The notes under the pieces are model-generated. The model was not told the origin of the DNA. It did no database searches and was given only the letters and a program-made list of their open reading frames with translations. DNA of 64,000 bases from Flavobacterium aquicola. Its GTDB lineage: Bacteria; Bacteroidota; Bacteroidia; Flavobacteriales; Flavobacteriaceae. The position numbers and the translations under genes are program-made. The DNA is taken from contig NZ_QUNI01000009.1 of the NCBI RefSeq assembly GCF_003385115.1, positions 1 to 64,000 of the forward strand, in the 5' to 3' direction. Each line of letters starts with the position of its first letter. Within the stretch, counting starts at the first letter, position 1. This document shows positions 1 through 64,000 of this stretch, piece after piece.

Positions 1-110
1 ATGCGAACCTTTTCTTAAATCTGTGCTCATAATCTAAAGGTAAAGATTTTTTCGCATTACTAAAGTACTGCAATAAATTGCAGGGTTTTAAACCCGAATC
101 TGAGACCAAT

Positions 111-148
111 AAAAACAAAAAACCTAGAAATCATAAGACTTCTAGGTT
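111..148 (-). terminator. Intrinsic terminator of tRNA-Ser
   Basis: Arms AACCTAGAA (121-129) and TTCTAGGTT (140-148) form a perfect 9-bp stem. Read on the minus strand, the stem is followed by TTTTGTTTTT. It lies just downstream of the tRNA. A T-run on the other side means it could also act on plus-strand transcripts. Bases 1-110 hold nothing I can recognise. Confidence 0.7.
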
Positions 149-161
149 TTCATTTTTTTTG

Positions 162-248
162 CAGAGAGGAAGGGATTCGAACCCTCGATACAGTTACCCA
201 TATACTAGCTTTCCAGGCTAGCTCCTTCAACCACTCGGACACCTCTCT
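162..248 (-). tRNA. tRNA-Ser (anticodon GGA)
   Basis: An 87-nt cloverleaf reads on the minus strand. The acceptor arms are AGAGAGG and CCTCTCT, with discriminator G and no encoded CCA. The anticodon stem CTAGC/GCTAG encloses the loop CTGGAAA, giving anticodon GGA. The long variable arm is typical of class II serine tRNAs, and the T-arm GAGGG-TTCGAAT-CCCTC is intact. It decodes UCC and UCU. Confidence 0.95.
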
Positions 249-272
249 ATTATTTTGGTGTGCAAAGAACAC

Positions 273-304
273 TAAAAAAAATGAATTTAAAAAGTAAAAA
301 TTCA
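273..304 (-). terminator. Probable terminator of the asparaginase gene
   Basis: On the minus strand TGAATTT (298-304) pairs with AAATTCA (282-288) and is followed by eight T. The stem is AT-rich and only 7 bp. It sits directly after the asparaginase stop codon and before the tRNA. Confidence 0.45.
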
Positions 305-307
305 ATA

Positions 308-1348
308 TTATTGCATTTCTCCTCTCAAAGAAGTTTCGAAAGCTTTTTTAAAGTCTTTTTGTGGTATGTTTTGACCTAGTAAATACATCAATTTGGTAAT
401 GGCCGCTTCGGTAGTAATATCTTTTCCAGAAATAATTCCCAGTTCTTTCATTGTTGTACTGGTTTCATAATGCCCCATACTAACGCTTCCGACAGCACAT
501 TGTGTTACATTAACTATTTGCAATCCTCTATGAATAGCATGCTGCAAAAGATTTAAAAACCAATCTTCGGTCGGGGCATTTCCTGCTCCATAGGTTTCTA
601 GAACAATGCCTTTTAGTCCTTCAATATTTAAAATGGCGGTTAATACCTTTTCGTTTATTCCAGGGAACATTTTGATTATTGCCACATTATTATCAAAATG
701 AGTATGCACTTTCAAAGAAGTTTGTTCATTTACAGGCAAAAACAACTCTGAATTTATATTTAAATGCACTCCAGATTCCACCAAAAAGGAATAATTTGGC
801 GAAATAAAAGCTCTGAAATGTTCAGCATTTATCTTAGTCGTTCTATTGCCTCGGTATAATTTATATTCAAAATATAGACAGACTTCCTTGATTAATGGTT
901 TGCCATTTTCCTGCAAAGAAGCAATCTGAATTGCAGTGATTAAATTTTCTTTAGCGTCTGTACGCAAATCCCCGATTGGCAGCTGAGATCCGGTAAATAT
1001 GATAGGTTTAGAAAGATTTTCGAACATGAAACTCAATGCCGAAGCGGAATAAGACATTGTATCCGATCCGTGAAGAACCACAAACCCGTCAAAATTCTGA
1101 TAATTACTTTCGATTGAACGGGCAATTTCAGTCCAATGTTCGGGATTCATATTGGATGAATCTATTGGATTTTCAAAAGAAAAAGTATCTATCTCACAAT
1201 CCAATAATTTTAATTCCGGAATATTATGCAGGAGTTTGCTAAAATTAAAAGCTTTAAGAGCTCCTGTTTCAAAATCTTTACTCATACCAATGGTTCCACC
1301 AGTATAAATTAAAAGAATTTTTGGTTTAGAGTGTAAGTGCATCAACAT
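308..1348 (-). CDS. ansA: Type I (cytoplasmic) L-asparaginase
   Basis: Hydrolyses L-asparagine to aspartate and ammonia. The 346-residue length suits the bacterial type I enzyme. TGGTIGM at 16-22 supplies the nucleophilic threonine region, DSSNM at 63-67 the substrate loop, and HGSDTM at 93-98 the second catalytic block (usually HGTDTM, so one conservative change). A TQC-x2-G-x-V-x-MG stretch near the C terminus is also typical. There is no signal peptide, which supports a cytoplasmic enzyme. Start codons are possible at 1348 and 1342; either makes the gene overlap the 3' end of the upstream acyltransferase by about 20 bases, so the two are probably co-transcribed. Confidence 0.9.
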   Translation of the reverse strand: MLMHLHSKPKILLIYTGGTIGMSKDFETGALKAFNFSKLLHNIPELKLLDCEIDTFSFENPIDSSNMNPEHWTEIARSIESNYQNFDGFVVLHGSDTMSYSASALSFMFENLSKPIIFTGSQLPIGDLRTDAKENLITAIQIASLQENGKPLIKEVCLYFEYKLYRGNRTTKINAEHFRAFISPNYSFLVESGVHLNINSELFLPVNEQTSLKVHTHFDNNVAIIKMFPGINEKVLTAILNIEGLKGIVLETYGAGNAPTEDWFLNLLQHAIHRGLQIVNVTQCAVGSVSMGHYETSTTMKELGIISGKDITTEAAITKLMYLLGQNIPQKDFKKAFETSLRGEMQ

Positions 1349-2468
1349 ATTTCAATTTATTGACAACTGGATTTGCATACATATCCAAAAAGCCTTGTTT
1401 TGCAACCGGATGTTCATGATCAATTCTCAATTCTAATCTCCTTTCGAAAAGCAATTTCTCATTTTCGGTATATAAATGTGTAAATCTTGTAGAATTATTT
1501 ACAATATCATATGCTATAAAGTTTGTAGTCCACAACTTGTAATTGACCAAAATAGAATCATCTATTGTTTGTGCCAAAGCCTGTACCTGCTTGTTAGTTG
1601 TATCTACATTTTTGATAATATCATCAATTTCAGTATCAAGTACATCACCTATGTGAATATGTATTCTCTTCTTCTGACCGATGATACCGCTTAATAAAGT
1701 CTTAAAATCTTCATTTTTCTCTTTAATATAAACTTCATTATTTGCTTCAGCCAATAATTGTGGCATTTTTAAAGCATCAGTCGGATCATATTCATAGGAT
1801 ATAGAAACAGGAACAATTTTAATTTTTTTAAAATAATCCATTATATTGGGCTCATCAGATCCCATGGCTATCATTTTTAAAACACCAGGATTGGTTTCAT
1901 CATTCCCATCTTTAGTTCTTCCTTCGCGCTGGGCAATCCATACCGAACGATTTTCATGCAGCAGCAGCTGTGCCATATATTCGGACAGTAATTTGGAACT
2001 CACCAATAATTCTCTTGGAGACAGCCCTCGCTGTACCAAAAAGTTTCTGTTTAATTTTGATAATGTTTTTAAAAATGACTTTTTGACTAAATTATCACCA
2101 ATAGCTGATGAAGTCATATCCAAACCATATTCAAACAAAGAAGCATTCAATAATGTGGTATCTAAGACAATATCTCTATGATTAGAGACAAATAGATAAG
2201 CGGTGTTTTTTTCTAATTTCTCAAAACCTGAAGTAGTGAGCCCTTCTGAGCTTTTCTCCAAAACCTGCTGCACTCCATGATAAATAAAGTTGCATTGAAA
2301 ATCACGAATAGAGTGTGTTTTACGAAGCTGTTCTTTCCAAACTTCGTCATCTACACCTGGAAAACAAAAGTTCATCAAAGCTTTCATCATTGGATGATCA
2401 ATTACTTTTATTATTCCTTCATTTATTTCGGAATCATAAAAAGACCGGATCGCATCAAATTTATTCAT
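1326..2468 (-). CDS. 1-acyl-sn-glycerol-3-phosphate acyltransferase-like protein
   Basis: A 380-residue protein of the PlsC/LPLAT type, expected to transfer an acyl chain to a lysophospholipid or similar acceptor at the inner membrane. NHRDIVLD at 96-103 matches acyltransferase motif I in a slightly unusual spacing (NH-x5-D rather than NH-x4-D). REGRTKDG further on matches the substrate-binding EGTRS-type motif. I chose the ATG at 2468, which begins MNKFDAIRSF, over an in-frame ATG at 2501, because the extra 11 residues look like untranslated leader. The gene overlaps the asparaginase gene downstream. The acceptor substrate cannot be told from sequence. Confidence 0.75.
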   Translation of the reverse strand: MNKFDAIRSFYDSEINEGIIKVIDHPMMKALMNFCFPGVDDEVWKEQLRKTHSIRDFQCNFIYHGVQQVLEKSSEGLTTSGFEKLEKNTAYLFVSNHRDIVLDTTLLNASLFEYGLDMTSSAIGDNLVKKSFLKTLSKLNRNFLVQRGLSPRELLVSSKLLSEYMAQLLLHENRSVWIAQREGRTKDGNDETNPGVLKMIAMGSDEPNIMDYFKKIKIVPVSISYEYDPTDALKMPQLLAEANNEVYIKEKNEDFKTLLSGIIGQKKRIHIHIGDVLDTEIDDIIKNVDTTNKQVQALAQTIDDSILVNYKLWTTNFIAYDIVNNSTRFTHLYTENEKLLFERRLELRIDHEHPVAKQGFLDMYANPVVNKLKYVDALTL

Positions 2469-2531
2469 TTTTGTTTTCAATTTAGTTGGACAAAAGAACA
2501 AAAAAAATATTAAAGTTAAAGAAATTCTATA

Positions 2532-3311
2532 TTAAATACCGAATATTTTTGTAGAATTATCGGTTGTTACAACCGCTATCTCGTTGGCCGAAAGATCATA
2601 TATTTGAGCCAATTTATCAGCTACATTTATTAAATAGCTGCTTTCGTTGCGTTTGCCGCGATACGGTATCGGAGCCAAGTATGGTGAATCTGTTTCCAAA
2701 ACAATATGCTTTAAATCAATTTTACTCAAAAACTGATCAATTTTTCCGTTTTTGAAAGTAACCACACCGCCGATTCCCAATTTCATATTATACGATATAG
2801 CTTGTAATGCCTGTTGATAAGTACCCGTAAAACAATGAAAAATCCCAAATAACTCAGGTGATTTTTCTTCTTCCAAAATTTCAAAAATTTCATCAAAAGC
2901 TTCACGGCAGTGAATTACAATAGGAAGTTTGTACTGTTTAGCCAGCTGAATTTGCTTTCTGAAAGCGATTTGCTGTTCGGCCAGATGTGTTTTGTCCCAA
3001 TATAAATCGATACCAATTTCACCAATAGCAATGAATTTTCTTTTAGCTAATTCAGTTTCCACATGCTGCAGTTCATCCAGATAATTATCCTTTACGTAAG
3101 TTGGGTGCAGTCCCATCATCAGGAATACATTATCAGGGTAATCGCGCTCCAGATCATACATGCTTTGGGTGCAGGAAGAATCTATGGCCGGGATAAAAAA
3201 ACGGGAAACGCCATTATCTATGGCACGCCGCATCATTTCGCTTCGGTCCAGATCAAATTCCTCTGAATATAAATGGGTATGGGTATCGGTAAGTATTGCT
3301 TTTGTTTCCAA
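2532..3311 (-). CDS. TatD family metal-dependent hydrolase (deoxyribonuclease)
   Basis: A 259-residue TIM-barrel hydrolase with the full TatD metal-ligand set: HTH at 11-13, Glu98 in GEIGID, His134 in VIHCRE, His156 in FHCFTG and Asp205 in ETDSPYL. The ending PIPYRGKRNE-S is also typical. Family members act as Mg-dependent 3'-5' exonucleases or endonucleases in DNA repair and turnover; some are uncharacterised hydrolases. No signal peptide is seen, so it should be cytoplasmic. It lies 63 bases upstream of the acyltransferase gene on the same strand and may be the first gene of a three-gene transcript. Confidence 0.9.
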   Translation of the reverse strand: METKAILTDTHTHLYSEEFDLDRSEMMRRAIDNGVSRFFIPAIDSSCTQSMYDLERDYPDNVFLMMGLHPTYVKDNYLDELQHVETELAKRKFIAIGEIGIDLYWDKTHLAEQQIAFRKQIQLAKQYKLPIVIHCREAFDEIFEILEEEKSPELFGIFHCFTGTYQQALQAISYNMKLGIGGVVTFKNGKIDQFLSKIDLKHIVLETDSPYLAPIPYRGKRNESSYLINVADKLAQIYDLSANEIAVVTTDNSTKIFGI

Positions 3312-3398
3312 GTGTATATTTTAATATTGCAAAATTACTCTAAAAACGGGGCTTTACCAAGAATGGAGTTTCATAAAAAATTAAATTCTATTATTTTT

Positions 3399-3530
3399 TG
3401 GAGCAGAAAGATTTGCTTCGCCTGTTCGCTTTCGCTCGGGTGGCATTTTCAGCAAGCATCGTCCCGCTCTTCGTTGCAATCTTGTGTGCCGAACCCCGGC
3501 ACACAAGGATTTTCACTTCGATCGGGGCTA
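3399..3530 (-). repeat. Interspersed palindromic repeat, family 1, copy A
   Basis: Read on the minus strand it starts TAGCCCCGAT and continues AAGTGAAAATCC. A stem-loop follows, with 11-bp arms CTTGTGTGCCG (3481-3491) and CGGCACACAAG (3497-3507). It then runs GCAACGAAGAGCGGGA and ends in CTGCTCC. The same flanks with different stem arms recur at 62580-62683, and related forms at 53663-53737 and 16051-16161. It lies between the 3' end of the S41 peptidase gene and the start of tatD. Reading frames across it on the plus strand look spurious. Confidence 0.8.
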
Positions 3531-3562
3531 AAGTTCAACAGACTAATTTTTTATTTAAATTC

Positions 3563-5212
3563 CTATTTTCCAGTTTCTATAAACAATAATGCTCTATCCC
3601 AAACCTCGTCTTTCCCTTCCTGAATACCTTTGATTGTCGGTTTGACTTCAATGTCTGGAATGATTCCGATTCTTTGAGTTTCTCTTTTATCAGGATAATA
3701 AACACCAATTCCAGAATATCTGGTAAAGAATCCTGAAAAATCTAGAGTAAATACATTCCCATCCGCACCAGCGGTCTGACTCCCTATTATAGTTGTATTC
3801 CCAGCTGTTTGAAAACACATTGCCGTCCATTCTGATTGACTTATAGAATCTTCATTAAGAAGCACAATCACTTTTCCTTTATAATTACCTTTATTTTCAG
3901 ATCCGCAAATAGTTCCTTCTCTCCAAAAAAACCGCCCTGGATAATTTAAATATGGATAGGTGTAAATTGCAAATTCCTTTTTATGTGGACTCAAAAAATT
4001 AATAATACCATCGAACGTTTCGTTTGGATAATTTCTCATATCAAAAACAATTGCTTTTGCAGACCCTAATACTTCAATCATTGCTGGAATATCTTTGTTT
4101 TTTAAAACACCCATATCGACATACCCAACATTGCTATCTAAAAGTTTAAACTTTTCCTTCTTCTTCATAGCTCCCTTTTTGAATTCATTTCTGTGGGATT
4201 CATGATATTCAAACCAAGTCATTAATTTTGTTTCATGCTTACCGTTCTTCAAAAACTCAACTTTTACTTGTTCAGAATCCGAACGTAAAAATAATTCTAC
4301 GGCTTTATTTAAATAATAAGCCTCATTTGATGCTGCGACAATGTCTCTGTTTTCTTCAATCAGTTCTTTAATAGTTTTATCATTTATTTTTGTTATTACA
4401 TCACCAACTTTAATATGATCCGCTACAGCCAAACTATCTCCTGTAATCTCTGTAACAACCATTTTGTCATCAATAATTTTACATTTTGCAGGGAAATAGA
4501 CCACTATTCTTTTTGATTTTGAAGACTCATAAATAAAAAAATCTACGTGGCTGTCATTAAGCTTCGCAGCTAATTTTTTCATCGTTAAATAAAAATCATT
4601 TTGATCTTTTGCGGCAATAACAAGCGGAAGTATTTGTTCTAAAGTTTTATCCCATTTTTGATCCATAACATATTTATACGGAAAATAATATTCTACTAAA
4701 TTCCAATAGGCAAACAACATTAGAATTCTAGAACCTTTCAAATTATAATCTAGATCGAAATAATTTTTTATATTCTTAAGTCCATCAAATCCATTTTCAA
4801 ATTCTTCATTACTTTGAAATCTATTATCCTCAATAAACTTCAACTTCATCGAAAGACTTTTCGAAAACAACTTATCATTCTTAAACCAGCTTAAATCAAA
4901 GTTTTTATCAAAATATTCAATGTCTTTTGGAGGTGGAATCGGTGCAATTTTTGGGACTTCGCCCAAAGCATCAATCCATTTTTCCAGTACCAAAGAAAAC
5001 TCTTCCTGTGTTTGCACCTGCTCAATTTTTGGCAAAATCTCAGTCAGTTGTTTATCCCAGTCTGTTTTTCCGCCTGCCACCTGAGGATGATAATATTTCA
5101 GAAAACCCCAGACTTTACAGGTTGCGGCAAGTTTTTGGTTTTCGGTAAGTTTAGGGTTTGCAAATAAGGTTTGAGAAAAAACCAGAAGAATCAGCAAGGT
5201 AATTTTTTTCAT
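3563..5212 (-). CDS. Exported S41 family peptidase (C-terminal processing protease type)
   Basis: A 549-residue serine protease. Residues 1-18 form a clear signal peptide ending in LFA-N, so the enzyme is periplasmic or exported. A PDZ-like segment covers about 240-300 (GDSLAVADHIKVGDVI). The C-terminal peptidase domain covers about 360-530, with the probable nucleophile Ser460 in SISQSEWTAM and the GSQTAGADG turn about 20 residues later. Such enzymes cut unstructured C termini of periplasmic proteins. It is separated from the upstream anti-sigma-like gene by a terminator (5252-5291), so it is probably a separate transcript. Its substrate is unknown. Confidence 0.85.
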   Translation of the reverse strand: MKKITLLILLVFSQTLFANPKLTENQKLAATCKVWGFLKYYHPQVAGGKTDWDKQLTEILPKIEQVQTQEEFSLVLEKWIDALGEVPKIAPIPPPKDIEYFDKNFDLSWFKNDKLFSKSLSMKLKFIEDNRFQSNEEFENGFDGLKNIKNYFDLDYNLKGSRILMLFAYWNLVEYYFPYKYVMDQKWDKTLEQILPLVIAAKDQNDFYLTMKKLAAKLNDSHVDFFIYESSKSKRIVVYFPAKCKIIDDKMVVTEITGDSLAVADHIKVGDVITKINDKTIKELIEENRDIVAASNEAYYLNKAVELFLRSDSEQVKVEFLKNGKHETKLMTWFEYHESHRNEFKKGAMKKKEKFKLLDSNVGYVDMGVLKNKDIPAMIEVLGSAKAIVFDMRNYPNETFDGIINFLSPHKKEFAIYTYPYLNYPGRFFWREGTICGSENKGNYKGKVIVLLNEDSISQSEWTAMCFQTAGNTTIIGSQTAGADGNVFTLDFSGFFTRYSGIGVYYPDKRETQRIGIIPDIEVKPTIKGIQEGKDEVWDRALLFIETGK

Positions 5213-5251
5213 GAAGCAAAGGGGTTAAATTAAGGCCAGGGTAATTCGTAT

Positions 5252-5291
5252 AAAAAAATCGAATTTAGAATAAAAAACTCTAAATCCGATT
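5252..5291 (-). terminator. Terminator after the sigma/anti-sigma-like pair
   Basis: The 13-base arms at 5257-5269 and 5279-5291 pair with one wobble. Read on the minus strand a run of seven T follows. It ends the transcript of the genes at 5314-6626 and separates them from the S41 peptidase gene. Confidence 0.7.
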
Positions 5292-5313
5292 ATTTTTCTT
5301 GTTATTGTTAAAA

Positions 5314-6039
5314 TTAATCCAGTTCCTCCAGCAAAGCATCAACCTGATCATTGCCTTCATAATCCTCAGGAATGGTCAGCAATAGTTCTTGACAGGATTT
5401 ATAGTCTTTTTGTTTTAACTTACTCAAAGCCAAACTCCAGATTGCTTTGTTTTTATAAATAGAATTACCCGATTTCAACTCGTTAAAAACAGCCTCAGCT
5501 TCAAGCATTCTATTATCTTCCAATAAAGAAACTCCATAAAAATACTGAATCTCTGCACTTTTATCAGTCTTTAAAATAGTTTCAAAAAGCGGAATCGCCT
5601 TTTTATACTGCTTAGCATTAAATGCATCCTGAGCCAATTTCAAATTATCGTCTGCCTCTCCCCTCTCAGTAAAAAAAACAGTTTCTGTCTGATTGTAGTC
5701 CTCAAAAACCGGATCTGATTTTTGATTCAAAATAAAAATCCCTAGTAAAACCGCTACCGATGCTGCAACAGCATAATGCCACGGTTTAAAACCAATAACA
5801 TTGGATTTGGATTTTTTAAAATGTTTCTTAGAAATACCTTTCAAATTCTTCTTGAACGCCTGCAGTTCATCGGCTTTGCCAAACTTATTTTCCAAATGAA
5901 GATGCAGTTCCTTATACGTTTCAAAAGCCATTGCCAGTTCCGGCTCCTGCTTCAATTGTTCTTCAAAAGCCAATTTATCTGCATCAGGCATTTCGCCTTG
6001 AAGATATTCGTCAAATTCCAAAAAGTGTTCTTCGTTCAT
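5314..6039 (-). CDS. Anti-sigma-like single-pass membrane protein with TPR-type C terminus
   Basis: 241 residues. The acidic N-terminal 50 residues (FDEYLQGEMPDADKLAFEEQ and onward) look like the cytoplasmic part of anti-sigma proteins. One membrane segment lies at about 87-105 (AVAASVAVLLGIFIL). The outside part, about 120-241, carries tetratricopeptide-like helices (AQDAFNAKQYKKAIPLFETI; LLEDNRMLEAEAVFNEL). The start ATG is 2 bases from the stop codon of the sigma-factor gene, so the two are co-translated. The pairing, topology and acidic N terminus suggest it restrains that sigma factor and senses something in the periplasm. That role is inferred; no zinc-binding anti-sigma motif is present. 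Confidence 0.7.
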   Translation of the reverse strand: MNEEHFLEFDEYLQGEMPDADKLAFEEQLKQEPELAMAFETYKELHLHLENKFGKADELQAFKKNLKGISKKHFKKSKSNVIGFKPWHYAVAASVAVLLGIFILNQKSDPVFEDYNQTETVFFTERGEADDNLKLAQDAFNAKQYKKAIPLFETILKTDKSAEIQYFYGVSLLEDNRMLEAEAVFNELKSGNSIYKNKAIWSLALSKLKQKDYKSCQELLLTIPEDYEGNDQVDALLEELD

Positions 6040-6041
6040 GG

Positions 6042-6626
6042 CTAGGTATTTTTTATAGATTTAAAACGATTGTTTTCCTGAATCAGCTGTGTCAGCTGGC
6101 CAATGCAGAGCGATTTCTTTTTGCGGACATAACCATACGTAACTGCCAGTTTTTCGGCCACCTGTTCCATCGACGGGAGCTCAAAACTAAGCTTTATCAG
6201 CTCTTGGCATTTCTCCCCCAGTTTTTGAAACATCGCATCATACAGCTGCTGTTTTTCATCAAAATGCTCGGTCTGCACAACCATCTCATCAGCAGCATCG
6301 TGTATAGATGGCTGCTCGTCTTTAATTGTTACCCCTTTATTCGAATGTTTTTTCAGTTCATTGAGCCATTTCCGTTTGCACAACAAAAAAAAGTACGCAT
6401 CAAAGGGACAGGTTAATTGCAATTGCTGTGCTTTGGCCTGATTAAAAAGCAAAATCAGCACTTCCTGAACCACATCCTGCGCCTTATCGGCATCGCCAGA
6501 ATTGCTTTTTATATAGTGAACCACCTTTGGCACAAACTTTTTATAAATAGCATGAATAACCTCCGAATCATTATTCGCAAGTCCTTCAATATATATTTGG
6601 TCGGAATGAACAGTCGTTGCAGCCAT
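6042..6626 (-). CDS. ECF-type RNA polymerase sigma factor
   Basis: 194 residues from the ATG at 6626 (MAATTVHSDQ). Upstream in-frame ATGs at 6698 and elsewhere would add hydrophobic leader not seen in sigma factors. Region 2 covers about 20-95 (IYKKFVPKVVHYI; AQDVVQEVLILLF; FFLLCKRKWLNELKKH). A region 4 helix-turn-helix covers about 135-185 (LPSMEQVAEKLAVTYGYVRKKK). There is no region 3, as in ECF factors. It forms a two-gene unit with the anti-sigma-like protein and faces the lipoprotein/CHAT genes across a region with three matching promoter-like motifs. I infer these are its targets. Confidence 0.85.
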   Translation of the reverse strand: MAATTVHSDQIYIEGLANNDSEVIHAIYKKFVPKVVHYIKSNSGDADKAQDVVQEVLILLFNQAKAQQLQLTCPFDAYFFLLCKRKWLNELKKHSNKGVTIKDEQPSIHDAADEMVVQTEHFDEKQQLYDAMFQKLGEKCQELIKLSFELPSMEQVAEKLAVTYGYVRKKKSLCIGQLTQLIQENNRFKSIKNT

Positions 6627-6706
6627 AAAAAAACTTTTCATCGAAAATACTAAAAAAAGAGAAAAAACCTGCTTCAGATCCGTATATATCAACACCAATA
6701 ATAATC

Positions 6707-6822
6707 TGGGCGTAACCCCATTATGAAAAGAGGCCAGCTCATCTTTGCACTCATACGGCCTCTTTCCATAATGCGGTCGGGCTATCCGCGCTACTTCGGT
6801 AGCCTGCTTCTATCCCTTACGC
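6707..6822 (+). repeat. Interspersed repeat, family 2 (GGGCGT...GGTCGGGCTATCC...CTATCCCTTACGC)
   Basis: A 116-bp element with short inverted ends (GCGTAA near 6710; TTACGC near 6822). Inside is a hairpin with arms around ATTATGAAAAGAGGCC and GGCCTCTTTCCATAAT. It is followed by GGTCGGGCTATCC and a second small hairpin, GCTACTTCGGTAGC. The layout of conserved blocks around stem-loops resembles repeats I remember scattered through Flavobacterium-group genomes, but only one copy is present in this window. It lies just upstream of the sigma-factor gene. Confidence 0.6.
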
Positions 6823-6876
6823 AAACTGCAAAATCAAAAGTTTACTGCCAAAAAATAAAAAATTTCAAAAACAGGG

Positions 6877-6904
6877 GTAACAATTATAAAACCAAATGGA
6901 TATA
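6877..6904 (+). promoter_or_regulatory. Promoter-like motif GTAACA-N16-GATATA, copy 1
   Basis: GTAACA (6877-6882) and GATATA (6899-6904) are separated by exactly 16 bases and the motif is preceded by GG. The same two boxes with the same spacer occur twice more before the lipoprotein gene. The form resembles a -35/-10 pair of an ECF sigma factor and does not match the housekeeping TTG/TAnnTTTG promoter. This copy is about 320 bases from the start codon. Confidence 0.55.
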
Positions 6905-7023
6905 GCAGTATAAATCGATAATTAGAACTTTTAAAAACTTTTAGATTATGGAAAATATTAAAAAAATCGGAACCAGTTTCTTCAGTAAACTTTGGGCATT
7001 GATTACCCGATAAAATAGAAAGG

Positions 7024-7051
7024 GTAACAATTAAATCATTCAATTGATATA
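7024..7051 (+). promoter_or_regulatory. Promoter-like motif GTAACA-N16-GATATA, copy 2
   Basis: GTAACA at 7024-7029 and GATATA at 7046-7051, spacer 16 bases, again preceded by GG. AATT directly precedes GATATA, as in copy 3. Same interpretation as copy 1. Confidence 0.6.
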
Positions 7052-7077
7052 CTTCTGAAAAAAAATCAATTCGATCT

Positions 7078-7107
7078 CCCTCTCCTTTGGAGAGGGTTGG
7101 GGTGAGG
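7078..7107 (+). repeat. Short REP-like palindrome (CCCTCTCC-TTT-GGAGAGGG)
   Basis: A perfect 8-bp stem (7078-7085, 7089-7096) with a TTT loop is followed by TTGGGGTGAGG. It is far more GC-rich than its surroundings. This short palindrome with a GGGGTGAGG tail is common between genes in many bacteria. It sits between promoter-like copies 2 and 3. A minus-strand frame through it (FFLTPTLSKGEGD) is an artefact often seen with this repeat. Confidence 0.65.
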
Positions 7108-7114
7108 AAAAAAG

Positions 7115-7142
7115 GTAACAATATCAAACCTTAATTGATATA
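7115..7142 (+). promoter_or_regulatory. Promoter-like motif GTAACA-N16-GATATA, copy 3
   Basis: GTAACA at 7115-7120 and GATATA at 7137-7142, spacer 16 bases, preceded by AAAGG. It is the copy nearest the lipoprotein gene. A transcript starting 6-9 bases after GATATA would have a leader of about 75 bases before the ATG at 7224. Confidence 0.65.
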
Positions 7143-7223
7143 AAGCAAAAGAAACTATAATTAACAACCAGAATCAAAACAACTCTTGAATATTTCAGGA
7201 CAGATTCAAAAAAATTAGAAATC

Positions 7224-8210
7224 ATGAACAGAAATTTAAAATCAATCGCATTTTTATTTTTAACAGCAATCGCAATGACAAGCTGTACAAACGAGGATAC
7301 TCCAAATACTGAAGTCCCAAATATTCCAGCAACTGCAGCTGAATTCAAAGCAGTCCGTACTGAAGCATTAGCAAAACTAAAACAAACTTTTACGATAACA
7401 GAATCTTCTGGGACAGTAACCCTTACATCCGCCAGTGGCGTAAAACTCATGATCATCAGAGACAATCTTAGAAAAAACGGATTAGCATTTACCGGTCCTG
7501 TCAGCATCGAATATGTAGAAATATTTGACAAAGGGCACATGCTTACAGCCAATAAACCAACGATGGGATTAACAACAGACGGAAAGAAAAATCTACTAAT
7601 CTCCGGCGGTGAATTTTACATCAAAGCCACGAACGACGGGGTTGCTCTGGAAACCATAGGAACAATGGCTCTTATTGTCCCGACAATCTTAACGGACGGA
7701 TTAAAAACCGGAATGCAGCTTTGGATAGGCAATCAGGAAGATCCAGAAAACTTAGTTTGGAAAAATGTTGCCGACCCTGGAACCAATGGCGGTAAAGGAG
7801 GAGTTCAAGAAGAAGGAAACAACTATTATGTTACTTTTGGAAACTTTGGATGGACAAACGTAGATAAATTCTACAGCGATCCAAGACCAAAAACAACCAT
7901 CCTTGCTGATGCTCCTGATGGGTATGACAATACAAACAGTGCTATTTATTTATCTTACGATGGTGAAGGCCAAAACGCATTAGCTAAATTAGACACTTAC
8001 ACTGCCGCAGGATTATTCAGCGAGCATTACGGTCAAATTCCAATTGGACTAGCATGCCATATAATCTTTGCCACCGAAGACAACGGACAATGGAGATATG
8101 CAATCAAAGCCGTTACTGTAAGCGCAGATGCTGTTTACACTTTCACATTGGCCGAAACTACCGTAGGCACCGAAGCCCAATTAATAGCAGCAATCAATGC
8201 TATTCAATAG
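7224..8210 (+). CDS. Lipoprotein of unknown function, first gene of the CHAT locus
   Basis: A 328-residue lipoprotein. A hydrophobic signal (residues 5-18) ends in the lipobox AMTSC with Cys21. The residues after it (TNED) are acidic, like the surface-export signals of Bacteroidota lipoproteins, so it may face outside. The rest is probably beta-rich (SGTVTLTSASGVKLMI; GGEFYIKATNDGV); I do not recognise a domain. It follows three promoter-like motifs that I assign to the divergent sigma factor, and an intrinsic terminator (8236-8262) follows it. It may therefore be the most highly expressed gene of the group, with read-through into the PKD and CHAT genes. Confidence 0.75.
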   Translation: MNRNLKSIAFLFLTAIAMTSCTNEDTPNTEVPNIPATAAEFKAVRTEALAKLKQTFTITESSGTVTLTSASGVKLMIIRDNLRKNGLAFTGPVSIEYVEIFDKGHMLTANKPTMGLTTDGKKNLLISGGEFYIKATNDGVALETIGTMALIVPTILTDGLKTGMQLWIGNQEDPENLVWKNVADPGTNGGKGGVQEEGNNYYVTFGNFGWTNVDKFYSDPRPKTTILADAPDGYDNTNSAIYLSYDGEGQNALAKLDTYTAAGLFSEHYGQIPIGLACHIIFATEDNGQWRYAIKAVTVSADAVYTFTLAETTVGTEAQLIAAINAIQ

Positions 8211-8235
8211 GTTGCAGATTCAAATTAATAAGAAA

Positions 8236-8262
8236 AGTGGTGATTGCTCACCGCTTTTTTTT
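8236..8262 (+). terminator. Intrinsic terminator between lipoprotein and PKD genes
   Basis: AGTGGTGA (8236-8243) and TCACCGCT (8248-8255) form an 8-bp stem with one wobble pair, followed by eight T. It should partly or wholly separate the lipoprotein from the downstream genes. No TAnnTTTG or GTAACA/GATATA motif is visible between it and the next ATG at 8335, which argues for read-through. Confidence 0.7.
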
Positions 8263-8334
8263 ACTTTTAAAAATTATTTGAATTTTATTTCAAAATACGC
8301 AAAAAGCTATACAGACCGACCAAAATAACCAAAC

Positions 8335-10284
8335 ATGAACAAATCGCTATTCGTTTTTTTTCTAATTGCATCTTTCACTATATGCGCTCAGACAAAAGTA
8401 AAAGACACCATTACCCGAAGAGCTGTTATTGGATACGATCAAAAAGGAAATTTAGTTAGTTTCAAACCCGAAACACCGCCATTGATTCCTATTGCAGGTG
8501 CGCCAAAACCCAGTTATTCCTATCTATGGGAAATGGGCGACGGGCATTACAGTAAAGAAGCCGAACCCAAACATGTCTATAAAAACAAAGGAACTTATAC
8601 GGCCAGACTTACTGTAACCAATAATTACGACAATGGAAAACCGCCCGCTACACGTCCCAAAAAAGTCGTGGTTAATGACATTGAAGACAGCAGTTACAAA
8701 GACATTGCTTCTATTGCACCTCAAAATGGATTAGCAATTCAAAAAAACTGTGATCCTATTCCGGATCAGGAAATGCAGGTAATTGTGAGTTATGAAAATC
8801 TTGAAAACTATGTAACCAATGGAAAGCTCTATCTTTTTTTCAACGAAAAGCAATTCAAAAACAACAATTTCGATTTACAGGAAGTGCGTCCTTATGCCAG
8901 TGAAAGAATCATAAAAGAAAACAGCATCGCAACGGCAGATGACATTGATAATTCGAACCGCTATTTAGCATCCAGCGAAACTTTGGCTTTCGCCAAAAAA
9001 TATAAAGAAACTACTAATGAAACCGATTTGGATTCAACATTATTAGCTGCCAAAAACAGCTATAAAGATGTTGCAGCTTTAGAAATAGACGACCATAATC
9101 CAGGGGAAACCCGAAACGTTTTTTATACTTTCAAGACTACACCCGAAATGATTAAAGACACGAGTGCCACAATTACCATGCGCTCCATTTATGTCCCAAA
9201 CCGAAGCTTTAAAAACCATAAAATAAAAAACCTCGAGATGGAAATCGTTACTTCTCATGATCCCAACAAAATGGGTTCCAACGGAAGTTTCATGAATTAT
9301 AGATTTGTACGTTACAAAAGAGTCAAATTCAAAACCAGTTTTCAAAATAACGGCGAAGGTCCGGCAAGAAAAATACAGCTCGAAACCGATATTCCGGATA
9401 TGTTTGATAAAAGTACCCTGAAAATAGAAAGCATGTATCCTGAATGTCCTATTTGTCCAAAAGGAGAAGCTCCAACGATAAGCTGTCTGGATACCATTGT
9501 GAGAAGCACTCAGATCTTTTTTGTTTTCAAAAATATTTATCTGCCGGGAAGCAATCAGAAAAATGTAAAAGAAATAGACAGCACCAAAGGATTTGTGAAA
9601 TACTCAATGAAGTTCAACGAGGATTTTCATAAAATAAAGACGAAAAGCAGAACGGCTATCATATTCGACAAAAACGAACCTATTATAACCAATTATGCCA
9701 CTACCCGATTCACTCCCGGAATATCCATTGGAGCGAAAGCCGGCTATAACATATACACAAACTTGGAAAATCCAAAAAGTTATTTTGTCGGAGCCACAAT
9801 CTCTCCTTTTAAATCATACCGCTATTACCTGCAGGCCGAATTTTTGAATAACGTAACTTCCTACGACGGCACTACGACTGTCACCCAAGAATTCAATCAG
9901 GATACAGGAAAAGTACAGTTAAACCGCATTACAGCATCCACTGAAAACAAAAACATCAATTGGGAAATCCCCGTATTGTTCCGATATAATATTTCTACTT
10001 ATTTTGGGATAGGAGCTGGTGCTCAGATAAACATGAATATTTCGGAAAAACAGACTCAAAATATTCAAACTGATATCTATGAAGGACCATCAGATAAATT
10101 ATTATTGCGTACAGTTTATTCGACCGAAACAGCAACTGACTCTTTTACTCAATTAAAATCAGGACTTCTGTTTGACTTCACTGCAGGTTTTGCCCGAATC
10201 GGTCCTAGTTTCGGAGCACGTTATGTGCTTAACTTTGACAATAATTTCAGTTATTGTCAGTTATATGCTATCTGGAAATTTTAA
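8335..10284 (+). CDS. PKD-domain protein with C-terminal outer-membrane beta-barrel-like region
   Basis: 649 residues. A signal peptide covers 1-18 (FFLIASFTICAQ). A PKD domain follows at about 40-113, with the diagnostic WEMGDG and Y-x2-KGTYTARLTV. The middle, about 130-450, is unassigned; it has a C-x2-C-containing stretch (YPECPICPKGE) near 375. The last 180 residues alternate in beta-strand fashion (YFVGATISPF; FGIGAGAQINMNI; FGARYVLNF) and end in Phe, as outer-membrane barrels do. It probably displays the PKD part at the cell surface or in the periplasm. It precedes the CHAT protease gene by 55 bases and is likely co-transcribed with it. Confidence 0.7.
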   Translation: MNKSLFVFFLIASFTICAQTKVKDTITRRAVIGYDQKGNLVSFKPETPPLIPIAGAPKPSYSYLWEMGDGHYSKEAEPKHVYKNKGTYTARLTVTNNYDNGKPPATRPKKVVVNDIEDSSYKDIASIAPQNGLAIQKNCDPIPDQEMQVIVSYENLENYVTNGKLYLFFNEKQFKNNNFDLQEVRPYASERIIKENSIATADDIDNSNRYLASSETLAFAKKYKETTNETDLDSTLLAAKNSYKDVAALEIDDHNPGETRNVFYTFKTTPEMIKDTSATITMRSIYVPNRSFKNHKIKNLEMEIVTSHDPNKMGSNGSFMNYRFVRYKRVKFKTSFQNNGEGPARKIQLETDIPDMFDKSTLKIESMYPECPICPKGEAPTISCLDTIVRSTQIFFVFKNIYLPGSNQKNVKEIDSTKGFVKYSMKFNEDFHKIKTKSRTAIIFDKNEPIITNYATTRFTPGISIGAKAGYNIYTNLENPKSYFVGATISPFKSYRYYLQAEFLNNVTSYDGTTTVTQEFNQDTGKVQLNRITASTENKNINWEIPVLFRYNISTYFGIGAGAQINMNISEKQTQNIQTDIYEGPSDKLLLRTVYSTETATDSFTQLKSGLLFDFTAGFARIGPSFGARYVLNFDNNFSYCQLYAIWKF

Positions 10285-10339
10285 TTTAAACACAAAGAAA
10301 AAACTCAACATTTTACTAAATATCAGACAACCAAATGGC

Positions 10340-12964
10340 ATGATCAAAAAAAGCATCTTTCTTTACCTTTTTACAATTATAAATCTTTATGGGCAAAAAA
10401 AGCTCCCTGAAGACCTAACTTATGATGCCATCGATTATTTTGTCGCCAGCCCGTCTTTGGAAGGCATTAAAAAACTTAATAGCGTTGAAACTCTTTTCTG
10501 GAAGAGTCAGGACAAAAAAACAAAGGAAGGATTACTGTCAATTGTTGTTCTTAACTGCAATAAAGGATATTACGAAAATAAATTTGGACGAACCAACCAA
10601 GCCATTGCCAGTTATGAAAAAGCATGGAAAACGTACCAGACTTATCAGCTCACCGATTATGACATAATTGAATACTGTCTAAAACCGCTCGGGAATTTAT
10701 ACACCATAATTGGAGATTATACTAATGCCGAAAACACTATAAAGCACTATTATTTTATTGCCAATGTGCAAAAAAATGAACCGCAGAAAATCGCTGCAAT
10801 TCTTAATTTATCAAATACGTACCAAAACTCAGGCAGGATTACCGAAGCTATTGATTTAATTGAAAATACAATTCAAACCGAAAAATTGACATCGGTTCAA
10901 AAAGGGCTTTTATTAAATAATTTAGGGGCAAATTACCTTTTAAGATCAATAAATGAAGATACATTTAATGCTGAAGTGGCTTTTTCAAAAGCAATCCCTT
11001 TATTAAAACAAGACAAAACCCAAACAGAAGCTTTATTCAACATCTACATTAATCTGTATAGGATTAAAATGAACAGCCAAAAGAATGAGGCTCTAAATTA
11101 TTTTGCAAAAGCCAAAAATATTTTTGAAAGCTTACCAGATAAAGAACCTAGAAAAAAAGCCCAATTTTATTTGGAAGAAGTTATTCTGTTGTTAAAACAA
11201 AATAATTTAGCCGAAGCCCAAACTGTACTTCAAAAAGTTTTTAAAATATTAATTTCTAATTATTCCAAAGAAAAAAAACTTCCCGAGGAAAATTCCCTTT
11301 ATGCCGAATCCGTTTTGCTCGATGCCCTAGACCTTCAAGCAGACTTATTCACAGCACAAAAACAGCCCGAGAAAGCATTAAAAAGCTATGATCTTGCATT
11401 TCGCATAGAGAAATTATTTCAGCTGCTCATCGTCTATGAAAATTCAAAAATAATTACCCAAATCAAAAACAGAAAACGGATCGAAAAATGCATCCAGATT
11501 TACCAGTCGTTATTTAAAAAAGAAGGCAATCCTATTTATATAGAAAAAGCCTTTCAGCTGGTAGAACATACTAAATCGTGCGTTTTAAAAAATGAAATTT
11601 TCAGAAACCAAACTGCTTCAAAAAACGAAAAGCAAAAAGTTGAAGATTTACGATTTTGGAACAATGAAATTCTGAAAGAACAGCAAAAAGGAGAATTGGC
11701 CAATATCAATAAAATAAACGAAGCCATTAAAAAGCAGAATGTGGCAATGCTCATTCTAAAAGAGTACCAGCCTTCCCGCACAAAGCAAAGCAATACAGTT
11801 ATTAATGTCAATGCATTATACTCCAAACTTGAATCTGACGATGCCGTTATGGTCGAATACTTTTGGGGTTCACAAACGGTTTATGTTTTTACTGTGCAAA
11901 ACAAAAAAATTACACTGCAGAGTTTCTGCACAGGACAAATGTGCGGTGAACCAATAGTCACTTATGTAAGTCTTTTTAATAATGCAAACAGTATTACAAA
12001 CGACATTAGCTTTTACAATAAAACTGCTGCTTTGGCTTATAAAAATCTATTGCTGCCAACTAAATCAAGTAATAAAAATCTCATCATCATTCCTGATGGA
12101 ATTTTAAATTTCCTACCATTTGAAGCGCTGATAACCAAAGAATCCAATACTACCAATTTTGAAAAAATGCACTATCTGCTAAATGACTTCAATATTGCGT
12201 ACAACAATTCAGCCAGTTTTTATTTGGATACCAAACCCTTTTCCCAAAAAGAGAAAACCGTTTTGGGTATTTTTCCTGTTTTTGAAAAAACAAATTACAC
12301 TCTCACTTATTCTAAAAAAGAACTGCAATCGATCAGAAACAGTTTTAAAGGCCGTTTTTTTGAAAACAGCGATGCTGCTTTTCAAAATTTTAAAAATAAC
12401 GCCGCTAAATATTCTATACTGCATTTATCAACTCATGCGTCGGCTGGCGACATTGAAACACCAGCCAGCATAAAATTTTATGATCGGGAAGTCATGTATT
12501 CCGAATTATATCATCTGAATATACATCCCAATCTGGTTGTTTTGAGTGCCTGCGAAACAGGGATTGGCAAACTCTACAAATCCGAAGGAGCGATGAGTAT
12601 TGCCAGAGGCTTTCAGTTTGCGGGAGCTCAAAATTTATTATTCTCTTTATGGAAAGTAAATGACTATACAACCTCAGTGTTTATGGGGGATTTTTATAAA
12701 CACATCAAAAAAAATGAATCTTATTTTGAAGCTAATGCTAATGCAAAACTTGGTTTTTTAAAAAATAAAAACATTTCAAATGCCAAAAAATCACCTTATT
12801 ACTGGGCTTCATTTGTATATTACGGTGATATCGAAAACAAAGAAAAAAATAACTATCTGCTGATAGGTTTTGTAATTACTGCAGTAGTAATCAGCTGTTT
12901 TATAATATACAGACTTACCTTTAAAAGAATAAAAAAAGAAAAAATCAAATTCAAAAACCAATAA
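10340..12964 (+). CDS. TPR-CHAT caspase-like protease, exported and membrane-anchored
   Basis: 874 residues from the ATG at 10340. An in-frame ATG at 10172 lies inside the PKD gene and would hide the signal peptide MIKKSIFLYLFTIINLYGQ. About 50-470 are helical TPR-like repeats. The CHAT domain covers about 500-825 and has the expected cysteine-protease dyad, His699 in LSTHASAGD and Cys738 in LSACETGIG. A membrane segment at about 837-858 is followed by a basic tail (RIKKEKIKF). The signal peptide plus this C-terminal anchor puts the protease domain in the periplasm. CHAT proteins elsewhere are proteases switched on by partners through TPR regions; substrate and trigger here are unknown. Confidence 0.85.
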   Translation: MIKKSIFLYLFTIINLYGQKKLPEDLTYDAIDYFVASPSLEGIKKLNSVETLFWKSQDKKTKEGLLSIVVLNCNKGYYENKFGRTNQAIASYEKAWKTYQTYQLTDYDIIEYCLKPLGNLYTIIGDYTNAENTIKHYYFIANVQKNEPQKIAAILNLSNTYQNSGRITEAIDLIENTIQTEKLTSVQKGLLLNNLGANYLLRSINEDTFNAEVAFSKAIPLLKQDKTQTEALFNIYINLYRIKMNSQKNEALNYFAKAKNIFESLPDKEPRKKAQFYLEEVILLLKQNNLAEAQTVLQKVFKILISNYSKEKKLPEENSLYAESVLLDALDLQADLFTAQKQPEKALKSYDLAFRIEKLFQLLIVYENSKIITQIKNRKRIEKCIQIYQSLFKKEGNPIYIEKAFQLVEHTKSCVLKNEIFRNQTASKNEKQKVEDLRFWNNEILKEQQKGELANINKINEAIKKQNVAMLILKEYQPSRTKQSNTVINVNALYSKLESDDAVMVEYFWGSQTVYVFTVQNKKITLQSFCTGQMCGEPIVTYVSLFNNANSITNDISFYNKTAALAYKNLLLPTKSSNKNLIIIPDGILNFLPFEALITKESNTTNFEKMHYLLNDFNIAYNNSASFYLDTKPFSQKEKTVLGIFPVFEKTNYTLTYSKKELQSIRNSFKGRFFENSDAAFQNFKNNAAKYSILHLSTHASAGDIETPASIKFYDREVMYSELYHLNIHPNLVVLSACETGIGKLYKSEGAMSIARGFQFAGAQNLLFSLWKVNDYTTSVFMGDFYKHIKKNESYFEANANAKLGFLKNKNISNAKKSPYYWASFVYYGDIENKEKNNYLLIGFVITAVVISCFIIYRLTFKRIKKEKIKFKNQ

Positions 12965-13011
12965 TCCAGCGGCTAATACTATTTTTACGATGCAAAACAG
13001 CAGTTTCCAAC

Positions 13012-13449
13012 ATGAAAAATCTACACGAAAAACTCAAGAAAGCAGATTACAAAAAAGTAAAATTTACAATTACCAAAACCCAGCACCTTTTAATTAAGGC
13101 AAAAATCAACGGCGTAAAAGGAAATTTCATACTGGACACGGGAGCTTCGAACAGCTGTGTGGGATTTGAAGGCATTGAACATTTTGCATTGGAAGCTAAA
13201 AATTCCAAAACCAAAGCTTCGGGTGCTGGAGCGACAGGCATGCTTACGCAGATGGCTTCGGGCAATAAACTCAAATTGTCCAAATGGAAAACATCTAAAC
13301 TGGATCTTGTAATCTTCGATTTATCACACGTTAACGAAGCTTTAGGCCAGTATAAAGTAAAACCAGTTCACGGCATCATAGGCGCCGATGTCCTTCTGAA
13401 AGGCAAAGGGATTATTGATTATTTTAATCATTTTTTGTATTTGAAATAG
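13012..13449 (+). CDS. Retropepsin-like aspartic protease
   Basis: 145 residues. Asp42-Thr43-Gly44 in [13 protein letters not shown] is the catalytic loop of clan AA (retropepsin-like) proteases, and [18 protein letters not shown] is the matching C-terminal strand and loop. As in retropepsins there is one DTG, so a dimer is expected. No signal peptide is present, placing it in the cytoplasm, unlike the CHAT protein 47 bases upstream. It ends 26 bases inside the convergent MFS gene. With CHAT it makes a two-protease gene pair; whether they act together is unknown. Confidence 0.75.
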
Positions 13450-14659
13450 CATATTTTTTCAATGAAAAATACGCGACAATACCGCTGATGATCATTAATA
13501 AACCACCCAGAATAAATGGCATTCCTGGGAATTCGAATGGAGAGCCTTTATGCGTAAAATAATAAAAAAGACCGGACATTACCGGCGGTCCAATAATGGT
13601 TGCCGCACTCATTAAACTAGCAATTGTACCTTGAATCTCCCCTTGTTCAGTCGGCAGAACATGAGTCGAAATTATAGCGCGCAAGGATGGACCGGCAATA
13701 CCTGCGATACAGTACGGAATCAAAAAGACAAACATCATCCAGCTTTGCGAAGCAAAAGCGAACAAAAACATTCCGATAGCATATAATGTAATTCCGATAT
13801 AAATGCTTTTCTCATTTCCTAATTTTCTGCTTGTCCATCGTATCAGTCCGCCCTGCACAAGACTTACCAAAACTCCTGCAACACCCAGCGAAATTCCAAC
13901 CATTTTTTCGTTCCAGCTAAATTTGTACATCGTGAAATAACTCCAATTGCTGTCTACTGCATGAGCTGCAACATAAATCAAAAACAAGGCAAATAACAAT
14001 CCATAAAGTGACGGATATTTCTTTAGATTTAAAAAGGTTCCAATTGGATTGGCTCGTTTTAAATTCACTGCCCGTCTATTTTCTTTGGATAAGGATTCTG
14101 GCAGAATAAAATAGCCATATAAGAAATTCAGCATGCACAAAACTGCCGCCGCATAAAAAGGAATTCTAGATCCATAATGTCCCAAGACACCTCCAATAAC
14201 AGGTCCAATTATAAACCCAAGCCCAAAAGCCACACCAATCATTCCAAAGTTTTTGGCTCTGTTCTCAGGTGTACTGACATCAGCTATATACGCCGAAGCG
14301 GTCGAGATACTTGCTCCGGTTAATCCAGCGATTATTCTTCCCACAAACAGCCATGTAATCGTTGGTGCAAATGCCAGCAGCATATAATCGAGTGAAAAGG
14401 CAAAAAGTGAAATTAGAATTACAGGTCTTCGTCCAAATTTGTCACTTAAATTACCTATTAGAGGTGCAAACATAAATTGGGTTATCGCATAAGCAAACGT
14501 CAGCCAGCCACCGTATTTTGCCGCTTCACTGACATCACCCTGTATTAATTCCTCAATCAGTTTTGGTATAACCGGAATGATAATTCCCCAGCCCGTAATA
14601 TCGATTAACATTGTGATGAAAATGAAGCCGATAGCAGCTTGTTTTTTGCTTGATGCCAT
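13424..14659 (-). CDS. MFS transporter, TCR/Tet-like drug exporter family
   Basis: A 411-residue membrane protein with about 12 transmembrane segments, expected to export a small molecule in exchange for protons. It begins with the family pattern [19 protein letters not shown], has the MFS motif A as [12 protein letters not shown] after the second helix, and [17 protein letters not shown] in helix 4-5. The family includes tetracycline exporters, but also many exporters of unknown substrate; sequence alone does not justify a resistance claim. Its 3' end overlaps the convergent retropepsin gene by 26 bases with no terminator between. A shared terminator lies upstream at 14691-14722. Confidence 0.85.
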
Positions 14660-14690
14660 AGTATTTAGTTAGTGAGACAAATAAACAAAA

Positions 14691-14722
14691 AATCCGTTTA
14701 GAAAAAACTCTAAACGGATTTC
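14691..14722. terminator. Terminator downstream of odhB
   Basis: AATCCGTTTAGA (14691-14702) and TCTAAACGGATT pair perfectly over 12 bp. On the minus strand TTTTTGTTTA follows, so it ends the odhA-odhB transcript before the MFS gene. A plus-strand T-run (TCTTTATTTT) also follows. Confidence 0.8.
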
Positions 14723-14745
14723 TTTATTTTAAGAAATTTGCTTGA

Positions 14746-15978
14746 TTACAATTCCAATGCTTTTTTAGCATTTCCTCCCATCAATAATTCTAATGGGTTT
14801 TCCAATGCTTCTTTTACAGCAACCAAGAAACCAACAGACTCACGTCCATCAATGATTCTGTGGTCATAAGAAAGAGCTACATACATCATTGGGTGAATTT
14901 CCACTTTACCGTTTACAGCAATCGGACGCTCAATAATGTTGTGCATTCCAAGGATTCCAGATTGTGGAGGATTGATAATTGGCGTAGACAGCATAGAACC
15001 AAAAACACCACCATTAGTGATTGTAAAAGTTCCTCCTGTCATATCATCAACAGTAATTTGTCCGTCACGAGCTCTTAAAGCTAATCTTTTGATTTCAGCT
15101 TCAACACCACGGAAAGTTAAGTTTTCAGCATTGCGAACTACAGGAACCATAAGTCCTTTTGGCCCGGAAACTGCGATAGAAATATCAGCAAAATCGAAAG
15201 CGATTTTGTGATCACCGTCCATCATAGAGTTTACGTCTGGATACAATTCTAAAGCTCTTGTAACTGCTTTAGTAAAGAAAGACATGTATCCTAAACCAAG
15301 TCCGCCATGTTTTGCTTTGAAAGCATCTTTGTATTCATTACGGATCAAGTTGATTGGCGTCATGTTAACTTCGTTGAAAGTAGTCAACATTGCTGTTTCG
15401 TTTTTAGCAGCTACTAATCTTTCAGCTACTTTACGACGAAGCATTGATAATTTTGTACGTTCTTGTCCACGGTTTCCGCCAGTTGGAGTTCCCATAGAAG
15501 GCACTGCATTTACAGCATCATCTTTAGTTATTCTTCCGCCTTTACCAGTTCCTGAAACTGTTGCTGGAGCGATATTTTTTTCGTCTAATATTTTTTTAGC
15601 TGCTGGAGACGGTGTTCCTGCTGCATAAGATGCTGCTGGCGCTGGTGCCGCTGCTACTGGAGCCGGAGCCACTGGTGCTGGTGCTGCTTTTGGAGCTTCA
15701 GCTGCTGGAGCCGCTGCAGGTGCAGAACCTGCTGGTTTCGCTGCATCAGTATCAATAAGACAAACAACTGCCCCAACTGCTACTGTATCACCTTCTTCTG
15801 CTTTTAGCGTGATAACTCCACTCATTTCAGCTGGCAATTCAAGTGTTGCTTTGTCAGAATCAACCTCAGCAATAGCTTGGTCTTTTTCTACATAATCTCC
15901 GTCTTTTACTAACCATGTTGCAATTTCTACTTCCTTGATTGATTCCCCTGGTGATGGGACTTTCATTTCTAAAATCAT
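14746..15978 (-). CDS. odhB: 2-oxoglutarate dehydrogenase E2, dihydrolipoyllysine-residue succinyltransferase
   Basis: 410 residues; transfers the succinyl group to CoA in the 2-oxoglutarate dehydrogenase complex of the TCA cycle. The lipoyl domain (1-77) has the lipoylated Lys43 in DSDKATLEL. An Ala/Pro-rich linker covers about 80-120. The peripheral-subunit-binding domain follows (about 120-157, [13 protein letters not shown]...GRITKDDA). The catalytic domain ends with His373 and Asp377 in [10 protein letters not shown]. It lies downstream of odhA on the same strand with a 186-base gap holding a palindromic repeat. The E3 subunit is not in the window. Confidence 0.93.
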
Positions 15979-16050
15979 GTCTTATTATTTTAAATTATGA
16001 ATTTTATATTCTAAATTGTTCTTGAAAGAACACTTGTTCATTTTATTTTT

Positions 16051-16161
16051 TAGCCCTGATGGCCAAATTACTTTCGCAATTACCTTTTTATTTTTCCTTT
16101 AAAAATAAAAAGATACAGTGGACAGCAGGACATCGAAGATTCAGCGAAGCTAAATAGCTCC
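16051..16161 (+). repeat. Interspersed palindromic repeat, family 1, diverged copy D
   Basis: Starts TAGCCCTGAT, then a stem-loop with arms CTTTTTATTTTT and AAAAATAAAAAG around 16084-16112, then ATACAGTGGACAGCAGGA, and ends TAGCTCC at 16155-16161. Flanks match the copy at 53663-53737; the segment around 16061-16080 has extra bases. It fills most of the odhA-odhB gap. Confidence 0.75.
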
Positions 16162-16164
16162 TTA

Positions 16165-18936
16165 TTATCTAAATAAATTTTTATCAAATACCATTCTGAT
16201 AGCATCAGCATGACGGCGTTTTGCTCTGGTATAACTTCCAGATGCTGGTGCTGAATATGCTTTTAATGAGGCTAATCTCCATTTTACAAGATCGAAATTC
16301 ATTAACATAAAGCTGTAAGCTCCCATGTTTTTAGGCTCTTCCTGTGCCCAAACATAATCATCAGCATTAGGATATGAAGCTATAATTGCTTTGATCTGCT
16401 CTGCTGGGAAAGGGAATAACTGCTCGATACGAACTATCGCAACATCTTTTCTTCCGTTGTTTTCTCTTTCGGCAGCGATATCATAATAGAATTTACCTGT
16501 ACAGAAAACCAATGTTTTCACATCTTTCTTGTTTACTGTATTGTCATCGATAGTTTCCTGGAAGCTTCCATTTGCTAATTCTTCTGCTGAAGATACGCAT
16601 CTTGGATCACGCAGTAAACTCTTTGGAGAGAAAACTACAAGAGGCTTACGGAAAGTCGTTTTCATTTGTCTTCTCAATAAGTGGAAGAAGTTAGCTGGCG
16701 TTGTACAATCGGCAACATACATATTATGTCTTGCACAAAGCTGTAAGTAACGTTCCATTCTTGCAGAAGAATGCTCTGCTCCTTGTCCTTCGTATCCGTG
16801 CGGCAGTAACATTACCAATCCGTTTTGATTGTTCCATTTGTCTTCACCACATGAAATATACTGGTCAATCATAATCTGCGCTCCATTACTGAAATCTCCA
16901 AATTGTGCTTCCCAAATAGTTAATGCATTTGGATTTGCCAAGGCGTAACCATAATCAAAACCAAGAACACCATATTCTGACAAATGTGAATTGAAAATAT
17001 TAAAGTTCCCTTTTTTGTTTTCGATTGCATTTAATAAAATTACTTCTTCTTCAGAATCTTCTACTTTTACTACGGCATGACGGTGTGAGAAAGTACCACG
17101 CTCAACGTCCTGTCCAGAAATGCGAACATCAAATCCTTCAGATAAAAGTGAACCGTAAGCTAAAGCTTCAGCAGTTCCCCAATCGATAGTATTATTATCG
17201 TATCCAGCTTTTCTATCCGAAACAATTTTAGATATTTTGTTTATGAATTTCTTATCTGATGGTAAAGTTGATATTGTATTTATGATAGAATCCAATGATT
17301 TTTTAGCGAAAGAAGTATCTACTTTCTGCAGCATCACATCATCAGAAACCTGATTAAATCCTTTCCATTCATTCTGCATAAACGGTGTAATGATAGTCAA
17401 ATCTTTTTTACGGGAAGCTTCTAAATTTTCTTCAAGATCCGATTTGTATTCTTTTTCTAAAGCATTTACATAACTGGCATCAATAACGCCTTCCGCTAAT
17501 AATTTTTCGGCATAAATATCTCTTGGATTATGATGTTTTGCAATGATTTTATATAAAACCGGCTGTGTAAAACGAGGTTCGTCACCTTCGTTATGTCCGT
17601 ATTTTCTATAACCTAATAAATCAATAAACACATCACGTCCATACTTCATTCTGTAATCTAATGCAAAAGATACTGCATGTACAACAGCTTCGGCATCATC
17701 AGCATTTACGTGTAATACTGGTGAAAGCGTTACTTTGGCAACATCTGTACAATAAGTAGAAGAACGGGCATCCAGATAGTTAGTTGTAAAACCAACCTGA
17801 TTATTAATTACAATGTGAATTGTACCGCCTGTTTTGTATCCGTCAAGCAATGACATTTGAATGATTTCATAAAGGATACCTTGTCCTGCGATTGCAGCAT
17901 CACCGTGAACGGCAATAGGCAAAACTTTAGAAAAATCATCAGCAAAGTATTTGTCCTGTTTTGCCCTTGTAATTCCCTCGATTACTGCTCCTACTGTTTC
18001 AAGGTGCGAAGGATTTGGAGCTAAATTGATATTGATTTTTTTACCCGATTTAGTCACTTTATCGGCAGTAAGACCTAAATGGTATTTTACATCACCGTCA
18101 AAGTATTCCTGATCGTAATCTTTTCCGTCAAATTCACCAAAGATGTCTTGAGTCGATTTGCCAAAAATATTTGCCAAAACGTTCAAACGCCCGCGGTGAG
18201 CCATTCCCATTACAAACTGTTCTACTCCTTTTTCGGCCGCTTTTTCAATCAAGGCATCAAGAGCTGGAATTACAGACTCTCCTCCTTCTAATGAGAAACG
18301 TTTTTGTCCCACGTATTTGGTATGCAGGAAGTTTTCAAAAGAAACTGCTTGATTTAATTTATTTAAGATTGTTTTCTTTTCTTCAACAGAGAAATTAGGC
18401 TGATTGTTGTTTACTCCCAATTTGTCCTGAATCCATTTTACAACACCAGGATTTCTGATGTACATATACTCTACTCCAATATATTGACAGTAAATCGCTT
18501 TAAGACGCGTTACAATATCCTGCAATGAACAAGGCGGAACACCAATTACCTGAGCAGCATCAAAAACAGTTGAAAGATCTGCAGCTGTTAGTCCAAAGTT
18601 TTCAATGTCCAAAGTCGGACTGTATGTTCTACGGTCACGAACTGGATTCGTTTTCGTGAATAAATGACCGCGGGTGCGGTATCCATCAATTAATTTTAAA
18701 ACATTAAATTCTTTTTGCAGTTTATCCGAAACCAGACTGCAATCAGTACCTGTTTCCACATATTCAACAATTCGCTGAACTGGATTTTCATCATTATAAG
18801 TAGTCATCCCAAAATCGAAACCTTGGAAAAAACTTCTCCAGCTTGGTTCTACACTATCTGGATTTTCTAAATATTGATCGTATAATTGAGCAAAAAATTC
18901 GGTATGAGCTGCGTTTAAAAATGAAAACCTATCCAT
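16165..18936 (-). CDS. odhA: 2-oxoglutarate dehydrogenase E1
   Basis: 923 residues from the ATG at 18936 (MDRFSFLNAA). An in-frame ATG at 18978 adds 14 residues that do not fit the family N terminus. It decarboxylates 2-oxoglutarate with thiamine diphosphate and passes the succinyl group to the E2 lipoyl arm. The N terminus carries the usual AHTEFFAQLYDQYLENPDSV and WRSFFQGF. GDAAIAGQGILYEIIQMS and GHNEGDEPRFTQP are the cofactor and active-site blocks; MAHRGRLNVLAN is also present. Length matches the family. The divergent gap to the plus-strand gene at 19057 is only 120 bases and contains TATTTTTG on the minus strand, a possible -7 box. Confidence 0.95.
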   Translation of the reverse strand: MDRFSFLNAAHTEFFAQLYDQYLENPDSVEPSWRSFFQGFDFGMTTYNDENPVQRIVEYVETGTDCSLVSDKLQKEFNVLKLIDGYRTRGHLFTKTNPVRDRRTYSPTLDIENFGLTAADLSTVFDAAQVIGVPPCSLQDIVTRLKAIYCQYIGVEYMYIRNPGVVKWIQDKLGVNNNQPNFSVEEKKTILNKLNQAVSFENFLHTKYVGQKRFSLEGGESVIPALDALIEKAAEKGVEQFVMGMAHRGRLNVLANIFGKSTQDIFGEFDGKDYDQEYFDGDVKYHLGLTADKVTKSGKKININLAPNPSHLETVGAVIEGITRAKQDKYFADDFSKVLPIAVHGDAAIAGQGILYEIIQMSLLDGYKTGGTIHIVINNQVGFTTNYLDARSSTYCTDVAKVTLSPVLHVNADDAEAVVHAVSFALDYRMKYGRDVFIDLLGYRKYGHNEGDEPRFTQPVLYKIIAKHHNPRDIYAEKLLAEGVIDASYVNALEKEYKSDLEENLEASRKKDLTIITPFMQNEWKGFNQVSDDVMLQKVDTSFAKKSLDSIINTISTLPSDKKFINKISKIVSDRKAGYDNNTIDWGTAEALAYGSLLSEGFDVRISGQDVERGTFSHRHAVVKVEDSEEEVILLNAIENKKGNFNIFNSHLSEYGVLGFDYGYALANPNALTIWEAQFGDFSNGAQIMIDQYISCGEDKWNNQNGLVMLLPHGYEGQGAEHSSARMERYLQLCARHNMYVADCTTPANFFHLLRRQMKTTFRKPLVVFSPKSLLRDPRCVSSAEELANGSFQETIDDNTVNKKDVKTLVFCTGKFYYDIAAERENNGRKDVAIVRIEQLFPFPAEQIKAIIASYPNADDYVWAQEEPKNMGAYSFMLMNFDLVKWRLASLKAYSAPASGSYTRAKRRHADAIRMVFDKNLFR

Positions 18937-19056
18937 AATATCGTTATTGAATATACTTTTTGTTAAATAGTCCGGCAAAAATACGATAAAGCAATTTATT
19001 TAAATCTATTTTTTTACGTACTTTTACGTAAAAATTTGTTAAAAAAAGCCTTAGGT

Positions 19057-19608
19057 ATGAAAAAATTCACGTTTTCTAATCTTACAAAGTCCATTTTAAT
19101 AGTTATTGCAGTTTTCTTTTACGAAAACGTAATAGCTCAATACCAGCAAATGCCTACAGCGAGAAATCCTTTTTGGGAAAAAGTGCAATTTGGAGGCGGT
19201 TTAGGATTGAGTTTTGGAAGCGGTTATACCGATATTACTGTAGCGCCGAGTGCGATTTACAATATAAATCCATATTTAGCAACTGGTTTGGGGCTTCAGG
19301 CAAGCTATGTTGCTTCCAAAGGATATTATGATTCTGGAATTTACGGTGTGAGCTTACTAACCTTCATCAATCCAATTCCCGAAATTCAATTTTCCATAAA
19401 CCTAAATGAATCATATGTCAATAACCATTATGAAGCTTATAATGGTTATAAAAGCTATACTGACAGTTTTTGGAATACAGCTTTGTTTCTTGGAGCTGGT
19501 TATCGAACCGGAAATGTAACTGTAGGACTAGCCTATAATGTGTTGTTTGATGAAAATGATAATGTGTATGGCGATGCACTCATGCCTTTTGTGAGGGCTT
19601 ATTTTTAA
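19057..19608 (+). CDS. Small outer-membrane beta-barrel-like protein
   Basis: 183 residues from the ATG at 19057 (MKKFTFSN); an ATG at 19036 adds seven leader residues. A signal peptide at 1-28 ends in NVIAQ. The rest is Gly-rich alternating beta (FGGGLGLSFGSGYTDITVAPSAIYNI; TALFLGAGYRTGNVTVGLAYNVLF) and ends in a Phe, like an eight-strand barrel. I recall such proteins being labelled alpha-ketoglutarate decarboxylase in Flavobacterium genomes, apparently from the neighbouring odhA gene. Nothing in the sequence supports enzymatic activity. It is divergent from odhA. Confidence 0.7.
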   Translation: MKKFTFSNLTKSILIVIAVFFYENVIAQYQQMPTARNPFWEKVQFGGGLGLSFGSGYTDITVAPSAIYNINPYLATGLGLQASYVASKGYYDSGIYGVSLLTFINPIPEIQFSINLNESYVNNHYEAYNGYKSYTDSFWNTALFLGAGYRTGNVTVGLAYNVLFDENDNVYGDALMPFVRAYF

Positions 19609-19669
19609 TTGAAGTTTCTAAGTTTCAGAGCAGCAAAGTTTTTAAACTTTTTTAAAAATGCTGTAAATA

Positions 19670-19739
19670 AAAAAACCGCCTTATAGACTGCTCCCAAAAA
19701 GTTAGACACTTTTTTTCGGGATCTATAAAGCGGTTTTTT
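19670..19739. terminator. Bidirectional nested terminator with IS-end-like loop
   Basis: The outer arms at 19670-19687 and 19722-19739 pair over 18 bp with one mismatch and have A/T tails on both sides, so transcripts from both convergent genes end here. The loop is itself an inverted repeat, TCCCAAAAAGT (19692-19702) with ACTTTTTTTCGGGA (19708-19721). The central CCCAAAAAGTTAGACAC resembles the terminal repeat of some IS3-family elements. Confidence 0.75.
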
Positions 19740-19757
19740 TATATAACTTTAGATTAT

Positions 19758-22421
19758 TTATTGTACTATAATCTTTTTAACAGCTTTTCCTTTATTAGTA
19801 ATAACTTCAAAAAAGTAATTTCCTTTTGCCAGAGAGCTTACCGAAATAACACTCTTTTTTTCCGTTTTTACTAATTTCCCTATAATGTTATAAACATTTA
19901 CTTTTTCTAATATTAAATCTTCTTGCAAACTTATGTTTACCAGCTCTGAAGCTGGATTGGGATACACCGAAAAATTCGCCAATACAAAACTATCTGAACT
20001 CAAAGCAGTCTCCAATAAAGCAGACAAATCAAATACTCTAACGGATCCTACAGTATCTCCACTATCATCATTTGCTGGAGATCCGATAGCTAATGTAGTA
20101 CCATTTCCGGAAATAGAAATACTAATACCGCTATAATCTCCGGCTCTTTCCCCATCTATATCAGTTCCTATTTTTGTCCATGTCCCCGAAATATTTTGAT
20201 AAACCCGAACAGATCCTGACTGAACTCCGTTTCCGGCATTATGAGGAGTTCCAATAGCTAGAACAGTACCATCACTTGAAAGGGAAACACTCCAGCCACT
20301 GTTATCATTGTATGTTTCTCCATCTATATCGGCTCCGATTTTTGTCCAAGTACCCAAAACATTTTTATATACCCGAACAGATCCGCCTTCATTTGTACCC
20401 CCTCTGTTATAAGGAGCTCCAATAGCAACGGTAGTACCATCACGCGAAAGAGAAACGCTGTAACCGCTTCTATCTTCAGCCGCTTCCCCATCTATATCGG
20501 CTCCTATTTGTGTCCAAGTATCAGATACATTTTTATAAACACGGACTGAACCTGCAAATCTTCCGCTTCCACTATTATAGGAAGCTCCAATAGCCAGGAT
20601 AGTGCCATCGCCAGAAAGTGAAATACTCGCACCACTATTATCTCCAGCTTCTTCCCCATCGATATCGGCTCCAATTTTTGTCCAAGTACCCAAAATATTT
20701 TTATAAACCCGAACAGATCCTGTAGCATTTCCTTTTGCATCATTATATGGTGCTCCAATAGCTACAACAGTACCATCATCTGATAGAGAAACACTCCAGC
20801 CGCTATCATCATAAAGTGCTTCCCCGCCTATAGAGGCTCCTATTTGCGTCCAAATACCCGAGATATTTTGATAAACCCGAACAGATCCAGCTTCATCTCC
20901 CGATGTATCATTTGCATATGATCCAATAGCCAGTATAGTACCATCGTAAGAAAGTGAAACACTCCAACCGCAATAATCTATACTTGCTTCGCCGTCTAGA
21001 TCATCCCCAATTTTTGTCCAGATTCCTGATACATTTTTATAAACCCGAACAGATCCCGTTTGGTATCCAAATCCATTTGCCTCACTTAAAACAGCTCCGA
21101 TAGCTACTGTACTACCATCGCCGGAAACAGAAACACTCTTACCGCTAAAACCTCCTCCAAATTCTTTGTTTATATCAACTCCTATTTTTGTCCATGTCCC
21201 CGAAACATTTTTATACCCTCGAACACATCCAGCATCAGTGCCGCTTCCGTCATTTAGCGGAGCACCAATAGCCAGGGTAGTACCATCACCAGAAAGAGAA
21301 ATGCTTGTACCGCTATTATCTCCTGCTGCTTCTCCATCTATATCGGTTCCTATTTGTGTCCAGGTGTCCGAAATATATTTATATATTCGAGCAGATCCTG
21401 CTTCAGCACCGCTTCCATCATTTAGAGGAACTCCAATCGCTAAGGTATTACCGTCACTCGAAAGGGAAACACTGGCACCACTATTATCTCCAGCGGCTTC
21501 TCCATCTAGATCAGCCCCTGTTTTTGTCCAAGTACCTGAAACATTTTTGTACACCCGAACTGACCCTGCATCAGACCCATTTCCATCATTTCCATTTGCA
21601 CCTATGGCCAAAGCATCACCATCGCTAGAAAGAGAAATACTTGTGCCACTATTATCTCCAGCCGCTTCTCCATCTATATCAGTTCCAATCTGTGTCCAAG
21701 TACCCGAAATATATTTGTATATTCGAACAGATCCAGCATCAATTCCACTTCCATCATTTCTAGGAGATCCTACAGCCAAGGTAGTACCGTCAGTAGAAAG
21801 AGAAACACTAGTACCGCTATTGTCTCCAGCTGCTTCTCCATCTATGTCAGCTCCTATTTTTGTCCAGATACCTGATACATTTCGCTGATACACCCGAACA
21901 GATCCGGCATCAGTTCCGTTTCCGTCATTATAAGGAGAGCCTACAGCCACAGTAGAGCCATCTCCAGAAAGAGAAATACTAGTACCGCTATTATCTCCAG
22001 CAGCTTCTCCGTCGATATCGTTTCCTATTTTATCCCAAGAATTCCCAGAATAAATATATACTCGAACAGATCCGGCATTAGTTCCGTTTCCATCATTATA
22101 AGGAGAGCCAACAGCCAGCATAACACCATCAGCAGAAAGGGAAGTACTATAACCGCTATTATCTCCTGCAGCTTCACCAAATACAAAAAATCCTAATCTT
22201 GTCCATTCTCCTGAAACATTTTGAAACACATGAACATATCCGGTTTCATTTCCTCTTTGATCATTTCCAGGAGCTCCAACAGCTAGGGTATTACCATTAC
22301 TCGAAAGAGATACACTTCGTCCATTATAACTTGCGATCGGTTCTCCATCTATATTGGCTCCGATTTTTGTTTGTCCGAAATTTAAAATAGGGAATAAAAT
22401 AAAAAGTAATATTTTCTTCAT
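19758..22421 (-). CDS. Secreted 14-repeat FG-GAP-like beta-propeller protein with T9SS sorting domain
   Basis: 887 residues. A signal peptide at 1-16 ends FGQ. Fourteen repeats of about 57 residues follow. Each has a core like SLS-x-DG-x2-(L/V)A(I/V)G-x-P-x-ND, then GSVRVY-x-N(V/I)SG-x-WT-x-IG-x-DIDGEAAGDNSG. Fourteen units would fit two seven-bladed propellers. The last 75 residues (NFSVYPNPASELVNI; YNIIGKLVKTE; LAKGNYFFEV) are a type A sorting domain of the type IX secretion system, so the protein should be exported and surface-attached or released. It is probably an adhesin or binding protein; the ligand is unknown. Confidence 0.85.
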   Translation of the reverse strand: MKKILLFILFPILNFGQTKIGANIDGEPIASYNGRSVSLSSNGNTLAVGAPGNDQRGNETGYVHVFQNVSGEWTRLGFFVFGEAAGDNSGYSTSLSADGVMLAVGSPYNDGNGTNAGSVRVYIYSGNSWDKIGNDIDGEAAGDNSGTSISLSGDGSTVAVGSPYNDGNGTDAGSVRVYQRNVSGIWTKIGADIDGEAAGDNSGTSVSLSTDGTTLAVGSPRNDGSGIDAGSVRIYKYISGTWTQIGTDIDGEAAGDNSGTSISLSSDGDALAIGANGNDGNGSDAGSVRVYKNVSGTWTKTGADLDGEAAGDNSGASVSLSSDGNTLAIGVPLNDGSGAEAGSARIYKYISDTWTQIGTDIDGEAAGDNSGTSISLSGDGTTLAIGAPLNDGSGTDAGCVRGYKNVSGTWTKIGVDINKEFGGGFSGKSVSVSGDGSTVAIGAVLSEANGFGYQTGSVRVYKNVSGIWTKIGDDLDGEASIDYCGWSVSLSYDGTILAIGSYANDTSGDEAGSVRVYQNISGIWTQIGASIGGEALYDDSGWSVSLSDDGTVVAIGAPYNDAKGNATGSVRVYKNILGTWTKIGADIDGEEAGDNSGASISLSGDGTILAIGASYNSGSGRFAGSVRVYKNVSDTWTQIGADIDGEAAEDRSGYSVSLSRDGTTVAIGAPYNRGGTNEGGSVRVYKNVLGTWTKIGADIDGETYNDNSGWSVSLSSDGTVLAIGTPHNAGNGVQSGSVRVYQNISGTWTKIGTDIDGERAGDYSGISISISGNGTTLAIGSPANDDSGDTVGSVRVFDLSALLETALSSDSFVLANFSVYPNPASELVNISLQEDLILEKVNVYNIIGKLVKTEKKSVISVSSLAKGNYFFEVITNKGKAVKKIIVQ

Positions 22422-22447
22422 AATTAAACTTGATTTATATTTTTTAA

Positions 22448-22455
22448 CAAATATA
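22448..22455 (-). promoter_or_regulatory. -7 box TATATTTG upstream of the propeller gene
   Basis: The minus strand reads TATATTTG 27-34 bases before the start codon, matching the Bacteroidota TAnnTTTG consensus. A good -33 TTG is not seen at the usual distance. The rest of the gap 22422-22647 shows nothing else recognisable. Confidence 0.45.
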
Positions 22456-22647
22456 TACCTTGTAAATTAATAGGAGAAATATAATATCTATTTTATTTTG
22501 GAGTAATATACAAACAGAAAACTTAAAATGATTTTGTCAAAATAAAAAGCAAAATCAATTCTAATTCTTTGAATTTTTAAAGGTTTTCATTAAGTTCTGC
22601 AGCCCAAAAAACGAAACATTAGTCAAGGTATTATTATAACGGCGCTC

Positions 22648-23001
22648 TTACTTATATTTATTTCTGAACCAAACCTTCTGCCATTCTCTTTTTAGGATTA
22701 AAAAAGAAACCTGTTCTGCTAGGATTACTAAATCAGTTCCATCTAGTTTTTTGATTTGATCTTCTGGAACATCTATAATATAAAGCAGATTCAAATATTC
22801 GGCAAACTTATACTGAATCATCCGGTAGATTTTTTCGTGCAGCTGTATTTTTAATTCGTCGGGAGAAATACTCAAAGGAAAATCCACAGCTTCATTAGCC
22901 AAATTAAAATCCTTATTAATTTGCTGAATTAATTTCAAGTACAAAGATTCCTTTTGGGCCTCTTCAAACAGCAAATCACTACTTAAAGGCGTGATATACA
23001 T
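22648..23001 (-). CDS. Conserved-looking hypothetical protein, 117 residues
   Basis: I do not recognise the family. It has a short N-terminal segment (MYITPLSSDLLFEEAQKESL) and then mostly predicted helix (LYLKLIQQINKDF; IQLHEKIYRMIQYKFAEYLNLLYIIDVPED; LVILAEQVSFLILKREWQKVWFRNKYK). There is no signal peptide or membrane segment, so it is probably cytoplasmic. The gene ends the minus-strand run that starts with the polyprenyl synthetase and the membrane protein, with 24 bases between it and the membrane-protein gene. Codon use looks like that of its neighbours, so it is likely real. Confidence 0.65.
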   Translation of the reverse strand: MYITPLSSDLLFEEAQKESLYLKLIQQINKDFNLANEAVDFPLSISPDELKIQLHEKIYRMIQYKFAEYLNLLYIIDVPEDQIKKLDGTDLVILAEQVSFLILKREWQKVWFRNKYK

Positions 23002-23025
23002 AGTAACATTTATTAATTTTTCTCC

Positions 23026-23772
23026 TTAATTATTTAAAGATTGATGATTTCTTTTCTCCCAAAAACCTACAATTTTTACCAATAGCACATCACCGCCTGC
23101 GTAGAAAAAAACTGCCCCCATTGGAGGATTAGTTGCAGCGATTAATCCAAACGTTTTTGGAACCCATTTCCAGCATTGAAAAAAAGTACCCGCCAGCTCA
23201 ATAAATATAACACAAACAGCGATAAAATAATATAGGTTTTGCCATTTTTTCCTCTTTAGAAGCAAAAAGAAAAAAACTCCGAAAATTAAAGAAAACATAT
23301 CGTTTAGAAAAATACCAACTGACAAAAACAATAATGCGAATCCAGCAGCAAAATATTTTTTCAGAAGATTATCATTGCTGACAGCCCATTTTGTATGAGC
23401 ATAAACATATCCGGAAGCATATACAATGGCATGACCAAAAGGAACATAAAGCGGAATAACTGCTGTTCTATAATGATACATCTCAAGCAAAGTGCAAAAA
23501 ATCAATTCTCCTATATAGGACAAAAAGACCATTACAAACATCAATTTTCTCAAATACGAATCGGAAAACCAAAAGAAAAAAGAGAAATAGATTATCGCTA
23601 AAATATTAGTAACCTCCCGCCCATCAAAATATATTTCTTTGAACGAAACACTGTCAATTCCTAAAGCCAAAAGTGTAAAAAGAGGAAATAAAGCTGCAAA
23701 AAAAAGCTTCATTTTGGCACTCCTGTTTTTATCATTAAAAAAAACAGATTGTATTGCTGAATCCATAAACAT
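23026..23772 (-). CDS. Multi-pass membrane protein of unknown function
   Basis: 248 residues with about seven or eight hydrophobic segments (LFFAALFPLFTLLALGI; NILAIIYFSFFFWF; LMFVMVFLSYIGELIF; FAAGFALLFLSVGIFL; LIFGVFFFLLL; YYFIAVCVIFIELAGTF). The polar motif PFGHAIVYASGYVYAH in the middle and NPPMGAVFFYAGGDVLL near the C terminus could be conserved functional loops. The start at 23772 overlaps the stop of the polyprenyl synthetase gene (TAATG); an ATG two codons later is also possible. The overlap suggests co-translation with the isoprenoid gene, so a role in membrane lipid or isoprenoid handling is conceivable but unsupported by any known domain. Confidence 0.65.
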   Translation of the reverse strand: MFMDSAIQSVFFNDKNRSAKMKLFFAALFPLFTLLALGIDSVSFKEIYFDGREVTNILAIIYFSFFFWFSDSYLRKLMFVMVFLSYIGELIFCTLLEMYHYRTAVIPLYVPFGHAIVYASGYVYAHTKWAVSNDNLLKKYFAAGFALLFLSVGIFLNDMFSLIFGVFFFLLLKRKKWQNLYYFIAVCVIFIELAGTFFQCWKWVPKTFGLIAATNPPMGAVFFYAGGDVLLVKIVGFWEKRNHQSLNN

Positions 23773-24746
23773 TAAACCTTTCGTCCCATCAAGTTTTCGC
23801 CAAAAGATTTTAATATTGTTTTTTTATCTTCGGCAATATTCATTTTATCTAAAGTTTCGAAAGCTTTAAATGTATATTGTTCAATCGCTTTTTGTGTAGC
23901 TTCTGATGCTCCCGTGGTATTGAAAACTGTTTTTGCTTGCACAATTTTAGCAGCACTGTCATCAGATGGAATCGAAAATAATTCTATCAATTGCTCTTTT
24001 TCTTCAGCACTCGAAAAATCCAAAGCTTTTAAATATAAATATGTTTTTTTATTTTCGATAATATCCCCGCCTACTTGTTTCCCGAAAGTTTCCGGATCAC
24101 CAAATGCATCCAGATAATCATCCTGCAATTGGAAAGCTAAACCTAAATGAAGACCAAAATCATAAATTAAATTGGCATTCTCTACAGAAGTATTAGCTAT
24201 AATTGCACCCATTTTCATGGCAGCCGCCACTAAAACTGCGGTTTTATATTCTATCATTTTTAGGTATTCCGGAATAGTAACATCTTTGCGTGTTTCAAAA
24301 TCAACATCCCACTGCTGGCCTTCACAAACTTCAAGAGCTGTTTTACTGAACAATTTGGCCAGATCCCTAAAAACTGCTGGCTCGTATTGCTCAAAATACT
24401 GGTAAGCCAAAATCAGCATTGCATCACCAGAAAGAATTCCAGTATTAATATTCCATTTTTCGTGAACCGTTTCTTTTCCTCTTCTCAAGGGAGCATCATC
24501 CATAATATCGTCGTGAACCAGCGAAAAATTATGAAAAACCTCGACTGCCATCGCAGCTGGAAGTGCCTTTTTATAATCGGTATCAAATATTTCTGCTGCC
24601 AATAAAGTCAAAACAGGTCTCATTCTTTTGCCCCCTAAACTCAATATATAATCAATTGGTTCGTATAGATTCTTAGGCTCTTTATTGATTTTTTGATTTT
24701 CTAAATAGGTAATAAAAAATTCTTGATACTGATGAATAGCGTGCAT
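23772..24746 (-). CDS. Polyprenyl (trans-isoprenyl) diphosphate synthase
   Basis: 324 residues. It joins isopentenyl diphosphate to an allylic diphosphate. The first aspartate-rich motif DDIMD is at 79-83, preceded by GGKRMRPVL at about 38-46, and the second, QDDYLDAFGD, has DDYLD at 209-213. KTAVLV and KKTYLYLKAL are also family blocks. Phe74, five residues before DDIMD, is bulky and may limit chain length, so a C15-C20 product is more likely than a long quinone side chain; this is an inference. It is the first gene of a three-gene minus-strand run. Confidence 0.88.
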   Translation of the reverse strand: MHAIHQYQEFFITYLENQKINKEPKNLYEPIDYILSLGGKRMRPVLTLLAAEIFDTDYKKALPAAMAVEVFHNFSLVHDDIMDDAPLRRGKETVHEKWNINTGILSGDAMLILAYQYFEQYEPAVFRDLAKLFSKTALEVCEGQQWDVDFETRKDVTIPEYLKMIEYKTAVLVAAAMKMGAIIANTSVENANLIYDFGLHLGLAFQLQDDYLDAFGDPETFGKQVGGDIIENKKTYLYLKALDFSSAEEKEQLIELFSIPSDDSAAKIVQAKTVFNTTGASEATQKAIEQYTFKAFETLDKMNIAEDKKTILKSFGENLMGRKV

Positions 24747-24892
24747 AAATAAAGTCTTGTTTACTTTTCCAGAGCCGATTTGGCTTGGATTTCAAACCCC
24801 AAAGATACAATTCATATGTTAAATATCGGATTGTAAATTACTGTAAAATGGAACTATAATTTTTATTTATGGTATGCATCGAAAAAAACATC

Positions 24893-24969
24893 GGAAACTT
24901 TGTTGGTTTTTAAAGTTTCCTTATTACATTTGCAAAACACAAAGAAACTTTATCAGTATCCAAAGTTTC
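24893..24969 (+). promoter_or_regulatory. Promoter with two TetR-type operators before efflux cluster 1
   Basis: Operator 1 is GGAAACTTT-N10-AAAGTTTCC (24893-24920). Operator 2 is GAAACTTT-N10-AAAGTTTC (24944-24969), with the same 10-base gap. TTG (24903-24905), 19 bases and TACATTTG (24925-24932) form a Bacteroidota promoter whose -33 lies inside operator 1; operator 2 covers the expected transcription start and leader. A bound repressor would block initiation. Operator 1 is repeated almost exactly at 35074-35101 before the paralogous cluster. The likely repressors are the TetR proteins at 25633 and 35717. Confidence 0.75.
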
Positions 24970-25014
24970 CAAAACCAAAAAAATAAGGAACAACTTTACT
25001 AAAAAATACGAATC

Positions 25015-25536
25015 ATGGAAAATGCATGGGCAATTGATTCAAACGAATCAGACGTTATAATAAAATCTAGACATTCTTTAATAGGCTACCTGCCTGGAGA
25101 CAAGAACAACTTAAAGGGACATGTTGCCATACAAAACGACGAAGTTGAAGATGCATCAATAGAATTCTCCCTGAATGTAAATGACAAAAAAAACGTTTCG
25201 GCTGAAAAGAATAAAGAAGCGAAATTCACTGATCTTTTTGATGAAGATGAAGCGCCGCTGATAAAATTCAAATCGACTTCTTTTCAAAAAATCAACAAGA
25301 ACATTAATTTCCTGAAAGGTTTTCTGACGATCAAAAACGTCACCAAAGTTGTTGAACTTGACACTGAATTTATTGGATTCAAAAATTATAACGGTGTTCA
25401 AAAAGCATCTTTCGAAATTACAGGAAACATCAGTCGTAAAGATTTTGGACTTAATTACAATGTCCTTAAACAAAACAAAAGCCTTCCGATAAGCAAAGAC
25501 ATAAAACTCATTGCCAATTTAGAATTCACACATTAA
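25015..25536 (+). CDS. YceI-like lipocalin-fold protein, no signal peptide (cluster 1)
   Basis: 173 residues with YceI-family layout: W-x-ID at the N terminus (AWAIDSNESDVIIKSRHS), a GHVAIQNDEVEDASIEFSL beta-hairpin, FKSTSFQKI, LKGFLTIKNVTKVVELDTEFIG and a C-terminal KDIKLIANLEF strand. YceI proteins are beta-barrels that bind long isoprenoid lipids. Most are periplasmic, but here no signal peptide is present. It is the first gene after the double operator and precedes the TetR gene by 96 bases. Its paralog at 35147 shares most motifs. A role as binder of an efflux substrate or inducer is inferred from position. Confidence 0.75.
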   Translation: MENAWAIDSNESDVIIKSRHSLIGYLPGDKNNLKGHVAIQNDEVEDASIEFSLNVNDKKNVSAEKNKEAKFTDLFDEDEAPLIKFKSTSFQKINKNINFLKGFLTIKNVTKVVELDTEFIGFKNYNGVQKASFEITGNISRKDFGLNYNVLKQNKSLPISKDIKLIANLEFTH

Positions 25537-25632
25537 GAATGACCAGTCCTCAAAAGACAAAAAACCAAAACTCATTTAGTAACTAACTTTTACTGTACTA
25601 TTAAAATTTAACTACAATAAGTTATCATAAAA

Positions 25633-26229
25633 ATGAAAGAAAAAATAATATCAAAAGCTACGGAACTCTTTTTAAAACTTGGTTTTAAAAGTGTTACTAT
25701 GGATGATATTGCTGGAGAAATGTGCATTTCAAAAAAAACGATTTACAAATATTTCTGCAACAAAGAAATCCTTATCGCCGAAAGTACCGAGACGGTTCAT
25801 AAAACAATTCATGAAAGCATCGACAGTATCGCGGTAAAACAATACAATGCAATAAAAGAAAACTTTGAAATCAGAAAAATGTTCAAGGAAATGTTTAAAT
25901 CTGGAGAAGCTTCACCCGCCTATCAGTTAAAAAAACATTATCCCGAAATCTATAACAAAGTAATATCAAGGGAATTAAACGAATGCAGCGAAGCCTTCAA
26001 ACACAATATTGAAAAAGGAATCCGAGAGGGACTTTATAGAGAAGGTTTAGATATTAACATTTACGTTAATTTTTATTACACACTCATTTTCAGCATTCAT
26101 GGTACCACTAGTTCTGAGAAAGAAGCCCAAAGACTAGAACTGGAAGCTTTAGAATATCACACTAGAGCCATGGCAACACCAAAAGGGATTATCGAACTAG
26201 AGAAACAATTACAAAACACTTATATATAA
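25633..26229 (+). CDS. TetR family repressor, efflux cluster 1
   Basis: 198 residues. The N-terminal helix-turn-helix covers about 6-45 (ATELFLKLGFKSVTMDDIAG; CISKKTIYKYFCNKE), and the C-terminal ligand domain is helical and hydrophobic (INIYVNFYYTLIFSI). The DNA-binding part is almost identical to the regulator at 35717, which fits the near-identical palindromes before both clusters. It probably represses its own operon, which includes the TolC, adaptor and RND genes, with cross-talk between clusters likely. The gap to the tolC-type gene is 7 bases. Confidence 0.87.
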   Translation: MKEKIISKATELFLKLGFKSVTMDDIAGEMCISKKTIYKYFCNKEILIAESTETVHKTIHESIDSIAVKQYNAIKENFEIRKMFKEMFKSGEASPAYQLKKHYPEIYNKVISRELNECSEAFKHNIEKGIREGLYREGLDINIYVNFYYTLIFSIHGTTSSEKEAQRLELEALEYHTRAMATPKGIIELEKQLQNTYI

Positions 26230-26236
26230 ACAATCA

Positions 26237-27574
26237 ATGAAAAGAATAACCCTACTGCTTTTGTGCACAATTGGCCTGACATCCAGTGCACAGGTAAAAA
26301 CGCTGACTTTAAAAGACGCAATAAACTATGCGCTGCAGAATAAGGCTGATGCAAAAAAATCAAGATTAGAAGTAGAAAACAGCGAATATAAAATTCAGGA
26401 AATCCGTTCCAGAGCTTTGCCTCAGATTACGGCAAACGGAAGTTTAACCTATAACCCTATTTTACAGACCAATGTAATTGACGGAGCCGCTTTTGGCGCG
26501 CCGGGAACAACAATTCAGGCTTCATTTGGACAAAAATGGACATCAGGAGCCGGAGTTTCGTTAAGCCAGGCGCTTTTTGACCAATCCGTTTTCACTGGAT
26601 TAAGAGCTGCAAATTCTACTCGTGAATTTTACCAAATCAACAATCAATTAACTGAGGAACAAGTTATCGAGAGAGTTGCAAACAGTTACTACTCTGTATA
26701 TGTGCAGCGCGAAAGACTGACATTGCTAGACAGTAATTATGTGAATACTACAAAAGTACGCAATATTGTAAAAGGCCAGTTTGACAATGGATTAGCAAAA
26801 AAAACAGATTTAGACCGTATTATCGTAAAAATGTCAAACATTGATACAGAGCGCCAGCAGGTTAAAAATCAGATAGAGTTACAGGAAAACGCATTGAAAT
26901 TCTATATGGGAATGCCGATTGAAACTAAATTTGACATCCCTCAGACTGAATTTGAAATTACACCAGAAGCATTGACAGAAGCTCCGAATACAGCTAACAG
27001 AACCGAATTTTTGCTTTTGAAAAAACAGGAAGAACTGTTAGAGTTTCAAAAAACAGCCATTAAAGCAGAGTACTACCCAACACTTTCATTAGTAGCAGGA
27101 TATAATTATATAGGTCAAGGGCCAGAAGTACCTCTTTTTGCTAAACCAGCTGACGGTGTATACTGGTCTGATTACTCAGCAATCGGACTGAATTTGAAAG
27201 TGCCAATTTTTAATGGTTTTGGAACACGTTCAAGAGTTAGACAGGCTGATATAGATATCAAATCACTTCAGGAAGACATCAAAGACACACAGCTTTCACT
27301 TGATTTGGATTACAGAAATGCAAAAGCACAAATTGAAAACAACTCTGTGACAATCACCAATCAAAAAGAAAATATGAGACTGGCTCAGGAGATTCTGAAA
27401 AACACTAACAACAATTATCTGCAGGGATTAGCCTCTTTAACCGATTTATTGGATGCTCAAAATGCATCATTGGAAGCACAGAACAATTACACAAGAGCAA
27501 TCTTAAATTATAAAATAGCTGAAGTAGCTTTAATCAAATCAAAAGGACAACTTAAAACACTAATAAATAACTAA
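26237..27574 (+). CDS. TolC family outer-membrane efflux channel (cluster 1)
   Basis: 445 residues. A signal peptide at 1-18 ends SSAQ. Two repeated helical-hairpin halves are typical of TolC/OprM channels (TLKDAINYALQNKADAKKS at the start; SLSQALFDQSVFTGLRAA; LNLKVPIFNGFGTRSRVRQA; NYLQGLASLTDLLDAQNA near the end). It forms the outer-membrane exit duct for the adaptor and RND permease encoded next. It lies 7 bases after tetR and 1 base before the adaptor gene, so it is clearly in the operon. Confidence 0.92.
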   Translation: MKRITLLLLCTIGLTSSAQVKTLTLKDAINYALQNKADAKKSRLEVENSEYKIQEIRSRALPQITANGSLTYNPILQTNVIDGAAFGAPGTTIQASFGQKWTSGAGVSLSQALFDQSVFTGLRAANSTREFYQINNQLTEEQVIERVANSYYSVYVQRERLTLLDSNYVNTTKVRNIVKGQFDNGLAKKTDLDRIIVKMSNIDTERQQVKNQIELQENALKFYMGMPIETKFDIPQTEFEITPEALTEAPNTANRTEFLLLKKQEELLEFQKTAIKAEYYPTLSLVAGYNYIGQGPEVPLFAKPADGVYWSDYSAIGLNLKVPIFNGFGTRSRVRQADIDIKSLQEDIKDTQLSLDLDYRNAKAQIENNSVTITNQKENMRLAQEILKNTNNNYLQGLASLTDLLDAQNASLEAQNNYTRAILNYKIAEVALIKSKGQLKTLINN

Positions 27575-27575
27575 A

Positions 27576-28640
27576 ATGAAAAAGACAGTACTTACAATAA
27601 TCGCAATAGTTGCTTCCTTAGGAGTAATGGGTTATGTTTTGACTAAAAACAAGGCAGAAAATAAAGCTAAAACTGATATTGTTGCCGAAAAAAACGCGGC
27701 CGTTTCAGTAAAAACAGCACAAGTAAAAACAGAAAGTGTTTCATTAGATTTCGTTGCAAATGGAAACTTTGCGCCTACGCAGGAACTTACTTTCTCTGCT
27801 GAAAAATCAGGAAAAGTAATTAAAGTTTTGGTTGATGAAGGAGACTATGTAAATGTTGGACAAACATTAGTAATCGTTAGAAGCGATGTAATTAATGTGA
27901 ATGCTAGCACTGCAAAAGCGGCTTATGACAATGCTAAAAGTGATTACGCAAGATATGAGAATGCCTACCAAACTGGTGGTGTTACTAAACAGCAATTAGA
28001 TCAGGCAAAACTGCAGTTAACAAATGCTCAGGCAAACTTAACGCAGGCAAACATCAATGTAGGCGACACTAAGGTAAAAGCGCCAATCAAAGGATTTATT
28101 AACAAAAGATTCATTGAACCAGGAACAATTCTAGCTGGAATGCCTCCAACACAAATGTTTGACATTGTGGATGTTTCTAAATTAAAATTAAAAGTGAGCG
28201 TGAACGAAAGCCAGGTTGCTGGTTTAAAAATTGGAAATACCATACCTGTAACTTCAAGTGTTTTTCCTGATAAATCTGTGACTGGCAAAATTACTTTTAT
28301 CGCTCCAAAAGCAGACGAAAGCTTAAACTTCCCAGTTGAAATTGAAATCACAAACAATGCAAATAACAGCATTAAAGCGGGTATGTACGGAACTGCCAAC
28401 TTTGGAACAAAACAAAAACAAGAATTAAAAGTAGTTCCTAGAAATGCTTTCGTTGGAAGTGTGAGCAGTAATCAGATTTTTGTGGTTGAAAATGGAATTG
28501 CGAAACTGAAAAAAGTAACAGCAGGCAGAATTTTAGGTGACCAAGTTGAAATAATCAACGGATTAGCTGATGGTGATACTGTTATTGTAACTGGGCAGAT
28601 CAACTTACAGGATGGTAACGCAGTAGAAGTTATTAAATAG
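27576..28640 (+). CDS. RND efflux periplasmic adaptor (membrane fusion protein), cluster 1
   Basis: 354 residues. An N-terminal signal or anchor (VLTIIAIVASLGVMGYVLT) is followed by the lipoyl-like half domain (GKVIKVLVDEGDYVNVGQTL), a coiled-coil hairpin (about 100-150, NASTAKAAYDNAKSDYARYENAYQ split by VTKQQLDQAKL), the second half (KVKAPIKGFINKRFIEPGTIL), and beta-barrel and membrane-proximal parts. It links the RND pump to the TolC channel. No lipobox is present, unlike the cluster 2 adaptor. It is followed by a 118-base gap with a long inverted repeat before the permease gene. Confidence 0.9.
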   Translation: MKKTVLTIIAIVASLGVMGYVLTKNKAENKAKTDIVAEKNAAVSVKTAQVKTESVSLDFVANGNFAPTQELTFSAEKSGKVIKVLVDEGDYVNVGQTLVIVRSDVINVNASTAKAAYDNAKSDYARYENAYQTGGVTKQQLDQAKLQLTNAQANLTQANINVGDTKVKAPIKGFINKRFIEPGTILAGMPPTQMFDIVDVSKLKLKVSVNESQVAGLKIGNTIPVTSSVFPDKSVTGKITFIAPKADESLNFPVEIEITNNANNSIKAGMYGTANFGTKQKQELKVVPRNAFVGSVSSNQIFVVENGIAKLKKVTAGRILGDQVEIINGLADGDTVIVTGQINLQDGNAVEVIK

Positions 28641-28646
28641 GCAAAA

Positions 28647-28738
28647 GTCATTAGGCAAAAGCCATAAGAAAAAAAAATTAAACCATTAAAATAAAAAAGC
28701 ATAAAGCCTCTTTTCACTAATGCCTTTTGCCTAATGGC
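28647..28738 (+). repeat. Long inverted repeat between adaptor and permease genes
   Basis: The 22-base arms at 28647-28668 and 28717-28738 pair with three mismatches; both contain the core CATTAGGCAAAAG or its complement. The first arm is preceded by a partial direct copy (AGGCAAAAG at 28639). No T-run follows, so it is more likely an RNA-structure or repeat element than a terminator. Confidence 0.7.
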
Positions 28739-28758
28739 TAATAACTAAAATTAAAAAA

Positions 28759-31700
28759 ATGAAATTAGCAGAAATATCTATAAAACGTCCTTCGTTAGTT
28801 ATCGTTCTCTTCACGATACTAACTCTTGGAGGACTGTTCAGTTACAGTCAATTGGGCTACGAACTGATTCCTAAATTCGAGCAAAATGTTATTACAATTT
28901 CTACTATTTACCCTGGAGCTTCTCCGAGTGAGGTCGAAAATACGGTAACTAAAAAAATTGAGGACGGAATCGCCTCTTTGGAAAACATCAAAAAAATTGA
29001 TTCCAAATCATACGAAAGTTTATCTATCGTATCGGTTACATTGACATCAAATGCAAAAATTGACATTTCGATGAATGATGCTCAGCGTAAAATTAATGCG
29101 TTGGTGAGTGATTTGCCAGATGATGCCGAAACTCCGGCTTTAACCAAATTCTCTTTGAGTGATTTACCGATTATGACAATTGGTGCCAACGGAAAAATGG
29201 ACGAAGCTACTTTTTATGATTTGATCGATAAAAAGATTGCTCCGGTTTTGTCTCGTGTGCAGGGTGTGGCTCAGGTAAATATTATTGGTGGTCAGGAACG
29301 TGAAATTCAGGTGAATCTTGACGCTGTAAAAATGCAGGGTTACGGACTTTCAGTTCCTCAGGTACAGCAAATAATTCTGACTTCGAATCTGGATTTCCCG
29401 ACGGGTAATATTCAAACCAGAAATCAAAAAATATTAATCCGTTTAGCGGGTAAATACAAAAATGTAGATGAATTAAGAAACTTAGTTGTTTCTTCTAAAA
29501 ACGGAATAGAAATTCGTTTACAAGATATTGCTGATGTTCAGGATGCTCAAAAAATCGCAGAAAAAATCTCAAGAGTAGATCAAAAAAGCGCTATTATTTT
29601 ACAAGTAATCAAGCAATCAGATGCTAATGCGGTTGCTGTAAGTGCCGATCTAAAAAGCGCCATCACTAAACTGGAGAAGGATTATAAAACATCTCAGCTG
29701 GCTTTAGAAATTGCAAAAGACAGTACTGATTATACACTAGAAGCAGCAGATTCTGTAATACACGATTTATTGATTGCAGTAATCTTGGTAGCTTTTGTAA
29801 TGTTGTTCTTCCTGCACAGTATTCGTAACTCATTAATTGTAATGGTTTCGATTCCGGCTTCGCTGATTGCAACTTTTATCGGAATTTATCTTTTAGGATA
29901 TACTTTGAACTTGATGAGTTTACTTGGACTTTCTCTCGTAGTTGGTATTCTGGTGGATGATGCGATCGTGGTTTTGGAAAACATCTACAGGCACATGGAA
30001 ATGGGCAAAAGCCGAATCCGTGCATCGTATGACGGTACCGCCGAAATTGGAGGAACAGTAACTTCGATTACTTTAGTAATTGTGGTGGTATTTTTACCAA
30101 TTGCCATGAGTTCCGGATTGGTATCAAACATTATTACACAATTCTGTGTTACCGTAATTATATCTACCTTATTATCATTATTGGCTTCATTTACTATTAT
30201 CCCTTGGCTGTCTTCCCGTTTTGGAAAATTGGAACATATTGAAGGTAAAAATATTTTTGGAAGAACCATTCTTGGATTCGAAAGTCTTTTAACTCGTTTT
30301 ACAAACTGGGTAACTGAATTATTAAACTGGTGTTTGGATCATTATATCAAAACCATTGCTGTTGTTGTAGTCTTGTTTTTTGGTTCGACTATCGGATTAA
30401 TGGGCGGTGGTTTTATTGGAGGTGAATTCTTTGCTTCTTCTGACAGTGGTGAGTTTTTAGTTCAGATCGAAATGCCGAAAGATGCTTCATTGGAACAGTC
30501 AAACTTTATGACTCAGAAAGCAGAAGCCTTTTTGAAAAGCGAAGAATATGTAAAAAGCCAAATTACTACAGTAGGTCAAACCTCCGAAGGTATGGGTGCT
30601 TCACAAGCTACTGCTTACAAAGCGGAGATTGATGTAAAAATGATTGACCAGTCAGAACGTTCGGATGATGCTTCGGTTTACGCTGCAAAAATCAAACGTA
30701 AACTGGAAAAAGTATTGGTTGGTGCCAAAGTAAAAACAGTACCTGTTGGTATTTTGGGTACTGCAGAAAATGCAAAATTGGGATTAATTGTTACAGGACC
30801 TTCTACCGAAGCTGCTATGGCTTTCGCCAAATTAGCCGAAGCTGAATTACGCAGCATTCCTGGAACAACAGAAATTAAATTGACTGTTGAAGATGGAAAT
30901 CCTGAAATCAACGTACAGGTGGATCGTGATAAAATGGCTGCATTAGGTCTTACACTTCAGACTGTAGGTATGACTATGCAGACTGCTTACAGCGGTAACA
31001 CTGACGGAAAATTCAGAGCTGGTGAATACGAGTATGATATCAACATTAAATACAATGCTTTTGACAGAAAAAACATTACCGATGTGAGCAATCTGATTTT
31101 CGTTAACAGCGCTGGACAGCAGATTAAATTATCTCAGTTTGCTTCTATTACCGAAGGTTCTGGACCTAGCCAATTGGAACGCCGTGACAAATCGGCTTCG
31201 GTTACTGTTCAAGGGCAAAACGTTGGGGTTCCAACGGGAACAATTGTAACCCAATGGCAGGCAAAACTGGACAAACTTAAAAAACCAGTTGGTGTAAACT
31301 ATATCTGGGGAGGTGATCAGGAAAACCAAAGCGAAGGTTTTGGTACTTTGGGAATCGCTTTATTGGCTGCTATTATTTTGGTTTACCTTGTAATGGTTGG
31401 TTTGTATGACAGTTTTATGCACCCGTTTGTGGTATTGTTTGCGATTCCGCTTTCGTTTATTGGGGCGATGCTGGCTTTAGCGTTAACGAATAATACACTG
31501 AATATATTTACCATTTTGGGTATCATTATGTTAATTGGTCTGGTGTGTAAAAATGCGATCATGCTTGTGGATTATACCAACCAGCGAAGAGCTGCAGGCG
31601 AAACCATCAGAAGAGCATTAATCCAGGCGAATCACGCTCGTTTGCGTCCGATCTTGATGACCACAATTGCGATGGTTTTTGGTATGTTCCCAATTGCATT

Positions 31701-31935
31701 GGCTTCTGGAGCTGGTGCCGAATGGAAAAATGGTTTGGCTTGGGTAATTATCGGAGGATTGATTTCGTCATTATTCCTAACCTTGATTATTGTCCCTGTG
31801 ATTTATGAAATCATGGAGAAAATCAAAGCTAGATTGACTAAAGATGAAAAAATCGATTACGAAGCCGAAATGGTTGCCGATTATGATCACAAAGAATTAA
31901 GCGAGGATGGTTTCAATCCGAAACATACAGTTTAA
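28759..31935 (+). CDS. RND efflux permease (inner-membrane pump), cluster 1
   Basis: 1058 residues, standard length for the HAE-1-like RND group. The first membrane helix is near the N terminus (PSLVIVLFTILTLGGLFSY), followed by a large periplasmic loop (TIYPGASPSEVENTVTKKIE). The proton-relay helix has adjacent aspartates in VGILVDDAIVVLENI (about 395-409). The second half repeats the layout (FFGSTIGLMGGGFIGG...; LIGLVCKNAIMLVDYTNQ). It drives export of drugs or other amphiphiles using the proton gradient. Substrate unknown. It is followed by a strong terminator at 31955. Confidence 0.93.
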   Translation: MKLAEISIKRPSLVIVLFTILTLGGLFSYSQLGYELIPKFEQNVITISTIYPGASPSEVENTVTKKIEDGIASLENIKKIDSKSYESLSIVSVTLTSNAKIDISMNDAQRKINALVSDLPDDAETPALTKFSLSDLPIMTIGANGKMDEATFYDLIDKKIAPVLSRVQGVAQVNIIGGQEREIQVNLDAVKMQGYGLSVPQVQQIILTSNLDFPTGNIQTRNQKILIRLAGKYKNVDELRNLVVSSKNGIEIRLQDIADVQDAQKIAEKISRVDQKSAIILQVIKQSDANAVAVSADLKSAITKLEKDYKTSQLALEIAKDSTDYTLEAADSVIHDLLIAVILVAFVMLFFLHSIRNSLIVMVSIPASLIATFIGIYLLGYTLNLMSLLGLSLVVGILVDDAIVVLENIYRHMEMGKSRIRASYDGTAEIGGTVTSITLVIVVVFLPIAMSSGLVSNIITQFCVTVIISTLLSLLASFTIIPWLSSRFGKLEHIEGKNIFGRTILGFESLLTRFTNWVTELLNWCLDHYIKTIAVVVVLFFGSTIGLMGGGFIGGEFFASSDSGEFLVQIEMPKDASLEQSNFMTQKAEAFLKSEEYVKSQITTVGQTSEGMGASQATAYKAEIDVKMIDQSERSDDASVYAAKIKRKLEKVLVGAKVKTVPVGILGTAENAKLGLIVTGPSTEAAMAFAKLAEAELRSIPGTTEIKLTVEDGNPEINVQVDRDKMAALGLTLQTVGMTMQTAYSGNTDGKFRAGEYEYDINIKYNAFDRKNITDVSNLIFVNSAGQQIKLSQFASITEGSGPSQLERRDKSASVTVQGQNVGVPTGTIVTQWQAKLDKLKKPVGVNYIWGGDQENQSEGFGTLGIALLAAIILVYLVMVGLYDSFMHPFVVLFAIPLSFIGAMLALALTNNTLNIFTILGIIMLIGLVCKNAIMLVDYTNQRRAAGETIRRALIQANHARLRPILMTTIAMVFGMFPIALASGAGAEWKNGLAWVIIGGLISSLFLTLIIVPVIYEIMEKIKARLTKDEKIDYEAEMVADYDHKELSEDGFNPKHTV

Positions 31936-31954
31936 AATAGGTTTTTAATAATTC

Positions 31955-31992
31955 AAAAAAAGGGCTTTCAATTAACTTGAAAGCCCTTTTTT
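31955..31992. terminator. Terminator of efflux cluster 1
   Basis: AAAGGGCTTTCAA (31959-31971) pairs perfectly with TTGAAAGCCCTTT (31977-31989), followed by three more T. A-run on the other side makes it bidirectional, serving the lipoprotein gene at 32133 as well. Confidence 0.85.
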
Positions 31993-32080
31993 ATGAATTA
32001 TTAATCATCTTAATTTGAATTATATTGTCAATGTTTTAAATATGCAAACTTTTTTTAGGACGAGACATCTGTGTGTTCAC

Positions 32081-32105
32081 GAGTGGGACACTCGCGCTAG
32101 CAGGG
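32081..32105 (+). repeat. Small GC-rich palindrome, possible repeat fragment
   Basis: GAGTG-GGA-CACTC (32081-32093) is followed by GCGCTAGCAGGG. It stands out from AT-rich surroundings. It resembles short intergenic palindromes in this group, but no second copy is in this window. Confidence 0.35.
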
Positions 32106-32132
32106 TGGAATGTTTTATGATATCGTTTCGAC

Positions 32133-32660
32133 TTAATAATTCACCATTTTTATGATTTTAGACTCTCTTTCGGAAAGTGTTAATTTTTGCATTATTCCAC
32201 CTCCGGTTTTTACTTCTTTATTTTCCCAAAACATAAAGGCGATTATATAATATTTTCCAGAAGGCAGATTATTAAATTCAAAATCTCCATCTTTGTTGCA
32301 GAATGTTTTTATAGTTTCGTGATATCCTTCTGGATCAGGCGTGAATTTAGGAACGCCATCTTCCAAATAAATATAATCAGAATTTTTATTAACATATATT
32401 TTACTTAGACGTTCTTCTGCATAAAGGGAATAAGGCATGAGCTCAACCCTAAATAGTTCTCCATAACGCAGCTCGCCATTCTTAGATTTAAATTTTGCAT
32501 TCCCTTTTATATTTCCAGTTCCTTTATTTTTAAACCAACTGACCTCTTTGTCATTAAAAGGATTATTAACTTGTATAATAGCGTCTTTTTTTACAGGCTG
32601 TTTTGCTGTACAGCCAATAAAAACAATTGTAAGCAAAATAAATATTAGTTTGTGTTTCAT
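32133..32660 (-). CDS. Lipoprotein with carboxypeptidase-regulatory-like C terminus
   Basis: 175 residues. The signal peptide ends in the lipobox VFIGC with Cys17. The C-terminal half (KDGDFEFNNLPSGKYYIIAFMFW) resembles the beta-sandwich of regulatory/transthyretin-like domains found in many Bacteroidota envelope proteins. The middle is unassigned. It is expected to be anchored to the periplasmic face or cell surface. The gene stands alone, with 153 bases to the next lipoprotein gene upstream. No function can be given. Confidence 0.65.
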   Translation of the reverse strand: MKHKLIFILLTIVFIGCTAKQPVKKDAIIQVNNPFNDKEVSWFKNKGTGNIKGNAKFKSKNGELRYGELFRVELMPYSLYAEERLSKIYVNKNSDYIYLEDGVPKFTPDPEGYHETIKTFCNKDGDFEFNNLPSGKYYIIAFMFWENKEVKTGGGIMQKLTLSERESKIIKMVNY

Positions 32661-32813
32661 TTTTTTTGAAAGGGTTGGCTTTATTTTTTACCGTTACAGC
32701 TGTTAGCAGCTATTTTTTTATTTAAAATTTATTGAATAACGTACACGGATTAAAAACTTGTTCTTAGCGAACACGAATTGCCAATCGTACATTCAATATA
32801 ATTTCAAATTATA

Positions 32814-33194
32814 TTACAATTTATAAACATCCTCATACTTTATGTAATCTTTTCGGCTTATAGTATATATTGGATTACCGTTTTCATCTTTAATCAATCC
32901 CAAAGTTTCATTGTCTGCATTAGGAAAATTAATTTGATAACCTCTTCCGTCTCCTAATTGAATTCCGTAAGTTGTAACAGAATTTTCAATTTCCACAGAA
33001 TTTTGAGTGTAATCATATTTTTCACTTTTCCCCGAACTATTTTTAACCGTGAAATTTTTGGCATCAAAAAATATTTCAAATTTTCCACCCTTAGAATCTG
33101 TGGCTTTCCAAGAACCGCGATAGGTATCTGAACCACTACAGCCAACTAAAATTACTGATAGAATTGCCAATAATGTAATACTAATTTTTTTCAT
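32814..33194 (-). CDS. Small lipoprotein of unknown function
   Basis: 126 residues. The lipobox VILVGC places the lipidated Cys at 19, followed by SGSDTYRGSWKATDSKGGKF. The mature part looks like one small beta-barrel or sandwich (FEIFFDAKNFTVKNSSGKSEK; SVEIENSVTTYGIQLGDG), similar in style to lipocalin-like lipoproteins that begin with G-x-W. I do not recognise a defined family. It lies 65 bases downstream of the superinfection-immunity-like gene and may share its transcript. Confidence 0.6.
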   Translation of the reverse strand: MKKISITLLAILSVILVGCSGSDTYRGSWKATDSKGGKFEIFFDAKNFTVKNSSGKSEKYDYTQNSVEIENSVTTYGIQLGDGRGYQINFPNADNETLGLIKDENGNPIYTISRKDYIKYEDVYKL

Positions 33195-33259
33195 TTTGAT
33201 TTATTTAGTTTTTGAATTTAAATATCTAACTGCTTTTTTTTTAACTCGGATTATCCAAG

Positions 33260-33628
33260 TTATGATGCCAGTACTTTAGATTTTTGTTGCTCAAATTCTT
33301 CGGGAGATAAAATACCCGAATCCAATAAACCTTTAAGTTTTTGTAAATTATCTAATTTATTATCAAAATCATTATTTGCAGCGGGTGATAAATTTTCTTC
33401 TTTCGAATAATTACTGCTGTTTACATTTTGAGTCTCATTATTTGATGCACAAGCCCAAACGAATGAAACTACCCAGCCAATCAGCGTCCAGCCCAGAAAG
33501 AAATTCAATAATACAATCGCATTGCGATTCATTTTATTTCGCCTCAATGCAATAATAGAAGGCAAAAAATAAATCGCTAATAATGGAATTATAAGCAGCA
33601 GTAATTCTAATGTTCCAATTCTTCCCAT
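33260..33628 (-). CDS. Superinfection-immunity-like membrane protein with C-terminal SHOCT domain
   Basis: 122 residues. Two membrane segments at about 8-28 (LLLLIIPLLAIYFLPSIIA) and 40-62 (VLLNFFLGWTLIGWVVSFVWA) match the two-helix domain of the phage T4 Imm-like superinfection immunity family, including the NFFLGWTLIGWV core. After a polar linker, 92-120 (LQKLKGLLDSGILSPEEFE) is a SHOCT oligomerisation domain. In T4 the Imm protein blocks DNA entry of related phages, but chromosomal relatives are widespread and their role is mostly unknown. No prophage genes are nearby. Confidence 0.75.
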   Translation of the reverse strand: MGRIGTLELLLLIIPLLAIYFLPSIIALRRNKMNRNAIVLLNFFLGWTLIGWVVSFVWACASNNETQNVNSSNYSKEENLSPAANNDFDNKLDNLQKLKGLLDSGILSPEEFEQQKSKVLAS

Positions 33629-34026
33629 AATATGTGTTAGTTTAGTTAATAATTTGCTTGACTTGATTGGTTACTTCCAGATAAATTTTGTCCCTCTCAT
33701 TTATTTGTCTGAAAAAATCATTTCCATTTACCCAATTCCGTGAGTTTGGACTGATAAATGACTCGAAGTACGGTTTATCAAATATAAAAAATAATAGTCA
33801 CAAACTTACAAAGTGTAAATTTGTTTCTTTCAGTCACTACTCTGAAAATAGCACACTTAACTCCTTTTTTAAAAGAGATATTCAAGTAATTTTATCCCAG
33901 CCAATTTGTACGATCAAAAAAAAATTAAAAAAAAAGCCATTTCCGTAAAATATTTATCAAGTTCATTTGTCTACATAAATAGAAGGCTTCTTAAAATGAA
34001 TTTAAAAACAAAAAATATATAATACC
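33629..34026. other. 398-base gap without a recognised gene
   Basis: Divergent region between the superinfection-immunity-like gene and the His/Gly-rich membrane protein gene. A plus-strand frame at 33688-33948 could encode 86 residues, but its composition is unlike neighbouring proteins and I do not call it. TAAATTTG at about 33812 fits the -7 consensus but is more than 200 bases from the plus-strand gene. Poly-A tracts lie near 33920-33940. Confidence 0.5.
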
Positions 34027-34422
34027 ATGAAAAGAAAAGGTTTTAAAATAGCAGGAATAATATTGCTCGTCATTGCGGCAGGCACCGGATTTAGTTTTGC
34101 AGTCATGCTGTTATGGAATGCGCTTATGCCAAGCATATTCGGATTAGGAATTATCGGTTTTTGGCAGGCATTAGGATTACTTGTTCTTTCGCGTCTTCTG
34201 TTTGGAGGTCACGGACATCACGGCGGTCGCAAATTTGGCGGTATGCGTGATAAAAATGGCATCCGCGAAAAGTGGATGAGCATGACTCCCGAAGAACGTA
34301 AAGAATTTGTTGAAAAGCGCAAAGAAAACATGTGTGGCGGAAGATTTGGCCGAAGACGTTTCTTTGGCAACAAAGATTTTGATTTCGACAGTACTGACTT
34401 CGACAAAAAGGATAATGAGTAA
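34027..34422 (+). CDS. His/Gly-rich two-helix membrane protein, partner of sigma factor
   Basis: 131 residues with two membrane segments at about 8-31 and 37-60, then GGHGHHGGRKFGG (60-72), a charged helix (MTPEERKEFVEKRKE, about 86-100) and a C-terminal part rich in Gly, Phe, Arg and Asp. The gene overlaps the start of a sigma factor by 8 bases (ATGAGTAA), so the two are translationally coupled. This is the usual arrangement for a membrane protein that controls a sigma factor. The His-rich segment could bind metal, and the EERKEF helix is reminiscent of metal-sensor proteins. Both ideas are inference; I do not recognise the family. Confidence 0.65.
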   Translation: MKRKGFKIAGIILLVIAAGTGFSFAVMLLWNALMPSIFGLGIIGFWQALGLLVLSRLLFGGHGHHGGRKFGGMRDKNGIREKWMSMTPEERKEFVEKRKENMCGGRFGRRRFFGNKDFDFDSTDFDKKDNE

Positions 34423-34975
34423 CAAGCCACAGCAGGATGTCGGAAAGCTGGTAACAGCTTACAAACCTCGATTGGACGCGTTTATTCGTAAACGCGTTTC
34501 AAACAAGGAAGATGCCGAAGATATTCTGCAGGACGTTTTTTACCAGCTGGCAAAAGTGGATACTGCGATGAACCCTATTGAGCAGGTAACTGCATGGCTG
34601 TATCGCGTAGCCCGCAACATGATAATCAATAAACAAATAAAGAAACATGAAGAAGAATTACCTTCCTACCTAAATGACGATGACGAGATGCTAAAAGATA
34701 TTTCCGAAATGCTTTTCAGCAAACAAACGTCACCATCTCCCGAAACAGAATATTTGCGCTCATTAATGTGGGTTGAACTCGAAAATGCATTATCAGAACT
34801 GCCGCTGGAACAAAGAGAAGTTTTTGAAAAAACCGAATTAGATGGTTTGTCATTCAAAGAAATATCCGAAGAAACCGGTGTTTCAGTCAACACATTGCTT
34901 TCGCGAAAGCGGTATGCTGTTTTGCATTTGCGAAAAAGATTATCCGAATTGTATGAAGAAATTATTTATTCCTAA
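34415..34975 (+). CDS. ECF-type (sigma-24-like) RNA polymerase sigma factor
   Basis: 186 residues from the ATG at 34415 (MSNKPQQDVG), chosen because it overlaps the preceding stop in the coupled ATGAGTAA arrangement and gives a clean region 2. Region 2 runs about 10-75 (YKPRLDAFIRKRVSNKEDAE; DILQDVFYQLAKV; VTAWLYRVARNMII). Region 4 runs about 125-180 (ALSELPLEQREVFEKTELDG; SFKEISEETGVSVNTLLSRK). A 40-residue acidic linker separates them. Its partner is the membrane protein encoded just upstream. It lies between the two efflux clusters, but its promoter targets cannot be seen here. Confidence 0.85.
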   Translation: MSNKPQQDVGKLVTAYKPRLDAFIRKRVSNKEDAEDILQDVFYQLAKVDTAMNPIEQVTAWLYRVARNMIINKQIKKHEEELPSYLNDDDEMLKDISEMLFSKQTSPSPETEYLRSLMWVELENALSELPLEQREVFEKTELDGLSFKEISEETGVSVNTLLSRKRYAVLHLRKRLSELYEEIIYS

Positions 34976-35073
34976 TTTCTTCGGCTGATGGATTTAAAAG
35001 GCTTCAGATTACTAATTCGAGCAGGAACCACAGTATAATTACCTAATTTATAATACAATAGAATTAAAACATC

Positions 35074-35114
35074 GGAAACTTTATTTGTTTTTAAAGTTTC
35101 CATTGCTATATTTG
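35074..35114 (+). promoter_or_regulatory. Promoter with TetR-type operator before efflux cluster 2
   Basis: The operator GGAAACTTT-N10-AAAGTTTCC (35074-35101) matches operator 1 of cluster 1, including CATC before it and most of the spacer. TTTG (35084-35087), 19 bases and TATATTTG (35107-35114) form a textbook Bacteroidota promoter with its -33 inside the operator. The second operator seen in cluster 1 is absent here. Confidence 0.78.
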
Positions 35115-35146
35115 CATTACAAAAATATTACAAAACTTTAGAAATC

Positions 35147-35656
35147 ATGGAAAACGAATGGAAAATTGATGCTAGTGAATCGGACGTATTGATAAAATCA
35201 AGACGCTCTTTGATTGACTATATGTCTGGAAGCAAAAATAATTTCAAAGGACACATCGCCATACAAAACAACGAAGTGGAAAATGCCTCTATCGAATTTT
35301 CTTTGAAAGTAAATGATAAAGACAGTAATTCGGATCTAAAATTAATTGACTTTTTCGAGAATGATGAAACGCCGGTAATTCAGTTTAAATCGACTTCTTT
35401 TCAAAAAGTGAACAAAAGCATCAATTTTCTAAAAGGCAATCTGACAATTCAGAATATTACCAAAGTAGTAGAGCTCGATGCCGAGTTTATTGGCTACCGC
35501 GACTACAACGGAACAAAAAATGCTTCATTTGAAATTATTGGAAACATTAACCCGAAAGATTTTGGACTCTATTACAATTCCTATTCCAGTCATAATGGCT
35601 ACGCCGTTGGCTCCGATATTAAACTTATTGCCAATCTGGAATTTAAAAATCAATAA
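35147..35656 (+). CDS. YceI-like lipocalin-fold protein, no signal peptide (cluster 2)
   Basis: 169 residues, a close paralog of the protein at 25015: same EWKIDASESDVLIKSRRSL start, GHIAIQNNEVENASIEFSL, FKSTSFQKVNKSINFLKG, ITKVVELDAEFIGYRDYNG and SDIKLIANLEF end. It again has no signal peptide, so both copies are probably cytoplasmic, which is odd for YceI proteins. It lies 33 bases after the -7 box of the operator-promoter and 60 bases before tetR. It shares regulation with the TetR and efflux genes that follow. Confidence 0.75.
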   Translation: MENEWKIDASESDVLIKSRRSLIDYMSGSKNNFKGHIAIQNNEVENASIEFSLKVNDKDSNSDLKLIDFFENDETPVIQFKSTSFQKVNKSINFLKGNLTIQNITKVVELDAEFIGYRDYNGTKNASFEIIGNINPKDFGLYYNSYSSHNGYAVGSDIKLIANLEFKNQ

Positions 35657-35716
35657 AGCCTTTTAATATATAATGAATTTACAGCAGACTATTAATTAAC
35701 AACCAGTAACTAAATA

Positions 35717-36313
35717 ATGAAAGACAAAATTATATCCAAGGCTAGTGATCTGTTTTTAAAACTCGGTTTTAAAAGCGTTACTATGGATGATATTGCTGGT
35801 GAAATGTGCATATCCAAAAAAACCATTTACAAGTATTTCTGCAACAAGGAAATATTGATTGAAGAAAGCACAGAGGTGGTACACAAAACTGTTCACCATG
35901 TGATTGACACCATTGTTGCCAAAAACTACAATGCAATCGAAGAGAATTTCGAGATTCGGAAAATGTTCAAAGAGATGTTTAAAGCAACAGACACCTCTCC
36001 TCTTTACCAATTAAAAAAACATTATCCGGAAATCTATCAAAAAGTAATGTCTCGGGAGATTAATCAATGTAATACGTGTTTTAAACAAAATATAGAAAAG
36101 GGTATTGCGCAGGATTTATATAGAGATAATCTGGACATTGATATTTATGTACAATTCTATTATACATTAATTTTTAGCATTAAAGAGAATACAATATCCG
36201 AGAAGGATTCCATAAAATTAGAATTAGAAGCACTGGAATATCATACAAGAGCTATGGCTACGCCTAAAGGAATAGCCGAACTCGAAAAACAATTACTTAA
36301 AACTAACATATAA
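35717..36313 (+). CDS. TetR family repressor, efflux cluster 2
   Basis: 198 residues, the same length as its paralog at 25633. The helix-turn-helix region (LFLKLGFKSVTMDDIAGEMC; ISKKTIYKYFCNKEILI) is nearly identical, while the ligand-binding half differs more (MSREINQCNTCFKQNIEKGI here). This suggests the two repressors read the same operator but may answer different ligands. Its stop codon overlaps the ATG of the following tolC-type gene (TAATG), giving translational coupling. Confidence 0.87.
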   Translation: MKDKIISKASDLFLKLGFKSVTMDDIAGEMCISKKTIYKYFCNKEILIEESTEVVHKTVHHVIDTIVAKNYNAIEENFEIRKMFKEMFKATDTSPLYQLKKHYPEIYQKVMSREINQCNTCFKQNIEKGIAQDLYRDNLDIDIYVQFYYTLIFSIKENTISEKDSIKLELEALEYHTRAMATPKGIAELEKQLLKTNI

Positions 36314-37665
36314 TGAAGAATTTATTTATACTAACACTTTCTCTATTTACAATGAGTGGTTTTGCTCAAGACACGAGCACAAGTGAGCAAAAGAAAAGCT
36401 ATTCATTTACCTTACAGCAGGCCATAGACCATGCTTTGGAAAACAACTATACTGCGATTAATTCAGGACGCGATATAGAAGCCGCTAAAGAAAAAAAATG
36501 GGAAACAACAGCAATGGGGCTCCCTCAAATAAATGCGGGAGTCGATTTTACCGATAATTTTGTATTGCAGAAATCGGTTGTACCTGCAGAATTCTTTGGA
36601 GGAAATCCAGGCGAGTACGCCGAAGTTGCTTTTGGAACCAAATACAATATGGTCGCCAGGTCTACTCTGAGCCAGCTGATCTTTGACGGATCTTATATTG
36701 TAGCGCTTCAGGCATCCAAAACGTATTTGAAATATTACGAAAATGCAAAACGCAAAACGGATATAGACGTCAAAGAGATGGTTATCAACTCCTATGGAAA
36801 CGTACTGCTTGCCAAAGAAAACATTGCAATCCTTGAAAAAAACATCGCTTCACTGCAAAAAACATTGAACGACACAAGAGCCACTTATAAAAACGGTTTG
36901 ATCGAAGAAGAAAGCGTTGAACAGCTGGAAATTACATTGGCTTCGCTGGAAAGCACTTTAAACTACAACATACGCTTACTGGATATTACTTATAAAATGC
37001 TGAAAATCAATCTTGGCATCGACATCAATGATGAAATCACTCTAACCGACAAATTAGACGATCTGACCATTCAAAACATGGATTTAGCATTTTCAAAAAC
37101 TGAATTTGATATCAATAGCAATATCAGTTACAAGATAGCAACCAATTTTGAAGAGCAAAGAACTCTTGAATACAAACTGCAAAAAAGTAAAGCACTGCCT
37201 TCGTTATCAGCCAATTTTAATTTTGGGTACACAGCATTTAAGGATCAGTTCGATTTCTTTTCACAAAATCAAAACTGGTTTAATTATTCCAATATTGGGG
37301 TTAGTTTAAATGTTCCCATCTTTAGCAGTTTGGCCAGAAGTTCCAGAACACAGCAAGCCAAAATCGCTTTGGATCAAGCCAAAACTCAGCTGAGTGAAAC
37401 GGAACAAAAATTAAAACTGCAGTATGCTACCGCAAAAACCGAATATGAATACAGCATCGCCGATTATGAAACTGCCAAAAGCAATTTGAATCTATCCGAA
37501 AGAATTGAGAAAAAACAGCAGATCAAATTCACCGAAGGACTTTCAACCAGTTTCGATTTCAATGATGCACAGCGCCAACTGTACACTGCACAGCAAAAAT
37601 ACCTGCAGACAATGGTTAACATCATCAATAAAAAAGCCAGTTTAGAAAAAATCACAACTAATTAA
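36313..37665 (+). CDS. TolC family outer-membrane efflux channel (cluster 2)
   Basis: 450 residues. A signal peptide at 1-18 ends SGFAQ. It shows the usual two-fold helical repeat (FTLQQAIDHALENNYTAINS; TLSQLIFDGSYIVALQAS; VSLNVPIFSSLARSSRTQQA; KFTEGLSTSFDFNDAQRQLY). It is less similar to the cluster 1 channel than the regulators are to each other. It provides the outer-membrane duct for the pump encoded downstream. It is coupled to tetR by a one-base overlap and followed by 116 bases without a recognised element before the adaptor gene. Confidence 0.9.
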   Translation: MKNLFILTLSLFTMSGFAQDTSTSEQKKSYSFTLQQAIDHALENNYTAINSGRDIEAAKEKKWETTAMGLPQINAGVDFTDNFVLQKSVVPAEFFGGNPGEYAEVAFGTKYNMVARSTLSQLIFDGSYIVALQASKTYLKYYENAKRKTDIDVKEMVINSYGNVLLAKENIAILEKNIASLQKTLNDTRATYKNGLIEEESVEQLEITLASLESTLNYNIRLLDITYKMLKINLGIDINDEITLTDKLDDLTIQNMDLAFSKTEFDINSNISYKIATNFEEQRTLEYKLQKSKALPSLSANFNFGYTAFKDQFDFFSQNQNWFNYSNIGVSLNVPIFSSLARSSRTQQAKIALDQAKTQLSETEQKLKLQYATAKTEYEYSIADYETAKSNLNLSERIEKKQQIKFTEGLSTSFDFNDAQRQLYTAQQKYLQTMVNIINKKASLEKITTN

Positions 37666-37781
37666 CGATCTCAATATAACTATAAAGACATGAAATGAGC
37701 ATTATGTATAATTTGATTATAACGAGCAAAATTGTTATGCGAATTACATATGACCAATAAAAAACAATAAAATAACTTCTT

Positions 37782-38924
37782 ATGAAAAAAGCACTTTTAA
37801 TAACAACCCTTTCCATTCTTTTGACAGCCTGTGGCTCATCAGATAAAAATCAGTCAGTTGATTCAATCATAGCATCCAAAGATATTAAAGCAATAACTGC
37901 AAAAAAAACAGAACTGCAGTCACAGCTTACTCAAATCGATGAAGCCTTAGCCGCTTTGGATGTAAACAAAGAAGTTGTAGCCTTGGTAACCGCAGTAAAA
38001 TTAAAAGACACTACCTTCAATCACTATCTTGAAATACAGGGAAGCATCAACACAAATGAAAATGTATTGGTACAGCCGGAATTCCCAGGAAACTTAGTTG
38101 CATTGAATGTAAAAGCCGGCCAAAAAGTATCCAAAGGGCAAGTATTGGGACGCACAGACGATGGCGGTATGAGCCAGCAGCTGGCAAGTGCCGAAAATCA
38201 ATACGCTTTGGCTAAAACAACTTTCGAACGTCAAAAGAATCTATGGAGTCAAAAAATTGGTTCCGAAATACAATATCTTCAGGCACAGACTCAAATGATT
38301 TCGGCTCAAAAAGGCGTTGCGCAAATCAAAGCCCAAATAGCCAAAACAGTAATCAAAGCACCATTTTCAGGAACTATTGACGAAGTGTATGTAGAAAAAG
38401 GAGAAGTCGTTTCTGCCAGTCCAAAGGGATTAATGCGAATAGTTAATTTAGGAAACATGTACGTTTCTACCTCTATTCCGGAAACCTATATCGGAAAACT
38501 AAAAATAGGAACTGAAGTAGATGTTTATCTAACTTCATTAGACAAAACATACAAAGGAAAAGTTCGCCAGATTGGTAACTTCATCAATCCAAACAACAGA
38601 AGTTTCGGGATTGAAGTGAGTGTTCCTAATCCTGATAATTTACTGCGTCCAAACCAGGTAGCTAAGTTAAAAGTAATTGATTATGTCAGCAAAAATGCTG
38701 TAGTAGTTCCGTCGAATGTAATCCAGCAGGACGCTCAGAAAAACAATTTTGTGTATACGGTAGCCAACTCAAATGGGAAAACCGGTATTGCTAAAAAATC
38801 AATTGTTCAATTGGGGAAATCCTCTGATAATGTAACCGAAATTTTAAGCGGTTTAGATTCCGATGCTATAATAGTTACCGAAGGAGCCAATACAATTTCG
38901 GACGGGATGAAACTTAACTTCTAA
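37782..38924 (+). CDS. RND efflux periplasmic adaptor, lipoprotein type (cluster 2)
   Basis: 380 residues. The lipobox LLTAC puts lipidation at Cys17, so this adaptor is lipid-anchored, unlike the one in cluster 1. A coiled coil at about 30-65 (DIKAITAKKTELQSQLTQID) precedes the usual lipoyl half-motifs (PGNLVALNVKAGQKVSKGQVLG; VIKAPFSGTIDEVYVEKGEVV), the beta-barrel domain (TEVDVYLTSLDKTYKGKVRQ) and a membrane-proximal domain. It joins the permease to the TolC-type channel. Confidence 0.9.
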   Translation: MKKALLITTLSILLTACGSSDKNQSVDSIIASKDIKAITAKKTELQSQLTQIDEALAALDVNKEVVALVTAVKLKDTTFNHYLEIQGSINTNENVLVQPEFPGNLVALNVKAGQKVSKGQVLGRTDDGGMSQQLASAENQYALAKTTFERQKNLWSQKIGSEIQYLQAQTQMISAQKGVAQIKAQIAKTVIKAPFSGTIDEVYVEKGEVVSASPKGLMRIVNLGNMYVSTSIPETYIGKLKIGTEVDVYLTSLDKTYKGKVRQIGNFINPNNRSFGIEVSVPNPDNLLRPNQVAKLKVIDYVSKNAVVVPSNVIQQDAQKNNFVYTVANSNGKTGIAKKSIVQLGKSSDNVTEILSGLDSDAIIVTEGANTISDGMKLNF

Positions 38925-38929
38925 AAAAA

Positions 38930-38991
38930 GTTGATGGTTTGTGGTTGATAGTTTATGGTAATCTAAGAACTATCAACCAACAACCATCAAC
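38930..38991 (+). repeat. Inverted repeat of GTTGATGG-type between adaptor and permease genes
   Basis: 24-base arms at 38930-38953 and 38968-38991 pair with two mismatches around a 14-base loop. The arms consist of GTTGATGG/TGGTTGATAGTT units, the same wording as the element at 51470-51540. It sits at the same relative place in cluster 2 as the inverted repeat at 28647 does in cluster 1, but with unrelated sequence. Confidence 0.75.
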
Positions 38992-39008
38992 AATAAACTT
39001 TTAAAAAT

Positions 39009-42000
39009 ATGTCACATCAAAGTAAAGAATTCGGAATATCAAGTTGGGCTGTCAAAAATCGCGTTACAGTATATATCTTGACTTTATTGATTGTAATCAC
39101 TGGCGTTATTGCTTATGTTACAATGCCCCGCGAAGATTTTCCAGAAATCATAGAAAACAAAGTTTACATTTCTTCTGTATTCCCAGGGAACTCAGCAGAA
39201 GATGTAGAAAAGTTAATTATTAAACCGCTCGAAAAAGAAATCAAGAACATTAGCGGTGTCGACAAAATCACTTCCAGCTCCTTTCAGGATTACGGAATGA
39301 TCATTGTCGAATTTGCTGACGAGGTTACAATTGATCAGGCCAAAACGAAGATAAAAGACAAAGTTGATGTTGTAAAAGCAGATACCGATTGGCCTAATCT
39401 TGACAACGGCAGCAAAGTGGAACCAAGCGTATTTGAATTGAATATTTCGGAAGAAGTGCCTATCCTGAACATCAATCTGCAAGGGAATTATACCACACAG
39501 CAGCTTAAAAAATATGGAGAACTGCTTCAGGATGATATCGAAGAAATCCCAGAAGTAAAAAAAGTAGACATCCTTGGAGTTGATGACAAAGAAGTAGAAA
39601 TCGCAGTCGACATCTTCAAAATGACAGCTGCGCAAGTATCATTTGATGACATTCAAAATGCTGTCAAATATGAAAACATGACTTTGTCTGGAGGAAATTT
39701 GATTTCACAGGGTTCTAGAAACAACATCCGAATTGTTGGAGAAATAACTGATCCAAAAGAACTTGAAGATATCATTGTAAAACACAATGGAGGAACTGTT
39801 TATTTAAAAGACATTGCTGTAGTCAGCTTTAAAGAAAAAGAAAAAACAACCTATGCCCGTGAGAAAGGAACTGAAGTTGTGATGCTAAACGTAAAAAAGC
39901 GTTCCAATCAAAACATGATTTCGGCCATTGAACAAGTAAAGGAAAAAATTGAGGAAGCCAAAACTTCCTATTTGCCCTCCAATTTAAAAATTGAATTGAC
40001 CAACGATCAGTCATCCCGTGTTGAACATCAGGTCGACGAACTTTCAAATCACATCATCTTCGGAATTGTGCTGGTAATGATTGTACTTATGTTTACAATG
40101 GGATTGCGAAATTCACTATTTGTAGGAGCAGCGATTCCATTATCAATGCTTATGGCGTTTAGTATTCTTTCCGCTTTTGGACTGACACTAAATACTATGG
40201 TGCTTTTTGGACTGGTTATGGGATTAGGTATGCTTGTTGATGATGGTATTGTAGTAGTCGATAACGTATTTGCCAACATGAAAAAAGGCATGAATCGTGT
40301 AGATGCATCCAAAATAGGTATTGGTGAAATTGCTTGGCCGGTTATTTCCTCCACAGCAACAACCTTAATGGCTTTCCTGCCATTTGCCTTATGGCCTGGA
40401 ACCATGGGTAAATTCATGAAATATTTCCCAATGACATTAACCGTGACACTTACCGCTTCATTGTTTGTTGCGATGGTGGTCAATGCGGCAATGACTGGCG
40501 GATCAATGGATATTGAAGATAGAAATGTTACCAAAAAATCAGCCAAGACCTATTCAATAATTTTTACTGTTATTGCTGTAATTTTTGTCCTTCTGGGAAA
40601 TATATATGATTCTAAACTAGCAAAAGCTATTGGACACTTAGCCATCATTTCACTTGGATTAATGTGGTTATATAAATTGAAACTATACCAATGGACGCAG
40701 GATTTCCAGCACAGTTTTTTCCCAAGAATGGAGGACAGGTACAAATCCTTTTTAGCTAAAATTTTAACCAAAAGAAGAGCTTGGTATGCCTTAGTAGGAA
40801 TCATTGGAATGCTGTTTTTCTCATTTATTCTTTTAAAAATATTCCCTAGAAAAGTATTATTCTTTCCGGATAATATTCCAAATCAGGTAATCACCTATAT
40901 CGAATACCCACAAGGAACAGATATCGAAAAGACTAACAAAGCAACGCTTTTTGTAGAAAAACAGGTTATCGAAGTTTTAAGCAAATATGTAGATCCAAAA
41001 ACAGATAAAAACTACTTGGCCGAATCTATCGTGTCACAAGTGGGTGTTGGCGCCGGAAATCCAAATGTCGATGCAGGTTCAGCATCGGAAACTCCTTTTA
41101 AAGGAAAAGTAACAGTAAATTTCTCCGAATTTAAATTTAGAAGAGGAATCAACACTGCCGATATTTTAGAGGAAATCAGAAGCAAAGTAAAAGCAATTGC
41201 AGGTGCAACAGTAACTGTAGAAAAAGATGCCAATGGTCCGCCGGCTGGTTATCCTATCAGTATTCAATTAACAGGAATTGATTATGATGACATGCTGAAA
41301 GAAGCTGATAAAATGATTGCCTTCATTAATACTAAAAACATTCCTGGAATTGAAAGATTAAGTATTGATGTCAACAAGGAAAGCCCAGAGCTTGAAGTAA
41401 AAGTAGATCGTGTGAGTGCTGGTAGTTTAGGTGTTTCGACAGGACAATTGGGATTCAATCTTCGCCGTTCGGTATATGGTCAGGAAATTTCTACTTATAA
41501 AGAAGGAGATGACGATTACAACATTACTATGCGTATGCAGGATGATCAGCGCAAGAATGAAAATATTCTATTCAATCAATCATTAACTTTCCGTAATCAG
41601 GCAAGCGGGCAGATGATGCAGGTGCCTATTTCTGCTGTTTCTCAAACAGAGAAAACCACCACTTATAACCAAATTAAAAGAAAGAACCAAAAACGTATCA
41701 TGACTGTTTATTCAAACGTCTTGACAGGTTATAATGGTGACGAAATCACCAAGCAGATCGAAGCTGATTTAAAAGGATATGTTTTGCCAAAAACCATTAC
41801 GTATTCCTTCTCTGGTGTACAGGAAGAGCAAGGCAAAAATCAAAGCTTCCTAATGTATGCGCTGTTTTTAGCATTGGCTGGAATTACGATTATTATTGTA
41901 TTGCAGTTTAACTCAGTTTCGAAAACAATGGTAATTCTGTTTACTGTAATTCTTAGCTTTAGCGGAGTATTTTATGGTTATGTCATAGCCAACATGGATT

Positions 42001-42476
42001 TTGTAATCCTGATGACGATGATGGGAATCATTTCACTGGCTGGTATTGTAGTGAAGAATGGTATCGTGTTAATGGATTTCTTTGTTTTGTTATTGGACAA
42101 AAAAGTCGAAGATAATCATCTAGAAAGTCATGACGATTTAACGCTGGAAGAAATTAAAGAAGTTATCATCGAATCTGGAAAATCAAGATTGCGCCCGGTA
42201 TTACTAACAGCTTTGACAGCCGTATTGGGATTAATTCCATTGGCAATCGGGCTTAATTTTGACTTCTTCTCTTTAATAACCGATTTGAATCCTCATATTT
42301 TTATGGGAGGTGACAACGTGATCTTCTGGGGACCATTGGCTTGGACCATCATCTTTGGATTGACTTATGCTACGGTATTGACCTTAGTAATGGTACCAGT
42401 TATGTTCTACCTCGTTAAAAGAACAAAGTATTGGCTGAGGGATAGAAGCAAAGACCAAATCACAGTCAAAGAATAA
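39009..42476 (+). CDS. RND efflux permease, long form (cluster 2)
   Basis: 1155 residues, about 100 longer than the cluster 1 pump. It has the RND two-fold layout: helix 1 (VTVYILTLLIVITGVIAYV), periplasmic loop (SVFPGNSAEDVEKLIIKPLE), proton-relay helix with LGMLVDDGIVVVDNVF, and the second-half repeat (AGIVVKNGIVLMDFFVLLL). Extra length lies in a central segment with two additional hydrophobic stretches (TYSIIFTVIAVIFVLLGNIY; AIGHLAIISLGLMWLYKLK) between the two halves and in an acidic insertion near LDKKVEDNHLESHDD. Substrate unknown; drug or amphiphile export is likely from the family. Confidence 0.92.
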   Translation: MSHQSKEFGISSWAVKNRVTVYILTLLIVITGVIAYVTMPREDFPEIIENKVYISSVFPGNSAEDVEKLIIKPLEKEIKNISGVDKITSSSFQDYGMIIVEFADEVTIDQAKTKIKDKVDVVKADTDWPNLDNGSKVEPSVFELNISEEVPILNINLQGNYTTQQLKKYGELLQDDIEEIPEVKKVDILGVDDKEVEIAVDIFKMTAAQVSFDDIQNAVKYENMTLSGGNLISQGSRNNIRIVGEITDPKELEDIIVKHNGGTVYLKDIAVVSFKEKEKTTYAREKGTEVVMLNVKKRSNQNMISAIEQVKEKIEEAKTSYLPSNLKIELTNDQSSRVEHQVDELSNHIIFGIVLVMIVLMFTMGLRNSLFVGAAIPLSMLMAFSILSAFGLTLNTMVLFGLVMGLGMLVDDGIVVVDNVFANMKKGMNRVDASKIGIGEIAWPVISSTATTLMAFLPFALWPGTMGKFMKYFPMTLTVTLTASLFVAMVVNAAMTGGSMDIEDRNVTKKSAKTYSIIFTVIAVIFVLLGNIYDSKLAKAIGHLAIISLGLMWLYKLKLYQWTQDFQHSFFPRMEDRYKSFLAKILTKRRAWYALVGIIGMLFFSFILLKIFPRKVLFFPDNIPNQVITYIEYPQGTDIEKTNKATLFVEKQVIEVLSKYVDPKTDKNYLAESIVSQVGVGAGNPNVDAGSASETPFKGKVTVNFSEFKFRRGINTADILEEIRSKVKAIAGATVTVEKDANGPPAGYPISIQLTGIDYDDMLKEADKMIAFINTKNIPGIERLSIDVNKESPELEVKVDRVSAGSLGVSTGQLGFNLRRSVYGQEISTYKEGDDDYNITMRMQDDQRKNENILFNQSLTFRNQASGQMMQVPISAVSQTEKTTTYNQIKRKNQKRIMTVYSNVLTGYNGDEITKQIEADLKGYVLPKTITYSFSGVQEEQGKNQSFLMYALFLALAGITIIIVLQFNSVSKTMVILFTVILSFSGVFYGYVIANMDFVILMTMMGIISLAGIVVKNGIVLMDFFVLLLDKKVEDNHLESHDDLTLEEIKEVIIESGKSRLRPVLLTALTAVLGLIPLAIGLNFDFFSLITDLNPHIFMGGDNVIFWGPLAWTIIFGLTYATVLTLVMVPVMFYLVKRTKYWLRDRSKDQITVKE

Positions 42477-42496
42477 ATTTAAACCCATCAAAATAT

Positions 42497-42539
42497 AAAA
42501 CCACTCTTTCAGCATTTTAGAATAGAGTGGTTTTTTTTT
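42497..42539 (+). terminator. Terminator of efflux cluster 2
   Basis: AAAACCACTCT (42497-42507) pairs with AGAGTGGTTTT (42524-42534) across a 16-base loop, and the T-run continues to 42539. Confidence 0.82.
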
Positions 42540-42611
42540 GTATTAGACCAAATAATTTTTAGAAAATATAGTTAAAAGCCGTTGCTTTTTTAAGCTCTCG
42601 AAGTAGCAAAG

Positions 42612-42652
42612 AAATAAAAAAAGGAGAAAATCACTGCAGACTTTCTCCTTTT
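42612..42652 (-). terminator. Terminator of the MORN-type gene
   Basis: Arms AAAAGGAGAAA (42619-42629) and TTTCTCCTTTT (42642-42652) pair over 11 bp. On the minus strand TTTTATTTC follows, ending the transcript of the gene at 42679-43038. It can also act on plus-strand read-through. Confidence 0.72.
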
Positions 42653-42678
42653 CTCAAAATTAACTATAAACTGTACTT

Positions 42679-43038
42679 TTAATTGGAAGTAGCAAAAGCA
42701 TCCTGTCTCCAATTTTTTATTTTAGAAACTTTATTGTTTGAAAAATCTACTTCGCAAAGGCTGCTTTTCTCAGTATTTTGAGACCAGAAAAACCATTTAC
42801 CAGTTTTTACTCCCGCAACGTATTCGCCTGAGGCAATTTTGTCACCCGCTTCATTGTAAGAAACCCAAATTCCTTCCAATTTACCGTTTTCAAAATATCC
42901 TTCTTGCTGCACTTGCCCATTTTCATAAAAATAGGTAGCTTTAAGTTTTTTACCAAATGGCTCCAAAACAGGTTTTGCATCTTGGGCAAAAATTGCTCCA
43001 GAAAATAATACCGCTGCCAAAATCATTATCTTTTTCAT
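42679..43038 (-). CDS. Exported MORN/YwqK-type repeat protein
   Basis: 119 residues from the ATG at 43038 (MKKIMILAAV), which opens a signal peptide ending AIFAQ; an in-frame ATG at 43089 would bury it. The mature part holds about three MORN-like repeats with G-x-W/Y patterns (ATYFYENGQVQQEGYFENGK; LEGIWVSYNEAGDKIASGEY; VAGVKTGKWFFWSQ). Such proteins are sometimes labelled YwqK antitoxin, but a secreted single gene without a toxin partner makes that unlikely here. It probably has a binding or structural role in the periplasm. Confidence 0.75.
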   Translation of the reverse strand: MKKIMILAAVLFSGAIFAQDAKPVLEPFGKKLKATYFYENGQVQQEGYFENGKLEGIWVSYNEAGDKIASGEYVAGVKTGKWFFWSQNTEKSSLCEVDFSNNKVSKIKNWRQDAFATSN

Positions 43039-43150
43039 ATCGTTAGTTTTTAATTGTTTGTACCTTACTTGTATCAAAATTAGAAACAAATTTTACATTA
43101 AAAAAACATTTTGGTAACAATTTCGTAACATAGACAAAAGCTTAACATTG

Positions 43151-43184
43151 GAAACAAAAAAACCAACGCTTAAGCATTGGTTTT
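43151..43184 (-). terminator. Terminator of the TlpA-like gene
   Basis: AAAACCAACGC (43159-43169) and GCATTGGTTTT (43174-43184) form an 11-bp stem with one mismatch and a TTAA loop. On the minus strand TTTGTTTCC follows. It ends the transcript of the gene at 43240-44235. Confidence 0.65.
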
Positions 43185-43239
43185 ACTGGTGTTTTTGCCA
43201 AAACAGCAAAAATTGCGATAATGACAAAAAATATAAAAA

Positions 43240-44235
43240 TTACTTTAGTAATGTATCTAATTTAGCCTGTAATTCAGCAGAAGACGGTCTGTCTGCATCA
43301 GCGTCTAAAATATTTCCATTTGGATCAATTAATATAAACCTAGGAATTCCGGTCACTCCATAATTTACTACAAAATCTGACTGCCAGTCCTTATCGGCGA
43401 ATAATTGAATCCCGCCTAATTTTTTATCCAAAACAAATTTTTTCCACTTTTCATGATCATTAGCTTTATCAATAGAAAGACTCACAAAATGAATATTTTT
43501 CCCATGATACTTCTCTTCTGTCTTTTGCAGAAAAGGAATTTCTGCTCTGCACGGACCGCACCAAGTTGCCCAAATATCAATATAAACATACTTTCCTTTT
43601 AGATCTGACAGTTTCGTTTTCCCTCCAGCATAATTTTCAAAATCAAAATCAGGAGAAGCTTTTCCAACAAAGCTATTCATCTTAGACGCATTTTTATATT
43701 CCTGAACAGCATATTCATTAAACTGCTCAAAGGATTTTTTCAGAGCATCCTTAAATTCAGGATCGAAATCTCCTTTTTCCAGATTTGCTAAATCAGATTT
43801 ATTCTTTTCCTTTAACAATGATGAGAACTCAGCCTCATCTTTTGTGAAAGCTTCATTTTGAAATTTTTCATCCTTTAAAGCCTGCTGCGCTAAAAAATTA
43901 CTCTCATTAGTACCCTTTCCTTTATAAATAATAGTTTCATCAAATTCTTTAGCATTCATTGTCAGATTTACCTCAGAACCTGGTTTTAAATATATAGTTG
44001 ATGATTCTACTCCGTCAGAAAAACGGTAAAATCCCTTTTGAGCTTCAAAAGCAGTATCAAAAACTTCCTGTTTATTAATTGGAATAACCTGCTTAAAATT
44101 ATTAGCTCCTTTAATAACAATTGTATCGCTGTTTCTATTGGTAATTTTAGCTGTAAATTTTATTTGATTAGTACCTTGAGAAATGCCTCTAAACCCCAAG
44201 AGACTGAGCATGCTTAAAATAAAAATTTTTTTCAT
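43240..44235 (-). CDS. TlpA-like thiol-disulfide oxidoreductase with N-terminal extension
   Basis: 331 residues. A signal peptide at 1-18 ends GISQG. About 20-120 is a beta-rich domain (KFTAKITNRNSDTIVIKGAN) like the DUF4369-type region common in Bacteroidota members. A thioredoxin fold follows from about 195, with the CxxC active site in WATWCGPCRAEIPF and the cis-Pro in TGIPRFILIDPNG. It should reduce or exchange disulfides in the periplasm, for example in cytochrome maturation or stress response. It stands alone between two terminators. Confidence 0.87.
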   Translation of the reverse strand: MKKIFILSMLSLLGFRGISQGTNQIKFTAKITNRNSDTIVIKGANNFKQVIPINKQEVFDTAFEAQKGFYRFSDGVESSTIYLKPGSEVNLTMNAKEFDETIIYKGKGTNESNFLAQQALKDEKFQNEAFTKDEAEFSSLLKEKNKSDLANLEKGDFDPEFKDALKKSFEQFNEYAVQEYKNASKMNSFVGKASPDFDFENYAGGKTKLSDLKGKYVYIDIWATWCGPCRAEIPFLQKTEEKYHGKNIHFVSLSIDKANDHEKWKKFVLDKKLGGIQLFADKDWQSDFVVNYGVTGIPRFILIDPNGNILDADADRPSSAELQAKLDTLLK

Positions 44236-44263
44236 AACTAGAGTTTTATCATTTTGAGTAGTT

Positions 44264-44271
44264 CAAATCTA
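44264..44271 (-). promoter_or_regulatory. -7 box TAGATTTG of the TlpA-like gene
   Basis: TAGATTTG on the minus strand, 29-36 bases before the ATG, matches TAnnTTTG. A clear -33 TTG at 19-21 bases is not seen. Confidence 0.45.
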
Positions 44272-44366
44272 AAGAAATTCTATGTGAAATCTTACCCATT
44301 AACAAAACATTCTATTTTAATATGCATCAACTTGCATACTTTTCTATATTAATTTGAATTTTGTGT

Positions 44367-44374
44367 TACTTTTG
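44367..44374 (+). promoter_or_regulatory. -7 box TACTTTTG of aspS
   Basis: TACTTTTG followed by CAG lies 18 bases before the chosen aspS start, giving a very short leader. No TTG is found at the ideal distance upstream. The in-frame ATG at 44354 lies upstream of this box, which supports the start at 44393. Confidence 0.5.
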
Positions 44375-44392
44375 CAGTCTAAAATTTTGATC

Positions 44393-46147
44393 ATGTATAG
44401 AAGTCATAATTGCGGCGAACTAAACGCCTCAAATATTAATACCGAAGTTACACTAGCGGGTTGGGTTCAAAAATCACGCGATAAAGGATTTATGAATTGG
44501 GTTGATTTACGCGACCGTTACGGAATTACACAATTGATTTTTGACGAAAGCCGTACCGTAAAAGAAGTTTTTGAATTAGCCAAAACCCTTGGACGCGAAT
44601 ACGTGATTCAGGTAAAAGGAACCGTTATTGAGCGTGAAGCCAAAAACAAAAACATTCCAACCGGCGAAATTGAGATTTTAGTTTCAGAACTGAATATTTT
44701 AAATTCTGCTTTGACTCCACCATTTACCATCGAAGACGAAACCGACGGTGGTGAAGACATCCGAATGAAATACCGTTATTTGGACATTCGAAGAAATCCT
44801 GTAAAAAACAGCTTGCTTTTCCGTCACAAAGTGGCAATGGAAGTACGTAAATACCTTTCGGATTTGGATTTCTGCGAAGTGGAAACTCCTTATTTAATAA
44901 AATCGACTCCAGAAGGCGCAAGAGATTTCGTTGTTCCGTCAAGAATGAACGAAGGACAATTCTATGCTTTACCGCAATCACCGCAGACTTTCAAACAATT
45001 ATTGATGGTGGGCGGAATGGATAAATATTTCCAAATCGTGAAATGTTTCCGTGACGAAGATTTACGTGCAGACCGTCAACCGGAGTTTACACAAATTGAC
45101 TGCGAAATGGCTTTTGTCGAGCAGGAAGACATTTTGAATGTTTTTGAAGGTCTGACCCGTCATCTGCTAAAAGAAATAAAAGGTATCGAAGTTGATAAAT
45201 TTCCGCGTATCACTTACGAGTACGCGATGAAAACTTACGGTAACGACAAACCAGATATTCGTTTCGGAATGAAATTTGGTGAATTGAACGAATTTGCTCA
45301 GCACAAAGAGTTCCCGGTTTTCAATTCAGCCGAATTAGTTGTGGGAATAGCAGTTCCCGGAGCTGGAAATTACACCCGAAAAGAAATTGACGCTTTAATT
45401 GACTGGGTAAAACGCCCTCAGGTTGGAGCAAGTGGAATGGTTTATGCAAAATGCAACGAAGACGGAACTTTCAAATCATCTGTAGATAAATTCTACGATC
45501 AGGATGATTTAGCCAATTGGGCAAAAACAACTGAAGCAAAACCAGGCGACATGATTTTTGTACTTTCTGGACCAGCCGATAAAACAAGAGCACAATTGAG
45601 CGCTTTGCGTATGGAATTAGCCACTCGTCTTGGATTGAGAAATCCAGCCGAATTTGCACCGCTTTGGGTTGTGGATTTCCCATTATTAGAATTTGATGAA
45701 GAAAGCGGCCGTTACCACGCGATGCACCACCCGTTCACTTCCCCAAAACCGGAAGACATGCACTTACTGGAGACCAATCCTGGTAAAGTACGTGCCAATG
45801 CCTACGATATGGTTTTGAACGGAAACGAAATTGGCGGAGGATCAATCCGTATCCATGATAAAGCAACACAGCAATTAATGTTTAAATATTTAGGCTTTAC
45901 AGAAGAAGAAGCAAAAGCGCAATTTGGGTTCTTAATGGATGCTTTCCAATTTGGAGCTCCGCCACACGGAGGATTAGCTTTTGGATTGGATCGTTTGGTA
46001 GCCATTTTAGGAGGCCAGGAGACAATTCGTGATTTTATTGCTTTCCCAAAAAATAACTCTGGAAGAGACGTAATGATCGATGCTCCATCCGTAATTGATG
46101 AATCGCAGTTAAACGAATTACATATTAAATTAAATTCAAACAATTAG
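44393..46147 (+). CDS. aspS: Aspartyl-tRNA synthetase
   Basis: 584 residues from the ATG at 44393 ([10 protein letters not shown]); an ATG at 44354 would add 13 non-family residues and precede the promoter box. It charges tRNA-Asp with aspartate in the cytoplasm. The N-terminal OB-fold anticodon-binding domain is at about 1-110 ([26 protein letters not shown]). Class II motif 1 surrounds [17 protein letters not shown], motif 2 is [18 protein letters not shown], and motif 3 is [13 protein letters not shown] near the C terminus. The bacterial GAD insertion is present (about 300-420). Length is typical. Confidence 0.96.
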
Positions 46148-46220
46148 GTAAAAACACTTGAATATCAATAATTTTACAAAAAAAATAATGTCATAATGAT
46201 TTTCGTATTATATTAAAGAT

Positions 46221-46228
46221 TACATTTG
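46221..46228 (+). promoter_or_regulatory. -7 box TACATTTG of the cold-shock gene
   Basis: TACATTTG lies 30-37 bases before the csp start codon and matches TAnnTTTG. The implied leader is about 20-25 bases and AT-rich, too short for the long regulatory leader of E. coli cspA. Confidence 0.6.
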
Positions 46229-46257
46229 CGATATTATAAATTATTATTACTATTACA

Positions 46258-46452
46258 ATGCGTACAGGTACAGTTAAATTTTTCAATGAATCTAAAGGTT
46301 ACGGATTCATTACAGACGAAGAAACAGGAAAAGACATTTTTGTTCATGCATCAGGCATCAGCGCGGAAGAATTACGCGAAGGTGACAGAGTTAGCTATGA
46401 AGAAGAAGAAGGAAGAAAAGGTAAAGTTGCTGCTAAAGTAGCAGTACTTTAA
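46258..46452 (+). CDS. Cold-shock domain protein
   Basis: 64 residues, a complete single cold-shock domain. The RNA-binding motifs RNP1 (KGYGFI, 14-19) and RNP2 (DIFVHAS, 27-33) are intact; the usual start TGTVKFFNE is present. Such proteins bind single-stranded RNA and DNA and act as RNA chaperones. It has its own -7 box and a strong terminator, so it is monocistronic. The CspA-family member cannot be told apart further. Confidence 0.95.
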   Translation: MRTGTVKFFNESKGYGFITDEETGKDIFVHASGISAEELREGDRVSYEEEEGRKGKVAAKVAVL

Positions 46453-46494
46453 GCATATAAATCGCTTACTGTTTTATTGCAAAAACGTCTAAAA

Positions 46495-46528
46495 AACGTT
46501 CCGATATAATCGGAACGTTTTTTTTTGT
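46495..46528 (+). terminator. Terminator of the cold-shock gene
   Basis: AACGTTCCGAT (46495-46505) and ATCGGAACGTT (46509-46519) form a perfect 11-bp stem with a three-base loop, followed by a T-run to about 46526. Confidence 0.9.
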
Positions 46529-46623
46529 TCTTATGCCAAAAATTGGGCTTTTAGTCGCTATTTATAATCAATAAAAATTAGAACTGTATTGAGTTAATGT
46601 TTCTACTAAATTTGACACAAAAC

Positions 46624-46654
46624 TTGTGTTTTAATTACACTAAACCTATCTTTG
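46624..46654 (+). promoter_or_regulatory. Promoter of the nuo operon
   Basis: TTG (46624-46626), 20 bases and TATCTTTG (46647-46654) match the Bacteroidota -33/-7 promoter. The predicted leader before nuoA is about 25 bases. Confidence 0.7.
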
Positions 46655-46684
46655 TAACTTAATATAAAGCAAAAATTGATAATT

Positions 46685-47050
46685 ATGCAATCCGAACAAA
46701 TAAACTATATCCCAGTCTTTATGCAGCTCGTTTTAGCTGTAGGATTTGTTGTAGGTATGATCATTATTTCTGGTAAATTGGGACCGAAAAGACTGTCTGA
46801 GAACAAAGACAAGAATTTCGAATGCGGAATTGAATCAGTAGGAAACGCAAGGATACCTTTTTCAGTAAAATATTTCATTGTAGCCATCTTATTTGTATTA
46901 TTCGATGTAGAGGTAATATTCTTATATCCTTGGGCAGTGAATTTCAAAGACTTAGGAGTTGAAGGAATGATAAAAATGGTTATCTTTATGATGTTGCTTT
47001 TAGTTGGCTTTTTCTACATCATCAAAAAGAAAGCCTTAGAATGGGAATAA
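46685..47050 (+). CDS. nuoA: NADH-quinone oxidoreductase subunit A
   Basis: 121 residues from the ATG at 46685 (MQSEQINYIP), preferred to one at 46676 because family members begin just before the first helix. Three membrane helices are visible (FMQLVLAVGFVVGMIII; YFIVAILFVLFDVEVIFLYP; MVIFMMLLLVGFFYII). The loop with ENKDKNFECGIESVGNA holds the conserved Cys of this subunit near the quinone site, and FDVEVIFLYPWA is the family signature. It is the first gene of the complex I operon. Confidence 0.95.
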   Translation: MQSEQINYIPVFMQLVLAVGFVVGMIIISGKLGPKRLSENKDKNFECGIESVGNARIPFSVKYFIVAILFVLFDVEVIFLYPWAVNFKDLGVEGMIKMVIFMMLLLVGFFYIIKKKALEWE

Positions 47051-47138
47051 AATAACTTTAAATTATAAATGTTGAATTACAAGTTAATGTAAAACATTTC
47101 AAAAATTTAAAACTCAACATTCAAAATAAAAACACAAA
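47051..47138 (+). repeat. Imperfect AT-rich inverted repeat between nuoA and nuoB
   Basis: TTAAATTATAAATGTTGA near 47060-47077 is matched in reverse by TCAACATTCAAAAT near 47116-47129, with weaker pairing between. Similar AT-rich fold-back sequence fills the nuoD-nuoE gap. No T-run suggests termination. Confidence 0.5.
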
Positions 47139-47687
47139 ATGAGTGATTCAAAAGTAAATATGGTTGCCCCGCCAGAAGGTGTTACTGGAGAAGGGTTCTT
47201 CGCTACAAAACTGAATGATGTTGTGGGATTAGCACGAGCCAATTCCCTTTGGCCTTTACCTTTTGCAACTTCGTGTTGCGGTATTGAATTTATGGCAACA
47301 ATGGCTTCACATTATGATTTGGCACGTTTTGGTTCTGAAAGAGTGAGTTTCTCTCCTCGCCAGGCCGATATGCTATTAGTAATGGGAACCATATCAAAAA
47401 AAATGGCTCCAATCTTACGTCAGGTATATGAACAAATGGCAGAACCCAAATGGGTGATTGCCGTTGGTGCTTGCGCTACATCTGGAGGAATTTTTGACAC
47501 TTACTCTGTATTGCAGGGAATCGACAAAGTAATCCCTGTAGACGTTTATGTTCCTGGCTGTCCTCCACGTCCAGAACAAATAGTAGATGGTGTTATGCAA
47601 CTGCAGGAATTAGTTAAAAACGAATCTGTAAGAAGAAGAAGTTCCCCTGAGTACAAAGAATTATTGGCATCTTATAACATTCAATAA
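47139..47687 (+). CDS. nuoB: NADH-quinone oxidoreductase subunit B
   Basis: 182 residues. It carries the N2 [4Fe-4S] cluster, the last iron-sulfur centre before quinone. Ligands are the tandem cysteines in [10 protein letters not shown], the Cys in VGACATSGG and the Cys in [14 protein letters not shown]. All are present. It is a peripheral-arm subunit facing NuoD. The stop is 3 bases before nuoC. Confidence 0.96.
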
Positions 47688-47690
47688 AAA

Positions 47691-48224
47691 ATGGCATTAG
47701 AGACAACAGAAATTCAAGAGCGATTAATAGAAAATTTTGGATCAAAAATTTCAAATTTTGATCAATCCAAAGATATTTTCACTTTTGAAGTAGATTCGGA
47801 CATCAATACAGCCGTTATCTTATTTTTAAAAAATGATTCAATATTTCGTTTTCATTTTTTAACCGATTTATGCGGGATACATTATCCAGACAACGAAGAA
47901 AACAGACAATTTGCCGTCGTTTATCATTTACACAATTGGTACGAAAACAAACGCATCCGAATTAAATCTTTCCTAAACGGTTCCAACCCGGAAATTAAAA
48001 GTTTATCAAACATTTTCCTGTCCGCCAATTGGATGGAAAGAGAAACTTATGATTTTTTCGGAATAAACTTCACAGGACACCCTCAATTGAAACGTATTCT
48101 GAACATGGATGAAATGATTTCTTTTCCAATGCGCAAAGAATTCCCAATGGAAGACAGCGGAAGAACGGATAAGGATGACAGGTATTTTGGAAGAACAACA
48201 ACCAATCAGCCAATAGTAAAATAA
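47691..48224 (+). CDS. nuoC: NADH-quinone oxidoreductase subunit C
   Basis: 177 residues, the 30-kDa-type subunit of the peripheral arm with no cofactor. The signature is complete: NWMERETYDFFGINFTGHPQ followed by LKRILNMDE and FPMRKEFPMED. NuoC and NuoD are separate genes here, unlike the fused form in E. coli. Gap to nuoD is 23 bases. Confidence 0.95.
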   Translation: MALETTEIQERLIENFGSKISNFDQSKDIFTFEVDSDINTAVILFLKNDSIFRFHFLTDLCGIHYPDNEENRQFAVVYHLHNWYENKRIRIKSFLNGSNPEIKSLSNIFLSANWMERETYDFFGINFTGHPQLKRILNMDEMISFPMRKEFPMEDSGRTDKDDRYFGRTTTNQPIVK

Positions 48225-48247
48225 ATATAATTTTTCACATTCGATAA

Positions 48248-49486
48248 ATGTCAGAACTATTATTACCACCAGAGCATCGCTATGCTAAAATAATCAAAGA
48301 GCGACACAATGAAGACGGAAGCGAGCTTTCTATTCTGAATTTAGGTCCTACTCACCCAGCTACACACGGTATTTTCCAAAATATCTTGCTGATGGATGGT
48401 GAAAGAATTCTTGAAGCTGAACCAACAATTGGTTACATTCATAGAGCATTCGAAAAAATTGCCGAGAATCGTCCTTTTTATCAAATCACACCTTTAACAG
48501 ATCGTATGAATTATTGTTCATCTCCTATCAATAATATGGGATGGTGGATGACAATTGAGAAAACCTTAGGGATTGAAGTGCCAAAACGTGCACAATATCT
48601 TCGTGTTATTGTAATGGAGTTGGCCAGAATCTCAGATCACCTAATCTGTAATTCGATACTTGGGGTTGATACTGGTGCATATACGGGCTTTCTATATGTA
48701 ATGCAGTTTAGAGAGAAAATCTACGAAATCTACGAAGAAATCTGCGGAGCTCGTCTGACAACTAATATGGGCAGAATGGGCGGTTTTGAAAGGGACTGGT
48801 CTCCAGAAGCTTTTAGAAAACTAGATGCCTTTTTAGAAGAATTTCCAGCTGTATGGAAAGAATTTGAAAATCTATTTGTTAGAAACCGAATTTTCATTGA
48901 CAGAACGGTTAATGTTGGAGCTATAACTGCTGAAAAAGCTTTGGCTTATGGATTTACAGGTCCTAATTTACGTGCTGCAGGAGTAGATTATGATGTGCGT
49001 GTTGCACAGCCATACAGCTCTTACGAAGATTTTGATTTCATCGTTCCAGTAGGAAAATCGGGAGATACTTATGACCGTTTTTGCGTTAGAAACGCAGAAG
49101 TTTGGGAAAGTTTAAGCATTATCCGTCAGGCATTAAACAAAATGCCGGAAGGAAATGATTACCATGCTGACGTTCCTGAATATTATCTTCCTCCAAAAGA
49201 AGATGTTTACAACAGTATGGAATCCTTGATTTATCATTTCAAAATTGTAATGGGCGAAGTTCCTGTTCCAGTTGGCGAAGTTTACCATCCGGTAGAAGGA
49301 GCAAATGGAGAAATCGGATTCTATTTAGTAACAGATGGAAGCAGAACTCCTTATAGACTGCACTTCAGAAGACCTTGCTTTATCTTTTATCAGGCTTATC
49401 CAGAAATGATTAAAGGTGCAATGTTATCTGATGCAATTGTTATTTTATCAAGTTTAAATGTTATTGCAGGAGAATTAGACGCTTAA
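48248..49486 (+). CDS. nuoD: NADH-quinone oxidoreductase subunit D
   Basis: 412 residues, the 49-kDa-type subunit related to hydrogenase large subunits; it forms the quinone pocket with NuoB. GPTHPATHGIFQNILLMDGE carries the quinone-binding His, and EPTIGYIHRAFEKIAENR, DRMNYCSSPINN and RLHFRRPCF are family blocks. The C terminus (SDAIVILSSLNVIAGELDA) substitutes the usual D-x-V-x3-GSLD-x-V-x2-D-R ending with a Bacteroidota variant. Followed by an 82-base AT-rich fold-back region. Confidence 0.95.
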   Translation: MSELLLPPEHRYAKIIKERHNEDGSELSILNLGPTHPATHGIFQNILLMDGERILEAEPTIGYIHRAFEKIAENRPFYQITPLTDRMNYCSSPINNMGWWMTIEKTLGIEVPKRAQYLRVIVMELARISDHLICNSILGVDTGAYTGFLYVMQFREKIYEIYEEICGARLTTNMGRMGGFERDWSPEAFRKLDAFLEEFPAVWKEFENLFVRNRIFIDRTVNVGAITAEKALAYGFTGPNLRAAGVDYDVRVAQPYSSYEDFDFIVPVGKSGDTYDRFCVRNAEVWESLSIIRQALNKMPEGNDYHADVPEYYLPPKEDVYNSMESLIYHFKIVMGEVPVPVGEVYHPVEGANGEIGFYLVTDGSRTPYRLHFRRPCFIFYQAYPEMIKGAMLSDAIVILSSLNVIAGELDA

Positions 49487-49568
49487 TAAAATTATAAATG
49501 ATGAATTTTAAATTATAAATTATTTCAAAACATTTAAAATTTATAATTCAAAATTTAAAATAATTAAA
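49487..49568 (+). repeat. Imperfect AT-rich inverted repeat between nuoD and nuoE
   Basis: Blocks of AAATTATAAAT and GAATTTTAAATTATAAATT (49490-49520) are mirrored by AATTTATAATTCAAAATTTAAAAT (split over 49538-49561). The gap is composed almost only of A and T. It may fold into a weak hairpin in the operon mRNA. Confidence 0.55.
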
Positions 49569-50099
49569 ATGGAAAGAACACATTACAAACAAGAAATAAA
49601 TATGACCGAAGCTTTGATGTCCCGCATCAATGAATTAATCAGTCATTACCCTGAAGACAAAAGAAAATCAGCTTTACTTCCCGTTTTACATGAAGTTCAG
49701 GATGCTCACGATAATTGGCTGAGTATTGAATTACAAGATAAAGTTGCCGAAATTTTACTTATTAAACCTGTAGAAGTGTATGAAGTAGTAACTTTTTACA
49801 CGATGTTCAACCAAAGACCAATTGGTAAATACATGTTTGAATTTTGTCAGACTTCACCTTGTTGCTTGAATGGAGTAGAGGATTTAATGGATTACACCTG
49901 TGAAAAACTAGGCGTTGGAATTGGAGAAACAACCGCTGACGGTCTTTTTGAAGTAAGAGGGGTTGAATGTTTAGGTGCTTGTGGTTATGCTCCGATGATG
50001 CAATTGGGTGATTTTTACAAAGAACATTTGACAAAAGAAAAAGTAGATCAGTTAATCGCTGACTGCAAAGACGATAAAATAATATTACACGATAAATAA
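49569..50099 (+). CDS. nuoE: NADH-quinone oxidoreductase subunit E
   Basis: 176 residues, the 24-kDa-type subunit holding a [2Fe-2S] cluster (N1a) in a thioredoxin-like fold. The four ligands are in CQTSPCCLNG (two Cys) and CLGACGYAP (two Cys). The helical N terminus (SRINELISHYPEDKRKSALL) and VYEVVTFYTMFN are typical. It stands 1 base before nuoF and acts with it in the NADH-oxidising module. Confidence 0.95.
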   Translation: MERTHYKQEINMTEALMSRINELISHYPEDKRKSALLPVLHEVQDAHDNWLSIELQDKVAEILLIKPVEVYEVVTFYTMFNQRPIGKYMFEFCQTSPCCLNGVEDLMDYTCEKLGVGIGETTADGLFEVRGVECLGACGYAPMMQLGDFYKEHLTKEKVDQLIADCKDDKIILHDK

Positions 50100-50100
50100 T

Positions 50101-51468
50101 ATGTCACAAAAAATATTATTAGACAAAATCAATATTCCAGGAATTAAAACCTACGAAGTATATCGCCAAAACGGTGGTTATGCTTCTGTAGAAAAAGCCT
50201 TGAAAACCTTAACGCCGGATGAAGTAGTTGAAGAAGTTAAAACTTCTGGATTACGTGGTCGTGGTGGAGCTGGTTTCCCAGCAGGTATGAAATGGAGTTT
50301 TATTGACAAAAAATCTGGAAAGCCAAGACATTTAGTTTGTAATGCGGATGAATCTGAGCCAGGAACATTCAAAGACCGCTATTTGATGGAATATATCCCT
50401 CACTTATTGATTGAAGGAATGATTACTTCCAGTTATGCATTGGGTGCTAACCGTTCCTATATCTACATTCGTGGGGAATATATGTGGGTTTATAAAATAT
50501 TAGAAAGAGCCATCGCCGAAGCTAAAGCTGCAGGCTGGTTAGGAAAAAACATATTAGGTTCAGGATTTGATTTGGATTTGTATGTTCAAATCGGTGGTGG
50601 AGCCTACATTTGTGGTGAAGAAACTGCTTTGATTGAATCATTGGAAGGAAAAAGAGGAAATCCTCGTATCAAACCACCATTCCCTGCTGTTTCTGGACTT
50701 TGGGCTAATCCAACAGTTGTAAACAATGTAGAAACTATTGCAGCTGTGCCTTGGATTGTAAATAATTCGGGAGCAGATTATGCTAAAATCGGTATCGGAA
50801 GATCTACAGGTACTAAATTAATTTCAGCTTCGGGACATATTAAAAATCCAGGTGTTTATGAAATCGAATTAGGATTAAGCGTTTACGAATTCATGAATTC
50901 TGACGAATATCTTGGCGGAATGAGTTCTGACCGTCCATTAAAAGCATTTGTACCTGGAGGAAGTTCAGTTCCTGTTTTACCAGCACATTTAATTTACAAA
51001 ACTGCAGCAGGCGAAGATCGTTTGATGTCTTACGAATCCTTAAGCGATGGTGGCTTTGCTACCGGATCTATGTTAGGTTCCGGAGGTTTTATCGTATATA
51101 ATGATACTTCATGTATTGTTCGTAATACCTGGAATTTCTCCCGTTTTTACCACCATGAAAGCTGCGGTCAATGTACGCCTTGCCGAGAAGGTACAGGATG
51201 GATGGAAAAAGTATTACACCGTATTGAAAACGGTCACGGACGTGAAGAAGATATTGATTTGCTAGTGAGCATTCAAAGTAAAATCGAAGGAAACACAATT
51301 TGTCCTCTTGGTGATGCGGCAGCTTGGCCGGTAGCGGCGGCGATTCGTCACTTTAGAGATGAATTTGAATACCACATTCGTTTCCCTGAAAAAATAAAAA
51401 ACAGAGACCATTTTGTTGCTGAACCTTTTGAAAAAGTAAAGCATTTAGTAACAAAACAAACAGTATAA
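50101..51468 (+). CDS. nuoF: NADH-quinone oxidoreductase subunit F
   Basis: 455 residues, the 51-kDa-type NADH-oxidising subunit with FMN and the N3 [4Fe-4S] cluster. GLRGRGGAGFPAGMKW and NADESEPGTFKDR bind FMN and NADH; GGGAYICGEETALIESLEG is the glycine-rich FMN loop. ESCGQCTPCREGTGW plus a Cys further on (NTICPLGDAAAWP) bind N3. All key residues are present, which argues that this complex I does use NADH even though its NuoG is short. Confidence 0.96.
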   Translation: MSQKILLDKINIPGIKTYEVYRQNGGYASVEKALKTLTPDEVVEEVKTSGLRGRGGAGFPAGMKWSFIDKKSGKPRHLVCNADESEPGTFKDRYLMEYIPHLLIEGMITSSYALGANRSYIYIRGEYMWVYKILERAIAEAKAAGWLGKNILGSGFDLDLYVQIGGGAYICGEETALIESLEGKRGNPRIKPPFPAVSGLWANPTVVNNVETIAAVPWIVNNSGADYAKIGIGRSTGTKLISASGHIKNPGVYEIELGLSVYEFMNSDEYLGGMSSDRPLKAFVPGGSSVPVLPAHLIYKTAAGEDRLMSYESLSDGGFATGSMLGSGGFIVYNDTSCIVRNTWNFSRFYHHESCGQCTPCREGTGWMEKVLHRIENGHGREEDIDLLVSIQSKIEGNTICPLGDAAAWPVAAAIRHFRDEFEYHIRFPEKIKNRDHFVAEPFEKVKHLVTKQTV

Positions 51469-51469
51469 A

Positions 51470-51540
51470 AGTTGATGGTTGATAGTTGATAGTTGATGGA
51501 ATTCCAGAAACGAACAACCGACAACCAACAACTAACAACT
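51470..51540 (+). repeat. Degenerate heptamer inverted repeat between nuoF and nuoG
   Basis: Four tandem 7-mers of GTTGATG/GTTGATA type (51472-51499) are faced by complementary CAAC-based 7-mers (ACAACCG, ACAACCA, ACAACTA, ACAACTA) at 51514-51541, with GAATTCC in between. It can fold into one long imperfect hairpin. An element with similar wording is at 38930-38991. Confidence 0.75.
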
Positions 51541-51546
51541 AATAAT

Positions 51547-52578
51547 ATGAAAGTAACGATAGACGGTCAAGAAATTGAAGTAGAAGCAGGAACGACGATC
51601 TTGCAGGCTGCACGTATGATTGGTGGAGATGTTGTTCCGCCAGCGATGTGCTATTATTCTAAACTGAAAGGGAGCGGTGGTAAATGCCGTTGTTGTTTAG
51701 TTGATGTAACCAAAGGCAGTGACGCTGACCCAAGACCAATGCCAAAATTAATGGCATCATGTGTTACAGGCTGTCAGGACGGAATGGAAATCGCAAGTAA
51801 AGCATCCCCAAGAGTTCAGGAAGCAAGAAAATCAGTAACAGAATTTTTGTTAATCAATCACCCATTAGATTGCCCAATTTGTGATCAGGCGGGAGAATGT
51901 GATTTGCAGAATTTAAGTTTCGAACACGGAAAATCAGCATCTCGTTATATTGAAGAAAAAAGAACTTTTGAGCCAGAAGATATTGGTCCAAATATTCAAT
52001 TGCACATGAATCGTTGTATTTTATGTCAAAGATGTGTACAAGTTGCCGATCAATTGACAGACGACAGAGTTCATGGAGTAATGGATCGTGGCGATCACGC
52101 TAACATTTCGACTTGTATTTCAAAAGCCATAACCAATGAGTTTTCTGGAAACATGATTGATGTATGTCCGGTTGGTGCTTTGACTGATAAAACTTTTAGA
52201 TTCAAATCAAGAGTTTGGTTCAACAAACCTTACAATGCACATAGAGAATGTACCACTCCAGGATGCTGCGGAAAAACTACAGTTTGGATGTTTGGAAACG
52301 AAATTCAACGTGTCACTGGTCGTAAAGACGAGTTTCATGAAGTAGAAGAATTCATTTGCAACACTTGTCGTTTTGACAAAAAAGAACTTACTGACTGGGT
52401 AATTGAAGGGCCACGTGAATTTGAAAAAGATTCAGTTATTAATCAAAATAACTATACTCAAAAACTTGAAAAAGTAGAAATCGCTACTGAGAAAAACATT
52501 CTTTTGGGTAGAGATCAAGATCGTAAAAAAATAAGTATGGCTTCAAATCCATTGGACATTAACACTCAAAACTCTTAA
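51547..52578 (+). CDS. nuoG: NADH-quinone oxidoreductase subunit G, short form
   Basis: 343 residues from the ATG at 51547 (MKVTIDGQEI); an ATG at 51493 lies within the repeat element. The N-terminal [2Fe-2S] domain (Cys in AMCYYSK, GKCRCC), the HxxCxxCxxxxxC-type N5 region (HPLDCPICDQAGECDLQ) and two-cluster ferredoxin part (MNRCILCQRCVQ; VCPVGALTDK) are complete. The protein ends soon after the start of the molybdopterin-like domain (TPGCCGKTTVWMFGNEIQRV; FICNTCRFDKK), lacking some 400-500 residues found in E. coli NuoG. The stop is genuine in frame and nuoH begins 2 bases later, so this is not a frameshift. Short NuoG is usual in Bacteroidota as far as I know. Confidence 0.92.
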   Translation: MKVTIDGQEIEVEAGTTILQAARMIGGDVVPPAMCYYSKLKGSGGKCRCCLVDVTKGSDADPRPMPKLMASCVTGCQDGMEIASKASPRVQEARKSVTEFLLINHPLDCPICDQAGECDLQNLSFEHGKSASRYIEEKRTFEPEDIGPNIQLHMNRCILCQRCVQVADQLTDDRVHGVMDRGDHANISTCISKAITNEFSGNMIDVCPVGALTDKTFRFKSRVWFNKPYNAHRECTTPGCCGKTTVWMFGNEIQRVTGRKDEFHEVEEFICNTCRFDKKELTDWVIEGPREFEKDSVINQNNYTQKLEKVEIATEKNILLGRDQDRKKISMASNPLDINTQNS

Positions 52579-52580
52579 AA

Positions 52581-53633
52581 ATGGATAGTACATTTGTTAT
52601 AGAAAAAGGTGTTTTTATAGTAGTAATTTTTGCTCTTACTATGCTGATGGCAATGTATTCTACATGGGCTGAACGTAAAGTAGCTGCCTTTCTGCAAGAT
52701 AGAGTTGGACCAAACCGTGCAGGATGGGGAGGATTACTACAGCCACTTGCTGACGGAGGTAAATTATTTGCAAAAGAAGAATTTTTCCCAAACACTCCTA
52801 ATAGGTTTTTATTTGTAGTAGGACCAGCAATTGCAATGAGTACTGCCTTGATGACAAGTGCTGTTATTCCTTGGGGAGACAAATTACACTTGTTTGGAAG
52901 AGATATTTTATTGCAGGCAACAGACGTTAATATCGCTGTATTATATGTTTTTGGGGTAGTTTCTCTTGGTGTTTATGGTATCATGATTGGAGGATGGGCT
53001 TCAAATAATAAGTTCTCTTTAATGGGGGCTATTAGAGCAGCATCACAAATGGTTTCTTATGAAGTAGCAATGGGATTATCTATAATCGCTTTGACTATGA
53101 TGACAGGAACTTTAAGTCTAAAAGAAATCTCAATACAACAATCAGAATGGCACTGGAACGTTTTGTACCAGCCATTGACTTTCCTGATTTTCCTGATATG
53201 TTCTTTTGCAGAATTAAACAGAACTCCTTTCGACTTAGCAGAATGTGAATCGGAATTGATTGGTGGTTATCATACAGAATATTCTTCGATGAAAATGGGA
53301 TTCTATTTATTTGCAGAATACGCGAATATGTTTATTTCCTCAACTATTATGGCTGTTTTATTTTTCGGAGGTTACAATTATCCTGGAATGAGCTGGGCAG
53401 TAGAGAATTTAGGAGTAAATATTGCTAACGTAATTGGAATGGCTGCTTTGTTTATTAAGATATGTGGTTTTATTTTCTTTATCATGTGGATCAGATGGAC
53501 AATTCCAAGATTTAGATATGACCAATTGATGCACTTGGGATGGAGAATTTTAATTCCTCTTGCGATTGTAAATATTATGATAACCGGAGTGGTTATTTTG
53601 AGAAGTGAAATTGCTGTTTATTTAGGATTCTAA
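52581..53633 (+). CDS. nuoH: NADH-quinone oxidoreductase subunit H
   Basis: 350 residues, the ND1-type membrane subunit with about eight helices that closes the quinone chamber. AERKVAAFLQDRVGPNRAG and LADGGKLFAKE at the start, SFAELNRTPFDLAECESELI in the cytoplasmic loop and WIRWTIPRFRYDQLM near the end are the family signatures. It begins 2 bases after nuoG. A family 1 repeat lies between it and nuoI. Confidence 0.96.
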   Translation: MDSTFVIEKGVFIVVIFALTMLMAMYSTWAERKVAAFLQDRVGPNRAGWGGLLQPLADGGKLFAKEEFFPNTPNRFLFVVGPAIAMSTALMTSAVIPWGDKLHLFGRDILLQATDVNIAVLYVFGVVSLGVYGIMIGGWASNNKFSLMGAIRAASQMVSYEVAMGLSIIALTMMTGTLSLKEISIQQSEWHWNVLYQPLTFLIFLICSFAELNRTPFDLAECESELIGGYHTEYSSMKMGFYLFAEYANMFISSTIMAVLFFGGYNYPGMSWAVENLGVNIANVIGMAALFIKICGFIFFIMWIRWTIPRFRYDQLMHLGWRILIPLAIVNIMITGVVILRSEIAVYLGF

Positions 53634-53662
53634 TAACACCAAATCCCAATAGTTAACGGGAC

Positions 53663-53737
53663 TAGCCCTGATAGAAGCGGCATCCTTTTATTTTTTTCTT
53701 TAAAAAATAAAAGATACAGCGGATAGCAGGATTAGCT
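53663..53737 (+). repeat. Interspersed palindromic repeat, family 1, copy C
   Basis: Begins TAGCCCTGAT, then AGAAGCGGCATCC, a stem with arms CTTTTATTTTTT and AAAAAATAAAAG, then ATACAGCGGATAGCAGGA and TTAGCT. The flanks match copies A and B, but the arms are entirely A/T instead of GC-rich. It lies in the 122-base gap between nuoH and nuoI. Confidence 0.82.
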
Positions 53738-53755
53738 ACAAATAAAAAATATAAA

Positions 53756-54301
53756 ATGTCAATAGAAACTATATCTTTATCGGGAAGAAAAAAAGTGGTC
53801 TCAAATAAAGAGATGACCTTTTTAGAACGCATGTATCTGATTGCGATTGTAAAAGGTTTGGCCATTACGATAAAACACTTTTTTAGAAAAAAAGCAACAA
53901 TTCAATATCCTGAGCAGGTTCGTGTAATGAGTCCTGTGTATCGTGGGCAGCACATGCTGAAACGTGACGAACAAGGACGTGAGAATTGTACCGCTTGTGG
54001 ATTATGTGCTTTGTCTTGTCCTGCTGAAGCGATTACAATGAAAGCGGGAGAGCGCAAAGCGGATGAAAAACATTTGTACAGAGAAGAAAAATATGCCGAA
54101 ATATATGAGATCAATATGTTGAGATGTATTTTTTGCGGACTGTGCGAGGAAGCTTGTCCAAAAGATGCTATTTACTTGACTATTTCTAAAGAACTAGTAC
54201 CTGCTAGTTATAACAGAGAAGATTTCATTTTCGGAAAAGACAAACTGGTTATGCCACTTGAAATGGCTTTGAAAAACACTCAACTTAATAACGCTAACTA
54301 A
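53756..54301 (+). CDS. nuoI: NADH-quinone oxidoreductase subunit I
   Basis: 181 residues, a ferredoxin-like peripheral-arm subunit with two [4Fe-4S] clusters (N6a, N6b). The eight ligands are in CTACGLCALSCPAEAI and CIFCGLCEEACPKDAI. A helical N terminus (FLERMYLIAIVKGLAITIKH) lies along the membrane. Its stop overlaps the nuoJ start (TAATG). Confidence 0.96.
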   Translation: MSIETISLSGRKKVVSNKEMTFLERMYLIAIVKGLAITIKHFFRKKATIQYPEQVRVMSPVYRGQHMLKRDEQGRENCTACGLCALSCPAEAITMKAGERKADEKHLYREEKYAEIYEINMLRCIFCGLCEEACPKDAIYLTISKELVPASYNREDFIFGKDKLVMPLEMALKNTQLNNAN

Positions 54302-54810
54302 TGTCTACAGTACTTATTTTATTTTGCGTATTGTCTGCAATCACATTGCTAACAGCATTTTTAACCATTTTTAGCAGAAATCCAATACACAGCGCTATTT
54401 ATTTAGTGATTTGTTTTTTCTCTATCGCAGGACATTATTTATTATTGAATGCCCAGTTTTTGGCCATTGTACATATCATTGTTTATTCGGGAGCGATTAT
54501 GATTTTATTACTCTTCACGATAATGCTTATGAATCTTAATGAAGCCGATGAAGTACACAAACCTCGATTCACGAGATTGGGTGCTATTGTTTCCTTTTGT
54601 TTGGTTTGTTTGGTTTTGATAAAAATCTTTATCAACTCTAAACCAATCGTAGAGTATGATTATACGGGAGAAGATTACCAATCGATAAAAGTACTTGGAA
54701 AAGCATTGCTGAATGAATATATGGTACCTTTTGAATTTGCTTCTATCCTATTATTGGTTGCGATGATTGGAACGGTGTTATTGTCTAAAAAAGAAAAATT
54801 AGAAAAATAA
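54301..54810 (+). CDS. nuoJ: NADH-quinone oxidoreductase subunit J
   Basis: 169 residues with five membrane helices, the ND6-type subunit. [20 protein letters not shown] and [21 protein letters not shown] with MLMNL are the family hallmarks; the latter includes the helix with the pi-bulge that couples quinone reduction to proton pumping. One-base overlaps link it to nuoI before and nuoK after. Confidence 0.95.
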
Positions 54811-55130
54811 TGAATAATATTTTGACTCAAATTGGTATAGAGAACTATATCTTCCTGTGTGTAACACTTTTTTGTATCGGGATTTTTGGGGTTTTGTACA
54901 GACGAAATGCAATTATTGTATTCATGTCTATCGAAATCATGCTGAATGCTGTTAACTTATTGTTTGTGGCTTTCTCTACTTACCACCAAGACACGCAAGG
55001 ACAAGTATTCGTATTTTTCTCCATGGCAGTAGCAGCGGCGGAAGTTGCGGTAGGACTGGCCATATTAGTTTCAATATTTAGAAATATTGGATCAATCAGC
55101 ATCGATAATTTAAAAAACTTAAAAGGATAA
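54810..55130 (+). CDS. nuoK: NADH-quinone oxidoreductase subunit K
   Basis: 106 residues with three helices, the ND4L-type subunit. The proton-channel glutamates are seen in [14 protein letters not shown] and [18 protein letters not shown]. The gene abuts nuoL without a gap. Confidence 0.95.
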
Positions 55131-57020
55131 ATGGCAATGGATACCAATTTAGCTTTAGTCTTACTGTTAACTCCTTTTTTAGGGTTTTTAATTAATGTTT
55201 TCTTTGGAAAATCGTTAGGAAAATCAGCTTCAGGAATCATCGGAACACTTTCTGTAGTGGTTTCGTTTATTGTTGCCGTGTCGTTTTTTCTTCAGATTAA
55301 TGAAACCAAACAAGCAATAAACATTCAGTTATTTGATTGGATTCAAATCAGCAAATTCAATGTGAGTTTTGGATTTTTGCTAGATCAGTTATCTGTTTTG
55401 TGGTTATTGTTTGTAACTGGAATCGGTTCTCTGATTCATTTATACTCCATCAGCTATATGCATGATGACGAGAAAATGCATTCTTTTTTCGCTTATTTAA
55501 ATCTTTTCATCTTTTTCATGATTACCCTTGTAGTTGGAAGCAACTTATTGGTAATGTTCATTGGATGGGAAGGAGTTGGACTTTGTTCTTACTTATTAAT
55601 TGGGTTTTGGTATAAAAACCAAAGCTACAACGATGCTGCCAAAAAAGCTTTTATCATGAACCGTATTGGGGATCTAGGTCTTTTGATCGGGATATTTATC
55701 TTAGGAAGTTTATTCTCTACATTGGATTTCGCATCATTACAAACCGCTATTGCTGCTGCAAAAGGTGTTGATACTTTTTGGTTAAGTATTGCTGCTTTAG
55801 CATTGTTTATCGGAGCTTGCGGAAAATCAGCACAAATTCCTTTATATACTTGGCTGCCTGATGCGATGGCAGGACCTACACCTGTATCTGCATTGATACA
55901 CGCAGCTACGATGGTTACCGCTGGTATTTTTATGGTGTCCAGAATGCATTTCTTATTTGACTTAACACCCGAAATACAAACAATTATTGCCGTAATCGGA
56001 GGTGTGACTTCATTAGTTGCCGCAACTATTGGTCTGGTTCAAAACGATATTAAAAAAGTACTTGCCTACTCTACCGTTTCCCAATTAGGATTAATGTTTT
56101 TGGCTTTAGGTTTTGGTGCTTATGAAGTGGCTATATTCCACGTAATCACTCACGCTTTCTTCAAAGCTTGTTTATTCTTAGGATCTGGATCGGTTATTCA
56201 CGGATTACACGGCGAACAGGATATGCGTAAAATGGGCGGATTGAAAAAAGCGATGCCAATTACTTTTTGGACAATGCTTATTTCATCATTAGCGATTTCG
56301 GGAGTTCCTGTATTTTCAGGATTCTTTTCTAAAGATGAAATTTTGATGACCGCTTTCCATCATAACATTCCTCTTTGGGTTGTTGGATCTGTTGCTTCTA
56401 TTATGACTGCTTTCTATATGTTTAGATTAATGTTCCTGACTTTCTTTAATGATTTCAGAGGAACTGAAGAACAAAAACATCATTTACACGAAAGTCCAGC
56501 TTTAATCACATTCCCTTTGATTGTTTTGGCAATTTTGGCTGCTGTCGGAGGATTAATTAGTTTACCTGGAAATAGCTGGCTGAACGAATACTTGGCTCCT
56601 CTTTTCGCGAAAGCGGGAACAGAAGAACACCATTTGGGAACTACTGAATATATGCTGATGGCTATTGCCGTTGTTGGAGGATTTATTGGAATAGGAATTG
56701 CTTACGCCAAATACATCAAACAAAACACTGTACCAAGCGAAGATGCCGAAATTACAGGCGTTTCAAAAGTACTTTACAACAAATACTATATTGATGAACT
56801 TTATGATTCATTGTTTGTTGCACCAATAAACAGTTTGTCGAAATTATTTAGGGACTATGTAGAAACAGGAATTTCTTCCCTAGTTTTTGGATTAGGAAAA
56901 GCAGCCAATGAACTTAGTTACCAAGGTAAAAAATTACAGAATGGAAGTGTTGGACTTTATCTCTTTGGTTTTGTTTTAGGTATGTGTGCCATCATTTCTT
57001 ATTTATTTCTAGCTCAATAA
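55131..57020 (+). CDS. nuoL: NADH-quinone oxidoreductase subunit L
   Basis: 629 residues, the distal antiporter-like proton pump with the long lateral helix at its C terminus. GWEGVGLCSYLLIGFW holds the key Glu, GACGKSAQIPLYTWLPDAMAGPTPVSALIHAATMVTAG is represented in full around 225-262 (Lys and the proline-rich loop), and a further Lys lies in QNDIKKVLAYSTVSQLG. The C-terminal part (about 500-629) includes the extended helix and anchor. Gap to nuoM is 12 bases. Confidence 0.96.
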   Translation: MAMDTNLALVLLLTPFLGFLINVFFGKSLGKSASGIIGTLSVVVSFIVAVSFFLQINETKQAINIQLFDWIQISKFNVSFGFLLDQLSVLWLLFVTGIGSLIHLYSISYMHDDEKMHSFFAYLNLFIFFMITLVVGSNLLVMFIGWEGVGLCSYLLIGFWYKNQSYNDAAKKAFIMNRIGDLGLLIGIFILGSLFSTLDFASLQTAIAAAKGVDTFWLSIAALALFIGACGKSAQIPLYTWLPDAMAGPTPVSALIHAATMVTAGIFMVSRMHFLFDLTPEIQTIIAVIGGVTSLVAATIGLVQNDIKKVLAYSTVSQLGLMFLALGFGAYEVAIFHVITHAFFKACLFLGSGSVIHGLHGEQDMRKMGGLKKAMPITFWTMLISSLAISGVPVFSGFFSKDEILMTAFHHNIPLWVVGSVASIMTAFYMFRLMFLTFFNDFRGTEEQKHHLHESPALITFPLIVLAILAAVGGLISLPGNSWLNEYLAPLFAKAGTEEHHLGTTEYMLMAIAVVGGFIGIGIAYAKYIKQNTVPSEDAEITGVSKVLYNKYYIDELYDSLFVAPINSLSKLFRDYVETGISSLVFGLGKAANELSYQGKKLQNGSVGLYLFGFVLGMCAIISYLFLAQ

Positions 57021-57032
57021 TTTTACTATATT

Positions 57033-58475
57033 ATGAATATATCTCTAATATTAATCATCCTTTTAGTTGGCTCATTTGCAACTTATCTAGCTGGCGACAA
57101 GCTCGCTTCAAAAGTGGCATTATTTTTCGGGTTAGCAGCTACGGGTTGCACAATAGTTTTGTTAAATCATTTTAATTTGGGCGAAAACATTAGCTATAGC
57201 AGCCAATGGATAACATTGCCTAAGGTTTCTTTCGCATTGCAGGCTGATGGATTGTCATTGGCTATGATTTTATTGACAACTGTCTTGACTGCTATTATCA
57301 TTTTATCATCATTTGATAATGAATTCAAAAATGCAAAAGCAATTTATGCTCTTATATTGTTTATGTCATTTGCAATGACAGGGACTTTCCTTGCCAGCGA
57401 CGGTCTTTTATATTACATTTTTTGGGAATTATCATTGATTCCTATTTACTTTATCGCATTAATTTGGGGTAATGGAGATGCCGAAGAACGCAAAAAAGCT
57501 GTCGTTAAATTCTTTATCTATACACTTGCGGGTTCTTTATTTATGCTAGTTGCATTTGTTTATATGTATCAAAAAGCGGGAAGCTTCCTGATTGAAGATT
57601 TATATAAATTAAAATTAGACATAAACGAACAAAAATGGATTTTTACAGCTTTCTTTTTGGCGTATGCTATTAAGATTCCATTAATTCCTTTTCATACTTG
57701 GCAGGCAAATGTGTATCAAAAAGCTCCAACTCTTGGAACGATGCTTTTATCAGGTATAATGCTAAAAATGGGATTGTACAGTTTGATTCGCTGGCAATTG
57801 CCTTTGGCTCCATTAGCTGCTAAAGAATATATGTACATCTTCATCGGAGTTGGTATTGCCGGAGTAATTTACGGTTCAATTGTTGCTCTTAGACAAAAAG
57901 ACTTAAAAAAATTATTAGCTTATTCTTCCCTTGCTCACGTTGGATTAATTGCAGCAGGAACGTATGCTTTAAACCTTGACGGTTTTAGAGGTGCAGTTTT
58001 ACAAATGATTGCCCACGGTTTTGTAGTGGTTGGATTGTTTTTCGCTGCTGAGATCATTTTCAGAAGATATGAGACAAGACTAATTGCAGATTTGGGCGGA
58101 ATTCGTGCTCAGTCTCCAAAATTCACTTCTATGTTTTTGATTTTGGTATTGGCATCTGTGGCTTTACCGACTACTTTCAACTTTATTGGAGAGTTTACCG
58201 TTTTGTACAGCCTTTCACAAGTAAATATTTGGTTTGCTATTTTGGGAGGAACCACAATTATTTTAGGAGCTTATTATATGCTTAAAATGTTTCAGCACGT
58301 AATGCTTGGAGAAACCAATACAAAGACTTTTGCCGATGTAACTTTATCCGAAGGATTAACATTGGTAATTATAATTGCTGTATTGTTTTTCTTTGGATTA
58401 TATCCAAAACCAATCAACGATTTGATAACACCAAGTCTTGAAACTATTTTAAACACTATTAATAAATACAATTAA
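57033..58475 (+). CDS. nuoM: NADH-quinone oxidoreductase subunit M
   Basis: 480 residues, the ND4-type antiporter-like pump with about 14 helices. FWELSLIPIYFIALIWG carries the channel Glu; KIPLIPFHTWQANVYQKAPT is the conserved loop; QKDLKKLLAYSSLAHVGLI contains the central Lys. The order after nuoL and before nuoN is the usual one. Gap to nuoN is 18 bases. Confidence 0.95.
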   Translation: MNISLILIILLVGSFATYLAGDKLASKVALFFGLAATGCTIVLLNHFNLGENISYSSQWITLPKVSFALQADGLSLAMILLTTVLTAIIILSSFDNEFKNAKAIYALILFMSFAMTGTFLASDGLLYYIFWELSLIPIYFIALIWGNGDAEERKKAVVKFFIYTLAGSLFMLVAFVYMYQKAGSFLIEDLYKLKLDINEQKWIFTAFFLAYAIKIPLIPFHTWQANVYQKAPTLGTMLLSGIMLKMGLYSLIRWQLPLAPLAAKEYMYIFIGVGIAGVIYGSIVALRQKDLKKLLAYSSLAHVGLIAAGTYALNLDGFRGAVLQMIAHGFVVVGLFFAAEIIFRRYETRLIADLGGIRAQSPKFTSMFLILVLASVALPTTFNFIGEFTVLYSLSQVNIWFAILGGTTIILGAYYMLKMFQHVMLGETNTKTFADVTLSEGLTLVIIIAVLFFFGLYPKPINDLITPSLETILNTINKYN

Positions 58476-58493
58476 GTAAAAAGCATAATATAA

Positions 58494-59864
58494 ATGACAA
58501 CATTAATAGCTATAGTAGGATTAGGTATTTTAAGCCTTATTTTTGAAATCTTTGATTTTAGAAAAGCAATTATTCCGGTAACAATTATCGGACTGTTAGC
58601 CATTCTGGGACTTACCGTGTCCGAATTTAATTCTCCTGAAAGTTACTATAACAATATGATTGTGGTGAGTAAGTTTTCGGTTTCATTTTCGAGCTTGTTT
58701 ATTGTTTTGACAATCTTTTTAATAGCATTGAGCCATAATTTTTATGATAATCACCAAAGCAAACTTTCTGATTATATTGCCATAAAAATATTCCTTTTGG
58801 CCGGAGCCGTAGCAATGGTTTCTTTTGGAAATTTGGCGATGTTCTTTTTAGGAATCGAAATATTATCTATTTCACTTTATATTCTTGCAGCAAGTAACAG
58901 AGTAAACATAAAAAGTAATGAAGCCGGTATGAAATATTTCCTGATGGGGTCTTTTGCCTCTGGAATTATTTTATTTGGAATCTGTATGATTTATGGTGCA
59001 ATGGGATCATTTGACATCGTTGAAATAAGCGATATGTCACAATCGGCTGAACTTCCTATTTGGTTTCCAATCGGTATTGTTTTAGTTACAATTGGAATGT
59101 TATTCAAAATTGCAGCTGTTCCGTTTCATTTTTGGGCTCCTGATGTTTACGAAGGTTCTCCTACTCTGACTACAGCTTTAATGAGTACTTTAGCAAAAGT
59201 TGTAGCTATCGCAACACTTTATAAATTATTATCAGCAATGAATGCCGATATTAATTACTCATTTCAAATAGTTGTAGTGATCATTTCTATTGCTTCTATG
59301 ACTGTTGGAAACATCATGGCTTTAAGACAGGTTAATGTAAAACGTATGCTTGCCTTTTCGGGTATTTCGCATGCAGGATTTATGTTGATGGCATTGTTGA
59401 GTTTATCAACTTCGGCAGGAAGTCTATTGTATTACACTTCGGCTTATGCATTGTCGGGTATTGCTGCTTTCAGCGTTATATTATACGTTTGTAAAAACAG
59501 AGAAAACGAAGATATAGTAAACTTCCACGGTTTAGGAAAAACAAATCCGTTATTGGCAGCTATTTTAACAGCATCATTGCTTTCGATGGCAGGTATTCCA
59601 ATATTTGCAGGTTTCTTTGCCAAATTAGTTTTGTTCAGCCAAACGATTCAGGCAGGTTATTTAGTAGTGGTTATATTTGCTGTAATCAACTCAATTATAA
59701 GTGTTGGATATTACTTTAAATTGATACTGGCAATGTATACTAAAGAACCGAACGAAACCCGCACAGCAAAACCATTCTTGATTTACGCGGTTGCAGTAGT
59801 TGCTATTCTTCTAAATATAATTATTGGATTGTTCCCTTCATTGGTTTTAGATTTATTAGCATAG
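58494..59864 (+). CDS. nuoN: NADH-quinone oxidoreductase subunit N
   Basis: 456 residues, the ND2-type antiporter-like pump, last gene of the operon. FFLGIEILSISLYILAAS has the Glu region; KIAAVPFHFWAPDVYEGSPT and RQVNVKRMLAFSGISHAG are the conserved loop and Lys-bearing helix. Two hairpins follow the stop codon. With it the operon contains all 14 subunits of the minimal bacterial complex I. Confidence 0.95.
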   Translation: MTTLIAIVGLGILSLIFEIFDFRKAIIPVTIIGLLAILGLTVSEFNSPESYYNNMIVVSKFSVSFSSLFIVLTIFLIALSHNFYDNHQSKLSDYIAIKIFLLAGAVAMVSFGNLAMFFLGIEILSISLYILAASNRVNIKSNEAGMKYFLMGSFASGIILFGICMIYGAMGSFDIVEISDMSQSAELPIWFPIGIVLVTIGMLFKIAAVPFHFWAPDVYEGSPTLTTALMSTLAKVVAIATLYKLLSAMNADINYSFQIVVVIISIASMTVGNIMALRQVNVKRMLAFSGISHAGFMLMALLSLSTSAGSLLYYTSAYALSGIAAFSVILYVCKNRENEDIVNFHGLGKTNPLLAAILTASLLSMAGIPIFAGFFAKLVLFSQTIQAGYLVVVIFAVINSIISVGYYFKLILAMYTKEPNETRTAKPFLIYAVAVVAILLNIIIGLFPSLVLDLLA

Positions 59865-59884
59865 AAAAAACATTATTTCGAATA

Positions 59885-59923
59885 AAGATAAAGGCCAGCT
59901 AGAATTAGCTGGCCTTTATCTTT
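59885..59923 (+). terminator. Terminator of the nuo operon, hairpin 1
   Basis: An 18-base arm (59885-59902, ending AAAGGCCAGCTA) pairs perfectly with its reverse complement after a four-base GAAT loop, up to about 59924. TTATAAAAAA follows. Confidence 0.88.
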
Positions 59924-59930
59924 ATAAAAA

Positions 59931-59961
59931 AAGCCATCAATTAAATGAATTGATGGCATTT
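59931..59961 (+). terminator. Terminator of the nuo operon, hairpin 2
   Basis: GCCATCAATT and AATTGATGGC form a 10-bp stem (59933-59957) only 9 bases after hairpin 1, followed by ATTTCC. Tandem hairpins suggest strong insulation after the long operon. From 59962 to 60229 I see no gene or clear element; the stretch is AT-rich. Confidence 0.65.
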
Positions 59962-60229
59962 CCCCCCTAATCTAATTAAACCTAAAATTTAAGCCAACAA
60001 ATATTTATAATCCAGCTTTACCAAAAGATTATAAAAACAGCTTACATAAACTTTCCCAATAAGCTTAATACATTCAAATTTATTAAATACGAAACTTAAA
60101 TTTTAGCGTATTTATACCTGATTTTTCAATATAAGTTTTTAGGTTTTAAAAGTCCTTAAAAAACTAAACCCTTAATATCATTTATGACTTATTAGCCCAA
60201 ATCCTAAAGAAATGCAAAAAAGTAATTAT

Positions 60230-60259
60230 ATATCGAATATAATCGCTAAATTACGATAT
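60230..60259 (+). promoter_or_regulatory. Possible operator of the ArsR-type gene
   Basis: ATATCG (60230-60235) and CGATAT (60254-60259) form an inverted repeat with an 18-base centre, 15 bases before the regulator start codon. Position fits autorepression by the encoded ArsR-type protein, but the arms are short. Confidence 0.35.
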
Positions 60260-60273
60260 GAAATAAAGCGGTT

Positions 60274-60723
60274 ATGGGAACAACTAAAAAACAAGATTTC
60301 GATCAGGAAACAAATGCAATAGCCGAAATCTGCAAAGCATTGGGACACCCAACACGAATGCAGATAATGACCCTTCTATGGAATAAGAACCATAGGACCT
60401 GCGGAGAGATTGTTACATTAATTCCCTTGGCACAATCTACTATTTCCAAACATTTACTGGAATTAAAAAAAGCAGATTTGCTCAATGTAAAAAACATTGG
60501 AAAAAAAACCATTTATTCCATTGAAGTAGAAAAAATACAGGTTCTCAAAAAGTATTTCACAAACTATTTGTCAAACAAATTATTATCAAATGAAATAGAG
60601 ATAGTTAAACCTTCTCCTATTCCAAAAATAAAAAAGGTAGCTAAATTGCATTTGAAACAGCACAATTACCAATTTCCAAGCAAAAAAAACAATATCAGCC
60701 AAAGTGATACGGAATTATCATAA
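60274..60723 (+). CDS. ArsR family winged-helix regulator
   Basis: 149 residues. The winged helix covers about 10-95 (ICKALGHPTRMQIMTLLWNK; LAQSTISKHLLELKKADLL; GKKTIYSIEVEKI). The arsenic motif ELCVCDL is absent; only one Cys (RTCGEI) is at that helix, so it is not an arsenite sensor of the classical type. A basic, low-complexity tail of about 45 residues follows. It may regulate itself and the DsbA-like gene 82 bases downstream, which has its own possible -7 box (TAATTTTG, 60763-60770). Confidence 0.82.
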   Translation: MGTTKKQDFDQETNAIAEICKALGHPTRMQIMTLLWNKNHRTCGEIVTLIPLAQSTISKHLLELKKADLLNVKNIGKKTIYSIEVEKIQVLKKYFTNYLSNKLLSNEIEIVKPSPIPKIKKVAKLHLKQHNYQFPSKKNNISQSDTELS

Positions 60724-60805
60724 TTAAAACCTAAATGAAAATTATACGGAATTCAATTTCTTTAATTTTGTAATTAGAATTATTTGGCAAAGCCAATAAA
60801 AAAAA

Positions 60806-61528
60806 ATGAAAATGAAAAATCAATTAAAAGTACAAATCTGGTCCGATGTAATGTGCCCGTTTTGTTATATAGGCAAAAGAAAAATAGAAGAAGCATTAAC
60901 AAAATTTGAAAACAAAGATTCAGTCGAAATAGAATGGAAAAGTTTTGAATTGGATCCTTCGTTTAAAGCAACACCCAATGAAAGTATTGCAGACCACTTG
61001 GCTGACAAATACGGCAGAGATATTGATTGGGCACACTCCATGCTGGAAAATACAGCACAAACTGCTAAACTTTCAGGTTTAGATTTCAATTTTGAAAAAT
61101 CGGTTTTGGCTAACTCATTAAATGCACACCGATTAATTCAGTTAGGAAAAAAGAACAATCTAGGCAATGAGTTAGAAGAATTGCTTTTTAAAGCTTATTT
61201 CACAGAAGGAAAAAACGTGAATGATTGGAATACCCTGCAGGAAATTGGGCAAAAAGCGGGATTGCCTATTGACGAAATCAAACAGCTCATAGATACTGAT
61301 ATTTATACAAAAGAGGTACGCCAAGATCAGCAGGAAGCACAAAAACTTGGAGTAACAGGAGTTCCATTCTTTGTATTTGATAATAAATATGCTGTATCTG
61401 GCGCACAACCAACAGATACTTTTTTGAAAACCTTAGAAAAAGCTTGGGAAGAAGGTAATTTTGAAACCAAATTAAAACTTCAAAATACCCCTGATGAAAA
61501 CAGCTGTGGTATTGATGGCTGTGAATAA
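60806..61528 (+). CDS. DsbA/FrnE family thiol oxidoreductase
   Basis: 240 residues (an ATG two codons later, at 60812, is also possible). The thioredoxin-like N terminus has CPFC at 17-20 in WSDVMCPFCYIGKRKIEEAL, a helical insertion domain covers about 70-165, and VTGVPFFVFDNKYAVSGAQP carries the cis-Pro. This is the FrnE-type DsbA group, without signal peptide, so cytoplasmic. The C-terminal CGIDGC pair may bind metal or take part in redox. FrnE proteins are linked to oxidative stress and disulfide isomerisation. The next gene begins 9 bases later, so they form an operon. Confidence 0.87.
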   Translation: MKMKNQLKVQIWSDVMCPFCYIGKRKIEEALTKFENKDSVEIEWKSFELDPSFKATPNESIADHLADKYGRDIDWAHSMLENTAQTAKLSGLDFNFEKSVLANSLNAHRLIQLGKKNNLGNELEELLFKAYFTEGKNVNDWNTLQEIGQKAGLPIDEIKQLIDTDIYTKEVRQDQQEAQKLGVTGVPFFVFDNKYAVSGAQPTDTFLKTLEKAWEEGNFETKLKLQNTPDENSCGIDGCE

Positions 61529-61537
61529 TACAAAACT

Positions 61538-62524
61538 ATGAACGAAACAACAAAAACCCTGCGATGGGGAATAATAGGCTGCGGTAACGTAACCGAACTA
61601 AAAAGCGGTCCCGCCTATCAAAAAACTGCAGGTTTTACCATCGGTGCAGTTATGCGCAGAGATCCTGAAAAGGCAGCAGATTACGCCAAAAGACACAGTA
61701 TTTCAAAATTTTATACCGATGCCGATGCCTTAATAAACGATCCAGAAATTGATGCGGTTTATATTGCAACACCGCCCGACACTCATAAATTTTATGGCTT
61801 GAAAGTTGCCGAAGCTGGAAAACCATGCTGTATAGAAAAACCATTGGCGCCAAATTATCAAGACTGCTTGGACATTGCCAAAGCTTTTAAAACACAAAAC
61901 ATTCCAGTGTTCGTTGCTTATTACAGGCGTACTCTTCCAAGATTTGAACAAATTAAAAACTGGATTGACACAAAAACCATTGGCGAAATCAGACATATCA
62001 GATGGCATTTAAGCAAGCCTGCAAGCGATCAGGATCGTTCTGGTGAATACAATTGGAGAACTGACATAAAAATCGCAACAGGAGGCTATTTTGATGATTT
62101 AGCCAGCCACGGACTCGATCTGTTCATTCACTATCTAGGTCCAATAAAAGAAGTTTCAGGAATTAGCTTAAATCAGCAGGGGCTTTACACTTCAAAAGAT
62201 GCCTGTGTGGCAAACTGGATCCATGAATCAGGAATTACCGGCAGCGGAAGCTGGAACTTTGGCTCTTTTGAACGTGAAGATGTAGTTGAAATTTATGGAA
62301 GCAAAGGAAAAATCACTTTTTCGGTTTTCGAAAATGTGCCACTGATTCTGAAAACAGCAGAAGGCGAATCAAAACATATCATAGATCATCCCGAAAATAT
62401 TCAGCTCCATCATGTTGAGCAAATGCGTGAACAGCTATTAGGTAAATCCAATCATCCATCCAACGCATTTACAGCTACCCACACTAGCTGGGTGATGGAT
62501 CAAATAATAGGAAATTCAATTTAA
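61538..62524 (+). CDS. Gfo/Idh/MocA family oxidoreductase
   Basis: 328 residues. The NAD(P)-binding Rossmann fold starts with WGIIGCGNVTELKSGPAYQ. EKPLA (about 107-111), with the catalytic Lys of the EKP motif, follows VYIATPPDTHKFYGLKVAEA. The C-terminal domain contains GGYFDDLASHGLDLFIHYLG with the usual His. Such enzymes oxidise or reduce sugars, inositols or related compounds. Substrate unknown. It is probably co-transcribed with the DsbA-like gene; the neighbouring GH95 gene is convergent, so a shared sugar pathway is only a guess. Confidence 0.88.
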   Translation: MNETTKTLRWGIIGCGNVTELKSGPAYQKTAGFTIGAVMRRDPEKAADYAKRHSISKFYTDADALINDPEIDAVYIATPPDTHKFYGLKVAEAGKPCCIEKPLAPNYQDCLDIAKAFKTQNIPVFVAYYRRTLPRFEQIKNWIDTKTIGEIRHIRWHLSKPASDQDRSGEYNWRTDIKIATGGYFDDLASHGLDLFIHYLGPIKEVSGISLNQQGLYTSKDACVANWIHESGITGSGSWNFGSFEREDVVEIYGSKGKITFSVFENVPLILKTAEGESKHIIDHPENIQLHHVEQMREQLLGKSNHPSNAFTATHTSWVMDQIIGNSI

Positions 62525-62543
62525 AAAGATTGCGAAAAAAAAC

Positions 62544-62579
62544 GGAGACATCAATTTATTGACATCTCCTTTTTTTTTT
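62544..62579 (+). terminator. Terminator after the oxidoreductase gene
   Basis: GGAGACATCAA (62544-62554) pairs with TTGACATCTCC (62559-62569) with two mismatched positions, followed by ten T. A family 1 repeat starts right after the T-run. Confidence 0.75.
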
Positions 62580-62683
62580 GGAGCAGAAAGATTAGATGTT
62601 TTCAGCAAGCATCCTCCCGCTTTCCATTGCAATCTTTTGGACTGAACCCCAGTCCAAAAGGATTTTCATTTCAATCGGGGCTA
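62580..62683 (-). repeat. Interspersed palindromic repeat, family 1, copy B
   Basis: Read on the minus strand: TAGCCCCGAT, AAATGAAAATCC, a stem with arms CTTTTGGACT (62634-62643 region) and AGTCCAAAAG (62651-62660 region), then GCAATGGAAAGCGGGA, GATGCTTGCTGAAAA and CTTTCTGCTCC. Flanks are nearly identical to copy A, arms are different. It lies between convergent genes. Confidence 0.85.
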
Positions 62684-62739
62684 AATGACAACAATCTGCT
62701 CTTATGCAAAGACCTATAAAAAATACAATCAAGTTCAAA

Positions 62740-64000
62740 TTACCAGACAATATTCAATTTCTGCCCTTTCTTCAAACTTATATTTTGTCTTTTATCACCG
62801 CTAATAATCATTGTATTTCCGCCATTTTTAGAAAAAACAGAAACAGTTTTTAGCTTTTTGGAATCCCATTCCAAAGAAATTTCAAATCCTCCTCTGGCAC
62901 AAATTCCTTTAACCGAACCACTTTCCCAAGCATCCGGCAGAGCAGGCAATAATCTAATTTCATTTTCATTCGACTGAACCAGCATTTCGGCAATAGCTGC
63001 AGCACCTCCAAAATTCCCGTCAATCTGAAACGGCGGATGTGCATCGAATAAATTAGGGTACGTCCCTCCTCCTCTTCTTGGATGCTCTGTTTTCTTTCCG
63101 TCAGGATCTACATATCGAAGCAATTCACGGAACATTTTGTAAGCACGATTTCCGTCCCAAAGTCTAGCCCAAAGATTGATTCTCCAGCCTTTTGACCATC
63201 CTGTCGTTTCATCGCCTTTTATTTCCAAAGTTTTTTTTGAAGCTTCGGCCAAATCAGGAGTTCTAGATGGTGTAATATGATCTCCAGGGAAAAGCCCGAA
63301 CAACTGTGATTGATGACGGTGCCTTGGATCTTGATCTTCCCAATCAAAATACCATTCCTGCAGATTTCCTTTTTTTCCAATCTGATAAGGATGTAATTTA
63401 GCTAAAGCTTCTTCTAGTTTTCCTCTAAAATCAGCATCAATATTTAAGACTTTTGAAGCTTTTATGGTTTTGTCAAAACATTCTCTAATCATCGCCAAAT
63501 CGGCTGTTCCTCCGTATAATGTCGCTCCCACAAAACCATCCGGTGTCAAATACTGATTTTCTGGGGAAGTAGATGGTGAAGTGATTAAATTTCCATTTTT
63601 GTCAGTAACCATCCAACCCAAACAGAATTCAGCGGCGCCTTTCATCAATGAATAACCTTCATTTTTCAAGTAATTTTTATCCTGTGTGAAAACGTAATGC
63701 TCCCAAATATGTGTGCTCAGCCAAGCACCAGCCAACGGCCAGCAGGCCCACATTGGATCTTCTTTTCCAAACTGACCAACTGGATTACTCATCGCCCAAA
63801 TATCTGAATTGTGAGCCGCTGTCCAGCCTTTATCAACTCCATAAAAAGTTTTCGCTGTAATCTTACCCGTCACCGAAAGATTTTTGATCAAACCCAAAAG
63901 AGGCAAATGCATTTCGGAAAGATTAGTGTTTTCCGCCAGCCAATAATTCTCCTGTGCATTAATGTTCAATGTATAATCACAGCTCCAAGGCGGATTCACA
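62740..64000 (-). CDS. GH95 family alpha-L-fucosidase-like glycoside hydrolase, C-terminal part
   Basis: About 420 residues, cut at its N-terminal side by the window end; the apparent start near 63999 is a GTG valine codon within the protein. The catalytic (alpha/alpha)6 part of GH95 is recognisable: NPPWSCDYTLNINAQENYW has the paired Asn, SPSTSPENQY the Glu and FQIDGNFGGAAAIAEML the Asp that in known GH95 enzymes form the active site. The C-terminal beta domain (GGNTMIISGDKRQNI) is complete. Family members hydrolyse alpha-1,2-fucosyl or alpha-L-galactosyl links in plant or host glycans. Substrate cannot be told from this fragment. Confidence 0.88.
   Translation of the reverse strand, partial: VNPPWSCDYTLNINAQENYWLAENTNLSEMHLPLLGLIKNLSVTGKITAKTFYGVDKGWTAAHNSDIWAMSNPVGQFGKEDPMWACWPLAGAWLSTHIWEHYVFTQDKNYLKNEGYSLMKGAAEFCLGWMVTDKNGNLITSPSTSPENQYLTPDGFVGATLYGGTADLAMIRECFDKTIKASKVLNIDADFRGKLEEALAKLHPYQIGKKGNLQEWYFDWEDQDPRHRHQSQLFGLFPGDHITPSRTPDLAEASKKTLEIKGDETTGWSKGWRINLWARLWDGNRAYKMFRELLRYVDPDGKKTEHPRRGGGTYPNLFDAHPPFQIDGNFGGAAAIAEMLVQSNENEIRLLPALPDAWESGSVKGICARGGFEISLEWDSKKLKTVSVFSKNGGNTMIISGDKRQNISLKKGQKLNIVW

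Follow-up and report, generated by a model that had tools for sequence, protein, structure and literature searches.

The window, a stretch of 64,000 nucleotides from Flavobacterium aquicola, carries a divergently arranged locus. On the minus strand, positions 6042 to 6626 encode an ECF-type sigma factor of 194 aa with region 2 and a probable region 4, which matches PF04542 with 28 bits (cut-off 24; 1.9e-06) and TIGR02937 with 61.7 bits (cut-off 42.9). Region 4 gave no Pfam match at 1e-3; TIGR02937 spans residues 25 to 180, and the C-terminal part is highly conserved. Adjoining it on the same strand is a putative anti-sigma factor (5314 to 6039), composed of a short N-terminal part, a hydrophobic stretch and a C-terminal TPR-like part, the hydrophobic stretch being single and lying near residues 89-105 as read from the sequence.

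On the plus strand, three promoter-like sites of the form GGTAACA-N16-GATATA were found. Site 1 (6876 to 6904), with its -35 box at 6876-6882 and its -10 box at 6899-6904, lies upstream of a 21-aa cationic micropeptide ORF (MENIKKIGTSFFSKLWALITR, 6948 to 7013) that starts 43 nt after the -10 box. Site 2 (7023 to 7051) and site 3 (7114 to 7142) are the predicted upstream and proximal promoters of the gene nearest to them, which encodes a lipoprotein of 328 aa (7224 to 8210) with no Pfam family match; GATATA of site 3 is 81 nt from the ATG. The initial annotation had reported three copies on one strand with a constant distance of 16 nt from box to box, which was confirmed at the same positions; each GTAACA is preceded by a further G. 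A strong 21-nt inverted repeat is present between the sigma gene and site 1 (6715-6777; z -4.5 for 6705-6790, minus strand), and five close relatives (L010-L014) likewise have site 1 at a distance of some 240-320 nt from the sigma gene. In addition, a repeat-like element, CTCCTTTGGAGAGGGTTGGGGTGAGG, occupies 7082-7107 between sites 2 and 3; the genome contains it twice more in nearly identical form, with 1 and 2 mismatches.

Conserved gene cluster behind the sites

Downstream of the lipoprotein gene, still on the plus strand, a terminator-like hairpin with a T tail (8230 to 8261; z -5.8 for 8226-8266) precedes the gene of a protein with a PKD domain and DUF7849 (8335 to 10284), barrel-like in that it shows weak likeness to outer-membrane barrel families. 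It is followed by a TPR-CHAT putative protease (10340 to 12964; CHAT 2.3e-43, motifs HLSTHA and VVLSACET; searched from a start at 10337, one codon upstream) and by a retropepsin-like aspartyl protease (13012 to 13449; PF13650), the last gene of the conserved cluster. By eye, the TPR-CHAT protein has an N-terminal signal-like stretch and a C-terminal hydrophobic stretch, and most of its orthologs have a signal-like start and a hydrophobic end segment. Pfam detected no Cas-like family in seven neighbouring window proteins.

The genes for sigma, anti-sigma, PKD protein, TPR-CHAT and aspartyl protease occur together in 19/19 intact-sigma Flavobacterium loci that were taken widely, and the lipoprotein in 18 of those 19. 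Both patterns of the CHAT His-Cys motifs match in 18/19 of these Flavobacterium orthologs, the exception being L180, in which the PKD and CHAT genes are each in two pieces; some orthologs of other genera match just one catalytic motif pattern. A membrane-type putative anti-sigma adjoins the sigma gene in all 19 loci and in 14/14 ortholog loci taken widely from other genera. Thirteen of these 14 contain lipoprotein, PKD and CHAT genes (the exception, L315, had sequence covering 9 kb only) and eight the aspartyl protease. Within Flavobacterium, F. johnsoniae strain CI04 likewise has an ortholog. Three of the 14 (L305, L308, L309) possess an additional site between the lipoprotein and PKD genes, as if their CHAT operon were driven directly by the sigma factor. 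The window has no site at this place and the terminator-like hairpin instead; as PKD and CHAT lie behind this hairpin, their control by the window sites is unsure.

Frequency and geometry of the motif

For GTAACA-N14..18-GATATA, about 0.03 occurrences are expected per window, and 0/100 shuffles gave three. When two mismatches were permitted, 8 matches in the window compared with 6.3 expected, which is not above chance; the motif is thus conspicuous in its exact form only. Exact GTAACA-N16-GATATA occurs five times in the whole genome (5.12 Mb), three of them being the window sites, and with GG in front (GGTAACA) the three window sites are the only ones. With a longer pattern, the next best match in the rest of the genome has 2/16 mismatches; when up to 3 mismatches are allowed, the motif is outnumbered by the reversed control (91 vs 133), which leaves the locus itself as the candidate regulon of this genome. 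A wider regulon in the window genome was rejected, as nothing beyond the three sites exceeds the reversed control. Judging from sequence, the candidate regulon here would comprise the micropeptide ORF and the lipoprotein, and possibly also the operon that follows the lipoprotein.

We built a matrix from 115 distinct strict Flavobacterium sites. The refined consensus is GGGTAACAAWT-N10-RTTGATATA, with TTGATATA as the -10 element (TGGATATA at window site 1). Results showed that the spacing is fixed: among 18 spacer lengths tried for GGTAAC-N-TGATATA, 145 matches were at the canonical length, 3 at +8 nt and none at the other 16, and the looser GTAACA-N-GATA gave 157 at canonical spacing, with small secondary peaks at a spacer of 9 (16 matches) and at one of 24 (13 matches). 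The spacer of site 3, GGTAACAATATCAAACCnnAATTGATATA, recurs in near-identical form before the lipoprotein gene in many relatives.

A pyrimidine-purine step is found 5/6 nt after GATATA in 122/169 distinct extended-motif contexts (TA 85, TG 27). Such steps are also frequent at positions 7/8 (98/169) and 2/3 (80/169), so that the true start could be slightly off. A start at the 5/6 step would place GGTAACA at about -34 to -28 and GATATA at about -11 to -6, the arrangement expected of an ECF promoter. On the basis of this step, transcription in the window is predicted to start at about 6910 (site 1), 7057 (site 2) and 7148 (site 3), the step at the last being A-A and not pyrimidine-purine. Moreover, in 168/169 contexts an ORF with an ATG start and a length of at least 20 aa begins within 300 nt of the site, at distances with a main peak at 30-49 nt (59/168) and lesser groups at 70-89 and 130-159 nt.

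Association of the motif with the sigma gene

We searched 199 Flavobacterium genomes with both the sigma protein (E 1e-20 or better) and the extended motif GGTAACAA-N14-TGATATA. The sigma factor was matched in 73 genomes and the extended motif in 71, namely in 68/73 sigma-positive versus 3/126 sigma-negative genomes (G095, G152, G170); the Fisher p of 4e-43 ignores kinship and, as the genomes are related, the counts are not independent. The sigma-positive genomes without the extended motif are G025, G077, G096, G179 and G195. Counting as negative the four genomes that have no normal ortholog (G049, G077 and G096, with a fused sigma, and G195, at 37% identity) gave 67/69 versus 4/130, the 69 intact genomes including G149, whose sigma gene is cut by a contig end, and G165, where it is split over two contigs. 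In G025 and G179, sigma is intact and the extended motif absent, but variants are present at the locus (CGGATATA and GGGATATA; TTGATATG). The shorter GGTAACA-N16-GATATA was found in 71/73 sigma-positive versus 10/126 sigma-negative genomes, and the reversed extended pattern, as control, in 3/199. Among 196 genomes drawn from the whole order, 12 contained the stricter GGTAACAA-N13-TTGATATA, that is 11/18 Flavobacterium, 0/12 other genera of the family and 1/166 in other families (G461). The scan of relatives for co-occurrence with sigma orthologs, proposed with the initial annotation, thus gave a positive answer, and the sigma loci of other genera, 25/28 of which have some matrix match, agree with it.

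The orientation of the sites was then considered locus by locus. Among the 73 Flavobacterium sigma loci (L009-L038, L098-L140), 68 were tried and two (L123, L127) were not usable; outside this count are the fused sigmas (L136, L137, L139), a 567-nt fragment (L138) and the locus at 37% identity (L140). All 66 usable loci have a site above 18 bits directed away from sigma and none directed at it, a result that is partly circular within this genus as the matrix derives from Flavobacterium sites. Loci from other genera contributed nothing to the matrix; by strict orientation, 22 of their 23 usable loci (28 tried) have a site directed away from sigma, and none has one toward it. The mirrored matrix gave no match in either set. 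Each Flavobacterium locus has one to five sites, the nearest lying 33-60 nt from the approximate sigma start in 51/66, and 10 of the 14 widely taken other-genus loci have a site above 17 bits (all except L313, L315, L319 and L320). Autoregulation of sigma through the motif was rejected, since no sigma-facing site occurs within 1300 nt in any usable locus.

Within the sigma gene itself, GTAACAATTAAAGACGAGCAGCCATCTA is found at 6305-6332 on the minus (sense) strand, and similar in-gene matches occur in many orthologs, probably reflecting coding constraint; one of the 43 other-genus matches (in L279) also falls inside the sigma gene. In the G091 locus (L131), the two best sites share TTGATTTA where TTGATATA is expected, possibly a coordinated drift of the -10 box. 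Changes in sigma region 2 that might match the -10 variants of G091, G088 and G025 were sought, and none was convincing.

The three copies might also be functionless remnants of a duplicated or mobile repeat. The initial annotation had held that they are no simple duplication, which is right for the window, where the copies share 73% identity with the reference copy across a 33-nt unit, but does not extend to two relatives (L019, L020) with tandem arrays of a unit of about 150-158 nt, made of a site and a 22-aa strongly cationic ORF of the MKKYIKKIRSYFTKRIWKIITR type. These units and the repeat-like element between sites 2 and 3 would suit remnants of this kind; conserved boxes amid variable spacers and flanks, the retention of sites at the same place in other genera, and the near absence of the extended motif without sigma (3/126) and of its stricter form in other families (1/166) make functionless remnants very improbable.

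Three genomes (G049, G077, G096) provide a natural knock-out. In them, the first ~130 residues of sigma are joined in frame to the membrane part of the anti-sigma; region 4 of sigma and the N-terminus of the anti-sigma have thereby been lost. Their loci have lost the lipoprotein, PKD and CHAT genes, retain the aspartyl protease, and have no site above 10 bits left; an apparent decayed site 1, GGTAACCACATTATAATCAACTGCATATA, is seen in G077. As the fusion junctions look alike, the three region-4 deletions may be one event. It speaks against a tie to sigma that one distant site (C21:414745) survives in G049, with the same sequence as the G006 site that precedes an L,D-transpeptidase-domain gene.

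We also looked at paralogous sigma loci. GGTAAC within 250 nt of the sigma gene is directed away from it in 13/23 and at it in 3, and GATA at canonical spacing from GGTAAC is found in 0/23. An enumeration of repeated two-box motifs at these loci returned nothing clear, with only GGTAAC in common. As GGTAAC recurs at many paralogous loci, the -35 box is shared more widely, with TTGATATA marking the sigma group of the window. The initial annotation had expected the motif to give the recognition sequence of this sigma factor and to define its regulon; the tie to sigma stands, whereas the candidate regulon in the window genome is the locus only, and the GGTAAC half belongs also to 13/23 paralogous loci. 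Each of four paralogous loci examined widely (L191, L317, L318, L321) has a CHAT match nearby. At L324 and other paralogous loci, a subtilisin-like protease gene apparently lies beside the ECF sigma gene (a GTSFAAP-like coding stretch, by eye).

Co-occurrence with the cluster alone would suit any co-inherited regulator, and one may therefore ask whether the motif is the operator of another co-travelling regulator, the promoters being ordinary sigma-A promoters; the 4-5 sites in some arrays (8/66 loci) would also agree with an operator. By considering that (i) the -35/-10 spacing is fixed, and accompanied by the pyrimidine-purine step and a preferred distance to the start codon, (ii) Pfam finds no other DNA-binding protein among seven neighbouring window proteins, (iii) the locus sites are lost together with sigma region 4, and (iv) the -35 half is common to paralogous sigma loci, we regard an operator as improbable. 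On sequence comparison, the motif has the bipartite -35/-10 form with fixed spacer, tied to a sigma gene, that characterizes an ECF promoter. We therefore favour, with a probability of roughly 0.9, the reading that the ECF sigma factor encoded divergently at 6042-6626 recognises the three sites as tandem promoters. The initial annotation had likewise read them as a -35/-10 pair of the adjacent ECF sigma, and the co-occurrence and the 22/23 oriented loci of other genera support it.

Candidate targets, proposed mechanism and known systems

Sequence comparison establishes the motif, its fixed geometry, its orientation and its links to the sigma gene and to ORF starts; sigma binding, start points and anti-sigma action we infer from it. 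GGTAACA would be bound as -35 by region 4 and TTGATATA (TGGATATA at site 1) as -10 by region 2. Upon release by the membrane-bound anti-sigma (5314-6039), sigma-RNA polymerase would initiate at the sites, the start near 6910 leading to the micropeptide and those near 7057 and 7148 to the lipoprotein, and transcripts reading through the terminator-like hairpin may extend into the genes of the PKD/barrel protein, TPR-CHAT and the aspartyl protease.

Twelve loci contain ORFs related to the micropeptide, with 13 distinct copies in all. These are cationic, 21-22 aa long, have LITR or IITR at their end and follow a site at a distance of 39-44 nt. Eight 21-aa LITR copies differ by 113/103/136 at the three codon positions, a weak third-position excess. 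The hydrophobic moments of the LITR/IITR peptides exceed most shuffles, with 0/18 peptides beating all 500. Many other species have, after site 1, a protein of ~99 aa whose match to DUF4234 is weak and falls below the cut-off. An almost identical 21-codon ORF (MAISQHLNKI..) stands directly behind the site and upstream of exported-protein genes in L141-L145 and L159; being nearly identical at the DNA level, it may be a conserved leader and not a peptide.

The last site is upstream of the lipoprotein gene in most loci. The AF2 model of the lipoprotein (mean pLDDT 86) has weak likeness to GAIN/ZU5 plus a transthyretin-like domain, and the fold search for its function gave weak matches only, the best to a GAIN/ZU5 fold at Z 7.8 (below Z 8; rmsd 3.6, 147 aligned). 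The lack of a match carries no information on the fold.

Distant loci were fetched in 31 cases (L141-L171), chosen among the matches listed; the description of targets covers L141-L166, leaving aside L167-L169 (without TGATATA) and L170-L171 (genomes without sigma). Among the matches listed, the 28 distant sites in L141-L166 are followed, by eye, by an exported protein in all but two cases, these being a 73-aa ORF (L166) and a 22-aa ORF (one L165 site). The L141 protein has a YkuD L,D-transpeptidase domain by Pfam, and a group of further distant targets resembles it by eye. An outer-membrane barrel is found at L156 and lipoproteins at L157, L158 and L161, that of L161 being related to the window lipoprotein; the remaining exported proteins are without family. 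The 73-aa ORF of L166 (minus strand) has an IKGG stretch similar to a double-glycine leader. Outside the window species, this sigma would also drive distant exported proteins such as lipoproteins and an L,D-transpeptidase, which points to an envelope-type response.

The same signal stands beside the same sigma gene and before surface-protein genes in many related environmental bacteria. From sequence alone, it yields a recognition sequence that can be put to use for an ECF sigma present in many genera of Flavobacteriaceae, together with a candidate regulon list of micropeptide ORFs, lipoproteins, the L,D-transpeptidase group and a barrel protein, and it links a putative protease of the TPR-CHAT type with a sigma/anti-sigma pair that is not part of a CRISPR system. 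A literature search limited to open-licence papers found no earlier description of the motif or the cluster, which is not proof of absence. The system is like the RpoE/RseA type (group IV) in its small, apparently two-region sigma, adjacent membrane-type putative anti-sigma and predicted envelope targets, and an AAC-containing -35 box in a bipartite promoter is a further likeness to those systems. It is unlike them in its TTGATATA -10 box, in having no site facing its own sigma gene, in the micropeptide ORFs among its targets and in the TPR-CHAT putative protease of the conserved cluster.

Six promoter classes are described in F. psychrophilum, where SM1-3 vary around TAnnTTTG, SM4 is sigma-54, SM5 is TAnnTTGY and SM6, with a CGT box, is attributed to ECF factors (PMC9723704). 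As worded there, these classes do not include the window motif, and GTAAC and TTGATATA are absent from the main text, logos aside (PMC9723704). GTAAC appears once in PMC5607195, in a primer table. PorXY-SigP of P. gingivalis, as reported, also has a Bacteroidota ECF factor, which controls secretion functions, and differs by its two-component input (PMC4800418).

In the type III-E Craspase, the TPR-CHAT protein Csx29 is reported to cleave Csx30, the sigma inhibitor of CASP-sigma (PMC10028731). There a TPR-CHAT protease is encoded with an ECF-like sigma and its inhibitor, and here a putative TPR-CHAT protease with an ECF-type sigma and a putative anti-sigma. Unlike in the Craspase as reported, no Cas7-11 was seen among the seven neighbours scanned here, the CHAT protein looks exported and membrane-anchored, and its presumed substrate is a membrane anti-sigma. 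It is speculative that the TPR-CHAT protease cuts the outer domain of the anti-sigma. By analogy, and tentatively, as we consider it rather unlikely, the cluster might be a chromosomal, CRISPR-free counterpart of Craspase signalling, in which an exported, membrane-anchored TPR-CHAT would sense envelope damage, cut the membrane anti-sigma in its outer TPR domain and free the ECF factor for the expression of cationic amphipathic micropeptides and surface proteins from GGTAACA-N16-GATATA promoters.
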